This document shows, one piece after another, positions 1-46,703 of a stretch of DNA of 46,703 nt. Source of the stretch: Rhodothermaceae bacterium (GTDB lineage: Bacteria > Bacteroidota > Rhodothermia > Rhodothermales > Bin80); NCBI GenBank assembly GCA_009841335.1, contig VXLY01000113.1, positions 1 through 46,703 on the forward strand, given 5' to 3'. Numbering within the stretch: the first letter of the stretch is position 1; every line of letters starts with the position of its first letter. Under the pieces are notes generated by a model. It was not told the DNA's origin and made no database searches. It worked only from the letters and a program-made list of their open reading frames with translations. Both the position numbers and the translations under genes were made by a program.

Positions 1-419
1 CCCTCAAAGCTGACAATGAGTCCCAGCGTTTCTGGATTGCTCCAGTGCATATTCAAATCGTCAACAGTACGGAGGATACGTGTTTGCTGAGCTCGCTCGA
101 TCCACGCATAATATGCAAATTGTCCGTGCGCATGTGCGTGTGCGATAGAGGGGTGCGCAAAATCCAGATCGCGTCTGAGTGTATTGAACGGAGGAGAGGG
201 ACCACTGCGCGCCAGCAGCGTAGCTATACAAACGCGCAATTTCGCACGTTCAAGTTCATCCAGTGAAACGGTGCAGTTACCGCGAAACGGGGCATCGTTA
301 TACTGTGAATCCACTACACAGAGGTCATCTAGGGAGAGCGTCAGGTCCCGGTTAAAAGAGAGCGCATTCCATGCGAGGTCCAAATGCGCATCAAAGAGTG
401 GAGTTACCGGCTCAGCCAT
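1..419 (-). CDS. Membrane dipeptidase, peptidase family M19 (N-terminal part, runs off the left edge)
   Basis: I read this on the minus strand from an ATG at 417-419, with no stop before the edge (139 codons). The first residues, MAEPVTPLFDAHLDLAWNAL, carry the HxD metal-binding pair (His12, Asp14) that opens M19 dipeptidases. The last visible residues, LGLIVSFEG, match the strand with the bridging metal-ligand Glu (Glu139). Family members are zinc enzymes of about 320-420 residues that hydrolyse dipeptides, so roughly a third is present. No signal peptide is visible. The start overlaps the end of the upstream DUF4249 gene by 8 bases, so it is very likely translated in one operon with the TonB receptor and DUF4249 lipoprotein. 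This suggests that the transport pair delivers a peptide-like ligand. The family call is firm; the substrate is unknown. Confidence 0.82.
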   Translation of the reverse strand, partial: MAEPVTPLFDAHLDLAWNALSFNRDLTLSLDDLCVVDSQYNDAPFRGNCTVSLDELERAKLRVCIATLLARSGPSPPFNTLRRDLDFAHPSIAHAHAHGQFAYYAWIERAQQTRILRTVDDLNMHWSNPETLGLIVSFE

Positions 420-1314
420 CTCCCACATCTCCGACATAGAATCCCGCACGTCGGAGTAGTGCCAAGGGGGGCCGGAAGGACACCACCTCAGTGTAACCAC
501 TTCCGAAGTATCCGAATCCGTTTTCTACGTTGGAAAATATCCCAGGCTCTACCAGAAAATCTTCGTCGAACACGCCTACAGGTGAGACCCATTTGGCATC
601 TCCTACATGGACGGTAACATGCATTTCCCGCAGATCAATAATGTCTGGCGTAACGTCGTTATCCGCGTCGAACAACCTATAGATGTCCAGATAGTCTTCA
701 CGAAGATCAATATTGAGCAGAAATCCTTCTGACTCCGGCGTGGCACGGCCAGCATAATTGAATACAAGGGGTTTAAAGATCGGATCGCTCCCATTTGGGT
801 TGAATCCAACCAGTATGTACTCGACGTCAACACGCGGGAGTGTAGGGGGGGATCCTCTGATGAGCAGTGGCATCAAAGCCTCTCTTGGTCTCAGAGTATC
901 AGGTTCAAGCAGAATCAGTTCGGTGGGCGGAGGTACAGTCGTGACCGCTTCCGATTTTGCACCATCGGATCGCTCAACAACCAGGTGATAGGTTTCTGCC
1001 GCCTCTGCTTCAAATGCAGACCAGTACACATGGCGATAATCTCCGTCCTCCAGTTGTATCACGGAGTCACGCCATACCTGTATATCCCCGGTCTGCATAT
1101 GTATGGTTCGCACCGTCGCATCAATGGGTTCGGGGCGGATCAGGGAGATGTTGTTTTTTATTTCAAAGACGCGAACAGCGTGCGTATCGGCTTTGGGGTT
1201 AATGATGCCAAATACAGAAAAAGGGTATTCGATTTCCAGGCGTGTTTCTACTGTTTCAGAGCACGCGGAAAAGAGGAGCAGTACAGCTGTTGCCAGAACC
1301 AGACGTTTGCGCAT
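412..1314 (-). CDS. DUF4249 domain outer-membrane lipoprotein, partner of the TonB receptor
   Basis: This 300-residue protein starts with a lipoprotein signal (MRKRLVLATAVLLLFSAC, Cys18 as lipidation site) and is followed by the all-beta body of DUF4249 proteins. The phrase FSNVENGFGYFGSGY near the C-terminus is shared almost word for word with the paralogue at 19640-20623. DUF4249 lipoproteins are encoded beside TonB-dependent receptors in Bacteroidota-type bacteria and are thought to be surface-exposed partners. I chose the ATG at 1312-1314 because it begins the signal peptide and lies one base after the TGA of the receptor gene; an upstream TTG at 1329 would add five polar residues. The end overlaps the dipeptidase start by 8 bases. 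The ligand is unknown. Confidence 0.85.
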   Translation of the reverse strand: MRKRLVLATAVLLLFSACSETVETRLEIEYPFSVFGIINPKADTHAVRVFEIKNNISLIRPEPIDATVRTIHMQTGDIQVWRDSVIQLEDGDYRHVYWSAFEAEAAETYHLVVERSDGAKSEAVTTVPPPTELILLEPDTLRPREALMPLLIRGSPPTLPRVDVEYILVGFNPNGSDPIFKPLVFNYAGRATPESEGFLLNIDLREDYLDIYRLFDADNDVTPDIIDLREMHVTVHVGDAKWVSPVGVFDEDFLVEPGIFSNVENGFGYFGSGYTEVVSFRPPLALLRRAGFYVGDVGDG

Positions 1315-1315
1315 A

Positions 1316-3568
1316 TCAGTCAAAGTCAATTTTCAGCCCGGCAACGGGTACGATGGGTAACTGATAGTTACGTTCGGTAGTGAATAAGTCCAGTGCAAAC
1401 AGGTTGCGCCTGTTATAAGCATTAATCACACCAACCTGTGCGGTCAGGATAAATTTATCAAGGACAAATTCCCGTTCAAGTGATAAGTCCAGTCTATGGT
1501 ATGTTGAAAGCAGTCCCTGAAAGGGTTGACCGTAGATCACGCGCTGATCATCCGATACTGTAAAAAGGTCCTGGATTCCATCAAGCAGTACGTACCCATC
1601 GAACCCATACACATGATTGAAGGGACGTCCACTACCAAAATTCCACCTTACGCTGACGTCAACACCGGATACACGCGTAGTTGCGACGATGTTTAGTTGG
1701 TGTCTGCGGTCATGAGGAGGACGAAAGTCTAGGTTTTCGCTTCCAAACCAAAGCTCGGCAGAGGGCTGTTTGGAAGTGTAGCGCACGCTGGAGAGGCCAT
1801 AGTTGATATATCCATACAGTCTTGGTTGCCGAACTTCGGCCCGCAGCTCAATCCCCATAGCCCGGCCATCGGCCCGTTGCAGGCGAGATGTGAAGCGAGG
1901 GTAGGCAGTCCATTCGGCAATAAAGAGATCATCCAGTTGCTTGTAGTAGGTTTCTGCGGATAATTCAAGCCATGGAACGGGGCTCACTCGGTAACCGGTC
2001 AGTGCATGAATTGAACGTGAGAGTTTTTCTGTTGGCGCGCTGCGCCATGAAGTAAAGATGTTAGTCGCATCTCTACGGTCATTGAGCCCGAAAATTTCCT
2101 GATGATACCAGCCGGCTCCCAGGCTCACCTCGTGCTCCCCACGCTGCCAGACAGCCCGGGCACGTGCTTCAAAATTATTGCGGTTTTCCTGTCCAGGGAA
2201 TACCTCTGCAATTCCCGTTACTCGGGCTCTCAGTTCGGACGTGATGAAAAAATCCGGTTCAAGGTAGATACCAGCCTTGTGACGTCGGCTCACGCCAACC
2301 TCGAGATCCTGGAAAAGCCCACCCAAGTGGGCGGTTACTTGTGGCGCACGCCAGTATAATCCCCATTTCCATTGCGTTCGCTGATAAAAGCTGTTCATGT
2401 GGACAGCATACTGGAATCCTGAAATTCTCGACCAGCGCACCGGATCGTCGGCGGGTCCCTGATCAGTTTTGAGGTAGGAGTAGGAGAGTTGGATTTCGGC
2501 AACGAAGGGCAGTGCTCGTGGAAGAACGACATAGCGCACACCAACTGCAGCGTTGCGCCAGCCCACTTCCTCAAGAATCCTGTCTGCTGATTCTAGGCCA
2601 ATACTTCCCCGGTCATTCGTATAAATGGCACTGATTGAGAGCTGACTATTGGAACTGATCTGTCCATGTACCTTAAGGAAGGCATCCCCGAACGTGTAGG
2701 GCGTTTCTTGAGCGATATAGTGCTGAGCTATTTGTTTGACAACAGATTGGCGAGCAGAGGCCATAAAGGAAACCCTGTTGTAAATCAGCGGGCCCTCAAT
2801 CTGTGCTGAGCTTACGAAGGGGGCGATAGATGCAGCCCCGGTATAGTTGCGTTTATCCCCGTTACGGGATCTAATGTCAATGACCGAAGAAATACGGCCT
2901 GTAAACGGGGCGCCGTATCCGGCTGTGTGAACATCTGCCTGGTGAATAATATCAGAGGAAAAAGCCGAATAGAACCCCAGAATATGGTAGGGCTGGTAGA
3001 CGTACATGCCGTCTATCAGTGTCATGTTGTGCGAGGGTTCGCCTCCTCGGATATAGTATTGGCCGCCTCGATCGCCTAGCGTGACAACGCCGGGTAGTGT
3101 AGTCAGGAAGCTGGCCAGATCGCCGGATACGTCTGGCGTTGGCAGCAGATCCATATCTTTTGGACTCACAGTTTGCAGCCCGGCAGTTATCCGGGCAGCT
3201 CCGGTCTCTGATTCGGCTTCAACAATCGCCTCTTCCATCATTTCGGGGGAGGCTTGCAAGGCGATATTGAGGTTCAGTCTCTGCCCTGTCCGGAAGACTA
3301 GAGTATCTGACCATGCGGTGTACCCGACAAATGAAAAACGTAGCACATATGTGCCTGCCGGGATACGAGTAAGATTGTAGATCCCATCACCGTCGGTCGC
3401 ACCGCCTCTCAACCCCCCGGTGTCGCTCTCCAGAACGACATTCACGCCCACGAGGGGCTCCCGATCATCGGCATCGGTCACGAATCCCCGAATGCTTGCG
3501 GTTTGTCCAAGGGCTGTACCGGTCCATGCGGATAAAGTGAGCAGGAGCAGTACGAGTCGAATATTCAC
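1316..3568 (-). CDS. TonB-dependent receptor with N-terminal carboxypeptidase-regulatory-like domain
   Basis: A 750-residue outer-membrane receptor for energised uptake. Residues 1-21 are a signal peptide ending ALGQ. Residues about 24-105 form the carboxypeptidase D regulatory-like beta-sandwich (SIRGFVTDADDREPLVGVNV). The plug follows at about 120-240, with the phrases PGVVTLGDRGGQYYIRGGEP and LIDGMYVYQPYHILGFYSAF. The remainder is the 22-strand barrel ending in AGLKIDFD. No SusD gene accompanies it; the partner is the DUF4249 lipoprotein directly downstream. It is a clear paralogue of the receptor at 20623-22869. The gene is divergent from the isomerase at 3704 with about 135 bp between starts, where the promoters must lie. 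The dipeptidase in the same operon hints at a peptide ligand, but this is inference. Confidence 0.93.
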   Translation of the reverse strand: MNIRLVLLLLTLSAWTGTALGQTASIRGFVTDADDREPLVGVNVVLESDTGGLRGGATDGDGIYNLTRIPAGTYVLRFSFVGYTAWSDTLVFRTGQRLNLNIALQASPEMMEEAIVEAESETGAARITAGLQTVSPKDMDLLPTPDVSGDLASFLTTLPGVVTLGDRGGQYYIRGGEPSHNMTLIDGMYVYQPYHILGFYSAFSSDIIHQADVHTAGYGAPFTGRISSVIDIRSRNGDKRNYTGAASIAPFVSSAQIEGPLIYNRVSFMASARQSVVKQIAQHYIAQETPYTFGDAFLKVHGQISSNSQLSISAIYTNDRGSIGLESADRILEEVGWRNAAVGVRYVVLPRALPFVAEIQLSYSYLKTDQGPADDPVRWSRISGFQYAVHMNSFYQRTQWKWGLYWRAPQVTAHLGGLFQDLEVGVSRRHKAGIYLEPDFFITSELRARVTGIAEVFPGQENRNNFEARARAVWQRGEHEVSLGAGWYHQEIFGLNDRRDATNIFTSWRSAPTEKLSRSIHALTGYRVSPVPWLELSAETYYKQLDDLFIAEWTAYPRFTSRLQRADGRAMGIELRAEVRQPRLYGYINYGLSSVRYTSKQPSAELWFGSENLDFRPPHDRRHQLNIVATTRVSGVDVSVRWNFGSGRPFNHVYGFDGYVLLDGIQDLFTVSDDQRVIYGQPFQGLLSTYHRLDLSLEREFVLDKFILTAQVGVINAYNRRNLFALDLFTTERNYQLPIVPVAGLKIDFD

Positions 3569-3703
3569 TGTTTAAGGGCCAGGTGGATAGCCAATTAGGG
3601 TAGGGTTACTCCGAGAAAAGATAATGGACAGAACGTTAGGTTGAGTAATACTGCGAACATAAAAAGATTGTTGTACTTTGACAGGGAGACTATAATCACT
3701 GGA

Positions 3704-4552
3704 ATGTTACAATCACGTCGAGCATTTTTAGGAGCAATGGGTGGTGCTCTGGGGTTAGCAGGTTACCGTAAAGTGAGCGGAAGCTCACAATCTGATGTAA
3801 AGGACCAGATTGCAGTTCAGTTGTACTCGGTACGCGATCACATTCAATCTGAACATGATGCTGCTGATGTGTTCGGCAGGTTGTCTGCAATGGGATACCG
3901 TAATGTAGAAACCGCATTCTGGCCCGAGGACCTGAGTATTTCAAGTGCAAGTCAATTGCTCCGTGAGGCGGGACTAAAGGTCATATCTGCACATGTAGAG
4001 TTGCCTGTGGGGGATGAGCGAGAGGCAATGTTGAGGATTGCAGAGGCTTATGAGTGCACTCGTATGGTTTGGCATGGCTGGCCCATGGATGAGCGTTACC
4101 GCTCCGTGGAGGGAGTGGATGAACTGACTAAGCTGTATAACGAATGCCATGAGTTCGCAAGCCAGAACGGCCTAACGCTGTATTTGCACAACCATTGGTG
4201 GGAATTTGAACAGTTGCCCGACGGATCCCTGCCATATTATCGACTGCTTGAAGGATTGAGCCCAGACATTCTCTTCGAAATTGATACTTGGTGGGCATTG
4301 GTTGCCGGACTCAATCCAGCTACGGTATTAAAGGATTTTGGTCCTCGTGCTCCGCTCCTGCACATCAAGGATGCTGCGGTTATAAATACCGAGGGCCCCA
4401 TGGTAGCGATAGGCACAGGGCTTCAAGATTTTCCTGCGGTCCTGTCTGCCGCTGCCGCAGACTACTGGATTGTTGAGTTTGACAGTTGCGAGACTGACAT
4501 ATTTGAGGCACTTGCGAGCAGCTACAAATATCTCGCGGAGCTCAGTTTTTGA
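3704..4552 (+). CDS. Tat-exported sugar phosphate isomerase/epimerase-like TIM-barrel protein
   Basis: A 282-residue protein of the xylose-isomerase-like TIM-barrel (AP endonuclease 2) superfamily. The N-terminus MLQSRRAFLGAMGG is a twin-arginine signal (SRRxFL), implying export of the folded, metal-bound enzyme. Metal-ligand positions typical of the family are visible in LHNHWWEFE, FEIDTWWA, LLHIKD and WIVEFD. An in-frame start at 3641 would place 21 residues before the Tat motif, so I prefer 3704. It ends 23 bases from the convergent dehydrogenase gene. Exported members of this family are found in periplasmic 3-keto-glycoside and inositol-type sugar pathways, which fits the DUF1080 gene nearby, but the substrate cannot be read from the sequence. 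Confidence 0.85.
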   Translation: MLQSRRAFLGAMGGALGLAGYRKVSGSSQSDVKDQIAVQLYSVRDHIQSEHDAADVFGRLSAMGYRNVETAFWPEDLSISSASQLLREAGLKVISAHVELPVGDEREAMLRIAEAYECTRMVWHGWPMDERYRSVEGVDELTKLYNECHEFASQNGLTLYLHNHWWEFEQLPDGSLPYYRLLEGLSPDILFEIDTWWALVAGLNPATVLKDFGPRAPLLHIKDAAVINTEGPMVAIGTGLQDFPAVLSAAAADYWIVEFDSCETDIFEALASSYKYLAELSF

Positions 4553-4575
4553 CCGCAGCGGTACTCAAGTGGGGC

Positions 4576-6516
4576 TTAACTGTCGACAACACGGATGATG
4601 CCACGCATGGTGTTTGCGTGGCCGGGGAAAGTACACACGAAAACGTACTCGCCGGGCCTATCCGGGACACTAAAGACAATCGTATCTGAAACTCCCGGTT
4701 CAAGTAGCTTGGTATGCGCCAGGACAGCTTCGGAGTCAGGTACATATTGCATCTCATGGCCTTTGAGTCCCAGTTGCATTGCAGCCAAGGCAACCTCATC
4801 TGCTGCAGCGCTTTCGACGACTACAAGGTTATGTAGCATATCGTCGTCGTTGTTAAACGTGAGTGAGATGTTGCTCCCTGCAGCTACAGTGAACTCATCC
4901 GTGCTGAATTGCAGATTCGGTAACGTTCCCACGGACAGTGCCACAGTTGGCTTGTTTTCAGAAGCCTGTGCGTTAGGATCCGGGGGTTGAGTAGCATTTT
5001 CACTGTCGGCGTCGGTCAGGAGCGATGCACCCTCGGGTGTTCGGTTCACAGTATAGAACGCTGCAGGATGCAGCAATGGGAGTCCATCTTTTGAGCGTAA
5101 CCCTGGAGCGGTTATCGAATGGATGTATCCTTCGCGAAGGCCATTGAGTACCAAACGGACCTCCCGGCCATCCTCAGACACGACAGCGTTTCTGACCGTA
5201 TGTGAAGCGATATTGATAGGTTCACTGCCGTAGGTGGAATGATATTTATACGTAAAGCTCTCTACGGAATAGCTGGCGGCATTGCCGGCTGAAGTTTCGT
5301 CCACGGCTTGTGTCAGTGTGATCAGGAATCCGTCAGGCATGATGCGAACCTCATGCATCTCAAACGGCATTTTACCCGTCCAAACGAGTCGTTGCAATGC
5401 ATATGGTCTACCGCCTGTGGCAGCCCAGCCTCGACTGGTTTGACCGACCATCATTCCACCTTCTGGATCCCAGGCCATACGCAGTACGCCAGAAGCAAAG
5501 CCTTCCCGAAAGGCAATTGCCGCCCCCTGGTACACGCCTTGCACTTTTTCCAGATAAACACGTGCGATCTTGCTATGCCCCTGATCGCCCACAAACAATT
5601 GACCTTCAAAGGGTCCAAACCTACCGCCTATAGTATCGGGGAGGATATCTGATGTGGATATGCCTAAAATCGTGTGTGGGAACCAGACGGCCGGTGGCTT
5701 AAGAGCGTCAATTTCCTTGGCAATTTCGAAGAGGGGCCTTCCAGTATCGGGTATATCCTCTGGCTTCAGGGACAATGGAGAGTCAGGTTCGTCCGTCCAG
5801 CGCAGTCCCGCAGGGTTGCCTACAAAATCTCCAGATTCCACATGTGTGATGTACCCGGAACCAACCCAATCTCCCTGATTCTCTGCATAAAACAGCTCCC
5901 CCTCCACATTCGTGCCCATACCGGCTGGCGAACGCATACCGGTCGCAATGGGGGTCATTTGACCATCCCCGTCAATTGACAGCATCCAGCCGCGCCACTT
6001 GGAGAGACTGGCACCGTATCCGATCCATCCCAGGTTCAGTGCCACCACCATAGATCCGTCTTTTAGTATGAGCGGGCCGTACGAGTACTCGTGATAGTTG
6101 CCTTCCAACGGCCAGGCATACACCGTTTTGTAGTGGTCTGCAGTGGCATCTCCGTTGGTATCCACGAGGCGGGTCAATTCACCGCGCTGTGCGGTATAGA
6201 AAGCGCCGTTGTGCCAGGCCAATCCAAGAGCCTCGTGAAGACCGTATGCAAAACGCTGAAAATGGGGCGGTGAGGATCCGGCCATGACTGGATCATCAAT
6301 AAGCCACAATTCTCCCCGTCGTGTTGCAACCCCAAGTCGTCCGTCTGGAGTAAAGGACATGCCCCCGACTTCAAGTACGACATCCTGTGGGATGGGGACC
6401 GTATCTATGCGGTAGTAGTCTGATTCCTGAGGTACCTGCGTCAGCCCAGGAAAGGCAACAGTCAGGGAGAGGACAACTCCGAAGAAGCTTTGAGATATAA
6501 TTTTCAGGGGTTTCAT
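4576..6516 (-). CDS. Secreted sorbosone-dehydrogenase-like propeller protein fused to a C-terminal cupredoxin domain
   Basis: A 646-residue protein. MKPLKIISQSFFGVVLSLTV begins a signal peptide; a longer start at 6564 would lie inside the upstream gene. Residues about 35-400 resemble the beta-propeller of PQQ/sorbosone-type dehydrogenases (GGMSFTPDGRLGVATRRGEL, AGMGTNVEGELFYAENQGDW). A spacer domain follows at about 400-510. The last 120 residues form a plastocyanin/azurin-like domain with a full type-1 copper ligand set: His562, Cys628, His633 and Met637 (CTFPGHANTM). The copper domain could pass electrons from the propeller to the respiratory chain. Whether the propeller binds PQQ is not shown. 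The start lies 7 bases after the DUF1080 gene, in the same operon. Confidence 0.82.
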   Translation of the reverse strand: MKPLKIISQSFFGVVLSLTVAFPGLTQVPQESDYYRIDTVPIPQDVVLEVGGMSFTPDGRLGVATRRGELWLIDDPVMAGSSPPHFQRFAYGLHEALGLAWHNGAFYTAQRGELTRLVDTNGDATADHYKTVYAWPLEGNYHEYSYGPLILKDGSMVVALNLGWIGYGASLSKWRGWMLSIDGDGQMTPIATGMRSPAGMGTNVEGELFYAENQGDWVGSGYITHVESGDFVGNPAGLRWTDEPDSPLSLKPEDIPDTGRPLFEIAKEIDALKPPAVWFPHTILGISTSDILPDTIGGRFGPFEGQLFVGDQGHSKIARVYLEKVQGVYQGAAIAFREGFASGVLRMAWDPEGGMMVGQTSRGWAATGGRPYALQRLVWTGKMPFEMHEVRIMPDGFLITLTQAVDETSAGNAASYSVESFTYKYHSTYGSEPINIASHTVRNAVVSEDGREVRLVLNGLREGYIHSITAPGLRSKDGLPLLHPAAFYTVNRTPEGASLLTDADSENATQPPDPNAQASENKPTVALSVGTLPNLQFSTDEFTVAAGSNISLTFNNDDDMLHNLVVVESAAADEVALAAMQLGLKGHEMQYVPDSEAVLAHTKLLEPGVSDTIVFSVPDRPGEYVFVCTFPGHANTMRGIIRVVDS

Positions 6517-6523
6517 GAATAGG

Positions 6524-8341
6524 TCACCACACAATGAGATATTTAGCTGCTGCTTGATCAGCATCTTGATTCAGCGGGATCATAAGTGTCTGACTATTTT
6601 TAGTTGACAGGACAACCGCGTTTGCTGCCTCCTCGATATACCAAGCGAATCCATCAATTGCATAACGATCATCACCGAGTGCGTCAATCTGGTCACTTAC
6701 GGCCGCACGTACCCACACGGATGCATCTGTGGTACCGCTTAGGGTGACGGTGCGTGATAACCCAGTTCCATCACTGTGGGGTTGTATGTGATCCTCCAGA
6801 CTCGCCTCTCCAAATGAGTAGGTGAACACGGGATAAGGATTCAGTCTATAGCCCGCGAATTTGATTGCTTCGTCTGCGGTTATGCTGTACCCTGACACTC
6901 CTGAGAAGGTTAACGTACTTCCGAGAGGAGAAACGGTCTGGTCGTGTCCTCGGTTGTGCCACATTGATGCGGCATCCAGGAACGGTCCACGCCACGCGTA
7001 CAGCAGTGCGCCCTCGGCCAGATCAAGGCTGTAGTGCAAATTACCGGGGTTGCCAACACTGACAGCGTGGGTTCGTTTAGCTCCCTTGTGGACTACAAAT
7101 CCGCGAAGAATCAGCGGAGCGTTGCTGGTTGCTACCGGAATGCGCGCCACTGGAGCAGGCCTCTGGGTGGGATAGAGCAGGGCTTGTACCGGTATAGTAG
7201 GCCCCTCTATGCTCAGTGTGACCGATGGAGGTCCCCAACCGACGGCTTTATGGTAGCTGAAAACTAATGGATGAACCCCTTGCTCCAGGTGTGTATCTGC
7301 ATACACAATGGTCTTATTTTGCGCGTGTTTTAGGATATTTTGTCCCGATATTTGCAGCAGCGCCCCTCCAATCGAATGACCGCTCCAGTGAGGGTCTCCG
7401 GTGATCCAGCCCAGTGCGGCCCCCAATCTGTATGTGCCACTTCGGGGGATGTGGAGGTTACCCTCATAGCGAACAGCAACGGGGCTTGTGGATGTGACAA
7501 TGTGCTCCTGAAGTGTATTGGCAGTTCCTGTCAGTGTTGGTGTTCCCAAGCCGTTCCAGGTTACTTCTTCCAACGGTTCATCATGATATTCATGGTAGGT
7601 TACATCGGTCACAGATGCCGATTCACTCCCGAAGGTGCGGTAGCTGAAATTTCGAAACGCAACAGGCCCGTGATCTCCCTGGATCATGAGTGGGCCAGTG
7701 GGGGCTTCATCTTCAAAGCCTGCAGCGCGTGTGGGACCCGAAACAGTTACGTTCTCCTGAATAACACTGCCATTGAGTGTAACCCGGGCGAATCGGGCGT
7801 GGCGTGTTTTGCGGCCGTTCGCGTCGAATTCAGGTGCTTCAAACACGATATGCAGTTTCTGCCACAGGCCTGGTGCACGACCGGCATTCAGGCGCGGTGG
7901 GCGTCCCTCAAATCCCTGTTGCCTAGACTGGTCCCAGCGCTGATAGATCCCGCCTACATCCCCAAAGGTTACTTGAGAGCGTTTCCAGCTGTCCAATAGT
8001 TGGATCTCATAACGGCCCTGAAGATAGATGCCCGAATTGGACCCTTGGGGCATCATGAATTCAAGCTCAAGCTCTATATCTCCGTGTGTCCAGTTGGTGT
8101 AGAGATTAGTACGAGCCTCTTCTGAGGGTTGATTAACGAGGATCCCTGTTCCTGGCGAAACGACCAGATCGTGGCGGATATGTCGATCCGATTGCACGCT
8201 CCCGGCCAGTTTCCAGTTTCCCCCTGGATTATCAAAAGCGGCCAGTGACTCCATCGACATGGGCTGCAGTGGCAAGCGTGGCTGTGCATTTGCAGCAAAG
8301 CTGACCATAAACAGCGCGGCTAAGATGAGGAAGGTGCGCAT
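6524..8341 (-). CDS. DUF1080 (3-keto-disaccharide hydrolase family) protein with PA14-like C-terminal region
   Basis: A 605-residue secreted protein with signal peptide MRTFLILAALFMVSFAANAQ. Residues about 30-235 match the DUF1080/3-keto-disaccharide hydrolase jelly roll: GDIELELEFMMPQGSNSGIY, GRYEIQLLDSW and ending GPVAFRNFSYR. Residues about 270-390 resemble a PA14-type carbohydrate-binding fold (VRYEGNLHIPRSGTYRLGAA). The final 200 residues are a further beta-rich region that I cannot name. Members of the family cleave glycosides whose sugar has first been oxidised at C3. It is followed after 7 bases by the cupredoxin-fused dehydrogenase. A separate GMC/subunit-3 oxidoreductase pair lies at 17114-19410 and could supply the 3-keto substrate. 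Confidence 0.83.
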   Translation of the reverse strand: MRTFLILAALFMVSFAANAQPRLPLQPMSMESLAAFDNPGGNWKLAGSVQSDRHIRHDLVVSPGTGILVNQPSEEARTNLYTNWTHGDIELELEFMMPQGSNSGIYLQGRYEIQLLDSWKRSQVTFGDVGGIYQRWDQSRQQGFEGRPPRLNAGRAPGLWQKLHIVFEAPEFDANGRKTRHARFARVTLNGSVIQENVTVSGPTRAAGFEDEAPTGPLMIQGDHGPVAFRNFSYRTFGSESASVTDVTYHEYHDEPLEEVTWNGLGTPTLTGTANTLQEHIVTSTSPVAVRYEGNLHIPRSGTYRLGAALGWITGDPHWSGHSIGGALLQISGQNILKHAQNKTIVYADTHLEQGVHPLVFSYHKAVGWGPPSVTLSIEGPTIPVQALLYPTQRPAPVARIPVATSNAPLILRGFVVHKGAKRTHAVSVGNPGNLHYSLDLAEGALLYAWRGPFLDAASMWHNRGHDQTVSPLGSTLTFSGVSGYSITADEAIKFAGYRLNPYPVFTYSFGEASLEDHIQPHSDGTGLSRTVTLSGTTDASVWVRAAVSDQIDALGDDRYAIDGFAWYIEEAANAVVLSTKNSQTLMIPLNQDADQAAAKYLIVW

Positions 8342-8513
8342 TGAAAAGGGTCTGGATAGTTTTGGTGATAATTCCTAAGCGAGCTTTCAGTCGGATGAAC
8401 TGATGGTGTCATTTTACCCAAAGATCGGTAAATGAGTGTGTTCACCACCTCTGGATACATCCCGAAATACAACAAAGCTCAAATACTGACAGGTGAATGA
8501 TCCCGCTACGGTT

Positions 8514-8636
8514 TTATTTTTTCGATGCAAAGTGGCGGTATAGGAACCAGGTGACCGCGAAGGCAATGAGAAAGATGAACGCCGGAATTCCAATGCCCCA
8601 AAGAAAACTGAAATCAGCCTGTTGCAAAACTCCCAT
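8514..8636 (-). CDS. 40-residue single-pass membrane protein in the symporter operon
   Basis: A short reading frame (MGVLQQADFSFLWGIGIPAF onward, ending HFASKK) with one hydrophobic helix at about residues 15-34 and a basic C-terminus. Its ATG shares one base with the stop of the preceding small gene (TAATG), and that gene overlaps another, so four genes starting with the symporter are chained by overlaps. Translational coupling argues that it is real despite its size. No known family is recognised. It may be a small accessory subunit of the transporter, as small subunits are known for some sodium:solute symporters; this is inference. Confidence 0.6.
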   Translation of the reverse strand: MGVLQQADFSFLWGIGIPAFIFLIAFAVTWFLYRHFASKK

Positions 8637-8749
8637 TAGTCCTCACGCCGCTCGTGTTTGCGCCAGGCGCGGTACGCCAGTATAAGTCCAAGAAAGGAGG
8701 CTGCGTACGCGATCGTCATGCCAATGACCGTAGCTAGTGCCTGATTCAT
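8636..8749 (-). CDS. 37-residue single-pass membrane protein in the symporter operon
   Basis: The product begins MNQALATVIGMTIAYAASFL, continues as a single transmembrane helix to about residue 26, then a very basic tail (YRAWRKHERRED). The start overlaps the stop of the 100-residue gene as ATGA (8746-8749), and its own stop overlaps the next small gene by one base. The helix-then-positive-tail layout predicts the C-terminus in the cytoplasm. The family is not recognised. Its position points to a role with the symporter, either as a subunit or in assembly. Confidence 0.6.
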   Translation of the reverse strand: MNQALATVIGMTIAYAASFLGLILAYRAWRKHERRED

Positions 8750-9048
8750 GATGTATTCTTTTTTGTTGTTTCCCAGCGAACCTTGGCCTCCAGCTCCTGC
8801 AGGTAGGTCTGTTGTTTGGTTTCGTACTCGTTGGAGATGGCCTTGAGTTTCGGATCAATCACAAGGTGTACCAGAATGGTCAGCACGATACCGATAGCCA
8901 ACATGATGTACCCGGATACTTGTAGCAGTATTGACAATGCGGCTCCTAGGGTTACGAGCACATAGCATGCGGGAGACAGGATGATGGCAATCCAGTCTTC
9001 TTTTGTCCATTCGTCGGCTTCGTTGGCCGACCAGTTTCGACGAATCAT
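8746..9048 (-). CDS. 100-residue two-helix membrane protein, putative symporter accessory subunit
   Basis: The N-terminal part (MIRRNWSANEADEWTKEDWI) is charged. It is followed by two hydrophobic segments at about residues 21-41 and 44-64, then a charged, coiled-coil-like tail (ISNEYETKQQTYLQELEAKV). The start overlaps the symporter stop as ATGA (9045-9048) and the stop overlaps the next gene in the same manner. The layout resembles small integral proteins paired with sodium:solute symporters (for example the DUF997 and DUF4212 types), but I cannot assign it to one of those families by sequence. Confidence 0.72.
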   Translation of the reverse strand: MIRRNWSANEADEWTKEDWIAIILSPACYVLVTLGAALSILLQVSGYIMLAIGIVLTILVHLVIDPKLKAISNEYETKQQTYLQELEAKVRWETTKKNTS

Positions 9049-10682
9049 GGGGCTTTTGGGTAAGTGTCTGATGGACGACTGGCCTGGTCCGCACCGGGCA
9101 TCGCCTCACCGTTGGACATGATCAGACCACGTCTTTCTGCTTCGCGCCGAACAGGTCCCCACCAACCGATGGGGCGTGACATCACATAATAGTGAACGAG
9201 GTGATCCATAGGTTCAGACTTTGTGAGTAGCGTGACCGGAAAGTATACCATCGCGCCTAGGATCATGAGAATCCAGAACTGCTGATAGTCTAACAGGTGG
9301 GGGATCAGATTCAATTCTGGCAGTATCCAAACAACAAGCCAACTGAATCCCAGGTTGGCGATCCAGGAGGACAGGTATCCCCAGGCGTTGAAGCGCCACC
9401 ACACAACCTGCAGGATATTGGGTAGCCAGATACCTGCAGCCATGATCCAGAGTGCAAAGATGAGCCACGACGTAATATCTTCCATAATGAGGCCATAGAA
9501 GAAGGACCCTAGAAGCAATATTCCAGTGGATATCCGGCCAACTTGCACCAACCGCTTTTCACTTGCCTTTGGATTGACGTAGTGCTGGTAGAGGTCACGC
9601 GTGGCGTACAGAGCACCCAGGTTGAGGTGTGACGAAATCGTTGACAGGTGAATCGCGAGAATGGCAGCAAAGAAGAAGCCAAGCATGCCCGCGGGCAGAT
9701 AGTCGAATCCGAGTCGGAACCAACCCATCTCGTATTCACTCTGGTCTGTGATGGCCGGGAAAAGGACGAAGAACGCCAGAATGGCGACGGCCCAGACAGA
9801 GTTGCGAACGAGGCCAATAATGGTTCCCCACCAGATACTGTAGCTTGCATCACGTACAGTTTTCGCGGATTGGATGCGTTGGGCCTCCACATACCAGTCA
9901 ATGGTAGTCCCCATCCCGAAGCCTCCCAAAAAGGCAATCATCATCATGGTGATGAACCAGGCGATCGGGAAGTCTCCAGACCACCACCCTGTAAAAGCAA
10001 ACGGGTTAATACGATCAAGCTCTCCGAGTACAGCCAGTTTATCCAGGATTCCCGTTGGGCCGCCGGCGATATGAATGCCCCATACAGAGACGATAATAAT
10101 GACCAGGAAAGCAATCACGCCCTGTTGGAAGTCGGCCATTACGACCCCCCAGTATCCGGCTGCTAGCACATATATGGCGCACAGCAGAGAAAAAACTACC
10201 AGTCCGATCCAGGTTGGCCACGCAAACAGGTACTCGCACACACGTCCCATGGCAATACCAACCCAGCCCAGCACAAACATATTCATAAAGAATTGCCATC
10301 CGGCCATCCAGCCGCGTAGCAACTCGCTGCCGAGGCCGGTGAAGCGCACGACATTCCATTCGGCCTGTGTATAGGCTAATGATCGTCGGAATATCCGCGT
10401 AGATACAAATGCACTGATAGCCGCCCAGCCGCAGAAGAAGGTGTACCAGATGCCGGCCATCCCATTTTTGTAGATCACTCCCGTGATCCACATGGGGGTA
10501 TCGGTAGCCGTGTGCGTGGCATATACACTACTGGCGGGTAGCCACCAAGGCAATCCTCGCCCTGCCAGAAAGAAATCAGACTCCGAACGTTTGCCCAGTC
10601 GGTAGAACAGGATGCCGCTCCCGAGCATCAGCAAGAGAAAGAGTCCAACCCAAAACCAGTCCAGGAACGTGAATACTGCCAT
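9045..10682 (-). CDS. Sodium:solute symporter (SSS family)
   Basis: A 545-residue polytopic inner-membrane transporter with about 13-14 hydrophobic segments, as usual for the SSS family. The N-terminus has the family's first helix, then the loop YRLGKRSESDFFLAGRGLPW and the second helix region (PASSVYATHTATDTPMWITG). Transport is expected to be driven by sodium. It starts 47 bases after the 2-epimerase gene and is followed by three overlapping small membrane-protein genes. The neighbouring epimerase, DUF1080 protein and isomerases make a sugar or sugar derivative the most likely cargo. Confidence 0.92.
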   Translation of the reverse strand: MAVFTFLDWFWVGLFLLLMLGSGILFYRLGKRSESDFFLAGRGLPWWLPASSVYATHTATDTPMWITGVIYKNGMAGIWYTFFCGWAAISAFVSTRIFRRSLAYTQAEWNVVRFTGLGSELLRGWMAGWQFFMNMFVLGWVGIAMGRVCEYLFAWPTWIGLVVFSLLCAIYVLAAGYWGVVMADFQQGVIAFLVIIIVSVWGIHIAGGPTGILDKLAVLGELDRINPFAFTGWWSGDFPIAWFITMMMIAFLGGFGMGTTIDWYVEAQRIQSAKTVRDASYSIWWGTIIGLVRNSVWAVAILAFFVLFPAITDQSEYEMGWFRLGFDYLPAGMLGFFFAAILAIHLSTISSHLNLGALYATRDLYQHYVNPKASEKRLVQVGRISTGILLLGSFFYGLIMEDITSWLIFALWIMAAGIWLPNILQVVWWRFNAWGYLSSWIANLGFSWLVVWILPELNLIPHLLDYQQFWILMILGAMVYFPVTLLTKSEPMDHLVHYYVMSRPIGWWGPVRREAERRGLIMSNGEAMPGADQASRPSDTYPKAP

Positions 10683-10729
10683 AGAGAGATGTTTGACTCA
10701 AGTCGCGCCTAATTATAGGGCTTGGAACG

Positions 10730-11896
10730 TTAACTATTTCCAGAGGGCCAGTTGCGGAGGAGTTCCCAACAAAGCCATAAGGCTCGTGGAACATGGAAGC
10801 AGCCTTTGTATGGACCACCTTTGAAACGGTGAGTTACGCGCCCCTCCCGGTCGCAGTAGCCATACCATTCGCCGTGCTCCGGATCCACAAAATGGTCAAA
10901 AGTGTACGCATCCACTTTTCGAAAGGCGGCAAGGTCATCAGGAGCTGACGTAAGCGAATAATTGAGCAGGTGTGCGTAAAGAGCTTCGCAATGAGGCCAC
11001 CAAAGCTTCATGGACCACTCAAGCTGGACTGGACTGAATCCCTCTGCATCCATAAAGTAATAGAGTCCGCCATGCTCTTCGTCCCACCCGAATTCCTGGG
11101 CGCTTCGAATCATGTTTCGGGACGCGTCAATCATATCGGCGTATTCAGCTCTCAGGGCTGCCTGCTGCAGGAACCAGCCGGCCTCAATCGCGTGTCCGGG
11201 ATTCATCAGGCGTCCATCGGGTCCATCCAGACGACTACCATCCGGGGCCACGGATTCAAAGACATGATTGCCGTGTATATGCAATTGGATGCGCTTAAAG
11301 CAATCATTTATTTCGGATGAGCAGTCGGCATCAATCATGACCTCCTCGAGGAGGTTCAGCAGCATCATTGGCACAGCAAGCATTTGGGAAGGTGCCGAAC
11401 CCGCCAAGGCTGGACGTCCAACTTTCGACCAGTCATAAGCCCAAGTCCAGATACGTTCAACCATAAGCCTGGCCTCGTCCACCTGTGCGCGGTGATCCAT
11501 TGCACGACCATGTTCGGACAATGCCAATGCGTAAAAGCACTCCGTAAATATCTTACGCTGTTGATAGATGGGTTGGCCATCACTGGCAAGAGCAAAATAC
11601 ACACGCCCGTCAGGGCGCAGGGCATGATTTATGAGAAAATTCATACCGCCGGTGGCTAGTGAGCGCCACGAGTCACGCTGTTCAACGAGCCGATACAATT
11701 TGCTGAACATCCAGACCTGTCGTGCCAGGAGCCAGATATGTTTGGTGGTATCATAGACTGTACCGTCACGGTCGAGATTGTTAAAAAAGCCCCCGTGGAT
11801 CGGATCCGGGGAGTGCGTTTCCCAGAACGGAAGTACACGTTCAAAAAGCTCGTGCTCATATCGGGACTGCAGGTCTAGGCGTTCGTACTCAGTCAT
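10730..11896 (-). CDS. N-acylglucosamine 2-epimerase (AGE) family protein
   Basis: A 388-residue (alpha/alpha)6-barrel enzyme close to the usual 390-420 of the family. The two histidines used for proton transfer at C2 are in place: His235 in NPGHAIEAGWFL and His368 in KGCFHVPRAL. Other AGE signatures include HGGFFNNLDRDG and TKHIWLLARQVW. Family activities include epimerisation of N-acetylglucosamine to N-acetylmannosamine, cellobiose to glucosyl-mannose, and mannose to glucose; the motifs do not separate these firmly. No signal peptide is seen, so it is cytoplasmic. It is the first gene of the minus-strand cluster and precedes the symporter, consistent with working on the imported sugar. Confidence 0.88.
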   Translation of the reverse strand: MTEYERLDLQSRYEHELFERVLPFWETHSPDPIHGGFFNNLDRDGTVYDTTKHIWLLARQVWMFSKLYRLVEQRDSWRSLATGGMNFLINHALRPDGRVYFALASDGQPIYQQRKIFTECFYALALSEHGRAMDHRAQVDEARLMVERIWTWAYDWSKVGRPALAGSAPSQMLAVPMMLLNLLEEVMIDADCSSEINDCFKRIQLHIHGNHVFESVAPDGSRLDGPDGRLMNPGHAIEAGWFLQQAALRAEYADMIDASRNMIRSAQEFGWDEEHGGLYYFMDAEGFSPVQLEWSMKLWWPHCEALYAHLLNYSLTSAPDDLAAFRKVDAYTFDHFVDPEHGEWYGYCDREGRVTHRFKGGPYKGCFHVPRALWLCWELLRNWPSGNS

Positions 11897-12186
11897 AAAA
11901 AGGGCGGGAATTGATTACATCAAAGTGCCAAACTGAACGAGTAAATTCATTGGCATAGTGGGGTTCTCCATGACTTAGGAAGAGCTTATGAATTGCCGAA
12001 TTATTTTGTAATTTACATCAGGCTGTACGATTTGACTGTCGGTAATGATCGCGTGAACGCGCAAGTCTTTCGTGGCTGGGAGATTGAAGTCATGACTGAG
12101 AACAGCAGAGAGAGTGTCCGCGTCCGACCTCTTGCTACCCCCTGCCCTGCGGCCTTTGGCGGGGCCGAGATACCGATTCATTGACC
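11897..12186. other. Intergenic region between the divergent AGE operon and the tandem-HTH gene
   Basis: About 290 bases with no convincing gene. It must hold the promoter of the minus-strand AGE-symporter operon and that of the plus-strand tandem-HTH gene. The frame of the HTH gene stays open back to a TGA at 12097-12099 without an ATG. No clear Shine-Dalgarno precedes the ATG at 12187. Confidence 0.5.
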
Positions 12187-13266
12187 ATGAACATGCAGGA
12201 GCGCCAGGCAAGGAACCTTGCCATTGTCCGGGACCTCAGGGAGGGCATGAGGCGGACCGATGTAGCTCGTAAGTACGGATTGGCGCGGGAAATTGTAAGT
12301 CTGATCTCTAGTATGCAAAGCGAGGACAACCCTATCAGAAGAAAGGAGCGTGACCAGGCCATCGTACAGGACCTGCAGGAGGGCATGAAGCGGACCGATG
12401 TAGTTCGTAAGTACAGATTGGCCTGGGAGACCATAAGCCTGATCGCTAGAATGCACCGCGCGGATATGGCTATCAGAAGAAAGGAGCGCAGGCAAGAGCG
12501 CGACCAAGCAATCGTGCTGGACCTGCAGGAGGGCATGAAGAAGACCGATGCAGTCCAGAAGTACGGACTGACGTGGCAATACATAACCCGAATCGCTATT
12601 GAGCAAGGCGTGGGCATGGCTAGAATAAGAAAGGAGCGCAGGCAAGAGCGCGACCAAGCCATCGTACAGGACCTGCGGGAGGGCATGAAGGAGGCCGACG
12701 CGATCCAGAAGTACGGACTGACGTGGCAACGCATAACCCAAATCGCTATTGAGCAAGGCGTGGACATAGTTAGCATAAAAAAGGAGCACAAGCAAGAGCG
12801 CGACCAAACCATCGCGCAGGATCTGCAGGAGGGCATGACATCAGAGGAAGCGGCCACAAAGTACAGACTGACACCAGCGTACATCCGCAATATCGCCAGG
12901 GAGCACGTCCTGAGAAGGAAACGAGTTTCGGCCCAGGAACTTGAAGCCAGGGACCGGGCGGTTATGCAAGACTTAAAGGGGGGCATGAGCACCAAGGATG
13001 CGGCTCGAAAGTACGAACGGACGCAGGTACACATATTAACGATCGCCCGGAAACACGGCGTACGCCGGAGCGAACAGAATGCTCGGGGCCGCCAGCTTAG
13101 GGACCTCGCAATAGCCCAGGACTTGCGGGAGGGCATGAGCGTCAAGGAGGTTGTGACCAAGTACGGATTGAGCAAGGGCAGCATATACCGGATTTCTCGG
13201 AAGCAGGGCTTGGGACCGAGACGACGGGGACGTCCACCTAATTCCGCCCCCGCAGATCCGTCTTGA
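12187..13266 (+). CDS. Protein of seven tandem helix-turn-helix units with a C-terminal AT-hook
   Basis: A 359-residue protein built almost wholly of a repeated unit. Units begin at about residues 9, 55, 105, 155, 205, 255 and 305; the last six are spaced exactly 50. Each carries DLxxGM, then KYxL, then IxxI followed by Ala or Ser, as in HTH domains of the Hin-resolvase or Mor type. The four residues opening the presumed recognition helix differ between units: AREI, AWET, TWQY, TWQR, TPAY, TQVH, SKGS. Basic linkers such as RRKERRQE join them. The C-terminus RRRGRPP (about 345-351) is an AT-hook. I infer a multi-site DNA-binding protein. No enzymatic domain or signal peptide is present. The ATG at 12187 is preferred; 12193 is also possible. 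It stands alone between two sugar-related operons, as an inserted accessory gene might. I know of no named family with this architecture. Confidence 0.75.
   Translation: MNMQERQARNLAIVRDLREGMRRTDVARKYGLAREIVSLISSMQSEDNPIRRKERDQAIVQDLQEGMKRTDVVRKYRLAWETISLIARMHRADMAIRRKERRQERDQAIVLDLQEGMKKTDAVQKYGLTWQYITRIAIEQGVGMARIRKERRQERDQAIVQDLREGMKEADAIQKYGLTWQRITQIAIEQGVDIVSIKKEHKQERDQTIAQDLQEGMTSEEAATKYRLTPAYIRNIAREHVLRRKRVSAQELEARDRAVMQDLKGGMSTKDAARKYERTQVHILTIARKHGVRRSEQNARGRQLRDLAIAQDLREGMSVKEVVTKYGLSKGSIYRISRKQGLGPRRRGRPPNSAPADPS
12349..13248 (+). repeat. Six tandem in-frame repeats of 150 bp
   Basis: Units begin at 12349, 12499, 12649, 12799, 12949 and 13099, each 150 bp, with a shorter (138 bp) first unit at 12211-12348. 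Units 12499-12648 and 12649-12798 are the most alike at DNA level, sharing long stretches such as cagaagtacggactgacgtg, which points to a recent unit duplication. The flanking units are more diverged. Confidence 0.85.
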
Positions 13267-13268
13267 CA

Positions 13269-13301
13269 CGCTCTCTTAGACGGTGTAGATAGACGAGAGC
13301 G
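13269..13301 (+). terminator. Weak stem-loop just after the tandem-HTH gene
   Basis: A 7-bp perfect inverted repeat (cgctctc at 13269-13275 and gagagcg at 13295-13301) lies just after the stop codon. The loop is 19 bases and no T-run follows, so termination is only a suggestion. Confidence 0.25.
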
Positions 13302-13685
13302 CAACCACTACGCACAAGATCCCCTGTGCTTCCAGTCGCGTCGTATACCAATCCATACAATGCTCTTTATAATAAGCGCATTCCTGTCGCGGACTTTCTG
13401 GAGCTATTTAGTCATCCTTGGCAGGTCATGCACAATTCCCGCTTGCCCGGGGTCACAGTTGCGGTGCATTGTAGATGCACAATGCGATCGTCTTATAGTA
13501 CAGATTCTTGCCGATGGCGATAGGGTATCCAGATGTGGAAGAATATGTGTAAGTTTACACGGGTGTTTCCTTGGTGACTTGATAAGTGAACTAGTGCAGA
13601 TGCAGTTCAACCAGCCGGGAATAGTCCTACTGAGCGATCTAATTTAGATCATTCATCCGTCCAATGATACATATAGGGGTCAACC
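13302..13685. promoter_or_regulatory. Non-coding region upstream of the isomerase-dehydrogenase-transporter operon, with inverted repeats
   Basis: I see no convincing gene here. Two inverted repeats stand out: gcattgt/acaatgc around 13464-13485, and the near-palindrome gatctaatttagatc at 13636-13650, only 36 bases before the isomerase start. The second is well placed to be an operator for the operon at 13686-16670, but no regulator is identified. Confidence 0.35.
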
Positions 13686-14612
13686 ATGACTGATAGACGT
13701 AAATTCTTACAAACTGCAGCAGTTGCTGCCACGGGGCTTTCACTTGCCCCTGTAACTGTTTCCAAGCCGAGCGTGCGCCGTCCGAATCCGATTGGTGTTT
13801 CTACTTATTCGTTCTGGCGGTTCAATGGTCCGAAAGAGAACTATCCTATCGAAGATTGTATTGATCAGGCCGCGGAGATGGGATTCGATGGCATAGAGTT
13901 GCTTCACGTGCAGATGGCTTCTGAAGAGCCTGGATACTTACAGAGCCTGAAGCGCAGAGCCTTCGTTAATGGTTTGGATTTGATGGGCTTCTCTACACAC
14001 CAGGGATTTGTATCCCCGGAAGTACGGGTGCGACAGCGCAATATTAATGAGACCATTCGCCAGATTGAGCTCTGCTACGAACTTGGAATTCCAACCATGC
14101 GTCTCAACACCGGGAGGTGGGGTACCTCGGCGTCCTTTACAGCGCTAATGGATAACCGTGGGATAGAGCCACCATTGGAAGGTTACACAGACGAGGAGGC
14201 GTTTGGGTGGGTCATAGGTTCTATTGAACGATTGATCCCCAAGGCGGAGCAGTGTGGTGTACTTCTTGGGCTGGAAAACCATTGGGGGCTGGGACGTACG
14301 CCGGAGGGTGTACTCAGAATTGTCGAGGCGATTGACTCACCTTGGTTGAAGGTCACACTTGATACGGGCAATTTCCTGGAAGATCCATACGATAAGCTGG
14401 AAATGCTGGCGCCCCATACTGTATTGATGCAAGCCAAAACCTACTATGGTGGTGGAACATGGTACACGCTGGATCTGGATTATCCGCGTATAGCGGAGAT
14501 CATGCGTCGGCACAACTATGCCGGATATGTATCATTGGAGTTTGAGGGGAAAGAGAGTGAGCAGACTGCTATCCCGAAGAGCCTGGAGCTCTTGCGAAGT
14601 GCATTCAGCTGA
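13686..14612 (+). CDS. Tat-exported sugar phosphate isomerase/epimerase-like TIM-barrel protein
   Basis: A 308-residue member of the xylose-isomerase-like TIM-barrel superfamily. It starts with a twin-arginine signal (MTDRRKFLQTAAVAATG, Arg4-Arg5), so the folded enzyme is expected outside the cytoplasmic membrane. Barrel motifs include GFDGIELLHV, LLGLENHWG (metal-ligand Glu), VTLDTGNFLED (metal-ligand Asp) and GYVSLEFEGKE (final Glu). It differs from the Tat isomerase at 3704 in sequence and loop lengths, so it is a distant paralogue. The next gene begins 6 bases after its stop and the transporter follows 3 bases after that, giving a tight three-gene operon. Likely role: isomerising or epimerising an oxidised sugar. 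Confidence 0.87.
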   Translation: MTDRRKFLQTAAVAATGLSLAPVTVSKPSVRRPNPIGVSTYSFWRFNGPKENYPIEDCIDQAAEMGFDGIELLHVQMASEEPGYLQSLKRRAFVNGLDLMGFSTHQGFVSPEVRVRQRNINETIRQIELCYELGIPTMRLNTGRWGTSASFTALMDNRGIEPPLEGYTDEEAFGWVIGSIERLIPKAEQCGVLLGLENHWGLGRTPEGVLRIVEAIDSPWLKVTLDTGNFLEDPYDKLEMLAPHTVLMQAKTYYGGGTWYTLDLDYPRIAEIMRRHNYAGYVSLEFEGKESEQTAIPKSLELLRSAFS

Positions 14613-14618
14613 AGCTGA

Positions 14619-15566
14619 ATGCGTGCACTACAGTACACGAGCCCGTCTGAAGCCCGGTTGGTGGAGGTACCGGATCCAGATTGTCCAGCGGGAGGCCTGT
14701 TGCTGCAGGTTGAAGTAAGCGGTATTTGCGGCAGTGATATTCATTTTTGGCAGGATCGAGTTGGCGGATATCCTGCTGCCCCGGGGCATTCCGGACACGA
14801 ATGTGCGGGTGTGGTACTGGAGGGTACAGGCTTGGCGCCGGGTACGCGTGTATTGGCCTTGGCACCGGACTATGACGGTTTCGCGGAGCTGCTACCCGCT
14901 TCGCCCGAGTCTGTTATCCCAATTCCTGATGGTTTAACCCCCGAAAGGGCAGTACTTGGGCAGCAATTGGGAACGGTGATTTATTGCTGCCGCAAACTTC
15001 CCAATGTATTGGACGCAACCGTCGTTGTTGTCGGTCAGGGGCCTGCGGGGCTGTTATTTTCCATGCTGCTGAATCGAATGGGGGCGCGTAGAGTCATTGG
15101 CGTTGATGTGCAGGAATGCAGGCTCCAGACGGCTGCGAAAGTTGGTGTGTCTACGGTTATCCATGCAAAGAAGGAGGAGGTGGTATCTGTGGTACGAGCG
15201 CATACACAGGGGATGATGGCGGACCTAGTGGTGGAGGCGGTGGGAACTGCAGAAACAATCAATCTGTGTACTCACCTGGTTCGCAAACACGGACACATTG
15301 CATTATTCGGTGTACCTAAGACCAATGTTCTACCACTGGATGTTGAAGCCCTGTTGCGCAAGAATGTACACGTACATACCAGTGTGCTGGCGCAACACGA
15401 ACCGGGGTTACGGTCTTTCCGTCTTGCACTGGATATGATTGCTGGTGGCCGGTTGGATCCATGGCCATTGGTGACGCATCGGTTGCCATTCTGCCAGATC
15501 GTAGAAGGACTGAGGTTAGCATCAACACCGGATAGCGGTGCGGTCAAGGTGCTCCTGGACTACTGA
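14619..15566 (+). CDS. Medium-chain (zinc-type) alcohol/polyol dehydrogenase lacking the structural-zinc lobe
   Basis: A 315-residue cytoplasmic NAD(P)-dependent oxidoreductase of the MDR superfamily. Catalytic-zinc residues are visible: Cys37 in GICGSDIH and His60-Glu61 in GHE. The Rossmann motif is VVVVGQGPAGLL. Usual members have about 340-350 residues; the four-cysteine structural-zinc loop expected near residues 85-110 is absent, which accounts for the shorter length. It sits between the Tat isomerase (6 bases) and the membrane transporter (3 bases). Oxidation or reduction of a sugar or polyol is likely; the exact substrate is unknown. Confidence 0.85.
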   Translation: MRALQYTSPSEARLVEVPDPDCPAGGLLLQVEVSGICGSDIHFWQDRVGGYPAAPGHSGHECAGVVLEGTGLAPGTRVLALAPDYDGFAELLPASPESVIPIPDGLTPERAVLGQQLGTVIYCCRKLPNVLDATVVVVGQGPAGLLFSMLLNRMGARRVIGVDVQECRLQTAAKVGVSTVIHAKKEEVVSVVRAHTQGMMADLVVEAVGTAETINLCTHLVRKHGHIALFGVPKTNVLPLDVEALLRKNVHVHTSVLAQHEPGLRSFRLALDMIAGGRLDPWPLVTHRLPFCQIVEGLRLASTPDSGAVKVLLDY

Positions 15567-15569
15567 CCT

Positions 15570-16670
15570 ATGAGAGCGCGTCGTTTGGGGAGAGGGTTCC
15601 GGGCATATCTGTTACCGGGCATCGTTTTTCAGTCGGTTCTCATCGGAGGTGCATACGCAACCGGCCGAGAAATCGTAGAGTATGGGGCGCAGTACGGAGC
15701 TGCTGGTGTATGGTGCATTGTAGCATTGGGACTGGGATTTTCGGTGATGGCGGTACTTACGTTTGAGTTTGCCAGACGCCACCGCACGTATGACTACCGC
15801 AGTTTCATGCAATCGTTGGTGGGTCCATTATGGCCCCTGTTTGATGTCATTTATGCGGTAATGGTATTGGTAACCGTCGCGGTTGTGATCGCGGCTTCGG
15901 TTCGTGTTGCGGAATCGGTACTGGGTCTGCCGGAAGCACTGTCTATTGCTGTTGTAATCGTATTGGTGGTCGTTCTGGAAGTTGGAGGGCGACGTCAGAT
16001 TGAGCGTTTTAAGACACTGGGTTCGGTGGTACTTTATGTCTCTTTTGCGGTATTTGCGGGGGTTGTATTGGCAGTGACATGGGAAAATATTCACCATGTG
16101 TTTCAGGCTGCTCGAGAGGTAGAGATTCCCCAGATCGGAGTGCCTGCGCTACTTTTTGTTGGGGTTTTGTATGTAGGCTACAATCTGGGGGCCATGCCGG
16201 CCACCTTATTTGTGTTGGACGATCAGCACCGATTCCGGCACACGTTGCTAGCCGGCATCGTGACTGGCATTATGGCCACCGTGCCCTTCGTATTGACCTA
16301 TCTAGCACTTATGGGGCATTACGCTACAGGCGACGTACTATTGGCGGAGGTTCCTTGGCTGGAGATGCTGCCCGGTAGTCTGACTCCGGTATACGCAGTA
16401 GTAATTCTATGGACGCTTGTCGAAACGTCCACGGGCATGTTGCACGCTGTAATTCAGCGGGTAGACACGCACCTGTACAGCACTGGAAGGCGGCGCCTTT
16501 CTCGTATGCACACAGGGCTATTGACAGCGGCCATACTGTTAGCCGCCGTGGCGTGCTCCCGCTTTGGCATCATCGCATTAGTATCCCGCGGGTACGGGAC
16601 ATTGGCGTACGGATTCCTGCTGCTATTCGCAGCTCCGCTGCTCTTTCGTCTGCTCACACGCCGCCTGTAG
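15570..16670 (+). CDS. YkvI-like multi-pass membrane protein, putative transporter
   Basis: A 366-residue integral membrane protein with about ten hydrophobic segments. The first helix region (GIVFQSVLIGGAYATGREIV) has the broken, glycine-rich form of APC-superfamily (LeuT-fold) transporters, and the whole resembles the uncharacterised YkvI group. It follows the dehydrogenase by 3 bases and ends the operon. The operon suggests import or export of the sugar-type substrate, but homologues are functionally uncharacterised. Confidence 0.75.
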   Translation: MRARRLGRGFRAYLLPGIVFQSVLIGGAYATGREIVEYGAQYGAAGVWCIVALGLGFSVMAVLTFEFARRHRTYDYRSFMQSLVGPLWPLFDVIYAVMVLVTVAVVIAASVRVAESVLGLPEALSIAVVIVLVVVLEVGGRRQIERFKTLGSVVLYVSFAVFAGVVLAVTWENIHHVFQAAREVEIPQIGVPALLFVGVLYVGYNLGAMPATLFVLDDQHRFRHTLLAGIVTGIMATVPFVLTYLALMGHYATGDVLLAEVPWLEMLPGSLTPVYAVVILWTLVETSTGMLHAVIQRVDTHLYSTGRRRLSRMHTGLLTAAILLAAVACSRFGIIALVSRGYGTLAYGFLLLFAAPLLFRLLTRRL

Positions 16671-16711
16671 CAGAATCTCCTCTGACAGGCATTGGGGAAG
16701 AATGCAGAACC

Positions 16712-16924
16712 CTAGAGCAGGTCCACACTCTGGGCTTGGAACCCTTTGTTGCCACGGGTTACGTCAAACTCTACCCGTTGCCCTTCATCTAGTGATTTGT
16801 AGCCCTCCTTATTGACTTCAGAGTAGTGCACAAATACATCTTTATCACCGTTGTCACGCTGAATAAAGCCATAACCTTTCTCAGCACTGAACCACTTTAC
16901 GGTGCCCTGTTCGCGATCTTGCAT
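16712..16924 (-). CDS. Cold-shock domain protein (CspA family)
   Basis: A 70-residue single OB-fold nucleic-acid-binding protein, full length for the family. RNP1 is KGYGFI (residues 16-21) and RNP2 is VFVHYS (30-35); the opening [16 protein letters not shown] is diagnostic. Such proteins bind single-stranded RNA and melt secondary structure as chaperones, often at low temperature. It is monocistronic, convergent with the YkvI-like gene and divergent from the GMC gene. A 10-bp palindrome (gtcttaagac, 16935-16944) lies 10 bases upstream of the start, in the likely 5' UTR. Confidence 0.95.
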
Positions 16925-17113
16925 AAATGATGGTGTCTTAAGACGTTTAAGTATTTGGTTGAACGGTGTCAGTTTCTATCGGTTCTAGCCCGACCCACAG
17001 GCTAAAATCCGTTCTGGATCTACCCAGAAACAGGCCCTTATACGTAGGTTTTGCCAATGGGATGCACTAAAAGTACATTTTTTTGTAGGTTTTGCAAATT
17101 ATTTGTTCATGCG
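16925..17113. promoter_or_regulatory. Divergent control region between the cold-shock gene and the GMC oxidoreductase gene
   Basis: About 190 bases. It holds the palindrome gtcttaagac (16935-16944) and an 11-bp direct repeat, gtaggttttgc, at 17044-17054 and 17085-17095 (41 bases apart, near four helical turns). The repeat lies just ahead of the GMC start at 17114 and could be an activator or repressor site. This is inference from spacing only. Confidence 0.3.
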
Positions 17114-18841
17114 ATGATTGAACTCTTGCGTCCCCGGGATTATGATGTGTGCATTATTGGCTCCGGTGCCGGTGGAGGGATGGCGGCCAAAGTGTTAACC
17201 GATGCGGGGGCCAAGGTTGTTATGCTAGAGGCAGGGCATCCCTGGTATGCTGAGTCGCATAGTGCGATGTTCAAGTGGAATTATGATTCTCCGAGACGTG
17301 GTAGAGCGATTCCGACCAAGCAATTTGGGGAATTTGATGGTACCACCGGTGGATGGAGCATAGCAGGTGAGCCCTATACGCATGCCCCGGGTACTGAATG
17401 GGACTGGTTCAGGGCGCGCTGTCTAGGTGGGCGCACAAATCATTGGGGCAGGATCTCGTTACGTTTTGGACCGGACGACTTTAAGCGGCGCAGCATTGAT
17501 GGTCTGGGGGATGATTGGCCCATTGGCTATGAGGATATCAGTCCATACTACGACAAGGTAGAGGATTTCGTGGGGGTATTCGGTTCTGAGGAGGGGATGC
17601 GCAACGAGCCGGATGGGCATTTTTTGCCACCACCGGAACCGCGTTGCTATGAGAAGCTTCTGCAGAAAGCCTGCAGGGGAATGAGTATTCCGGTAATTCC
17701 TTCCAGACTCTCCATTCTTACCCGCCCCCACAATGGGCGCCCGGCGTGTCATTATTGTGGGCAGTGCGGACGCGGTTGTTCGACGAATTCGAATTTTTCT
17801 TCTCCTTCGGTATTGATCCGGCCCGCTGAGCAAACGAACAACCTGACGCTCATCACAAATGCCATGGCCCGTGAGATCCTGACGGACGAGAATGGGTTGG
17901 CCACCGGTGTGTCTTACATAAACAAGGAGGATGGTCAGGAACAACAGGTACGAGCAAGTATCGTGGTGGTCGCTGCAAGTGCCTGTGAGTCGGCCAGGCT
18001 GTTGCTGAATTCACGCAGCACCCGCCATCCAAATGGTCTTGCGAATTCAAGCGACTGCGTTGGACGGTACGTGACCGATTCTACGGGTACTTCCGTGATG
18101 GGGGTTGTGCCTGCATTGCTGGGCAATCTTCCTCACAATGAAGATGGAGTAGGTGGTATGCATGTCTATGTGCCGTGGTGGCTAGAGGACGAAAAGCTTG
18201 ATTTTGTAAGGGGGTATCACATTGAGCCCTGGGGAGGAAGGCAGATGCCGTCGTATGGATTCTTGGGAGGAATTCAGCGAATGAATCATACGAGCGACGA
18301 TGGAACCCCGCGCCCACGGGGTGGCGGCGGTTACGGAGTCCAGCTCAAAGAAGACTACAGGCGCCTGTACGGTGCGGTAGTAGGGCTTAGTGGCCGCGGA
18401 GAAATGATCGCACGGCGTGAAAATCGGTGTACGATTGATCCACACCAGGTTGATCAGTACGGTATACCTGTTCTGCGGTTTGATGTGACGTGGAGCGATC
18501 AGGAATATGCCCAAGTAAAGCACATGCAGGAGACCATGCGCAGTATCATCTTCGCCATGGGCGGTGAACCTACAGATTCTATGCCCTCAAGGGAGGAGGG
18601 CTATGGGATTCTGCCGCCTGGCCGGATCATTCACGAGGGGGGCACGACGCGCATGGGCCACGATCCCCGTACCAGCGTGCTCAACAAATGGTGTCAGGCA
18701 CACGATGCTAAGAACGTTTTTGTGGCGGATGGTGGACCGCTTGTTTCTCAAGCCCACAAGAACATTACTTGGACCATACTGGCACTAGCCTGGCGCGCCA
18801 GTGAGTACATTGTCGAAGAACGAAAACGAGGACATCTTTGA
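17114..18841 (+). CDS. GMC family FAD oxidoreductase, probable glucoside 3-dehydrogenase-type catalytic subunit
   Basis: A 575-residue flavoprotein. The FAD-binding motif is CIIGSGAGGG (Gly16-Gly22). A four-cysteine motif, CHYCGQCGRGC (Cys212, 215, 218, 222), could hold an iron-sulfur cluster as in multi-subunit sugar dehydrogenases. The C-terminal catalytic pair is His548 and Asn550 in SQAHKNITW, after the GMC signature GGTTRMGHDP. An earlier in-frame ATG at 17051 would add 21 residues rich in Cys and Phe; 17114 fits homologous starts. There is no signal peptide; the next gene carries a Tat signal and overlaps by one base, so the complex may be exported by hitch-hiking on that subunit. Established systems of this pair oxidise sugars, including C3 of glucosides; a cytochrome subunit is not seen nearby. 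Confidence 0.88.
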   Translation: MIELLRPRDYDVCIIGSGAGGGMAAKVLTDAGAKVVMLEAGHPWYAESHSAMFKWNYDSPRRGRAIPTKQFGEFDGTTGGWSIAGEPYTHAPGTEWDWFRARCLGGRTNHWGRISLRFGPDDFKRRSIDGLGDDWPIGYEDISPYYDKVEDFVGVFGSEEGMRNEPDGHFLPPPEPRCYEKLLQKACRGMSIPVIPSRLSILTRPHNGRPACHYCGQCGRGCSTNSNFSSPSVLIRPAEQTNNLTLITNAMAREILTDENGLATGVSYINKEDGQEQQVRASIVVVAASACESARLLLNSRSTRHPNGLANSSDCVGRYVTDSTGTSVMGVVPALLGNLPHNEDGVGGMHVYVPWWLEDEKLDFVRGYHIEPWGGRQMPSYGFLGGIQRMNHTSDDGTPRPRGGGGYGVQLKEDYRRLYGAVVGLSGRGEMIARRENRCTIDPHQVDQYGIPVLRFDVTWSDQEYAQVKHMQETMRSIIFAMGGEPTDSMPSREEGYGILPPGRIIHEGGTTRMGHDPRTSVLNKWCQAHDAKNVFVADGGPLVSQAHKNITWTILALAWRASEYIVEERKRGHL

Positions 18842-19410
18842 TGGATCGACGTCAATCCATAAAGCTGATGGCATCCGCATCCCTTTTGTCGGGGATCCCT
18901 ATTGCTAACGCTCCGGCTGAGGGTACAACTCTTCAGGAATCGGAAACAGATACGGAGGCTACATTTTTCAACGAACACGAAATAGCTACCATCACGGTAC
19001 TGGCAGATATGATTGTTCCTGCGGATGATCGTAGTGGCAGTGCTTCGGAGGCCGGAGTGGTTGAATTCATTGACTTTAATGTGGGTGACCAGGAAGAACT
19101 CCAGGTACCCATTCGGGGTGGGCTGGCGTGGCTGGATGCGTATTGTCGCAAACAACACGGGACCTCATTCGTGGAATCAGATCGGGGACAGCGTGAGCAG
19201 ATTCTTGACGCGATTGCTTGGCCATCCAAGGCTGCACCGGAATTAAGTGCGGGCGTAGCCTTTTTCAACAGATTCAGGGACTTGGTAGCATCCGGTTTCT
19301 GGTCAAGCAAGATGGGAATGGATGATCTACAATATTCTGGAAATGTTTATGTCCAGGAGTGGAATGGTTGTCCACAGGAGGTACTGGAGCACTTAGGTAT
19401 TGCTGAGTAA
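18841..19410 (+). CDS. Gluconate 2-dehydrogenase subunit 3 family protein, Tat-exported
   Basis: A 189-residue protein beginning MDRRQSIKLMASASLLSGIP, a twin-arginine signal. The body has the family's opening phrase IATITVLADMIVPADD and ends VYVQEWNGCPQEVLEHLGI. This small subunit partners GMC-type dehydrogenases and carries the Tat signal for the pair. Its ATG shares one base with the stop of the GMC gene (TGATG at 18839-18843), which indicates coupled translation and a complex. Confidence 0.9.
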   Translation: MDRRQSIKLMASASLLSGIPIANAPAEGTTLQESETDTEATFFNEHEIATITVLADMIVPADDRSGSASEAGVVEFIDFNVGDQEELQVPIRGGLAWLDAYCRKQHGTSFVESDRGQREQILDAIAWPSKAAPELSAGVAFFNRFRDLVASGFWSSKMGMDDLQYSGNVYVQEWNGCPQEVLEHLGIAE

Positions 19411-19639
19411 GGCGAGATGATTGTCGGCTGCTCAGAGTATTTCCCGGGTTGGCTGTTACTGGGGTACTACTACTAGAAAGACACGAAGGAGTTTTATTAC
19501 ACGAATCCTGCGAACTAGCACCAGAAAGAAAGCACGTTTGGCCTTCTGACACCGGAGCATCAGCAGACCGGGGTCGCGCTCGGAAGGAACGATATCAAGA
19601 CCTCAGGAAAAGTGCGGTGGCGTCGGCGTCCAGATCGTC

Positions 19640-20623
19640 TTACCCGTCCCGGTCAAGGCAAGGCTCCGGCGGCAATTGGCAATCAGGAGTATTTTGTGGT
19701 GAATTCGGACATGGACCTGCCGTGCGGTATCCAATGTTACGTAGAATAATCTCCGTTGGTATCCAATGGGTTGAGACCGTGTAACCGCCCCCAAAGAAAC
19801 CATAGCCATTCTCCACATTCGAAAATGTACCAGGCTCAATCAAAAGATTAGGGTCAAATGAGTCATTGGGAGGAGCCCATTGTTCATCTGCTGCCAGGAA
19901 TTGAAAGTAAATGCGGCGCAATGCAATGTGGTCCGGGGAGAGGCAACTGAGCTCAAACTGTTCCTGAACAATGGCGAAATCGTCACGCAATTTAAGCTCG
20001 TAGCGCCAACCATTGGCGGTTGGTTCTTCTTTTCCCGAGTACGGTACTTCAACTGGCAGACGGACCGAAGGCGGAGTGACTGATCCAGGGGGCCATGGAT
20101 TCGCAGGTGGTAGGGTGATCGCATCGTAAATAACCGTCGCATCCACAAGGTTTGGCGGCTTGCCGTGAATCTGGACAGGAACAATGACGCGATTACGCTC
20201 ATCAGTCAGTTCCACCTTGACGGACGGAGGGATTGTCACTTCAGCACTTGATTCAGCGCCATCGGAACGCCGTACACTGAGCCGGTAACGTTCTTCGTAT
20301 TGGGCGCGGAACGCCGCTTCAAACACGTGGCCCACGCTGCTGTCACTGTACGTGATCTCGCGGTCAATCCAAGTATGTGATTCCCCTGTTGTCAGGTTGG
20401 TCGAGGTCACCATTGCATCAATTGGCCCGGCACGATCAACACCCAGACGTTCCTCAATCGAAAATACGCGAACCCTTTGTGTATCAGCGTGCGCATCCAG
20501 ATAACCCCAGATTGTGAAAGGTCGGTCTTCGCCGATGACCGGGTCAATGGATTGATCACAACTAGTCAGGAACGACACAGCAAGCAGCAGCGCAGCAGTA
20601 TGAACCAAGTGAATCCCACGCAT
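19640..20623 (-). CDS. DUF4249 domain outer-membrane lipoprotein with a cysteine-containing tail
   Basis: A 327-residue paralogue of the protein at 412-1314. The lipoprotein signal is MRGIHLVHTAALLLAVSFLTSC (lipidated Cys22). Shared phrases include RSDGAES and FSNVENGYGFFGGGY. It is longer at the C-terminus, with a Pro-rich tail carrying three cysteines (GPCPNSPQNTPDCQLPPEPC). The start overlaps the stop of the TonB receptor by one base (TAATG). Unlike the first pair, no dipeptidase follows; about 230 bases of gene-free sequence separate it from the convergent subunit-3 gene. Confidence 0.85.
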   Translation of the reverse strand: MRGIHLVHTAALLLAVSFLTSCDQSIDPVIGEDRPFTIWGYLDAHADTQRVRVFSIEERLGVDRAGPIDAMVTSTNLTTGESHTWIDREITYSDSSVGHVFEAAFRAQYEERYRLSVRRSDGAESSAEVTIPPSVKVELTDERNRVIVPVQIHGKPPNLVDATVIYDAITLPPANPWPPGSVTPPSVRLPVEVPYSGKEEPTANGWRYELKLRDDFAIVQEQFELSCLSPDHIALRRIYFQFLAADEQWAPPNDSFDPNLLIEPGTFSNVENGYGFFGGGYTVSTHWIPTEIILRNIGYRTAGPCPNSPQNTPDCQLPPEPCLDRDG

Positions 20624-22869
20624 TAAAATTCGAACTTTATGCCCGCAGTCGGGATGATTGGCAATTGGTTGTTACGCTCAGCCGTGAAGATGTCCAGCGA
20701 GAAAAGGTTGCTTTTGTTGTAGACATTGATCACGCCGGCTTGTATGGTGATGAACGAATCGTCACGGTATTGAAAAACGCGATCAACCGAAAGGTCCAAG
20801 CGATGATAACTTGGTAATATGCCCTCATACGGTCGGTCGTAAATTACACGGGCCAGACCTGGCTCGGTAGAAACATCTACAGGACCATCCAGCAGCACAA
20901 AGCCATCAAAGCCCCGGATCTGACTGTAGGGCAGGCCGCTCCCGAAATTCCAGCGTGCGCTCACATCAAATTTCCTCCATGTGAAGCTCGCAAGTACATT
21001 TACCTGATGTCTGCGATCGTGGGGCGGTCGATATCTGACCTCGTTCGTGCCGAACCAGATAGGCAATGATTCCTGCATAGCATTGTATTCTACCGATGAG
21101 AGGCCGTAGTTGACAAAGCCATAGAAACTGGTTCCTCGAAGCTCCATTCTTAGATCCAGCCCTATTGCGCGTCCAGATGCTTCCTGCAGGCGCGTTGTGA
21201 ACCGGGGGAATGCAGTCCACTCTGACACAAATAAGCTGGAGAAATTCTTGTAGAACAGTTCAGCGGACACATTCATTCCCGGACGCACGGAGGTGCTGTA
21301 CCCGAATAAAGCGTGAATTGAGTTGGGAAGACTCCCGGTCGGTGAACCGGTCCATGCCGTAAAAACATTAGTTGCATCCCTGCGGTCGTTCAGACCGACC
21401 ATTTCCTGACGGTAAAGCCCTCCGGCCAGACTGAATTGGTGTTCACCCAGCTCATAGAGTACACGTACACGCGGTTCAAAATGAAATCCCTGGTCACCAA
21501 GGAATTCCGCAATAAGTCCAACGCGCCCCTTGAAGCTGGGAGTAAAGGTTATCTCTGGTTCAAAGTATGCGCCTGTCGAGAGGATCCGATCACTGGTAAA
21601 GTCCAGATTCTGGAACAGTCCATCTAGGCTGGCATCCAGCCTAGGCGCCCGTAAATAAAATCCCCAGTCCACATTCGTGCGGCGGCCATAGTTGGTTAGG
21701 TTCACCGTCAGGTTGAATCCCTCGATGTCACTGGAGCGCACCGGCTCATCGCGAGGCCCTCGTTCCATATTTAGGATCGATACGGAAAAGAGAACCTCTC
21801 CAAGCATTGGCAGGCTCGGCGGAGCAACTAGCCAACGCGCGCCGTAAGCAGTGTTGTTCCAGCGGATTTCATCACTCTCCTCATTGACGGTGTCCAAGGT
21901 ACCACGATCATAGGTGTGTATGGCACTGATTGAAGCCTGGTGGCTGTCGCTGATGATCCAGTGAACCTTACCGAAGAAATCGCCAAATGTATAGGGAACC
22001 GGTTGGCTGATGTAACTGGATGCGATGCGCTCGATCGTTGAGGCGCGCCCCGAAAACAAATACGACATGCGTCCCTGCTTGACCGGGCCTTCCAGTATTG
22101 CCATACTTACGAAAGGCGCAAAAGAAAATGTCCTGCGCGATTCCTGAAGGTTACCATTGCGGGTATGCACATCAATGACGGAAGACATACGACCAGAATA
22201 CTTGCTACTGAATGCGCCGGCATGAATGTCGGCATTACGAAGTATGTCGGACGAGAAAGCCGAGTAAAAACCGAGTATATGGAAGGGTTGATAGATATAC
22301 ATCCCGTCTAGCAGCGAGAGATTATGGGAGGGCTCTCCGCCACGGATGAATACCTGTCCTCCGCGGTCCCCAATGGACACCACCCCAGGCATGGCGGAGA
22401 GATACGAGACCAAGTCCCCCGAAACGTCCGGGGTAGGAACAAGATCTACATCTGCCGGCCGGACGGTCTGTACTCCAGCCGCGACCATAGCTCCTCCTTC
22501 ACGTTCCCCTTCAACAACTAGCGCCTCCATCTCAACCCCGGGATTTAGCGCAATTGTGAGTCTAGCCGTCTGATCTTCAGCAAGATCAAGCGTATCGGTG
22601 AACGTCTCATACCCAATGAAGGAGGCCCGCAGGAACCAACGCCCCGGCTGCAGACGAACAACGATAAAGAACCCATCATCGTCAGCTATATCTCCGCGCA
22701 GATTCCCTGTAGCATCACGCAATGCTACGTTAACACCTTGGAGTGCCTGTCCATCTGATGCATCAGTCACAAACCCCCGGACAGTCGCAGTTTGTGCTTC
22801 TGTCCTCGGAACACAGAAGAGGAATAACGCCATACACAACAACAGCCAACACTTCGACACAGTATTCAT
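20623..22869 (-). CDS. TonB-dependent receptor with N-terminal carboxypeptidase-regulatory-like domain (second copy)
   Basis: A 748-residue receptor, paralogue of the one at 1316. The signal peptide is MNTVSKCWLLLCMALFLFCV and on to TEAQ; I prefer this ATG (22867-22869) to one five codons earlier. A carboxypeptidase-regulatory-like domain at about 27-105 is followed by a plug with PGVVSIGDRGGQVFIRGGEP and LLDGMYIYQPFHILGFYSAF, and a barrel ending in AGIKFEF, a terminal aromatic as usual for outer-membrane proteins. It is translationally coupled to its DUF4249 partner. The barrel loops differ clearly from copy 1, suggesting a different ligand. Confidence 0.93.
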   Translation of the reverse strand: MNTVSKCWLLLCMALFLFCVPRTEAQTATVRGFVTDASDGQALQGVNVALRDATGNLRGDIADDDGFFIVVRLQPGRWFLRASFIGYETFTDTLDLAEDQTARLTIALNPGVEMEALVVEGEREGGAMVAAGVQTVRPADVDLVPTPDVSGDLVSYLSAMPGVVSIGDRGGQVFIRGGEPSHNLSLLDGMYIYQPFHILGFYSAFSSDILRNADIHAGAFSSKYSGRMSSVIDVHTRNGNLQESRRTFSFAPFVSMAILEGPVKQGRMSYLFSGRASTIERIASSYISQPVPYTFGDFFGKVHWIISDSHQASISAIHTYDRGTLDTVNEESDEIRWNNTAYGARWLVAPPSLPMLGEVLFSVSILNMERGPRDEPVRSSDIEGFNLTVNLTNYGRRTNVDWGFYLRAPRLDASLDGLFQNLDFTSDRILSTGAYFEPEITFTPSFKGRVGLIAEFLGDQGFHFEPRVRVLYELGEHQFSLAGGLYRQEMVGLNDRRDATNVFTAWTGSPTGSLPNSIHALFGYSTSVRPGMNVSAELFYKNFSSLFVSEWTAFPRFTTRLQEASGRAIGLDLRMELRGTSFYGFVNYGLSSVEYNAMQESLPIWFGTNEVRYRPPHDRRHQVNVLASFTWRKFDVSARWNFGSGLPYSQIRGFDGFVLLDGPVDVSTEPGLARVIYDRPYEGILPSYHRLDLSVDRVFQYRDDSFITIQAGVINVYNKSNLFSLDIFTAERNNQLPIIPTAGIKFEF

Positions 22870-22925
22870 GGAGATACGCCACACTCAAGGTGTCCGCAAG
22901 ATAGGAAATTCGAGTTTCATGCGAG

Positions 22926-23261
22926 CTACATGAAACCGAGTTCCAGTCTGGCCTCTTCGCTCATCATTTCAATGGTGAAGGGGGGATCGAAAGTTAATTC
23001 GACATGGGCGTCGGTTACCCCTTCGGTAAGCATCACCACAGATTCCACCTGGCTCGGCAGACTGTCCGCGACGGGGCAGTTGGGGGTTGTCAATGTCATT
23101 GTAACGAATGCGCGGTCGTCCTCATCTAGTCGGACCTTGTAGATGAGCCCCAGATCGTACACGTTGACTGGAATTTCCGGGTCATAGACCTGCCGAATAG
23201 ATGCGATAACCTCGTCAGCCAGTCCGGCGGTCTTGGCATTATCAATTATTTCACAATTCAT
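22926..23261 (-). CDS. sufT: SufT-type MIP18/DUF59 iron-sulfur assembly protein
   Basis: A 111-residue MIP18-family protein with the signature YDPEIPVNVYDLGLIYKV and the conserved cysteine motif TTPNCPVADSLPSQVE. Proteins of this family in suf operons assist cluster maturation or delivery. The ATG overlaps the sufSE stop as ATGA (23258-23261). It is the last gene of the suf operon, and the second TonB receptor starts 57 bases further on. It could equally be named PaaD-like; operon context favours SufT. Confidence 0.9.
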   Translation of the reverse strand: MNCEIIDNAKTAGLADEVIASIRQVYDPEIPVNVYDLGLIYKVRLDEDDRAFVTMTLTTPNCPVADSLPSQVESVVMLTEGVTDAHVELTFDPPFTIEMMSEEARLELGFM

Positions 23262-24970
23262 ATGGATTCGGCCATTAATGCTTCTCTGTGAATACGTTCA
23301 AGCATGCGATTTAATCCATTTTTTCGGCGGGCGGTTATTAGACTTGGCAGACCAACATCATGAATAAGCGCCACTAAATCAGTCTCGAGGATGCTCCGAG
23401 GCGGCTGGCCGTTCGTTAGACGGATCAGTAGTGCAATCATTCCGCGCGTAATCAATGCGTCACTGTCCGCCTCAAAATAAATACGGCCATCACGAACCGT
23501 GCTGTGTAGCCAGACCATTGCCAGGCATCCATGAATCCGGTTAGCTTCGGTTTTGAGCGAGGTCTTCATTGACGGCAGTTCTTCGCCGAGTTCAATCAAA
23601 TATTCTCTTCGTCCGTCAGCATCCTCGAACAACTCCATGTCTTCAAGTATGGCTGATTTTCGACTTTGAATAGTCTCCTCGTTGGACGGAATATCATTCT
23701 TGCAGGTGGGGGCGTCAACGGTCGTCGGCCCTGCGTGGCTGCGAGGCCCGGCGGCAATCTCTTTTAGCCGGGTCACAAGCGTATCAATGTCTTGCTTAGT
23801 GTTGTAAGCCCCGAGAGAGGCTCTGACAGTGCCAGGAATTCCCAGGTGCTCCATCAGAGGCATTGTGCAGTGATGGCCTGTGCGCACGGCGATGCCGGTT
23901 TGATCCAAAGCATACCCCACATCATAGGGATGCTTGCCTTCCAAAAGGAAACTAATCACACCAACCTTCTCCGGACTCGTACCGACAATTCTAAGACCAG
24001 GCACAGTACCGACCTGTAAGTGGGCGTAATGCAGGAGCGATTTTTCTCTTACTCGAAGAGACTCAAGGCCGATGCTGTCCATGTAGTCAATTGCCGCAGC
24101 CATCCCAAGGACACCGGCAATGTTAGGAGTGCCCGCTTCAAATTTATGAGGAATATCTGCCCAGGTGGAGGACGTGCGATGCACTTCTTCAATCATGTCT
24201 CCGCCGCCGTGCCAGGGAGGCAGTTGATCTAGGATTGTTTCTCTGGCATAAAGGAAGCCGATTCCCGTTGGACCATATGCCTTATGACTGCTTGCACAAT
24301 AAAAGTCACAGTCCAATGCTTCCATGTTCAGTGGCAGATGAGGGAAACCCTGTGCGCCGTCAAGAAGAACTGCAATGCCCCTTGTATGGGCCTCTTCAAT
24401 AATCTGCTCCACAGGGTTGAGGGTCCCTAGACTGTTGGAAACATGCCCTAGGGTGACTAGGCGCGTTCGGTCATTCATCCGGTCAACAAATGCATCCAGG
24501 TCTAGCGTTCCATCCGGTAGCACGTCTGACACACGCAAGCGAGCCCCGCGTTTCTGAGCAAGCAATTGCCAGGGCACAAGATTGGAGTGATGCTCCATGA
24601 CCGTGGTCAGGATTTCATCCCCCGGCCCGATTGTCTTGTCCCCAAAAGTGGAAGCAACAAGATTGATCGCTTCGGTAGTTCCGCGAGTGAAGACAATAGA
24701 ACGTTCACTTGGTGATCCAATAAATTGTGCCAGGCGTTGTCGAGAGGTCTCGTAACGTTCAGTGGCACGCTGACTCAAATAGTGTACACCACGGTGCACA
24801 TTACTGTGTTCGTTGGTGTAGTAGTTCGCCAAACAGTCAATTACACATTGCGGTTTGAGCGAAGAAGCTGCGCTGTCCAGATAGACCAATGGATGCCCGT
24901 ACACTTCCTGGCGAAGAGTCGGAAAATCTTCCCGAATACGGGTGTCACTTATCGCAGTAAGGTCTGACAT
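23258..24970 (-). CDS. sufS: SufS-SufE fusion: cysteine desulfurase with sulfur-acceptor domain
   Basis: A 570-residue two-domain protein. Residues 1 to about 405 are a class II cysteine desulfurase: PLP-lysine Lys230 in SSHKAYGPTG and active-site Cys368 in RTGHHCTMP. After a linker, residues about 430-570 form a SufE domain with acceptor Cys482 in HGCLAMVWL. The fusion would pass persulfide directly from Cys368 to Cys482 for cluster assembly on SufBCD. I prefer the ATG at 24970 (MSDLTAIS); an earlier start would overlap sufD. Standalone SufS and SufE have about 410 and 140 residues, so both domains are complete. Confidence 0.93.
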   Translation of the reverse strand: MSDLTAISDTRIREDFPTLRQEVYGHPLVYLDSAASSLKPQCVIDCLANYYTNEHSNVHRGVHYLSQRATERYETSRQRLAQFIGSPSERSIVFTRGTTEAINLVASTFGDKTIGPGDEILTTVMEHHSNLVPWQLLAQKRGARLRVSDVLPDGTLDLDAFVDRMNDRTRLVTLGHVSNSLGTLNPVEQIIEEAHTRGIAVLLDGAQGFPHLPLNMEALDCDFYCASSHKAYGPTGIGFLYARETILDQLPPWHGGGDMIEEVHRTSSTWADIPHKFEAGTPNIAGVLGMAAAIDYMDSIGLESLRVREKSLLHYAHLQVGTVPGLRIVGTSPEKVGVISFLLEGKHPYDVGYALDQTGIAVRTGHHCTMPLMEHLGIPGTVRASLGAYNTKQDIDTLVTRLKEIAAGPRSHAGPTTVDAPTCKNDIPSNEETIQSRKSAILEDMELFEDADGRREYLIELGEELPSMKTSLKTEANRIHGCLAMVWLHSTVRDGRIYFEADSDALITRGMIALLIRLTNGQPPRSILETDLVALIHDVGLPSLITARRKNGLNRMLERIHREALMAESI

Positions 24971-24987
24971 TGCGCGGAGAGCCCGCG

Positions 24988-26292
24988 TCAACGCAGCATG
25001 CGCTCCACATGGTCGTAGAGCACATTATGCAAGGCTGCAACGGGCACTTTTTCGATGATTTCGCCGGCGAATGAGGTCAGCATAAGGCGACGGGCTTCCT
25101 TCTCTCGAATCCCACGCGAGCGAAGGTAAAATAATCCGTCCTTATCCAACTGACCAGTAGTTGCTCCATGAGAGCACTTAACATCGTCAGCATAAATTTC
25201 TAGTGCAGGTTTTGAATACATACGTGCGGTATCCGAGAGCACAATACTTCGGTTGGTCTGGTAGGCATTCGTCAACTGCGCATCCTGACGAACAAGAACT
25301 TTGCCGTTAAATACTCCGATCGCACGATCATCCAGGATACCTTTGTAGTACTCTGAGCTGAAACAGTTGGGCTTGGCGTGGTCGACGAGCGTATTGTTGT
25401 CTACATGGGAGTGTCCACGTGCCACAAAAAGTCCATTAAGCAGACTTTCGCAGTTTTCTGCATCAGGTAGGATCGACAGATTATTGCGTACCAACTCTCC
25501 GCCAAACGTGAATACACCACTGTGAAATTTGCTATTGGCATCCTGATAAACACTCAGGTTGGTTACACGGCTCATTTGCGGTATTCCAACTTGCAGATCC
25601 ATGTAACCAACATTGGCACTACTGCCGACACGAATCTCAGTCACAGCGTTGATCAATAATGAAACCGGATTCGCAAATTCGGTCGAATGGAGAATCTGCA
25701 CCGACGCCCCATCGGCTACATGAATCAGTGTTCTTGGCTGGAGAAGGGTCGGCTGATCATTCGAAACCACATGAACAATATGCACCGGCTTATCAAGTGA
25801 AACCTCGGGTGCAACAGTCACGACGACTCCGTCTTTTACAAAAGCAGTATTAAGTGCCGTGAAGGGCTCCTGGGCATAGTCAGCATAACTACCCAGGTGC
25901 GTCTGAACTATGTCATGCTCAGCAACAGCAGAAAGGCTCTCAATCGAGACTCCCAGTGGCAGTTCATCAAGAGTTGACTGTTCTGGAGCAAAGCAGCCAT
26001 TCACAAGCACCACAACATATGCGTCCAGTGATTCAATACCTTTGGCGGTGGCCTGTCCCTTGCCTGCCACTTGGTAAGGGCGGTTGATTACCGGCGTCAC
26101 ATTAGTGTACTTCCAGGACTCATTTTTCCGTCCGGGAAAGCCGGTCTGCACAAAGCGATCAATCGCCTTCCTTGAAAGGTTCGAAAGTGCGTCTGCCGTA
26201 CCATTCAAGGACTGGTACCTTTCATATGCCGCCAGAAAACGGTCTTCCGCACGTTTGTCCATCAGTTTGGGCATACTCTCTTTGGCCGTCAT
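24988..26292 (-). CDS. sufD: Fe-S cluster assembly protein SufD
   Basis: A 434-residue SufD subunit of the SufBCD scaffold. It has the SufB/SufD beta-helix core and the C-terminal signature CSHGATTGQLDKDGLFYLRS, followed by REKEARRLMLTSFAGEI. The N-terminal helix carries the family phrase FPGRKNESWKYTN. The ATG at 26290-26292 overlaps the sufC stop as ATGA. The order B-C-D-SE-T is the usual FCB-type arrangement. Confidence 0.95.
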   Translation of the reverse strand: MTAKESMPKLMDKRAEDRFLAAYERYQSLNGTADALSNLSRKAIDRFVQTGFPGRKNESWKYTNVTPVINRPYQVAGKGQATAKGIESLDAYVVVLVNGCFAPEQSTLDELPLGVSIESLSAVAEHDIVQTHLGSYADYAQEPFTALNTAFVKDGVVVTVAPEVSLDKPVHIVHVVSNDQPTLLQPRTLIHVADGASVQILHSTEFANPVSLLINAVTEIRVGSSANVGYMDLQVGIPQMSRVTNLSVYQDANSKFHSGVFTFGGELVRNNLSILPDAENCESLLNGLFVARGHSHVDNNTLVDHAKPNCFSSEYYKGILDDRAIGVFNGKVLVRQDAQLTNAYQTNRSIVLSDTARMYSKPALEIYADDVKCSHGATTGQLDKDGLFYLRSRGIREKEARRLMLTSFAGEIIEKVPVAALHNVLYDHVERMLR

Positions 26293-27050
26293 ACTGCTAA
26301 TTCTTCGTGAACCCAATCATATCCGTGTTTTTCAAGCTCGAGCGCAAGTTCTTTGCCCCCGGACCTGACAATACGTCCGTCCACCATCACATGGACAAAG
26401 TCAGGCACGATATAATTGAGCAGACGCTGGTAGTGGGTGATCACCAGGAACGCACGAGATGGCGTACGCAACTGGTTAACGCCGCGCGCGACGCTACGTA
26501 GCGCGTCAATGTCAAGCCCGGAATCAGTTTCATCCAGAACTGCCAGGGTAGGCTCAAGCATAGCCAGCTGGAAGATTTCATTTCGCTTTTTCTCACCACC
26601 CGAGAATCCCTGGTTTACCGAGCGTTGTTTTAAGCGCGGATCCAGTCCAATCAAGGCGGCTTTTTCCCGGGCCAAGCGCAAGAGATCGGCGGCCCCGAGG
26701 GGGGCTTGTCCCCGGTGTTCGCGGATTGTATTGACGGCCTGTTTGAGAAAATTCATCATGCTCACGCCTGGCAGCTCTACCGGATATTGGAATGCGAGAA
26801 AGATTCCCTCGCGTGAGCGCTCGTCTACGTCCATATCCAGGAGGTCTTCTCCCCGATAGTGAACGGAGCCGCCGTCAATCTCATAATCATCTCGTCCTGC
26901 GAGAACGGCAGCCAAGGTACTTTTTCCTGATCCGTTTGGGCCCATAATGGCGTGAACTTCGCCGGCATTCACTGAAAGATCAACGCCCTTCAGTATGGGC
27001 ATATCTTCGACGGAAGCCTGTAGCCCCCGGATATCTAAAATTGGTGTCAT
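26289..27050 (-). CDS. sufC: Fe-S cluster assembly ATPase SufC
   Basis: A 253-residue cytoplasmic ABC ATPase, standard length. Walker A is GPNGSGKST (residues 37-45), the signature motif is FSGGEKKR, and Walker B with its glutamate is LAVLDETDSGLD. ATP hydrolysis reshapes the SufB-SufD dimer during cluster assembly. It begins 37 bases after sufB and its stop overlaps the sufD start. Confidence 0.97.
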   Translation of the reverse strand: MTPILDIRGLQASVEDMPILKGVDLSVNAGEVHAIMGPNGSGKSTLAAVLAGRDDYEIDGGSVHYRGEDLLDMDVDERSREGIFLAFQYPVELPGVSMMNFLKQAVNTIREHRGQAPLGAADLLRLAREKAALIGLDPRLKQRSVNQGFSGGEKKRNEIFQLAMLEPTLAVLDETDSGLDIDALRSVARGVNQLRTPSRAFLVITHYQRLLNYIVPDFVHVMVDGRIVRSGGKELALELEKHGYDWVHEELAV

Positions 27051-27087
27051 TTCTCGTTATATGAGAAGTACGATCCGCCAGTGATAC

Positions 27088-28548
27088 TTATCCGACGGAT
27101 CCTTCTAGTTCAATGGCAAGGAGCTTTCGAGCCTCGACGGCAAACTCCATGGGTAATTTGGTTAGAATCTCTTGACAGAATCCGCTCACCAGAAGTTTAA
27201 TCGCGTCCTGTTCACTGATCCCTCGTTGTTGGCAGTAGAACATCTGATCTTCTCCCACCTTGCTGGTGGTTGCCTCATGTTCTACCTTGGCGGTTGGATT
27301 GTGAATCTCCAGATAGGGAAATGTATGTGCACCGCACCGGTCCCCAAGAAGCATGGAATCACATTGCGCAAAATTACGAGCGTTCTCAGCTCCCTTGTTG
27401 ATCCGTACCAATCCACGATAGCTGTTATTTGAGCGACCGGCCGAAATACCTTTGGATATAATAGTGCTGGATGTATTTCGTCCCAGGTGGAGCATTTTGG
27501 TTCCGGTGTCAGCCTGCTGCTGGCCTTTGGTGAAGGCCACTGAATAGAATTCCCCGGTTGAATGATCTCCTTTCAAGATCACGCTGGGGTACTTCCAGGT
27601 GATTGCGGATCCTGTTTCAAGTTGCGTCCACGAGATCTTGGACCCGGATCCTTCACAGATCCCCCTCTTAGTCACAAAATTAAATACTCCTCCTTTCCCT
27701 TCATTGTCACCAGGATACCAATTCTGGATGGTTGAATATTTAACCTCGGCACCTTTATGTGCGATAATCTCAACTACAGCAGCATGGAGTTGATTTTCAT
27801 CCCGGCGTGGCGCGGTACAGCCCTCAAGATAGGATACGTATGAGCCCTCATCAGCAACAATCAATGTACGTTCAAACTGCCCGGTGCCTGCCTCATTAAT
27901 CCGAAAATAGGTAGATAGCTCCATCGGGCAGCGAACACCGGGAGGGATGTAACAGAACGATCCGTCACTGAATACAGCAGCGTTGAGAGCGGCGTAAAAG
28001 TTATCTGTGTAGGGCACAACGCTACCCATATACTTGCGCACCAGATCACCGTGGTTCTCTATGGCTTCGGTGAAAGAGCAAAATATGATGCCGAGCTTGG
28101 CAAGTTCTTCCTTAAAGGTAGTCGCTACTGAGACGCTATCAACAACAGCATCCACGGCTACACCAGCCAGTACTTTTTGCTCTTCTAGGGGAATACCCAA
28201 TGCTTCAAACGTTTGAAGAAGCTCGGGATCAACCTCATCCAGGCTTTCGTAGCGCGGTTTACTTCCGGGTGCCGAATAGTAGCTAATCTCCTGAAAATCA
28301 ATCTCAGGATACCGCAGGTGGGCCCAGCGCGGATACTTATCCTGGTCGGAGGCAAGTTTTTCCCAGTGTCTGAACGCACGCAGTCTATTTTCCAACATCC
28401 AGTCAGGATCTTGCTTTTTCGAAGAGATCAGTCGAATCACATCCTCGCTCAATCCTTTAGGGATGGTATCGGAGGCAATAGCGGTCGACCAGCCATGCTC
28501 GTAGTCACTTTCGGCTACTTCGTGCAGGTATTGAGTATCAGTGTTCAT
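27088..28548 (-). CDS. sufB: Fe-S cluster assembly protein SufB
   Basis: A 486-residue SufB, full length. Family phrases include [40 protein letters not shown] and the C-terminal [17 protein letters not shown]. It is the core scaffold on which clusters form with SufC and SufD. It is the first gene of the suf operon; the promoter lies in the 137-base gap shared with divergent sufA. No SufR or IscR gene is visible in the window. Confidence 0.97.
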
Positions 28549-28685
28549 ATTGGGTCAAGACAAATTTCGTGACACCCCGAAAAGAGTGTACGGATACGTC
28601 GGTGAACGACAGAGAATAAACCTTCGTCGGTGTTCTTCGTTCCTATCCCTGGCTAGGAGGATGACAATTAAACTTCAGATTATAT
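28549..28685. promoter_or_regulatory. Divergent control region of sufBCD(SE)T and sufA
   Basis: This 137-base gap must hold both promoters. It contains a short direct repeat cgtcggtg at 28597-28604 and 28625-28632, 28 bases apart, and an AT-rich run (attatatatgg) reaching the sufA start. No recognised iron-responsive operator could be named. Confidence 0.35.
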
Positions 28686-29018
28686 ATGGTTCTGAGTATC
28701 ACAGATCGGGCCCGTTCACAACTACAGAGCGTAGCTGTGCAGGAAAGTATTAACTTGGATAAGGCGTATCTACGCTTAGCAGTTATTCAGGGTGGCTGTT
28801 CCGGGCTCACATATGATTTGGGCTGGGACACTGAAATAAAGTATGGTGACGAACAACTTGAAGTGAATGGCTTGTCAGTTGTTATAGATCGTCGCAGCAG
28901 GCTTTACCTGGATGGTGCAGAGTTGGATTTCACTGATGGGCTGGAGGGCAAAGGATTTCATTTTTCTAATCCGCAGGCATCAAGGACTTGCGCTTGCGGA
29001 GAATCTTTTGGACTATAG
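28686..29018 (+). CDS. sufA: A-type iron-sulfur carrier protein (SufA/ErpA family)
   Basis: A 110-residue HesB/IscA-type protein with all three cluster-ligand cysteines: Cys38 in QGGCSGLTY, and Cys102 and Cys104 in the C-terminal CACGESF. A-type carriers receive clusters from SufBCD and pass them to target proteins. It is divergent from sufB, which supports SufA over ErpA, but the sequence alone does not separate them. Confidence 0.92.
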   Translation: MVLSITDRARSQLQSVAVQESINLDKAYLRLAVIQGGCSGLTYDLGWDTEIKYGDEQLEVNGLSVVIDRRSRLYLDGAELDFTDGLEGKGFHFSNPQASRTCACGESFGL

Positions 29019-29680
29019 TTCCCCCTCCTATGCGGGCAATACGTCCCAGTTGACGCTGCGTCGGTTGGGCTCACGGTGGAATATCGGGCGCGAGGATGGA
29101 TCCAATCAGACAGATCCATCGCATGATTGCTGTATGCGTTCGTTCTCCATGGTCGGATCCTTTCTTTCAGAGCGTTCGCTTGGCATCGGTGCTTACGTTA
29201 TTCTGTGCCTGGGTCTGGTTTCTCTGGTAGCGGCACGGCTAACGGTCACGGTAGGCGGAGCCGTGCGCGACGCCGAAACTAGCGAAACCCCGTAGTTGGC
29301 GAATGTCTTCATTGAGGATACGGGCCAGGGAATTGTCTGAACAGGACTCAGCGATCTGAATGAAGCGCCGACAATATTAAGGTTGGTTCGGGTGTTTAAA
29401 GTGGCTTCAACAGCCGCAGTTTGGACGTGAGGTCGTAGTGAGCGAGTAGCCATCGTTCACGCCTTAGTGCCGTCCGGCATTGCGCTTTTGCGTGTGCTCC
29501 GATGCTGACTGTACATGCGAGACGGATCGTAGCATAATTGGCACAATTTTTGCCGAAGAATTCGAACATAGCCGCCGAATGAATGCAAACGATTGTCGAT
29601 GGGGATTTCCCGCTGGTACTGCTTGCTATCATTTCACACTTTTCGGCCATTACCAGTCAAACTTCGGCAACTCAAACGCC
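29019..29680. other. Long stretch without a recognisable gene, with two inverted repeats
   Basis: About 660 bases between sufA and the first propeller gene. Short open frames exist on both strands but none shows a family or sensible start context. An 8-bp inverted repeat (gatggatc 29095-29102, gatccatc 29113-29120) lies 77 bases after sufA and could end its transcript, though no T-run follows. A second 8-bp repeat is gcacggct 29233-29240 with agccgtgc 29259-29266. The region may hold decayed coding sequence. Confidence 0.45.
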
Positions 29681-30673
29681 ATGATTCGTATGCGACTAGT
29701 AACTCCACTCCACCACCTGCTGCTCATTTTCATAGTGGCACTTTCTACCCAAGTTGCGACGGCGCAGGAAACTGTCGTGCGATACATCACTGACGACGAT
29801 AGTCCACCAATTTCGGACATTGAGGGCTATTTTCCCATTGGTCCTGATTCAGCAATCGTGGCCGACAATACCGGAGCCCTGTTCCTTCTGGTTTCTGATC
29901 GCAAGGTCCGAATGATAGGCCAGCATTCTGAGGGGCCGTGTGCACACACGGACGTGACCTCGTTTACCGTCGCCGGTGATACTGTCTTTGTACTTGATAG
30001 GCAGCTCGGAAGGATTACGGGCTACGAGATCAGTAGTGGCACATGTTTGATGGAATTCGGGGATCCGGAATTGAGCAGGTTTAGCAGACTCGGACGGTTA
30101 GAGGGCTGGTTTTACCTAGTGGCCACCGCTTATACGGCAACGACACCAGAGGACGAATCTCTGTTGTACCGAATGAGCGCATCCAGTAAGCTTGAGTCTC
30201 TTGCACTCACAAAATCATCAATTGGTGCTAACTTGATGCCTATGCCCCTGCGATTCGGGAATTCGTTGGTATACATCAAGCAAGCAGACGGCATACTTTT
30301 TCTAGTCTTGCCCCAGACACACAGGATATGGAAGTACAACACCCGGAACGGTGCCGTCTCCTTTATCGAACTGGAGCACGACTCACCCAATTTTGGGCCG
30401 GTAAAGGATTTAACCCGGGCATCGAAGCTCCTTTCGGAAATAGAGATGGAATGGGATTTATTCCTGCTGGCTGATCACGTTGCTGTTTTCTCGACAGGGG
30501 CGGAAGGTCCAAGGTTGAGTCTGTATTCGTACGACGGCGATCTGATGGCACGGGGCCCGGTTTCCGAAGCTCCCATGTTCTCCAGCGGAAACAACCTGTA
30601 CGCGCTGGTATCTACTGAGTCCGAATCGCAGCCGTACGAGATCCGTGTAGTCGAGCCACCTCCGGCACGGTGA
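29681..30673 (+). CDS. Secreted 6-bladed beta-propeller-like protein
   Basis: A 330-residue protein whose signal peptide (MIRMRLVTPLHHLLLIFIVA to ATAQ) fixes the start at 29681; a longer in-frame start at 29480 would put 67 unrelated residues before it. Blade-like repeats with alternating strands are seen, for example PDSAIVADNTGALFLLVS, GDTVFVLDRQLGRITGYE and DGILFLVLPQTHRIWKYN. This pattern resembles the NHL/6-bladed propeller group common in Bacteroidota. It is distant from the three other propellers in the window. Function is unknown; binding or sensing in the periplasm is possible. Confidence 0.65.
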   Translation: MIRMRLVTPLHHLLLIFIVALSTQVATAQETVVRYITDDDSPPISDIEGYFPIGPDSAIVADNTGALFLLVSDRKVRMIGQHSEGPCAHTDVTSFTVAGDTVFVLDRQLGRITGYEISSGTCLMEFGDPELSRFSRLGRLEGWFYLVATAYTATTPEDESLLYRMSASSKLESLALTKSSIGANLMPMPLRFGNSLVYIKQADGILFLVLPQTHRIWKYNTRNGAVSFIELEHDSPNFGPVKDLTRASKLLSEIEMEWDLFLLADHVAVFSTGAEGPRLSLYSYDGDLMARGPVSEAPMFSSGNNLYALVSTESESQPYEIRVVEPPPAR

Positions 30674-30770
30674 CTCTGGTGAGGGTCCCCGCCACTATGG
30701 CTGAAGCGGACTACGTCTCACTGGTATAACAGCACGTTATTTTCAGAGCGCGTGATGTACGAGAGTGTAT

Positions 30771-31298
30771 CTACTCGCCGGCGGGCAGGAACTCGGCCGG
30801 AATCGGTAAGCCGGGCCATTCCGGTTGCCAGAAAATGGTCACTATCCACCAGCGATCGTCTTTGTACAGCAGTTGGAAGCTGTTGATGCCCCGGGTAAAA
30901 GGCTCCGTGCCCTCCTCAAGCGAACGGTAAGACTCATACGTGCTGAATGCATGGACTAAGTTGCCGTAATGCTGGGCTGAGCGGTCGATCTCCAACTCGT
31001 AGAACGCGTCCTGGAGGAATGCCTCGCTGGTCCGCTCCATGAACTCCGTCGGCGTCCAGGAGATATATGATGTAGCACCTGTGGAATCGCGCACAATCGG
31101 GATCAGCCGTGTATCGGGAAGAAAAAGCGAGTGAAATCGCTCCCAATCGATCTCCCGGCCAGCTGGACCGGAAATCACATCGTAAACAGCCGTCAAGATG
31201 GCATCCACGGAACTCACATCGTCTGGATTGGCTTCTTGCGCCTGTGATGCAGCCTGCAGGGATAGCAGTAAAGCCGTGATCAGTAGAAGTCTTCGCAT
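30771..31298 (-). CDS. Secreted NTF2/SnoaL-like protein
   Basis: A 175-residue protein. The signal peptide MRRLLLITALLLSLQAASQAQ sets the start at 31298. The mature part shows the cone-fold pattern of the NTF2-like superfamily: ILTAVYDVISGPAGREIDWE, a phrase with FHSLFLPDTRLIP, and a final strand pair with YKDDRWWIVTIFWQPEW. Many members are ligand-binding proteins or small enzymes, and no catalytic set can be named here. It is convergent with the propeller gene and divergent from the M1 peptidase. Confidence 0.7.
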   Translation of the reverse strand: MRRLLLITALLLSLQAASQAQEANPDDVSSVDAILTAVYDVISGPAGREIDWERFHSLFLPDTRLIPIVRDSTGATSYISWTPTEFMERTSEAFLQDAFYELEIDRSAQHYGNLVHAFSTYESYRSLEEGTEPFTRGINSFQLLYKDDRWWIVTIFWQPEWPGLPIPAEFLPAGE

Positions 31299-31751
31299 TA
31301 GAAAAGCAATTTTGGATCTTATAGATGCCATTGCATGACAGGTTCCTAGCCGGGACTTGTACTCCGGTACTAAACCATACCCTACTTGCCGTCATATCTA
31401 CACAAGGCATTAAAAAGCTTGTGGTTGTGAGACTCTATTCCAGCGAACCCGATCCATGTGGAAGTTGCGCATCCTAACGGTCGAGCATCATCCACTGATA
31501 AATATTGACCACTGGAGTTTGATCGGAGGTGACGCGGTACTGAAGTCCTCCGAGGCTGATGTCCAGTACACCAAATGTGTCTTTGGGAGCGATTTCCCAA
31601 TGCCAATAAAATCTAAGACCCGTGCTGTACATGAATGTCAGATGTCAAGAGGTGGAGGTTGGAGAACGCAAATACGCAGACTGAGAGATTGCTAAACGGG
31701 AAGGGGCTTCTTATCTTCCCACGTGGTCTACAGATAACAACGGTCAAGATT
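31299..31751. other. Divergent intergenic region holding a possible 52-codon fragment
   Basis: About 450 bases between the NTF2-like and M1 peptidase genes. It holds the promoters of both. On the minus strand, 31474-31632 reads as a 52-codon frame beginning MYSTGLRFYWHWEIAP and ending YQWMMLDR, with protein-like composition, but I see no family and no neighbour in the same frame. It may be a gene remnant or chance. Confidence 0.3.
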
Positions 31752-33428
31752 ATGAGCGTTCGCCATTTCCTCTGTGTCTCGTCTCTTTTGCTGCTCATTG
31801 CAATGCCAGTCACATCTGTCTTGGCACAGCCTGCCGAGCCGGGACCTGTGCAAGACGGCTATCCAAAGAATTGGGGCATTGACATTTTACACTATGCCTT
31901 CGCATTGCAGCTCAGTGACACCACTGACACCATCATGGGGCAGGCCACCATAGAAGCGCGATATTTGGCGCCGGGACAGTCTACTTTGCGGCTTGATCTG
32001 ATTAATCAGTCAGAATCTCTCAGGGGCAACGGTATGACCGTCAAGCGCGTGCTTATGGACGGCGGGGATCTGATTTTTCGTCATGAAGATGATCAGATAT
32101 TTATTGAACTGGGGCGAGAGGTAATGGCGCATGAGCGCATTGAGGTTACGGTTGGATATTATGGTGTTCCGGCTACGGGCCTCGAGATTGGATTGACTAA
32201 GCACGGCGATAGGTCCTTTTTTAGTGATAATTGGTCCTCACGTGCCAAAAACTGGCTACCCACCGTTGATCACCCTTACGATAAGGCTACGAACGAATTC
32301 ATCATCACCGCTCCGAATCACTATCAAGTTATCTCAAACGGCCTGCTCAAGGAGGAGACCGACCTCGTGGATGGGATGCGGCTCACTCACTGGAAAAACA
32401 GCGTACCGATCGCAACCTGGCTCTATGTACTTGGCGTTGCAGAATTTGCCGTTCAATATGTGGATGTTTTCGACGGCAAATCCATCCAAACTTGGGTGTA
32501 CAAACAGGATCGGGATGCCGGATTCTACGATTTTGCAGTCCCGACCAAGCAGTCGCTGGCTTTTTTCACCGATCTAGTGGGTCCATTTTCCTACGAAAAG
32601 CTCGCTAACATCCAATCAAATTCCGTCGGGGGTGGAATGGAAGCGGCATCGGCCATCTTTTACGGAGATCGCTCGGTGACCGGCACAAGGGACAGGCGTT
32701 GGCAGCATGTAATCGTGCATGAGGTTGCACACCAGTGGTTCGGTAATGCCGTCACCGAATATGAATGGAATGATCTCTGGTTAAGCGAAGGGTTTGCCAC
32801 ATATTATACACTGCTTTTTCGGGCACATGCGTACGGAAGAGATGATTTTGTGGTGGGGCTCAAGAATGCCCGCGATCGTGTCTTTGCATACTATGAGGAC
32901 GATTATGATTTCCGAATTATTCGCGAACATCTGCCCGATCTGAACAATGTTTCCGGGAGTATGATTTATCAAAAAGCGGCCTGGGTGTTGCATATGCTTC
33001 GAGCACTGGTAGGCGAAGAAGCATATAACCAGGGGGTCCGGACCTATTATGCCGCCTACAAGGACCGTAATGCCTCGACAGGCGATTTTCGCCGTCATAT
33101 TGAAGAGGCTTCCGGCATGAAGCTGGGATGGTTCTTTGATCAGTGGTTGTATCAGGGTGGTGTAGTGTATCTGGACGGTCACTGGCAATATGATGAGGAA
33201 TCAAACGAACTTGAGATTTCTCTCCGACAGACCCAACCCACCTACACTTTCCGCATCGCCCCCGTTGTTGATATCGTCTACGACGACGGTTCCAAAGAGC
33301 GCCTAACACTTGAGCTTGACGGCACCCTGCCCATGGAACACCAAAGTAAAGTGGCAAAGTCTGTGAAAGAAGTGATCCCGGATCCCGATACGGAATTACT
33401 CGCCCGATGGACATTCGTCCAGAGGTAA
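31752..33428 (+). CDS. M1 family zinc metallopeptidase (aminopeptidase)
   Basis: A 558-residue secreted enzyme with signal peptide MSVRHFLCVSSLLLLIAMPV to VLAQ, which selects the start at 31752. The zinc site is complete: His323-Glu-x-x-His327 and Glu346 (HEVAHQWFGN, then LWLSEGFA). The exopeptidase motif is GGMEA (294-298), where the usual form is G-x-MEN; the Asn is replaced by Ala. Length is near that of the two- to three-domain bacterial M1 proteins. It probably trims N-terminal residues from peptides in the periplasm. It is monocistronic. Confidence 0.93.
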   Translation: MSVRHFLCVSSLLLLIAMPVTSVLAQPAEPGPVQDGYPKNWGIDILHYAFALQLSDTTDTIMGQATIEARYLAPGQSTLRLDLINQSESLRGNGMTVKRVLMDGGDLIFRHEDDQIFIELGREVMAHERIEVTVGYYGVPATGLEIGLTKHGDRSFFSDNWSSRAKNWLPTVDHPYDKATNEFIITAPNHYQVISNGLLKEETDLVDGMRLTHWKNSVPIATWLYVLGVAEFAVQYVDVFDGKSIQTWVYKQDRDAGFYDFAVPTKQSLAFFTDLVGPFSYEKLANIQSNSVGGGMEAASAIFYGDRSVTGTRDRRWQHVIVHEVAHQWFGNAVTEYEWNDLWLSEGFATYYTLLFRAHAYGRDDFVVGLKNARDRVFAYYEDDYDFRIIREHLPDLNNVSGSMIYQKAAWVLHMLRALVGEEAYNQGVRTYYAAYKDRNASTGDFRRHIEEASGMKLGWFFDQWLYQGGVVYLDGHWQYDEESNELEISLRQTQPTYTFRIAPVVDIVYDDGSKERLTLELDGTLPMEHQSKVAKSVKEVIPDPDTELLARWTFVQR

Positions 33429-33431
33429 CGA

Positions 33432-33446
33432 AGCAAACTTTTTGCT
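33432..33446. terminator. Small stem-loop between convergent genes
   Basis: agcaaa and tttgct form a 6-bp perfect stem with a 3-base loop, just after the M1 stop. It is AT-rich and short, so this is a weak candidate for a terminator. Confidence 0.2.
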
Positions 33447-33500
33447 GGTAACTGGCCCTTCCCGTTACTTAGAGTACCTGATCGGCTTACAGGAAAAGGC

Positions 33501-33980
33501 CTAATTGCGAACCCAACGAATCCGATCCCCCTCTACGATTCCTCTTGTGTCAGTAAATCCGCCGGGGACCTCCAGTACGAACTGCGCTGGTTGTCCACCA
33601 ACAATAGGCTCATCAGAAAAGGGCTTCGCGCGCTTAGCAATGTCCACGACCACTGAATCAGCAGAAATAAAGAGTAGATCCAAGGATAACGGCGTATTGC
33701 CCATCCAAAATTTTCGAGGCTCCTGCGTGTCAAACACGAACAGCATACCTGATTCAGGCGGGAAGGATGTTCGCTGCATCATACCTCGCTCACGAAGGGA
33801 ATCTGTGTCGGCGACCTCAATATCCAGAGAAAGTATCGGTTCGCCCGTACGAAGAAAATCAAGTGTTCCGTCGACTCTGAATGGAATATCCGGTAGTGAG
33901 GGGGGTGGGGTAGTCTCAGACGAATTTTGGCAGGAGGCCGTCAACAGAACCAGAAGCACCAGGAAAATGGAATATTTCAT
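33501..33980 (-). CDS. DUF192 domain lipoprotein (first of a tandem pair)
   Basis: A 159-residue protein. MKYSIFLVLLVLLTASC is a lipoprotein signal (Cys17). The DUF192 core is visible in DSLRERGMMQRTSFPPESGM, KFWMGNTPLSLDLLFI and AQFVLEVPGGF. DUF192 proteins are small beta-barrels of unknown function. The gene begins 2 bases after the upstream paralogue, so the two arose by duplication and are co-translated, downstream of hemW. Confidence 0.88.
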   Translation of the reverse strand: MKYSIFLVLLVLLTASCQNSSETTPPPSLPDIPFRVDGTLDFLRTGEPILSLDIEVADTDSLRERGMMQRTSFPPESGMLFVFDTQEPRKFWMGNTPLSLDLLFISADSVVVDIAKRAKPFSDEPIVGGQPAQFVLEVPGGFTDTRGIVEGDRIRWVRN

Positions 33981-33982
33981 TA

Positions 33983-34438
33983 TCAATCACTCAGTTTTTT
34001 CCATCGAACGCGTGTTGAAGTGTCAACCCCAAACCGGTCACTGAATCCCCCACGTACTTCAACTACATATTGCGCAAGGTCAGTGGATCTAATGTAATCA
34101 CGCGAGAGTGGGGTAGTGCGTTTGGCAATATTCACGATTCCAGAGTCAGCTCCCACAAACATGATGTCAAGTGGAAGGGGTGTGTTTGCCATCCAAAAGC
34201 TCAATGAATCTGGAGCCGGGAAAATGAACAGCATCCCTTCGCTGAGCGTGAGTTGACGCCTGTGCATCAAACCTCTTTCCCGAGCGGCATCGTCCTCTGC
34301 GAACTCAACCTCTATGGTGCGGATTACCTGACCGTCAGTATCCAGAAAATCAAGTTCTCCCCTTGCAAGTTCCTCCGGTTCGCTCGAGCACCCCTGCAAC
34401 AGAGTTACAGCAATTGCAGTGATGAGGATTCGTTTCAT
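33983..34438 (-). CDS. DUF192 domain lipoprotein (second of a tandem pair)
   Basis: A 151-residue paralogue of the next gene. The lipoprotein signal MKRILITAIAVTLLQGC (Cys17) selects this start over an upstream one at 34483 that would overlap hemW. Core motifs are ARERGLMHRRQLTLSEGMLF, SFWMANTPLPLDIMFVGADS and YVVEVRGGF, aligned one to one with its neighbour. It begins 56 bases after the hemW stop. No function is established for the family. Confidence 0.88.
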   Translation of the reverse strand: MKRILITAIAVTLLQGCSSEPEELARGELDFLDTDGQVIRTIEVEFAEDDAARERGLMHRRQLTLSEGMLFIFPAPDSLSFWMANTPLPLDIMFVGADSGIVNIAKRTTPLSRDYIRSTDLAQYVVEVRGGFSDRFGVDTSTRVRWKKLSD

Positions 34439-34494
34439 GTGTTTGGGAAGAGGATTGACGGTAAAGTATTTCAACCGAATCATTGCTGGCCGGT

Positions 34495-35655
34495 TCAGTC
34501 AGGCCATAATTGTTCAGTCAGGTTGTCGCATACATGCAGTCCCTGTGAGGTCAAGAACATGCGCGTCCCTTGCTGAACGAGGAATCCCTGGGCTTTCATT
34601 TGTTGCAACGCGTCCTTTTTATGCGCGATAAGATCAAGGCCATATGTGGTTTTTAGATCATCCATGTCAAGTCCCTCAGATGTACGGAGTGCCAGCATAA
34701 TTCGCTCTCGGGCTAGGTCGTGCATTGAGAGCGTTTCTTGGGTCACAGTGGGTGATTCGGCAATTGTCACGGCTTCCAGGTATTTGCGCAGGCTACGGAC
34801 ATTCTGCCACCTGAGGGCTTTATTACTCTGCCACCAGAATGAATGGGCGCTTGGGCCGACTCCCAGATAGTTTGTGTGGTGCCAGTAGCGCGTATTATGC
34901 TTTGCACGGTGTCCAGGAAGGGCAAAGTTAGAGATCTCGTAGTGCTCATATCCAACGGATGTAAGTATATCCATGGCCTGCTGAAACTGGTCTGCTGCGC
35001 GTTCGTCTGAAGCCGGTTTGACAAATCCACTCGCTACCTGTTTATGCAAAGGCGTCTGGGGCTCAATAGTCAGGCTGTAGGTGGAAATGTGCGGAACCTG
35101 TGTTTCTATGGCACGATGCAGGTTGTCTTGCCAGATCTTTTCCGATGCGCCCGGAATGCCAAAAATTAAATCAAGTGACCAGCTGCTCAATTCAGCAGTC
35201 TGAATCAGCTTACTCGCCAGGAGTGCCTGATCTGAGTTGTGGCATCGGTTCATAAACCTTAAGTCTGCATTCCTGAAAGACTGAATTCCAAGGCTGATTC
35301 GGGTTATACCAGCGTGTATCAGTTCATCAAGAGCCGGGGCATTAATGTCTTCCGGATTGGCTTCCAGTGTAATTTCGTCAACTTGGTATGTATCAAAAGA
35401 TTCACAAATCTGTGCCAAAATATGGGTGATCGACTGCGGGGGCAGAAGTGAAGGTGTGCCTCCCCCAAAGTATATGGTTGACAGCAGTGTATTGGGGAAA
35501 GTTCGGGCAGTCTGGGCTATCTCGAGGCAAAGAGCTTCAATGAATTCAGTTTGCCTGCGTTGGGAAGTGACAAAGTAGAAATCACAGTAAGAGCAGCGTT
35601 GGGCACAAAATGGAATATGTACGTACAGGGACGCTTCTTGCTGATTTGCAGGCAT
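34495..35655 (-). CDS. hemW: Radical SAM heme chaperone HemW
   Basis: A 386-residue radical SAM protein. The cluster motif is Cys17, Cys21, Cys24 in FCAQRCSYCDFYF, the HemW-type CxxxCxxCxF. It is followed by FGGGTPSLLP and the C-terminal HemN-like domain (GVGPSAHSFW, YEHYEISNFA). HemW binds heme and delivers it to respiratory proteins. It differs from the coproporphyrinogen oxidase HemN in lacking the extended N-terminus. It heads the minus-strand group with the two DUF192 genes. Confidence 0.93.
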   Translation of the reverse strand: MPANQQEASLYVHIPFCAQRCSYCDFYFVTSQRRQTEFIEALCLEIAQTARTFPNTLLSTIYFGGGTPSLLPPQSITHILAQICESFDTYQVDEITLEANPEDINAPALDELIHAGITRISLGIQSFRNADLRFMNRCHNSDQALLASKLIQTAELSSWSLDLIFGIPGASEKIWQDNLHRAIETQVPHISTYSLTIEPQTPLHKQVASGFVKPASDERAADQFQQAMDILTSVGYEHYEISNFALPGHRAKHNTRYWHHTNYLGVGPSAHSFWWQSNKALRWQNVRSLRKYLEAVTIAESPTVTQETLSMHDLARERIMLALRTSEGLDMDDLKTTYGLDLIAHKKDALQQMKAQGFLVQQGTRMFLTSQGLHVCDNLTEQLWPD

Positions 35656-36005
35656 TTATCTTCGAACCCAAACTAATCCGTGCAATGTACCATGCCCCTA
35701 AGGCAAATGTTTTGAAGGACATCGGGCCCGGATGGTTTTGACCTCCCATTCGCGGATCAGTCTGGTGCAGGGCACCCTGAAGCTGCGGAGGGATTGATCG
35801 GAGCGGACGTCAGAGGCGCACGCATACTGCACATTCTACGCCGTCGAATTTTCTGTGGGGGTTTACCCCTATGAATTGAATCTCTGCTAGTGCTCCAGAT
35901 TTGAATGGGTTGAACAAGCTCGGGATTCAATGGTCTCGCCGCCCGTTGTTAACGCATTTCTTGACAAATGCGCCAGTTTTGCACAGTTGCAGCAATACTC
36001 GCGAC
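35656..36005. other. Gene-free stretch, including the start of a long direct repeat
   Basis: About 350 bases without a supported gene. A small hairpin (ggggg, ttta, cccct; around 35857-35870) is present. From about 35949 the sequence resembles 45934-45989, so the direct repeat reaches past the propeller stop codon into this non-coding DNA. Confidence 0.4.
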
Positions 36006-36719
36006 TCATTCTGAACTGATTTCTAGATTCGCAACACTGAGCACAAAGAAGCCTTTACTATTCCTCCGCACAAGGTATAGACGATCAGCCGCGTCAATCC
36101 ACTTGATGCTGATGGACTCCATTACGCGAGCGTTTCCGTTTAACTCAGGGTTGTCGAATTGCAGCTGGCCATAGCCAACCAAGTCCCCATTCTGATTAAA
36201 TAGTTCCGCTTGTGGCTCAAAATCCTGTTTCAGTGGGGTCCGAACAGGGAAATGAAGGATCTCACCGGTGCTCAGGATAGCCACACCGTCACTCCGGCTG
36301 AGAATCCTCGCACGGTAAGTTTCAGTGGAGCGTGATAGCGTAACAGCACCCCGCTTTACGTCCTCGTTCGTATCAATGTCCTTCTTGCTCACGGGCATAA
36401 ACGATCTCTTGGGAACCGGCCCCCCTTTTAGCTTCTCCATGACCCACATGTCATTTGACCGTGTGTACCGGTAAATGTACCCACTGTACACGGTAGGAGC
36501 CAAGACTATGGTGTCCGTCCCATTGGTTGCCACCTTCATCCCACTGGGCGAGGTGGAAAACGCGTTCAGGAATGGATCGTCCAAGTCGTAGATATCACCC
36601 AATTGGGCGAAAGTCTCTAGTCGGTTAAAATCCATATCATGTGTATGAAGAACCCTGTCGTCCTTGATACTTGGGCCTCCTTCAGGATTTGGAAAAAGCG
36701 TCACATACATGAGCACAAA
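35949..36719. repeat. Long direct repeat, copy A (partner 45934-46703)
   Basis: This segment aligns with 45934-46703 at an offset of 9984-9985 bases. It covers the 3' two-thirds of a propeller gene and about 55 bases beyond its stop. From 36025 to 36266 the copies are identical over 242 bases; either side they differ at scattered positions. The true right end of the repeat lies beyond the window. Confidence 0.9.
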
Positions 36720-37184
36720 GGAATTGTCAAGAGACAGGATTGGCCTCGGCTGGATCGTCCTCCCGTCTTCTGCAAGAGACTTTGTTGCGAAGCTCTTGCC
36801 CATATCCGTGAAAATCGTGAGACGCCGGCTCATTCGGTCGGCCACAATTAGCCGGTCGTCGCCATCTACGTGCATGCCGAAGACTTCCCGCAATTCGCCT
36901 GGTCCTTCGCCTCTTTTGCCGACCGTAGTTACATATCGGCCATTCGCGTCAAAGACCCGAACAGCCGTGCTTCTTGCATCTTTGACGTAGATGTTACCTC
37001 GCGAGTCCGTGCGAATTATTTCGGGGTAATAAAAGAGGTTCTCGAATGGTGCCTCTTCGTCATCACCAATGATCAAGTGCTCGTGAAGCGTGAAGGACAA
37101 CGTCTGAGCCTGGGCGGTGACCAGCATGCTAGCGCCTATGGCAAGCGTAGCAAAAATTCGTCGCAAAGCAAGGTTAGCATTCAT
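36006..37184 (-). CDS. Secreted 6-bladed beta-propeller protein (paralogue A)
   Basis: A 392-residue protein with signal peptide MNANLALRRIFATLAIGASM to AQAQ. Six-bladed propeller repeats are seen, with the hallmark blade IYVKDARSTAVRVFDANGRY followed by GKRGEGPGEL. This GxGPGE turn is typical of the Bacteroidota 6-bladed propeller family. The C-terminal 80 residues are encoded by DNA identical to paralogue B at 45990. Function is unknown; such proteins are often surface or periplasmic binders. Confidence 0.82.
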   Translation of the reverse strand: MNANLALRRIFATLAIGASMLVTAQAQTLSFTLHEHLIIGDDEEAPFENLFYYPEIIRTDSRGNIYVKDARSTAVRVFDANGRYVTTVGKRGEGPGELREVFGMHVDGDDRLIVADRMSRRLTIFTDMGKSFATKSLAEDGRTIQPRPILSLDNSFVLMYVTLFPNPEGGPSIKDDRVLHTHDMDFNRLETFAQLGDIYDLDDPFLNAFSTSPSGMKVATNGTDTIVLAPTVYSGYIYRYTRSNDMWVMEKLKGGPVPKRSFMPVSKKDIDTNEDVKRGAVTLSRSTETYRARILSRSDGVAILSTGEILHFPVRTPLKQDFEPQAELFNQNGDLVGYGQLQFDNPELNGNARVMESISIKWIDAADRLYLVRRNSKGFFVLSVANLEISSE

Positions 37185-37277
37185 ATCTACCTAGTGCAGT
37201 TGTGGGGGCGACGAGGCGATGGAATACCAAACATCGGCGGATTATTTCCCAATGCTGTCCACCGTATCGCAATCAGA

Positions 37278-37790
37278 CTATAGAATAATGCCAACACGAA
37301 CAGGGATCTGCATATCCACTGCCGAACGTGCTACAACCAGCGCGGGCGTTATCTCCAGATAGACCGAAGTGGCTTGGAGCCCAAATACCCAGCCGATACC
37401 GGCTTCAACAATTGGGCCTGACTCGTCTTTTTCGGTATCGCCGGCCAGCGGTAGATAAGCACCCAGTCCAGCAACCAGGTACGGTGAGCGCGGAGCCGCA
37501 GTGTTCATTGTGACTATAAGCGAAATACTCGGGCTGATAAAATAAGCAGCACCGTCACGCCCCTGGAAGACATAATTGACAAAGCTAGCCCCGGCGGAGA
37601 TTGAGAGATCGGGATTTATCGGAAAGGCGAGTCGGGTATCAAGGCCAAGACCAAACGGATTTGCACCTGTACTTCCGACGACACCCATACCCACACCGAC
37701 CCGGGGGCGAACTAGCTGTGAGTATGAAGCGGGAACGATCAAAAGCAGGACGGTCAGGCAAATAAGAATTCTGATGGAACCCAAACGCAT
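37278..37790 (-). CDS. Small outer-membrane beta-barrel-like protein
   Basis: A 170-residue protein with signal peptide MRLGSIRILICLTVLLLIVP to SYSQ, which selects this start over one 44 codons upstream. The mature part is made of alternating hydrophobic strands rich in glycine (GVGMGVVGSTGANPFGLGLD, YLVAGLGAYLPLAG) and ends in a hydrophobic strand (RVGIIL), as in 8-stranded outer-membrane barrels. The ligand or role is unknown. Confidence 0.65.
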   Translation of the reverse strand: MRLGSIRILICLTVLLLIVPASYSQLVRPRVGVGMGVVGSTGANPFGLGLDTRLAFPINPDLSISAGASFVNYVFQGRDGAAYFISPSISLIVTMNTAAPRSPYLVAGLGAYLPLAGDTEKDESGPIVEAGIGWVFGLQATSVYLEITPALVVARSAVDMQIPVRVGIIL

Positions 37791-38060
37791 AATGTGTAGC
37801 TGAGTGCAGCTGATTAGTTGACACTGATCCAACCCAAGGCATTCGGCTTTGTTGCGAATGAACCAGCGTTCTGTCCATAGTGTACGAACGCGCGGCGGGC
37901 CACATACCTTACGGAGAGTCAACCCTGTTGGTGGCTCGATTCCAATATCTTTCCCCGAACAGCACTGCAGTATAAGATTTAAGTTTAAGGTGTGAGTTTC
38001 AGCGAAACATCACAACAGTTAGATTACCGTACAAACCCTAACCTATTTCAGATTAAAACG

Positions 38061-39263
38061 ATGCCCGTGAATGTAGACGACGTACTTTATTTCGAAGACA
38101 CATTAAGCGAAGAAGAGTGTCTGATTCAACAATTGGCCAGACGATATGCACAGGAAAAACTTGAACCGCGTGCGCTAGAAGGCAATCAGGATGAGGTTTT
38201 TCACACGGAAATTGCACGGGAGATGGGGGAGATCGGGCTTTTGGGAGCATTCATTCCTGAAGAATTTGGCGGCGCCGAAGTCAGCTACACAGCCTATGGG
38301 CTGGTAGCTAGGGAGCTGGAGCGCGTTGATTCGGGGTACCGTTCGTTCATGTCCGTACAGTCCTCGCTTGTCATGTTGCCGATCTGGAGATTCGGCACAG
38401 ATGAGCAACGTAATACATTTCTTCCGCGACTGGCAACGGGAGAGCTGATTGGGTGTTTCGGCCTAACCGAACCCAATCATGGTTCTGATCCTGGTTCCAT
38501 GGAAACCACCGCACTTCGGGTTTCTGGAGGCTGGAGACTGAACGGAGCAAAGATGTGGATCACCAATTCTCCTATTGCAGATCTAGCTGTAGTGTGGGCG
38601 AAAGCGAAGGAGTCGGTCGATGATCCTGGTGTGATTCGAGGATTCATTATCGAGCGGGGAAGCAAAGGCTTAACGACACCGAAGACTGGGCATAAGATGA
38701 GTCTCCGGGCCTCACTCACGGGAGAGATTGTGCTGCATGATGTATTTGTTCCTGATTCAAGGGTTTTTCCAGAGGTTACTGGATTGCGTGGACCATTTAC
38801 CTGCCTTAACAGTGCCCGTTACGGGATCGTGTGGGGAGCATGTGGGGCTGCAGAAAACTGTTTTCAAAGGGCGCGACAATACGTTATGGAGCGACACCAG
38901 TTTGGTCACCCACTCGGGGCTATGCAACTCGTGCAGACAAAACTGGCCAATATGATAACCAGCATTACCCAGATGCAGCTTTTAGCCTGGCGTCTGGGGA
39001 AACTGATGGATGCGGGGCGTGCCATACCCGAAATGGTTTCTATGGCCAAACGTAATAATTGCAACACCGCACTGGAGATTGCAAGAACTGCCCGTGATAT
39101 GCTGGGAGGAAATGGAATCAGCGGAGAGTTTCGGGTGATTCATCATATGGTCAACCTGGAGAGCGTCAATACATATGAGGGGACCTATGACATACATGGC
39201 CTGATACTTGGACGTGCAATCACGGGAGTTCAGGCCTTTGTTCCGCTTGGGAATGATGTGTGA
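38061..39263 (+). CDS. gcdH: Acyl-CoA dehydrogenase, probable glutaryl-CoA dehydrogenase
   Basis: A 400-residue flavoenzyme of the acyl-CoA dehydrogenase fold. The catalytic base is Glu373 in [20 protein letters not shown], the form seen in glutaryl-CoA dehydrogenases. The helix [17 protein letters not shown] is also characteristic. FAD-binding loops are seen in [14 protein letters not shown] and [16 protein letters not shown]. The enzyme oxidises and decarboxylates glutaryl-CoA to crotonyl-CoA in lysine and tryptophan breakdown. I chose the ATG at 38061 because it aligns with known N-termini; a GTG at 37992 would add 23 residues. It is monocistronic. Confidence 0.88.
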
Positions 39264-39286
39264 TTGCGGTTAGGTTACGACCTTCA

Positions 39287-39315
39287 CCGGAAACACAATA
39301 GCGTGTTGGAACCGG
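39287..39315. terminator. Imperfect stem-loop between convergent genes
   Basis: ccgg plus aacac pair with gtgtt plus ccgg across a 6-base loop, with a bulge. It lies in the 69-base gap between gcdH and the asparagine-synthetase-like gene, so it could end transcripts from both sides. No T-run. Confidence 0.25.
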
Positions 39316-39332
39316 TCAGAGACCTCCAAAGC

Positions 39333-41012
39333 TTAGCTGTTCTCCCGGCTCAGCATGCTTCTCCAAGCTTCAAAAGCGAGCCACCAGTCCAGTTGTCCGA
39401 TGTAGCTGGTATCACCGCTGGCGAAGCTATCGGCCATAAGCTGTAGCTTCGCCTGATCGTATGCATCGCAGTCTTGTACGGAGGCGCTGTGCAGCACGTC
39501 CAACAGGAACTCACGTACATGGCCAATAAAATCCCGCGGGCGTGGATCACAATAGGCCAATCCTATCTTCTTTTTTGCCCGGGTATACGCGAGGGAACTG
39601 ACCGTCCCCAGACCAAATGGATATCGCACTGTACCTTTTACCAGAGGCTGATGTGTCAGAGCGAAAGCATCTTTTCGAACAAGTTTTCGCAACAGTCGTC
39701 CGTGCCAGCGGAGTCGGAGAGGAACCTGAAACAACGCTCGGAGCACCGAGGGCTGTGCATACGGCATAAATGAAACACACACGTTATCCAGATAATTCTG
39801 CTCGTGCCCAAAGAAGTTTGGCAACCGTGATTGAACGCTGAGTAGGTCAGCCTTATCAGCTGTGGTCATTGATGCGGGGAGGCGTTGCCAACAGGCATTG
39901 AACTCATCTTCGGCGCCGCTAGTCATGATTTTGTGCACATCTGGTGCAAAAAAATCAGCTTTTCCTGCAAGTATGCGGGGCAAAGTTGTCTGTGCTTTGC
40001 CCAGATTTAAGGTTCGCCTGAACACGATTTGGTTCATGAGTTGTCGGCGTGCGATCTCTCCGAAACCACCATCCAGAATGCCTAGACCTGTTTCGTGTAA
40101 TCTGCCGTAAGCAATGCGCTCGATAGTAGCGGAAGCAGGAGTGATCACCTGGGTTAATGCGACCCGTTCACGCAGCAGGTCAATACAATCCGCGATTTCC
40201 GGCAGCTGAATCTGGAAGTATTCATGTTCAACCTCAGCAATGCGGGCCAGGTCAGTTGAAACCTGTACATCAGGATGATCGGGAGGGCCCCAGACATGCG
40301 TTTTACGGAATTTGCCGAGTGCAAGCAATGCACGCGAATCCAGTCCGCCTGACAGCCCCAAACTCCATTGATTCGGTCCACTTACCTGGATTGCTTTTTG
40401 AAGGGCGTGTTTATATCCTTCTCCGTTACGATCAAGTTGCGTGGTCGTACAGCTCCATGGTCGCAGGCTTACCTTCAAGCGCCCTTGCTCCACCACAGCG
40501 CATCCGCCAGCACCGAGGCGGATGGTTTTTTTTACAAGACTGGTTGTATCCAGTGAGTTTGCAAGGAGCCATTGTGTTCCAAACTTTGCGTAGTCTACCT
40601 CCAGGGGGCCCGCGTACTGAACAAGCCAGTCAAGCCGTGTACTGAAAAACACTCCGTCTGCATGTTCTAGGAGGTGAACAGTTCGAGTGCCGGTGCTATC
40701 TGTGAACAGCTCTACTTTGCCGGGTTGCCAGCGCAGGACAACAAAGTGTCCGTCCAGATCTGCCAGATCGGTATTGGTTTGGGCCAGGAGGGCAGCCCAG
40801 TCTTTATCTTGCAGGATGCCGTCATCACGAATTCCAACACCCGTAACGAAAAAGGCGCCGCCGCCCAGAAGTTTTCCACCAGAGCAGGTCTCAACAGGAC
40901 CTCCTGCCTGTGCGTGCAGATTCGGTTCCCGAATGTTAACCCGGGCCTGGTCATGCTGAATAGCCAGTTTTGCAGGTTTTGATGCACCCGCAAAACCTGT
41001 CAGCCAGCCCAT
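39333..41012 (-). CDS. Asparagine-synthetase-like protein lacking the glutaminase cysteine
   Basis: A 559-residue protein. Residues about 60-175 resemble the N-terminal Ntn fold of asparagine synthetase B (LADLDGHFVVLRWQPGKVEL, FFSTRLDWLV), but the expected catalytic Cys2 is absent: the product starts MGWLTGFAG. Residues about 215 onward form the ATP-pyrophosphatase domain, with the PP-loop SGGLDSR at 221-227. The C-terminal part is long and basic. Such proteins activate a carboxylate with ATP and can make amides in specialised metabolism, as beta-lactam synthetase does. I prefer the ATG at 41012, 4 bases after the ppdK stop; an earlier start at 41072 overlaps ppdK. The two are very likely co-transcribed. 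The substrate is unknown. Confidence 0.72.
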   Translation of the reverse strand: MGWLTGFAGASKPAKLAIQHDQARVNIREPNLHAQAGGPVETCSGGKLLGGGAFFVTGVGIRDDGILQDKDWAALLAQTNTDLADLDGHFVVLRWQPGKVELFTDSTGTRTVHLLEHADGVFFSTRLDWLVQYAGPLEVDYAKFGTQWLLANSLDTTSLVKKTIRLGAGGCAVVEQGRLKVSLRPWSCTTTQLDRNGEGYKHALQKAIQVSGPNQWSLGLSGGLDSRALLALGKFRKTHVWGPPDHPDVQVSTDLARIAEVEHEYFQIQLPEIADCIDLLRERVALTQVITPASATIERIAYGRLHETGLGILDGGFGEIARRQLMNQIVFRRTLNLGKAQTTLPRILAGKADFFAPDVHKIMTSGAEDEFNACWQRLPASMTTADKADLLSVQSRLPNFFGHEQNYLDNVCVSFMPYAQPSVLRALFQVPLRLRWHGRLLRKLVRKDAFALTHQPLVKGTVRYPFGLGTVSSLAYTRAKKKIGLAYCDPRPRDFIGHVREFLLDVLHSASVQDCDAYDQAKLQLMADSFASGDTSYIGQLDWWLAFEAWRSMLSRENS

Positions 41013-41016
41013 GATC

Positions 41017-43653
41017 TCATGCCATATTTTCCAAGTGTGCCTGGGCTGCTGATAAGCGGGCAATAGGAACACGGAAAGGTGAACAGGAAACGTAATCCAG
41101 GCCTAGGCGATAGCAGAACCCAACCGAACTTGGCTCACCCCCGTGCTCACCGCAGATCCCTACTTTCAAGGTTGAGTTGGCGCCCCTACCATGCTCGGTT
41201 GCCATTTGAACAAGTTGTCCAACCCCCTCCTGGTCAAGCGTTTGGAATGGATCATCGCGTAGGATTTTTTGCTCCACATAGCCGGGCAGAAATTTACCGG
41301 CGTCATCGCGGCTGTATCCAAAGCACATTTGGGTCAGATCATTGGTACCGAAGGAGAAAAAGTCAGCCGTTTTTGCTATTTCTGCAGCAGTTAGCGCGGC
41401 TCGCGGAACCTCAATCATAGTGCCGATCAGATATTCAACTCTGGTTCCAGTTTCCTCAAATACGGTTTCTGCGGTCTGCTGGATAAGTTCTTTCTGGTTG
41501 ACGAACTCCTGTACAGTTCCAATTAGAGGCACCATTATTTCCGGCTTTGGATCAACACCCTCTCCCTTGACTTCTACCGCGGCTTCAATGATGGCTCTTG
41601 CCTGCATCGCGGTAATCTCTGGGTAGGTAATTCCAAGCCGACAGCCGCGGTGCCCCAGCATAGGATTGAATTCATGAAGTTCGGCGATTTTTGCTTCAAC
41701 TTCAGCGAGTGATACGCCCATGAGTTGCGCCATTTCTGATTTGCCGGCTTGATCATGGGGGAGGAACTCGTGCAGCGGTGGATCCAGCAGGCGGATTGTG
41801 ATTGGCATTCCCGGCATCGCACGGAAGATTCCGGCAAAATCGTCTCTCTGGAAGGGAAGCAGCTTGGCGAGCGCAGACTCACGGGCCTCCTCGGACTTGG
41901 CCAGAATCATTTCCCTGACAGACAAAATGCGATTGCCCTCAAAGAACATGTGCTCCGTACGGCAGAGGCCGATGCCCTCCGCCCCGAACGAAATTGCTTT
42001 TGCGGCATCCTCAGGCGTATCGGCGTTAGTTCGCACACCCATGGGGCGGATCTCATCGGCCCATTCCATGAAGGTTGCAAAGTCTTCACTCATCTGAGCG
42101 CTTACCAGCTCCTGTGCGCCATGAATAACCTCTCCCGACGAGCCGTTGATGCTGATCCAGTCTCCTTCCTTAACTGCGGTACCATTCGCAACGAAGGATT
42201 TGTCTGCATAATTGATCACGACATCTCCACAGCCTGCAACGCAGGGTTTGCCCCAGCCGCGTGCGACTACTGCGGCATGACTTGTCATGCCGCCCCGGGA
42301 GGTTAGTATACCCTGCGCCGCATCCATGCCGCCTACATCCTCTGGACTCGTTTCGATACGGACCAGGATGACTTTTTTGCCATCCTGTGCCCAGGCCTCG
42401 GCGTTGTCAGCACTGAACACCACCTGTCCCACTGCAGCTCCCGGAGAGGCCGGAAGTCCAGTCGCCATCACATCATCACGGTATGCGACTTCGTCCTTGA
42501 AACCAGGATGCAACAGTTGATCGAGGTGTCTTGGCTCGACGAGTTTCCTAACAGCATTCTCTTTGTCAGTGATACCCTCTTTAACTAGGTCCACCGCAGT
42601 GCGCAACGCTGCACGTCCGGTCCGTTTACCATCACGCGTTTGCAGGATATAAAGCGATCCGTCCTGGATCGTGAACTCTATATCCTGCATATTCTGGTAA
42701 TGTTTTTCGAGATTCGTGGTCATTCGGACCAAATCTTTATGTGGCTGAGGAAATTCTTCGGCCATCTCCGAGATCGGCTTCGGTGTGCGAATTCCAGCCA
42801 CAACATCTTCTCCCTGAGCGTTGACGAGAAACTCGCCATAGAGTTCTCTCTCCCCAGTGGCAGGATTGCGTGTAAAGCAAACACCGGTTCCACTAGTATC
42901 ACCCATATTGCCATAGACCATAACTTGCACATTGACGGCAGTGCCCAAAAGGCCTGTAATCTTGTTGATTTGGCGATACTTGCGGGCACGTGGAATATCC
43001 CACGAGTTAAAAACTGCGTTTATGGAGTGCTTGAGTTGTACCTGCGGGTCAGTTGGGAATGCGTGACCGGCATGTGATTCGTACAGGTTTTTGAATGACT
43101 GCACCAGACGTTTCAGGTCATCCGCGTCCAACTCCAAATCCTCTGTAACCCCCTTGGCTTTCTTCATTGAGTCGATGGCCTCCTCAAAGTAGTGGTGATG
43201 TACGCCCATGACTACATCACCAAACATGTCAATAAACCGGCGGTACGCGTCGTAGGCAAAGCGCTCATTACCGCTTTCCCGTGCGAGTCCAGAAACAACC
43301 TCGTCGTTTAGCCCCAGATTGAGTACGGTATCCATCATACCGGGCATTGATTGTGCAGCCCCGCTTCGAACAGAGACGAGGAGGGGTTTGTCTGGATCTC
43401 CAATTGTGCGTCCTAATGCATTCTCGAGGTGGTGTATGGCGTCTTGTATCTGGGCATCCAGACCTTCGGGCCAGCAGTGATTGTCACTGTAGTAGCGACA
43501 GGCTTCGGTAGTTATCGTGAAGCCGGGGGGAACCGGTAGGCCAATGGCGCTCATCTCTGCCAAATTGGCTCCCTTCCCGCCAAGTAAGGCTCTCATTTCT
43601 TTTGATCCTTCGGTGGCTCCGCCTCCGAAGCGATACACGTATTGGGTGGACAT
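41017..43653 (-). CDS. ppdK: Pyruvate, phosphate dikinase
   Basis: An 878-residue PPDK, full length. The N-terminal ATP-grasp domain begins [20 protein letters not shown]. The phosphohistidine is His459 in [15 protein letters not shown], and the C-terminal PEP/pyruvate barrel has [20 protein letters not shown] and [13 protein letters not shown] with the catalytic cysteine. The enzyme converts pyruvate, ATP and phosphate reversibly to phosphoenolpyruvate, AMP and pyrophosphate. Its stop lies 4 bases before the asparagine-synthetase-like gene. I see no regulatory protein gene beside it. Confidence 0.97.
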
Positions 43654-43977
43654 TCCAAGCGTTAGATTGTAGGTTGAATAGCGATTTGCATACAGCGGGG
43701 TAATTTACTTCAAAACTTCGGATCTACCGCAGAAGATTTAATTGAAATCGATTACTGTCTGAAATCGCTGAATGATCGCGGGCGGTGTAGTCTTACAAAT
43801 CCTGTGACGCTTAGGTAGCTGTGGAAGACATTCTCACCGGCCAAATTCGCTAAATCCGTAGACTAGTAGACCGAGCTCGTGAGAAGTGCCCTTTGCGTCG
43901 CGCGTCCTTGCCGGCGAAACTTTTGATTGTCCCCCGAGAAGAAGCCTCACCGTCGCTGAACAGCCAGATCTGGCGCC
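43654..43977. promoter_or_regulatory. Divergent intergenic region between ppdK and a propeller gene
   Basis: About 320 bases without a gene. It must hold the promoters of ppdK and the propeller gene. Two palindromes sit directly ahead of the propeller start: ccagatctgg (43964-43973) and ggcgcc (43972-43977). Nothing else stands out. Confidence 0.35.
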
Positions 43978-45135
43978 ATGGTCAATTGGAAAACAAACTC
44001 CATAAGCGTTGTTGTCGCGTGCGCTTTTGCTCCTTTTTTTTTGATCTTTTCAGTTGTCCTTATCAGTACCGCCAACGGTATGCTGATGCAGGGCCAGGGA
44101 GTAACGCTTACCGAAGCCTCACGCATTGGTGACGAAGCTGCCGGTGATACGATGCTGCTTGGCGGGGTCATTCAGGTTAGCGCGGACTCGGAGGGGAAAG
44201 TCTATATAGTAGAGTCTTCATTCAGCGGAATTCATGTGTTTTCTGCTGTTGGCGATCATATAACATCTATCGGAAGATCGGGGGCCGGCCCTGGAGAGTT
44301 TCAGAATCCACCTCAGATTTATGTTGGTCGCAACGATACGCTTTATGCATTTGATTTTTGGCCGCGCCGTCTCTCCGTGTTCTCTCCAGAAAGCCACAAA
44401 CTTGAGTACAGTCTTTCATTGGGGAGTTCAAATGATGCCTGCCCACCAACTCTGTTGTTGGGTGTAGAGCCAGAGGGGTATGTCCTGATCTGCTCCGAGA
44501 GTGTAGCCTCACCGTCGGAAGCACACGTGACACGGTACCATCGCGTTTATGTGCAGAACCGGGCCGGCCGGGTCGTTTCCGAGTCGATTGCTGTGCTACC
44601 AGTCCGCGAAGAGTTGATACACACCACGCATGATACAATGCAATTCCACTCACTCAGATTTGGCCGTTCACCACACTTTGTCTATGCACTTGGTGGCTCT
44701 CTGTACTATGCGTGGAATGACGCTATTTCTATTCAGGTCGTTGGTCTGGATGGCACTCTTCAAGATGCAATCAAGGTTTCGCATGAGCCAGTTCAATTAA
44801 CACGCAAGGAGCGGGATGATGCATTGGCCTACTACAGTGCTCTCAACCCCCCTTTCGATAACCTCGGGCGCGCCAGATTGCCCGCGACCAAACCGGCGTT
44901 TTCATATTTCCTCGTTGACGATCTTGACAGGCTTTGGGTTAGCCTGAGCACGCGCGAAGATGCATCGGAGACTGAATGGTTGATTGTGGATCAACAGGGA
45001 CAGGTCATCGCTTCGACCATGTTGTCTAGCCAGATGCGACCAATGAGAATACGAGGAAACCGTGTCTATGGAAGACTTATCGACTCCGATACCCGTGTTC
45101 ACATGGTGGTTGTTTGGGATATGGCCATCCACTGA
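43978..45135 (+). CDS. Secreted 6-bladed beta-propeller protein
   Basis: A 385-residue protein with a hydrophobic N-terminal signal (VVVACAFAPFFLIFSVVLIS). Propeller blades are evident: VYIVESSFSGIHVFSAVG followed by SIGRSGAGPGEFQNP, then DTLYAFDFWPRRLSVFSP. The GxGPGEF turn links it to the 6-bladed propeller family of the genes at 36006 and 45990, but it is more diverged. Opposite orientation to those two. Function is unknown. Confidence 0.8.
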   Translation: MVNWKTNSISVVVACAFAPFFLIFSVVLISTANGMLMQGQGVTLTEASRIGDEAAGDTMLLGGVIQVSADSEGKVYIVESSFSGIHVFSAVGDHITSIGRSGAGPGEFQNPPQIYVGRNDTLYAFDFWPRRLSVFSPESHKLEYSLSLGSSNDACPPTLLLGVEPEGYVLICSESVASPSEAHVTRYHRVYVQNRAGRVVSESIAVLPVREELIHTTHDTMQFHSLRFGRSPHFVYALGGSLYYAWNDAISIQVVGLDGTLQDAIKVSHEPVQLTRKERDDALAYYSALNPPFDNLGRARLPATKPAFSYFLVDDLDRLWVSLSTREDASETEWLIVDQQGQVIASTMLSSQMRPMRIRGNRVYGRLIDSDTRVHMVVVWDMAIH

Positions 45136-45283
45136 GTCTCGTCTTAGTCCGAGTATGGTCAATGTCGTTTGTTTGACAATTAAGCCTCAACGTGGCGATT
45201 TTCGTCCATGATTGGTGCGGACTCCCCATACCAATCTTATGGTTCCAGTGATGCAGAACCTCAAAGTTAAGTATTCTATTGCT

Positions 45284-45309
45284 GGATGATCCGGTTTGCC
45301 GGATCATCC
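45284..45309. repeat. Strong 11-bp inverted repeat at the end of the transposase remnant
   Basis: ggatgatccgg (45284-45294) and ccggatcatcc (45299-45309) form a perfect 11-bp stem with loop tttg. It coincides with the C-terminal end of the broken transposase. It may be a terminator-like hairpin or part of an insertion-sequence end; no T-run follows on either strand. Confidence 0.55.
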
Positions 45310-45858
45310 GTAGGAGTTGGTTCACGGCGAGCACTACCACACCAAACATCAGATGACATTGGACTTCTGACGGCCAGTACCCGGACATGACGTGCACCAA
45401 ATTCGACCTTAGAGACGTCCAAAGGCACACTCCGCCGTCAAATGTTCCTGATATCGGCCCCGTTCCGGTAGCGTAAACCCTGCATTGTACCGCGCCTGCT
45501 GCTCTTGGCCATAGTCCGCTATTCGATTGCGCTGTTTCGTGTCAGTGAACGGGACATGCTTCAATTCCGCACCGCGAGCACGAATCTCTTTTGCATCATA
45601 CCTACTGCCCATCAGGTTATAGCAATTGGTCACCCGTTGCCGCGTCATGGTCACCAATGGGATGGCCACCTGACTATCGTGCTTCAATGCAGATGAATCG
45701 ATACAACTGACCGGACCCTCTCCGTTCGCCATATCCATGTGCAGTTTATACCCGGTCCATGTCAGCGTAGATATTTTCAGGTTTTTCTTACATCCCACCG
45801 TGCAGTCCTTGAGTAAATCGTCCAGCATCCGCTCCTGCTGAGCAACGTAGGGAAACAA
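45300..45858 (-). pseudogene. IS4/IS5-type DDE transposase remnant, N-terminally truncated and frameshifted
   Basis: On the minus strand, 45858-45409 reads the middle of a DDE transposase: WTGYKLHMDMANGEGPVSCI, then HDSQVAIPLVTMTRQRVTN and YQEHLTAECAFGRL, matching the class that runs HDSQ, then MD-AYDA, then HVPIID. It then hits a stop. The expected continuation (VQCHLMFGVVVLAVNQLLRM) is read from about 45367 to 45300 in another frame, so a frameshift separates the two parts. Several motif positions are altered (YNLMGSRYDA, HVPFTD), and the N-terminal third and the first Asp region are missing. The element is inactive. It sits between two propeller genes, beside copy B of the direct repeat. 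Confidence 0.82.
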
Positions 45859-45989
45859 TGGATTTCAATTCACAATGAAACAATGCCGAGCAGAATCCTG
45901 CACGTAACGGCCTGATGACTATTGGCATCCGAATTAACCCATTTATTGACTCGTGCACTCGTCCTGCAAAGTTTCAGCGAAAGCGCGAC
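45859..45989. other. Short gene-free gap between transposase remnant and propeller gene
   Basis: About 130 bases. The part from 45934 is homologous to 35949-36005 downstream of paralogue A. The sequence acaatgg...acaatg around 45855-45886 contains a short duplicated motif (aaacaatg), which could be a trace of the insertion. Confidence 0.3.
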
Positions 45990-46703
45990 TCATAGTGAAC
46001 TGATCTCGAGATTCGCAACACTGAGCACAAAGAAGCCTTTACTATTCCTCCGCACAAGGTATAGACGATCAGCCGCGTCAATCCACTTGATGCTGATGGA
46101 CTCCATTACGCGAGCGTTTCCGTTTAACTCAGGGTTGTCGAATTGCAGCTGGCCATAGCCAACCAAGTCCCCATTCTGATTAAATAGTTCCGCTTGTGGC
46201 TCAAAATCCTGTTTCAGTGGGGTCCGAACAGGGAAATGAAGGATCTCACCTGTGCTCAGGAAAGCCACACCGGTACTCTGGCTGAAAATCCTCGCACGGT
46301 AAGTTCCAGTTGGGCCTGATCTTCTTATAGAACCCTTTCTAAGGTCTTGGTTCTCCTCTATATCTTTCTTGCTGACGGGTATGAATGCCCTCGTGGGGAC
46401 AGGCCCCCCTTTTAGCTTCTCCATGACCCACTTGTCATTTGACCGTGTGTATCGGTAAATGTACCCACCGTACACGAAAGGAGCCAAGACTATGGTGTCC
46501 GTCCCATTGGTTGTCACATACACCGCCCCGGCCACGGTGGAATACGCGTTCAGGAATGGATCGTCCATGTCGTAGATATCATCCAATTGGGCAAAAGTCT
46601 CTAGTCGGTTAAAATCCGTATCATATGTATGAAGAACCCTGTCGTCCTTGATACTTGGGCCTCCTTCAGGATTTGCAAAAAGCTTCACATACTTGAGCAC
46701 AAA
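45934..46703. repeat. Long direct repeat, copy B (partner 35949-36719), cut by the window edge
   Basis: Same orientation as copy A. Identical to it over 46009-46250 and similar elsewhere up to the window end. Recombination between copies would remove about 10 kb carrying gcdH, ppdK and the asparagine-synthetase-like gene. Confidence 0.9.
45990..46703 (-). CDS. 6-bladed beta-propeller protein (paralogue B, C-terminal part; start beyond the right edge)
   Basis: The frame is open from the stop at 45990 to the window edge (238 codons). It aligns without gaps to residues of paralogue A (36006-37184) from FVLMYVTLF onward. Examples: NPEGGPSIKDDRVLHT is shared exactly, and the final 80 residues are identical apart from the last one (ISSL here, ISSE there). 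About 155 N-terminal residues, with the signal peptide, must lie outside. Substitutions cluster in the middle third (residues around the KKDIEENQD loop). Confidence 0.85.
   Translation of the reverse strand, partial: FVLKYVKLFANPEGGPSIKDDRVLHTYDTDFNRLETFAQLDDIYDMDDPFLNAYSTVAGAVYVTTNGTDTIVLAPFVYGGYIYRYTRSNDKWVMEKLKGGPVPTRAFIPVSKKDIEENQDLRKGSIRRSGPTGTYRARIFSQSTGVAFLSTGEILHFPVRTPLKQDFEPQAELFNQNGDLVGYGQLQFDNPELNGNARVMESISIKWIDAADRLYLVRRNSKGFFVLSVANLEISSL

Follow-up and report, generated by a model that had tools for sequence, protein, structure and literature searches.

Zinc fingers and TALE-like repeats are the recognised modular DNA-reading scaffolds. The TALE repeat has 33–35 amino acids (about 34), consists of two helices and builds a superhelical protein (PMC5472282). 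Tandem helix-turn-helix (HTH) domains are known from the crenarchaeal proteins Cbp1 and Cbp2 (NF040595, PDB 2lvs), which stand alone and comprise three or two units joined by short linkers, and the three HTH domains of Cbp1 are aligned in order along one CRISPR repeat (PMC10883916). We also found HTH arrays in two viral proteins: ORF18 of Bacillus phage PM1 (364 aa; L116:2468-3562, annotated either as an RNA polymerase sigma factor or as hypothetical) is a stand-alone protein of approximately seven units, and ORF23 of the haloarchaeal virus HJTV-4 (L138:1420-2394, annotated as hypothetical) has approximately four tandem units followed by an HNH nuclease. The Mor/C activators and the CD3324 family (Pfam Mor, PHROG 836, NF040785) carry one HTH plus extra domains.

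We examined the window, i.e. the whole stretch of 46,703 nucleotides that was analysed, and identified a gene encoding seven HTH units (protein P0001), with the following features.

12187..13266, forward strand: HTH-array gene (P0001), 359 aa with seven tandem HTH units (unit profile, Pfam, and a 92% identical orthologue in G008, a Bacteroidota MAG, JAPPGC010000127.1)
12208..12321, forward strand: HTH unit 1, contact residues REI.SL (unit profile)
12346..12459, forward strand: HTH unit 2, contact residues WET.SL (unit profile)
12496..12609, forward strand: HTH unit 3, contact residues WQY.TR (unit profile)
12646..12759, forward strand: HTH unit 4, contact residues WQR.TQ (unit profile)
12796..12909, forward strand: HTH unit 5, contact residues PAY.RN (unit profile)
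12946..13059, forward strand: HTH unit 6, contact residues QVH.LT (unit profile)
13096..13209, forward strand: HTH unit 7, contact residues KGS.YR (unit profile)
13219..13239, forward strand: AT-hook-like RRRGRPP (aa 345-351) in a disordered tail (by eye; pLDDT <50 from residue 344)
13360..13647, forward strand: candidate ORF of 95 aa, 3' of the array and mostly inside the extra segment (no Pfam match)
11919..13638, no strand: extra segment of ~1.72 kb carried by G000 and G008 only; its flanks, 11918 and 13639, are adjacent in G007 and G009

According to the unit profile, the units of P0001 start at aa 8, 54, 104, 154, 204, 254 and 304, that is, with a step of 46 aa once and then of exactly 50 aa five times, in agreement with the seven tandem units that the earlier note had read in the sequence. 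The self-identity of the protein at lag 50 was 0.42, compared to 0.136 for the best shuffle (lags 30–79, 1000 shuffles), and a 150-bp period was recovered in the gene with TRF. The Pfam domain HTH_28 matched P0001 above its cut-off (5.8e-16), as did Mor and HTH_23. The RRRGRPP stretch, previously proposed as an AT-hook, has a GRP core with basic flanks when inspected by eye; it is identical in the G008 orthologue and absent from every other array, and the proposal therefore applies to this orthologue pair and not to the rest of the family.

The AlphaFold2 model of the whole P0001 contained seven three-helix units (mean pLDDT 79, pTM 0.30), and a two-unit model built with 57 unit pairs in the alignment reached a pLDDT of ~86 and a pTM of 0.53, with the helices of its first unit at 2-16, 21-28 and 32-41. 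Each unit is thus confidently predicted to be a tri-helical HTH, which bears out the earlier assignment, while the arrangement of the units along DNA is left unpredicted by the model because of the low pTM of the whole array. All matches in the fold searches had Z <8; the top match of the two-unit model was 2lvs (Cbp2), which covered both units (Z 7.4, 89 residues, rmsd 8.3 Å) and which, given that Z value, we take as a lead only. The PDB sequence search returned no match for P0001 and, with the alignment as query, weak matches only (E≥0.037).

P0001 resembles Cbp1/Cbp2 in its stand-alone tandem HTH domains with short linkers, but the latter are archaeal and have three or two units, compared to seven in P0001 and 4–11 in its stand-alone sister arrays. 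We considered whether P0001 is a chromatin protein of the Cbp1/Cbp2 kind, coating CRISPR repeats or some other repeated sequence: Cbp1 and Cbp2 are tandem-HTH proteins known to act on one long repeat (PMC10883916), Cbp2 was the top structural match, relatives of P0001 scored 52–72 bits against the Cbp1 model NF040595, and cas1 is present in the genome to which the window belongs. However, these scores lie below the 140-bit cut-off, which no relative reached, P0001 itself had no match to the model at E≤0.01, the rmsd to 2lvs is large, and there is no cas gene among the annotated neighbours of the arrays. Nor is a CRISPR role supported by the distribution of the genes across the genus, where array presence does not track cas1 (G006 has an array and no detected cas1, and G002 and G009 have cas1 and no array). 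P0001 is not a Cbp1, because it falls below the NF040595 score and the arrays do not track cas1, and coating of repeats in the manner of these proteins is very improbable; P0001 may still work like Cbp1.

Similarity to the Mor/C activators and the CD3324 family was found at the level of the single HTH unit, but those proteins have no tandem array. P0001 scored 84 bits against the CD3324 model NF040785 (cut-off 65 bits), and two separate stretches of P0001 passed, the best of them covering 45–81 of 82. Several units probably add up to this score; the CD3324 proteins are small with a single unit, whereas P0001 has seven units in 359 aa. The comparison with TALE proteins made in the earlier note was found to be apt in logic, i.e. 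a fixed scaffold, base-reading residues that differ per repeat and a variable repeat number, but not in fold, since the unit of P0001 is a three-helix HTH with a 50-aa period instead of two helices with a base-specifying loop. The same note knew of no family with this layout, for which Cbp1/Cbp2, PM1 ORF18 and HJTV-4 ORF23 are precedents. PM1 ORF18 is of another sequence type (12 bits to the unit profile) and apparently represents an independent array, and HJTV-4 ORF23 differs in unit sequence and parallels the HNH proteins with two units of G003 and G004, whereas P0001 lacks a nuclease domain. P0001 combines several HTH units with differing recognition residues in one chain, as tandem-HTH arrays do in general; its nearest known proteins are the archaeal Cbp1/Cbp2 and the HTH-array HNH nucleases, and it belongs to neither group.

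We calculated variability over 38 aligned unit columns (64–82 units), with the contact, exposed and core classes assigned by us on the basis of the HTH fold and of the structural model. The six most variable columns were 32, 28, 27, 16, 31 and 29, five of which correspond to positions 1, 2, 3, 5 and 6 of the recognition helix and the remaining one to the start of helix 2. Contact columns were more variable than other exposed columns (rank test, p=9e-5). Between the units of P0001, identity was 0.10 at the five contact positions, 0.50 at other exposed positions and 0.70 in the core, and a similar order was observed within all arrays of at least four units (6–15%, 29–54% and 63–85%, respectively), in none of which a five-residue contact set was repeated. 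The tetrads listed earlier for the recognition helices were correct, as was the description of a conserved framework with recognition residues different in each unit, and in the homologues it is the surface-exposed side of the recognition helix, and not the core, that varies. Such divergence of the contacts is what separate DNA subsites per unit would give, and it supports different specificities; it is no proof of a code or of binding, since recognition helices vary in any set of HTH domains with different sites.

The genome to which the window belongs has one copy of the array gene. In total, 14 proteins with these units, the window protein included, were found in 6 of the 10 congeneric genomes, with 2–11 units each: 11 units in G005, 4 in G006 and several proteins with 5–8 units in G003 and G004. 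Two HNH proteins carry 2 units each and the stand-alone arrays 4–11; the statement that no enzymatic domain is attached therefore holds for the window protein and not for its family, in which a sister gene fuses the same unit type to an HNH nuclease. No match was obtained in other genera at E≤1e-12 (245 genomes of the class and 394 of the phylum, partly overlapping sets). Phyla beyond its own were covered by short peptide patterns from P0001 only, and the restriction to the genus holds for that scope. There were no relatives of P0001, L030 or L024 on viral contigs and none of the family on plasmids, and phages gave weak matches only, through which the arrays of PM1 and HJTV-4 were found. In the literature we found no description of bacterial arrays of such size, and a TALE-inspired repeat screen nowhere mentions HTH. 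The hosts are probably sponge symbionts, judging from the isolate name RHO1_bin_46.

As anticipated in the earlier note, the number of units varies among homologues, even between orthologues: L032 has 6 units and L029 has 5, the difference being an indel of exactly one whole unit. The arrays at the loci G004 C114 (8 units) and G003 C56 (6 units) agree almost fully in their first unit and diverge from there on. In the window, the array lies in the extra segment, and all eight remaining congeners lack an array between the same flanking genes. No terminal inverted repeats and no target-site duplication were found at the ends of this segment. The array of G006 lies between two genes that stand close together in G005, and the gene beside the array of G003/G004 C118/C43 occurs in every one of the ten genomes and the array only in some. 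The loci compared have DNA in common within the arrays and none in their flanks. Arrays come and go as single genes, because empty sites are seen and no flanks are common to the loci; a common cassette was ruled out by the different loci without common flanks.

Most arrays, including the one in the window, have ordinary metabolic neighbours. The window gene is flanked by an epimerase gene (10730-11896) and a TIM-barrel isomerase-like gene (13686-14612), which are divergently oriented. This position would suit an ordinary local regulator of the two flanking genes, in which the extra HTH units add affinity only, and HTH_28- and Mor-like units are known in transcription factors. Yet the isomerase-like gene is present in 10/10 congeneric genomes and the neighbour pair is conserved, while eight of these genomes have no array there; moreover, sister arrays adjoin unrelated genes and the contact residues are different in each unit. 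We regard a local regulator as unlikely.

The window array has no nuclease or methylase neighbour, and arrays with such neighbours were found elsewhere in the genus. In G005, the 11-unit array is directly upstream of a type III restriction-modification pair, mod and res. Both G003 and G004 have a Fic-type gene, an array and a type III mod different from that of G005 as consecutive genes, with the array directly upstream of mod; G003 also has a res-like gene there. Two of the seven independent array loci are thus beside a methylase, for which the rough chance is 0.004 if ~20 methylases per 3000 genes are assumed; DNA methylases are abundant in the genus, with up to 30 matches per genome. In G004, an 8-unit array gene begins within an ATGA overlap shared with the gene for an HNH protein that carries two units. 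The HNH genes of G003/G004 (L026:8054-8956, reverse strand; L028:7556-8356, forward strand) each encode a cysteine-rich stretch, two array units and an HNH domain.

Three orthologue pairs were compared for selection on the units. In the L029/L032 pair, contact positions had a dN/dS of 1.4 and the remaining unit positions one of 0.28. Amino-acid changes pooled over the three pairs fell on 16/90 contact positions, compared to 13/234 in the core (p=0.0017) and 36/347 at other exposed positions (p=0.067, not significant), so that positive selection at the contact positions is no more than suggested. The overall dN/dS of the window/G008 pair was high (0.79), which, together with the patchy presence of the arrays and the G003 orthologue of the HNH protein with two units, truncated and ending inside the HNH domain, would agree with the decay of a former mobile element or homing-nuclease locus, of which a drifting HTH array without its nuclease was left. 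Against such drift, reading frames are intact in all arrays, the core is maintained between units while the contacts diverge, and the unit positions outside the contacts had dN/dS values of 0.28–0.55 across the three pairs. A drifting remnant is quite improbable on these grounds.

The reading that we favour, and consider fairly probable, is that the window gene encodes a modular sequence-specific dsDNA-binding array that acts as an addressing or repressor protein of genome-conflict systems. P0001 likely binds DNA in a sequence-specific manner. The analysis itself shows the predicted fold, the pattern of variability, the unit indels, the patchy distribution and the nuclease and methylase genes next to or fused with sister arrays, from which we infer that the protein binds DNA, that each unit has its own subsite, and the biological role. 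The seven homeodomain-like HTH units, with their short linkers, would lie in order along a single long dsDNA site, of ~50–60 bp if the spacing is as in Cbp1 with its three units per CRISPR repeat. Each unit would insert the recognition helix into the major groove, reading its own few bp through positions 1, 2, 3, 5 and 6, and the arrays would diversify by gain and loss of units and by fast change of the contact residues on a conserved scaffold. The family may supply addresses to conflict systems of restriction-modification enzymes and HNH nucleases. The window copy, which has no partner gene, would most likely act alone at a single long site or a few of them, as a roadblock or repressor.

More tentatively, the arrays could represent a natural HTH-based modular recognition system, in which 4–11 near-identical units, each with its own five-residue code, evolve through shuffling of units and fast replacement of the reading residues, much as the zinc fingers of PRDM9 or the TALEs do, and give the restriction-modification enzymes and HNH nucleases of Bacteroidota that probably live with sponges separable, protein-encoded and perhaps reprogrammable addresses; this wider reading is possible and, in our view, doubtful. 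Among tandem-HTH DNA-binding proteins, the arrays are remarkable for their size range, their fixed pitch, the turnover of units and the way in which variation is concentrated on the reading face. If the reading is true, an HTH array with a fixed framework, a 50-residue pitch and differing reading residues would be another natural scaffold beside zinc fingers and TALE-like repeats, and the stringing of HTH units into a readable code would become directly testable. The arrays beside type III mod and HNH nuclease genes also suggest that bacterial conflict systems include a targeting component encoded as a protein.

We also observed that the genomes G000–G009 have very many N6/N4 DNA methylase genes (up to 30 matches in one genome of ~3.8 Mb), several of them in pieces. 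The type III mod of G003 (L029:5411-8015) is split over two overlapping frames and no res gene follows the mod of G004 (L032:8402-10159) within the stretch read, so that the type III system at these loci may be decaying. Finally, an antisense frame of 389 aa without Pfam match (12135-13304, reverse strand) spans the whole array and is probably a shadow ORF, and a TTG at 12181 is a possible alternative start of the window gene.
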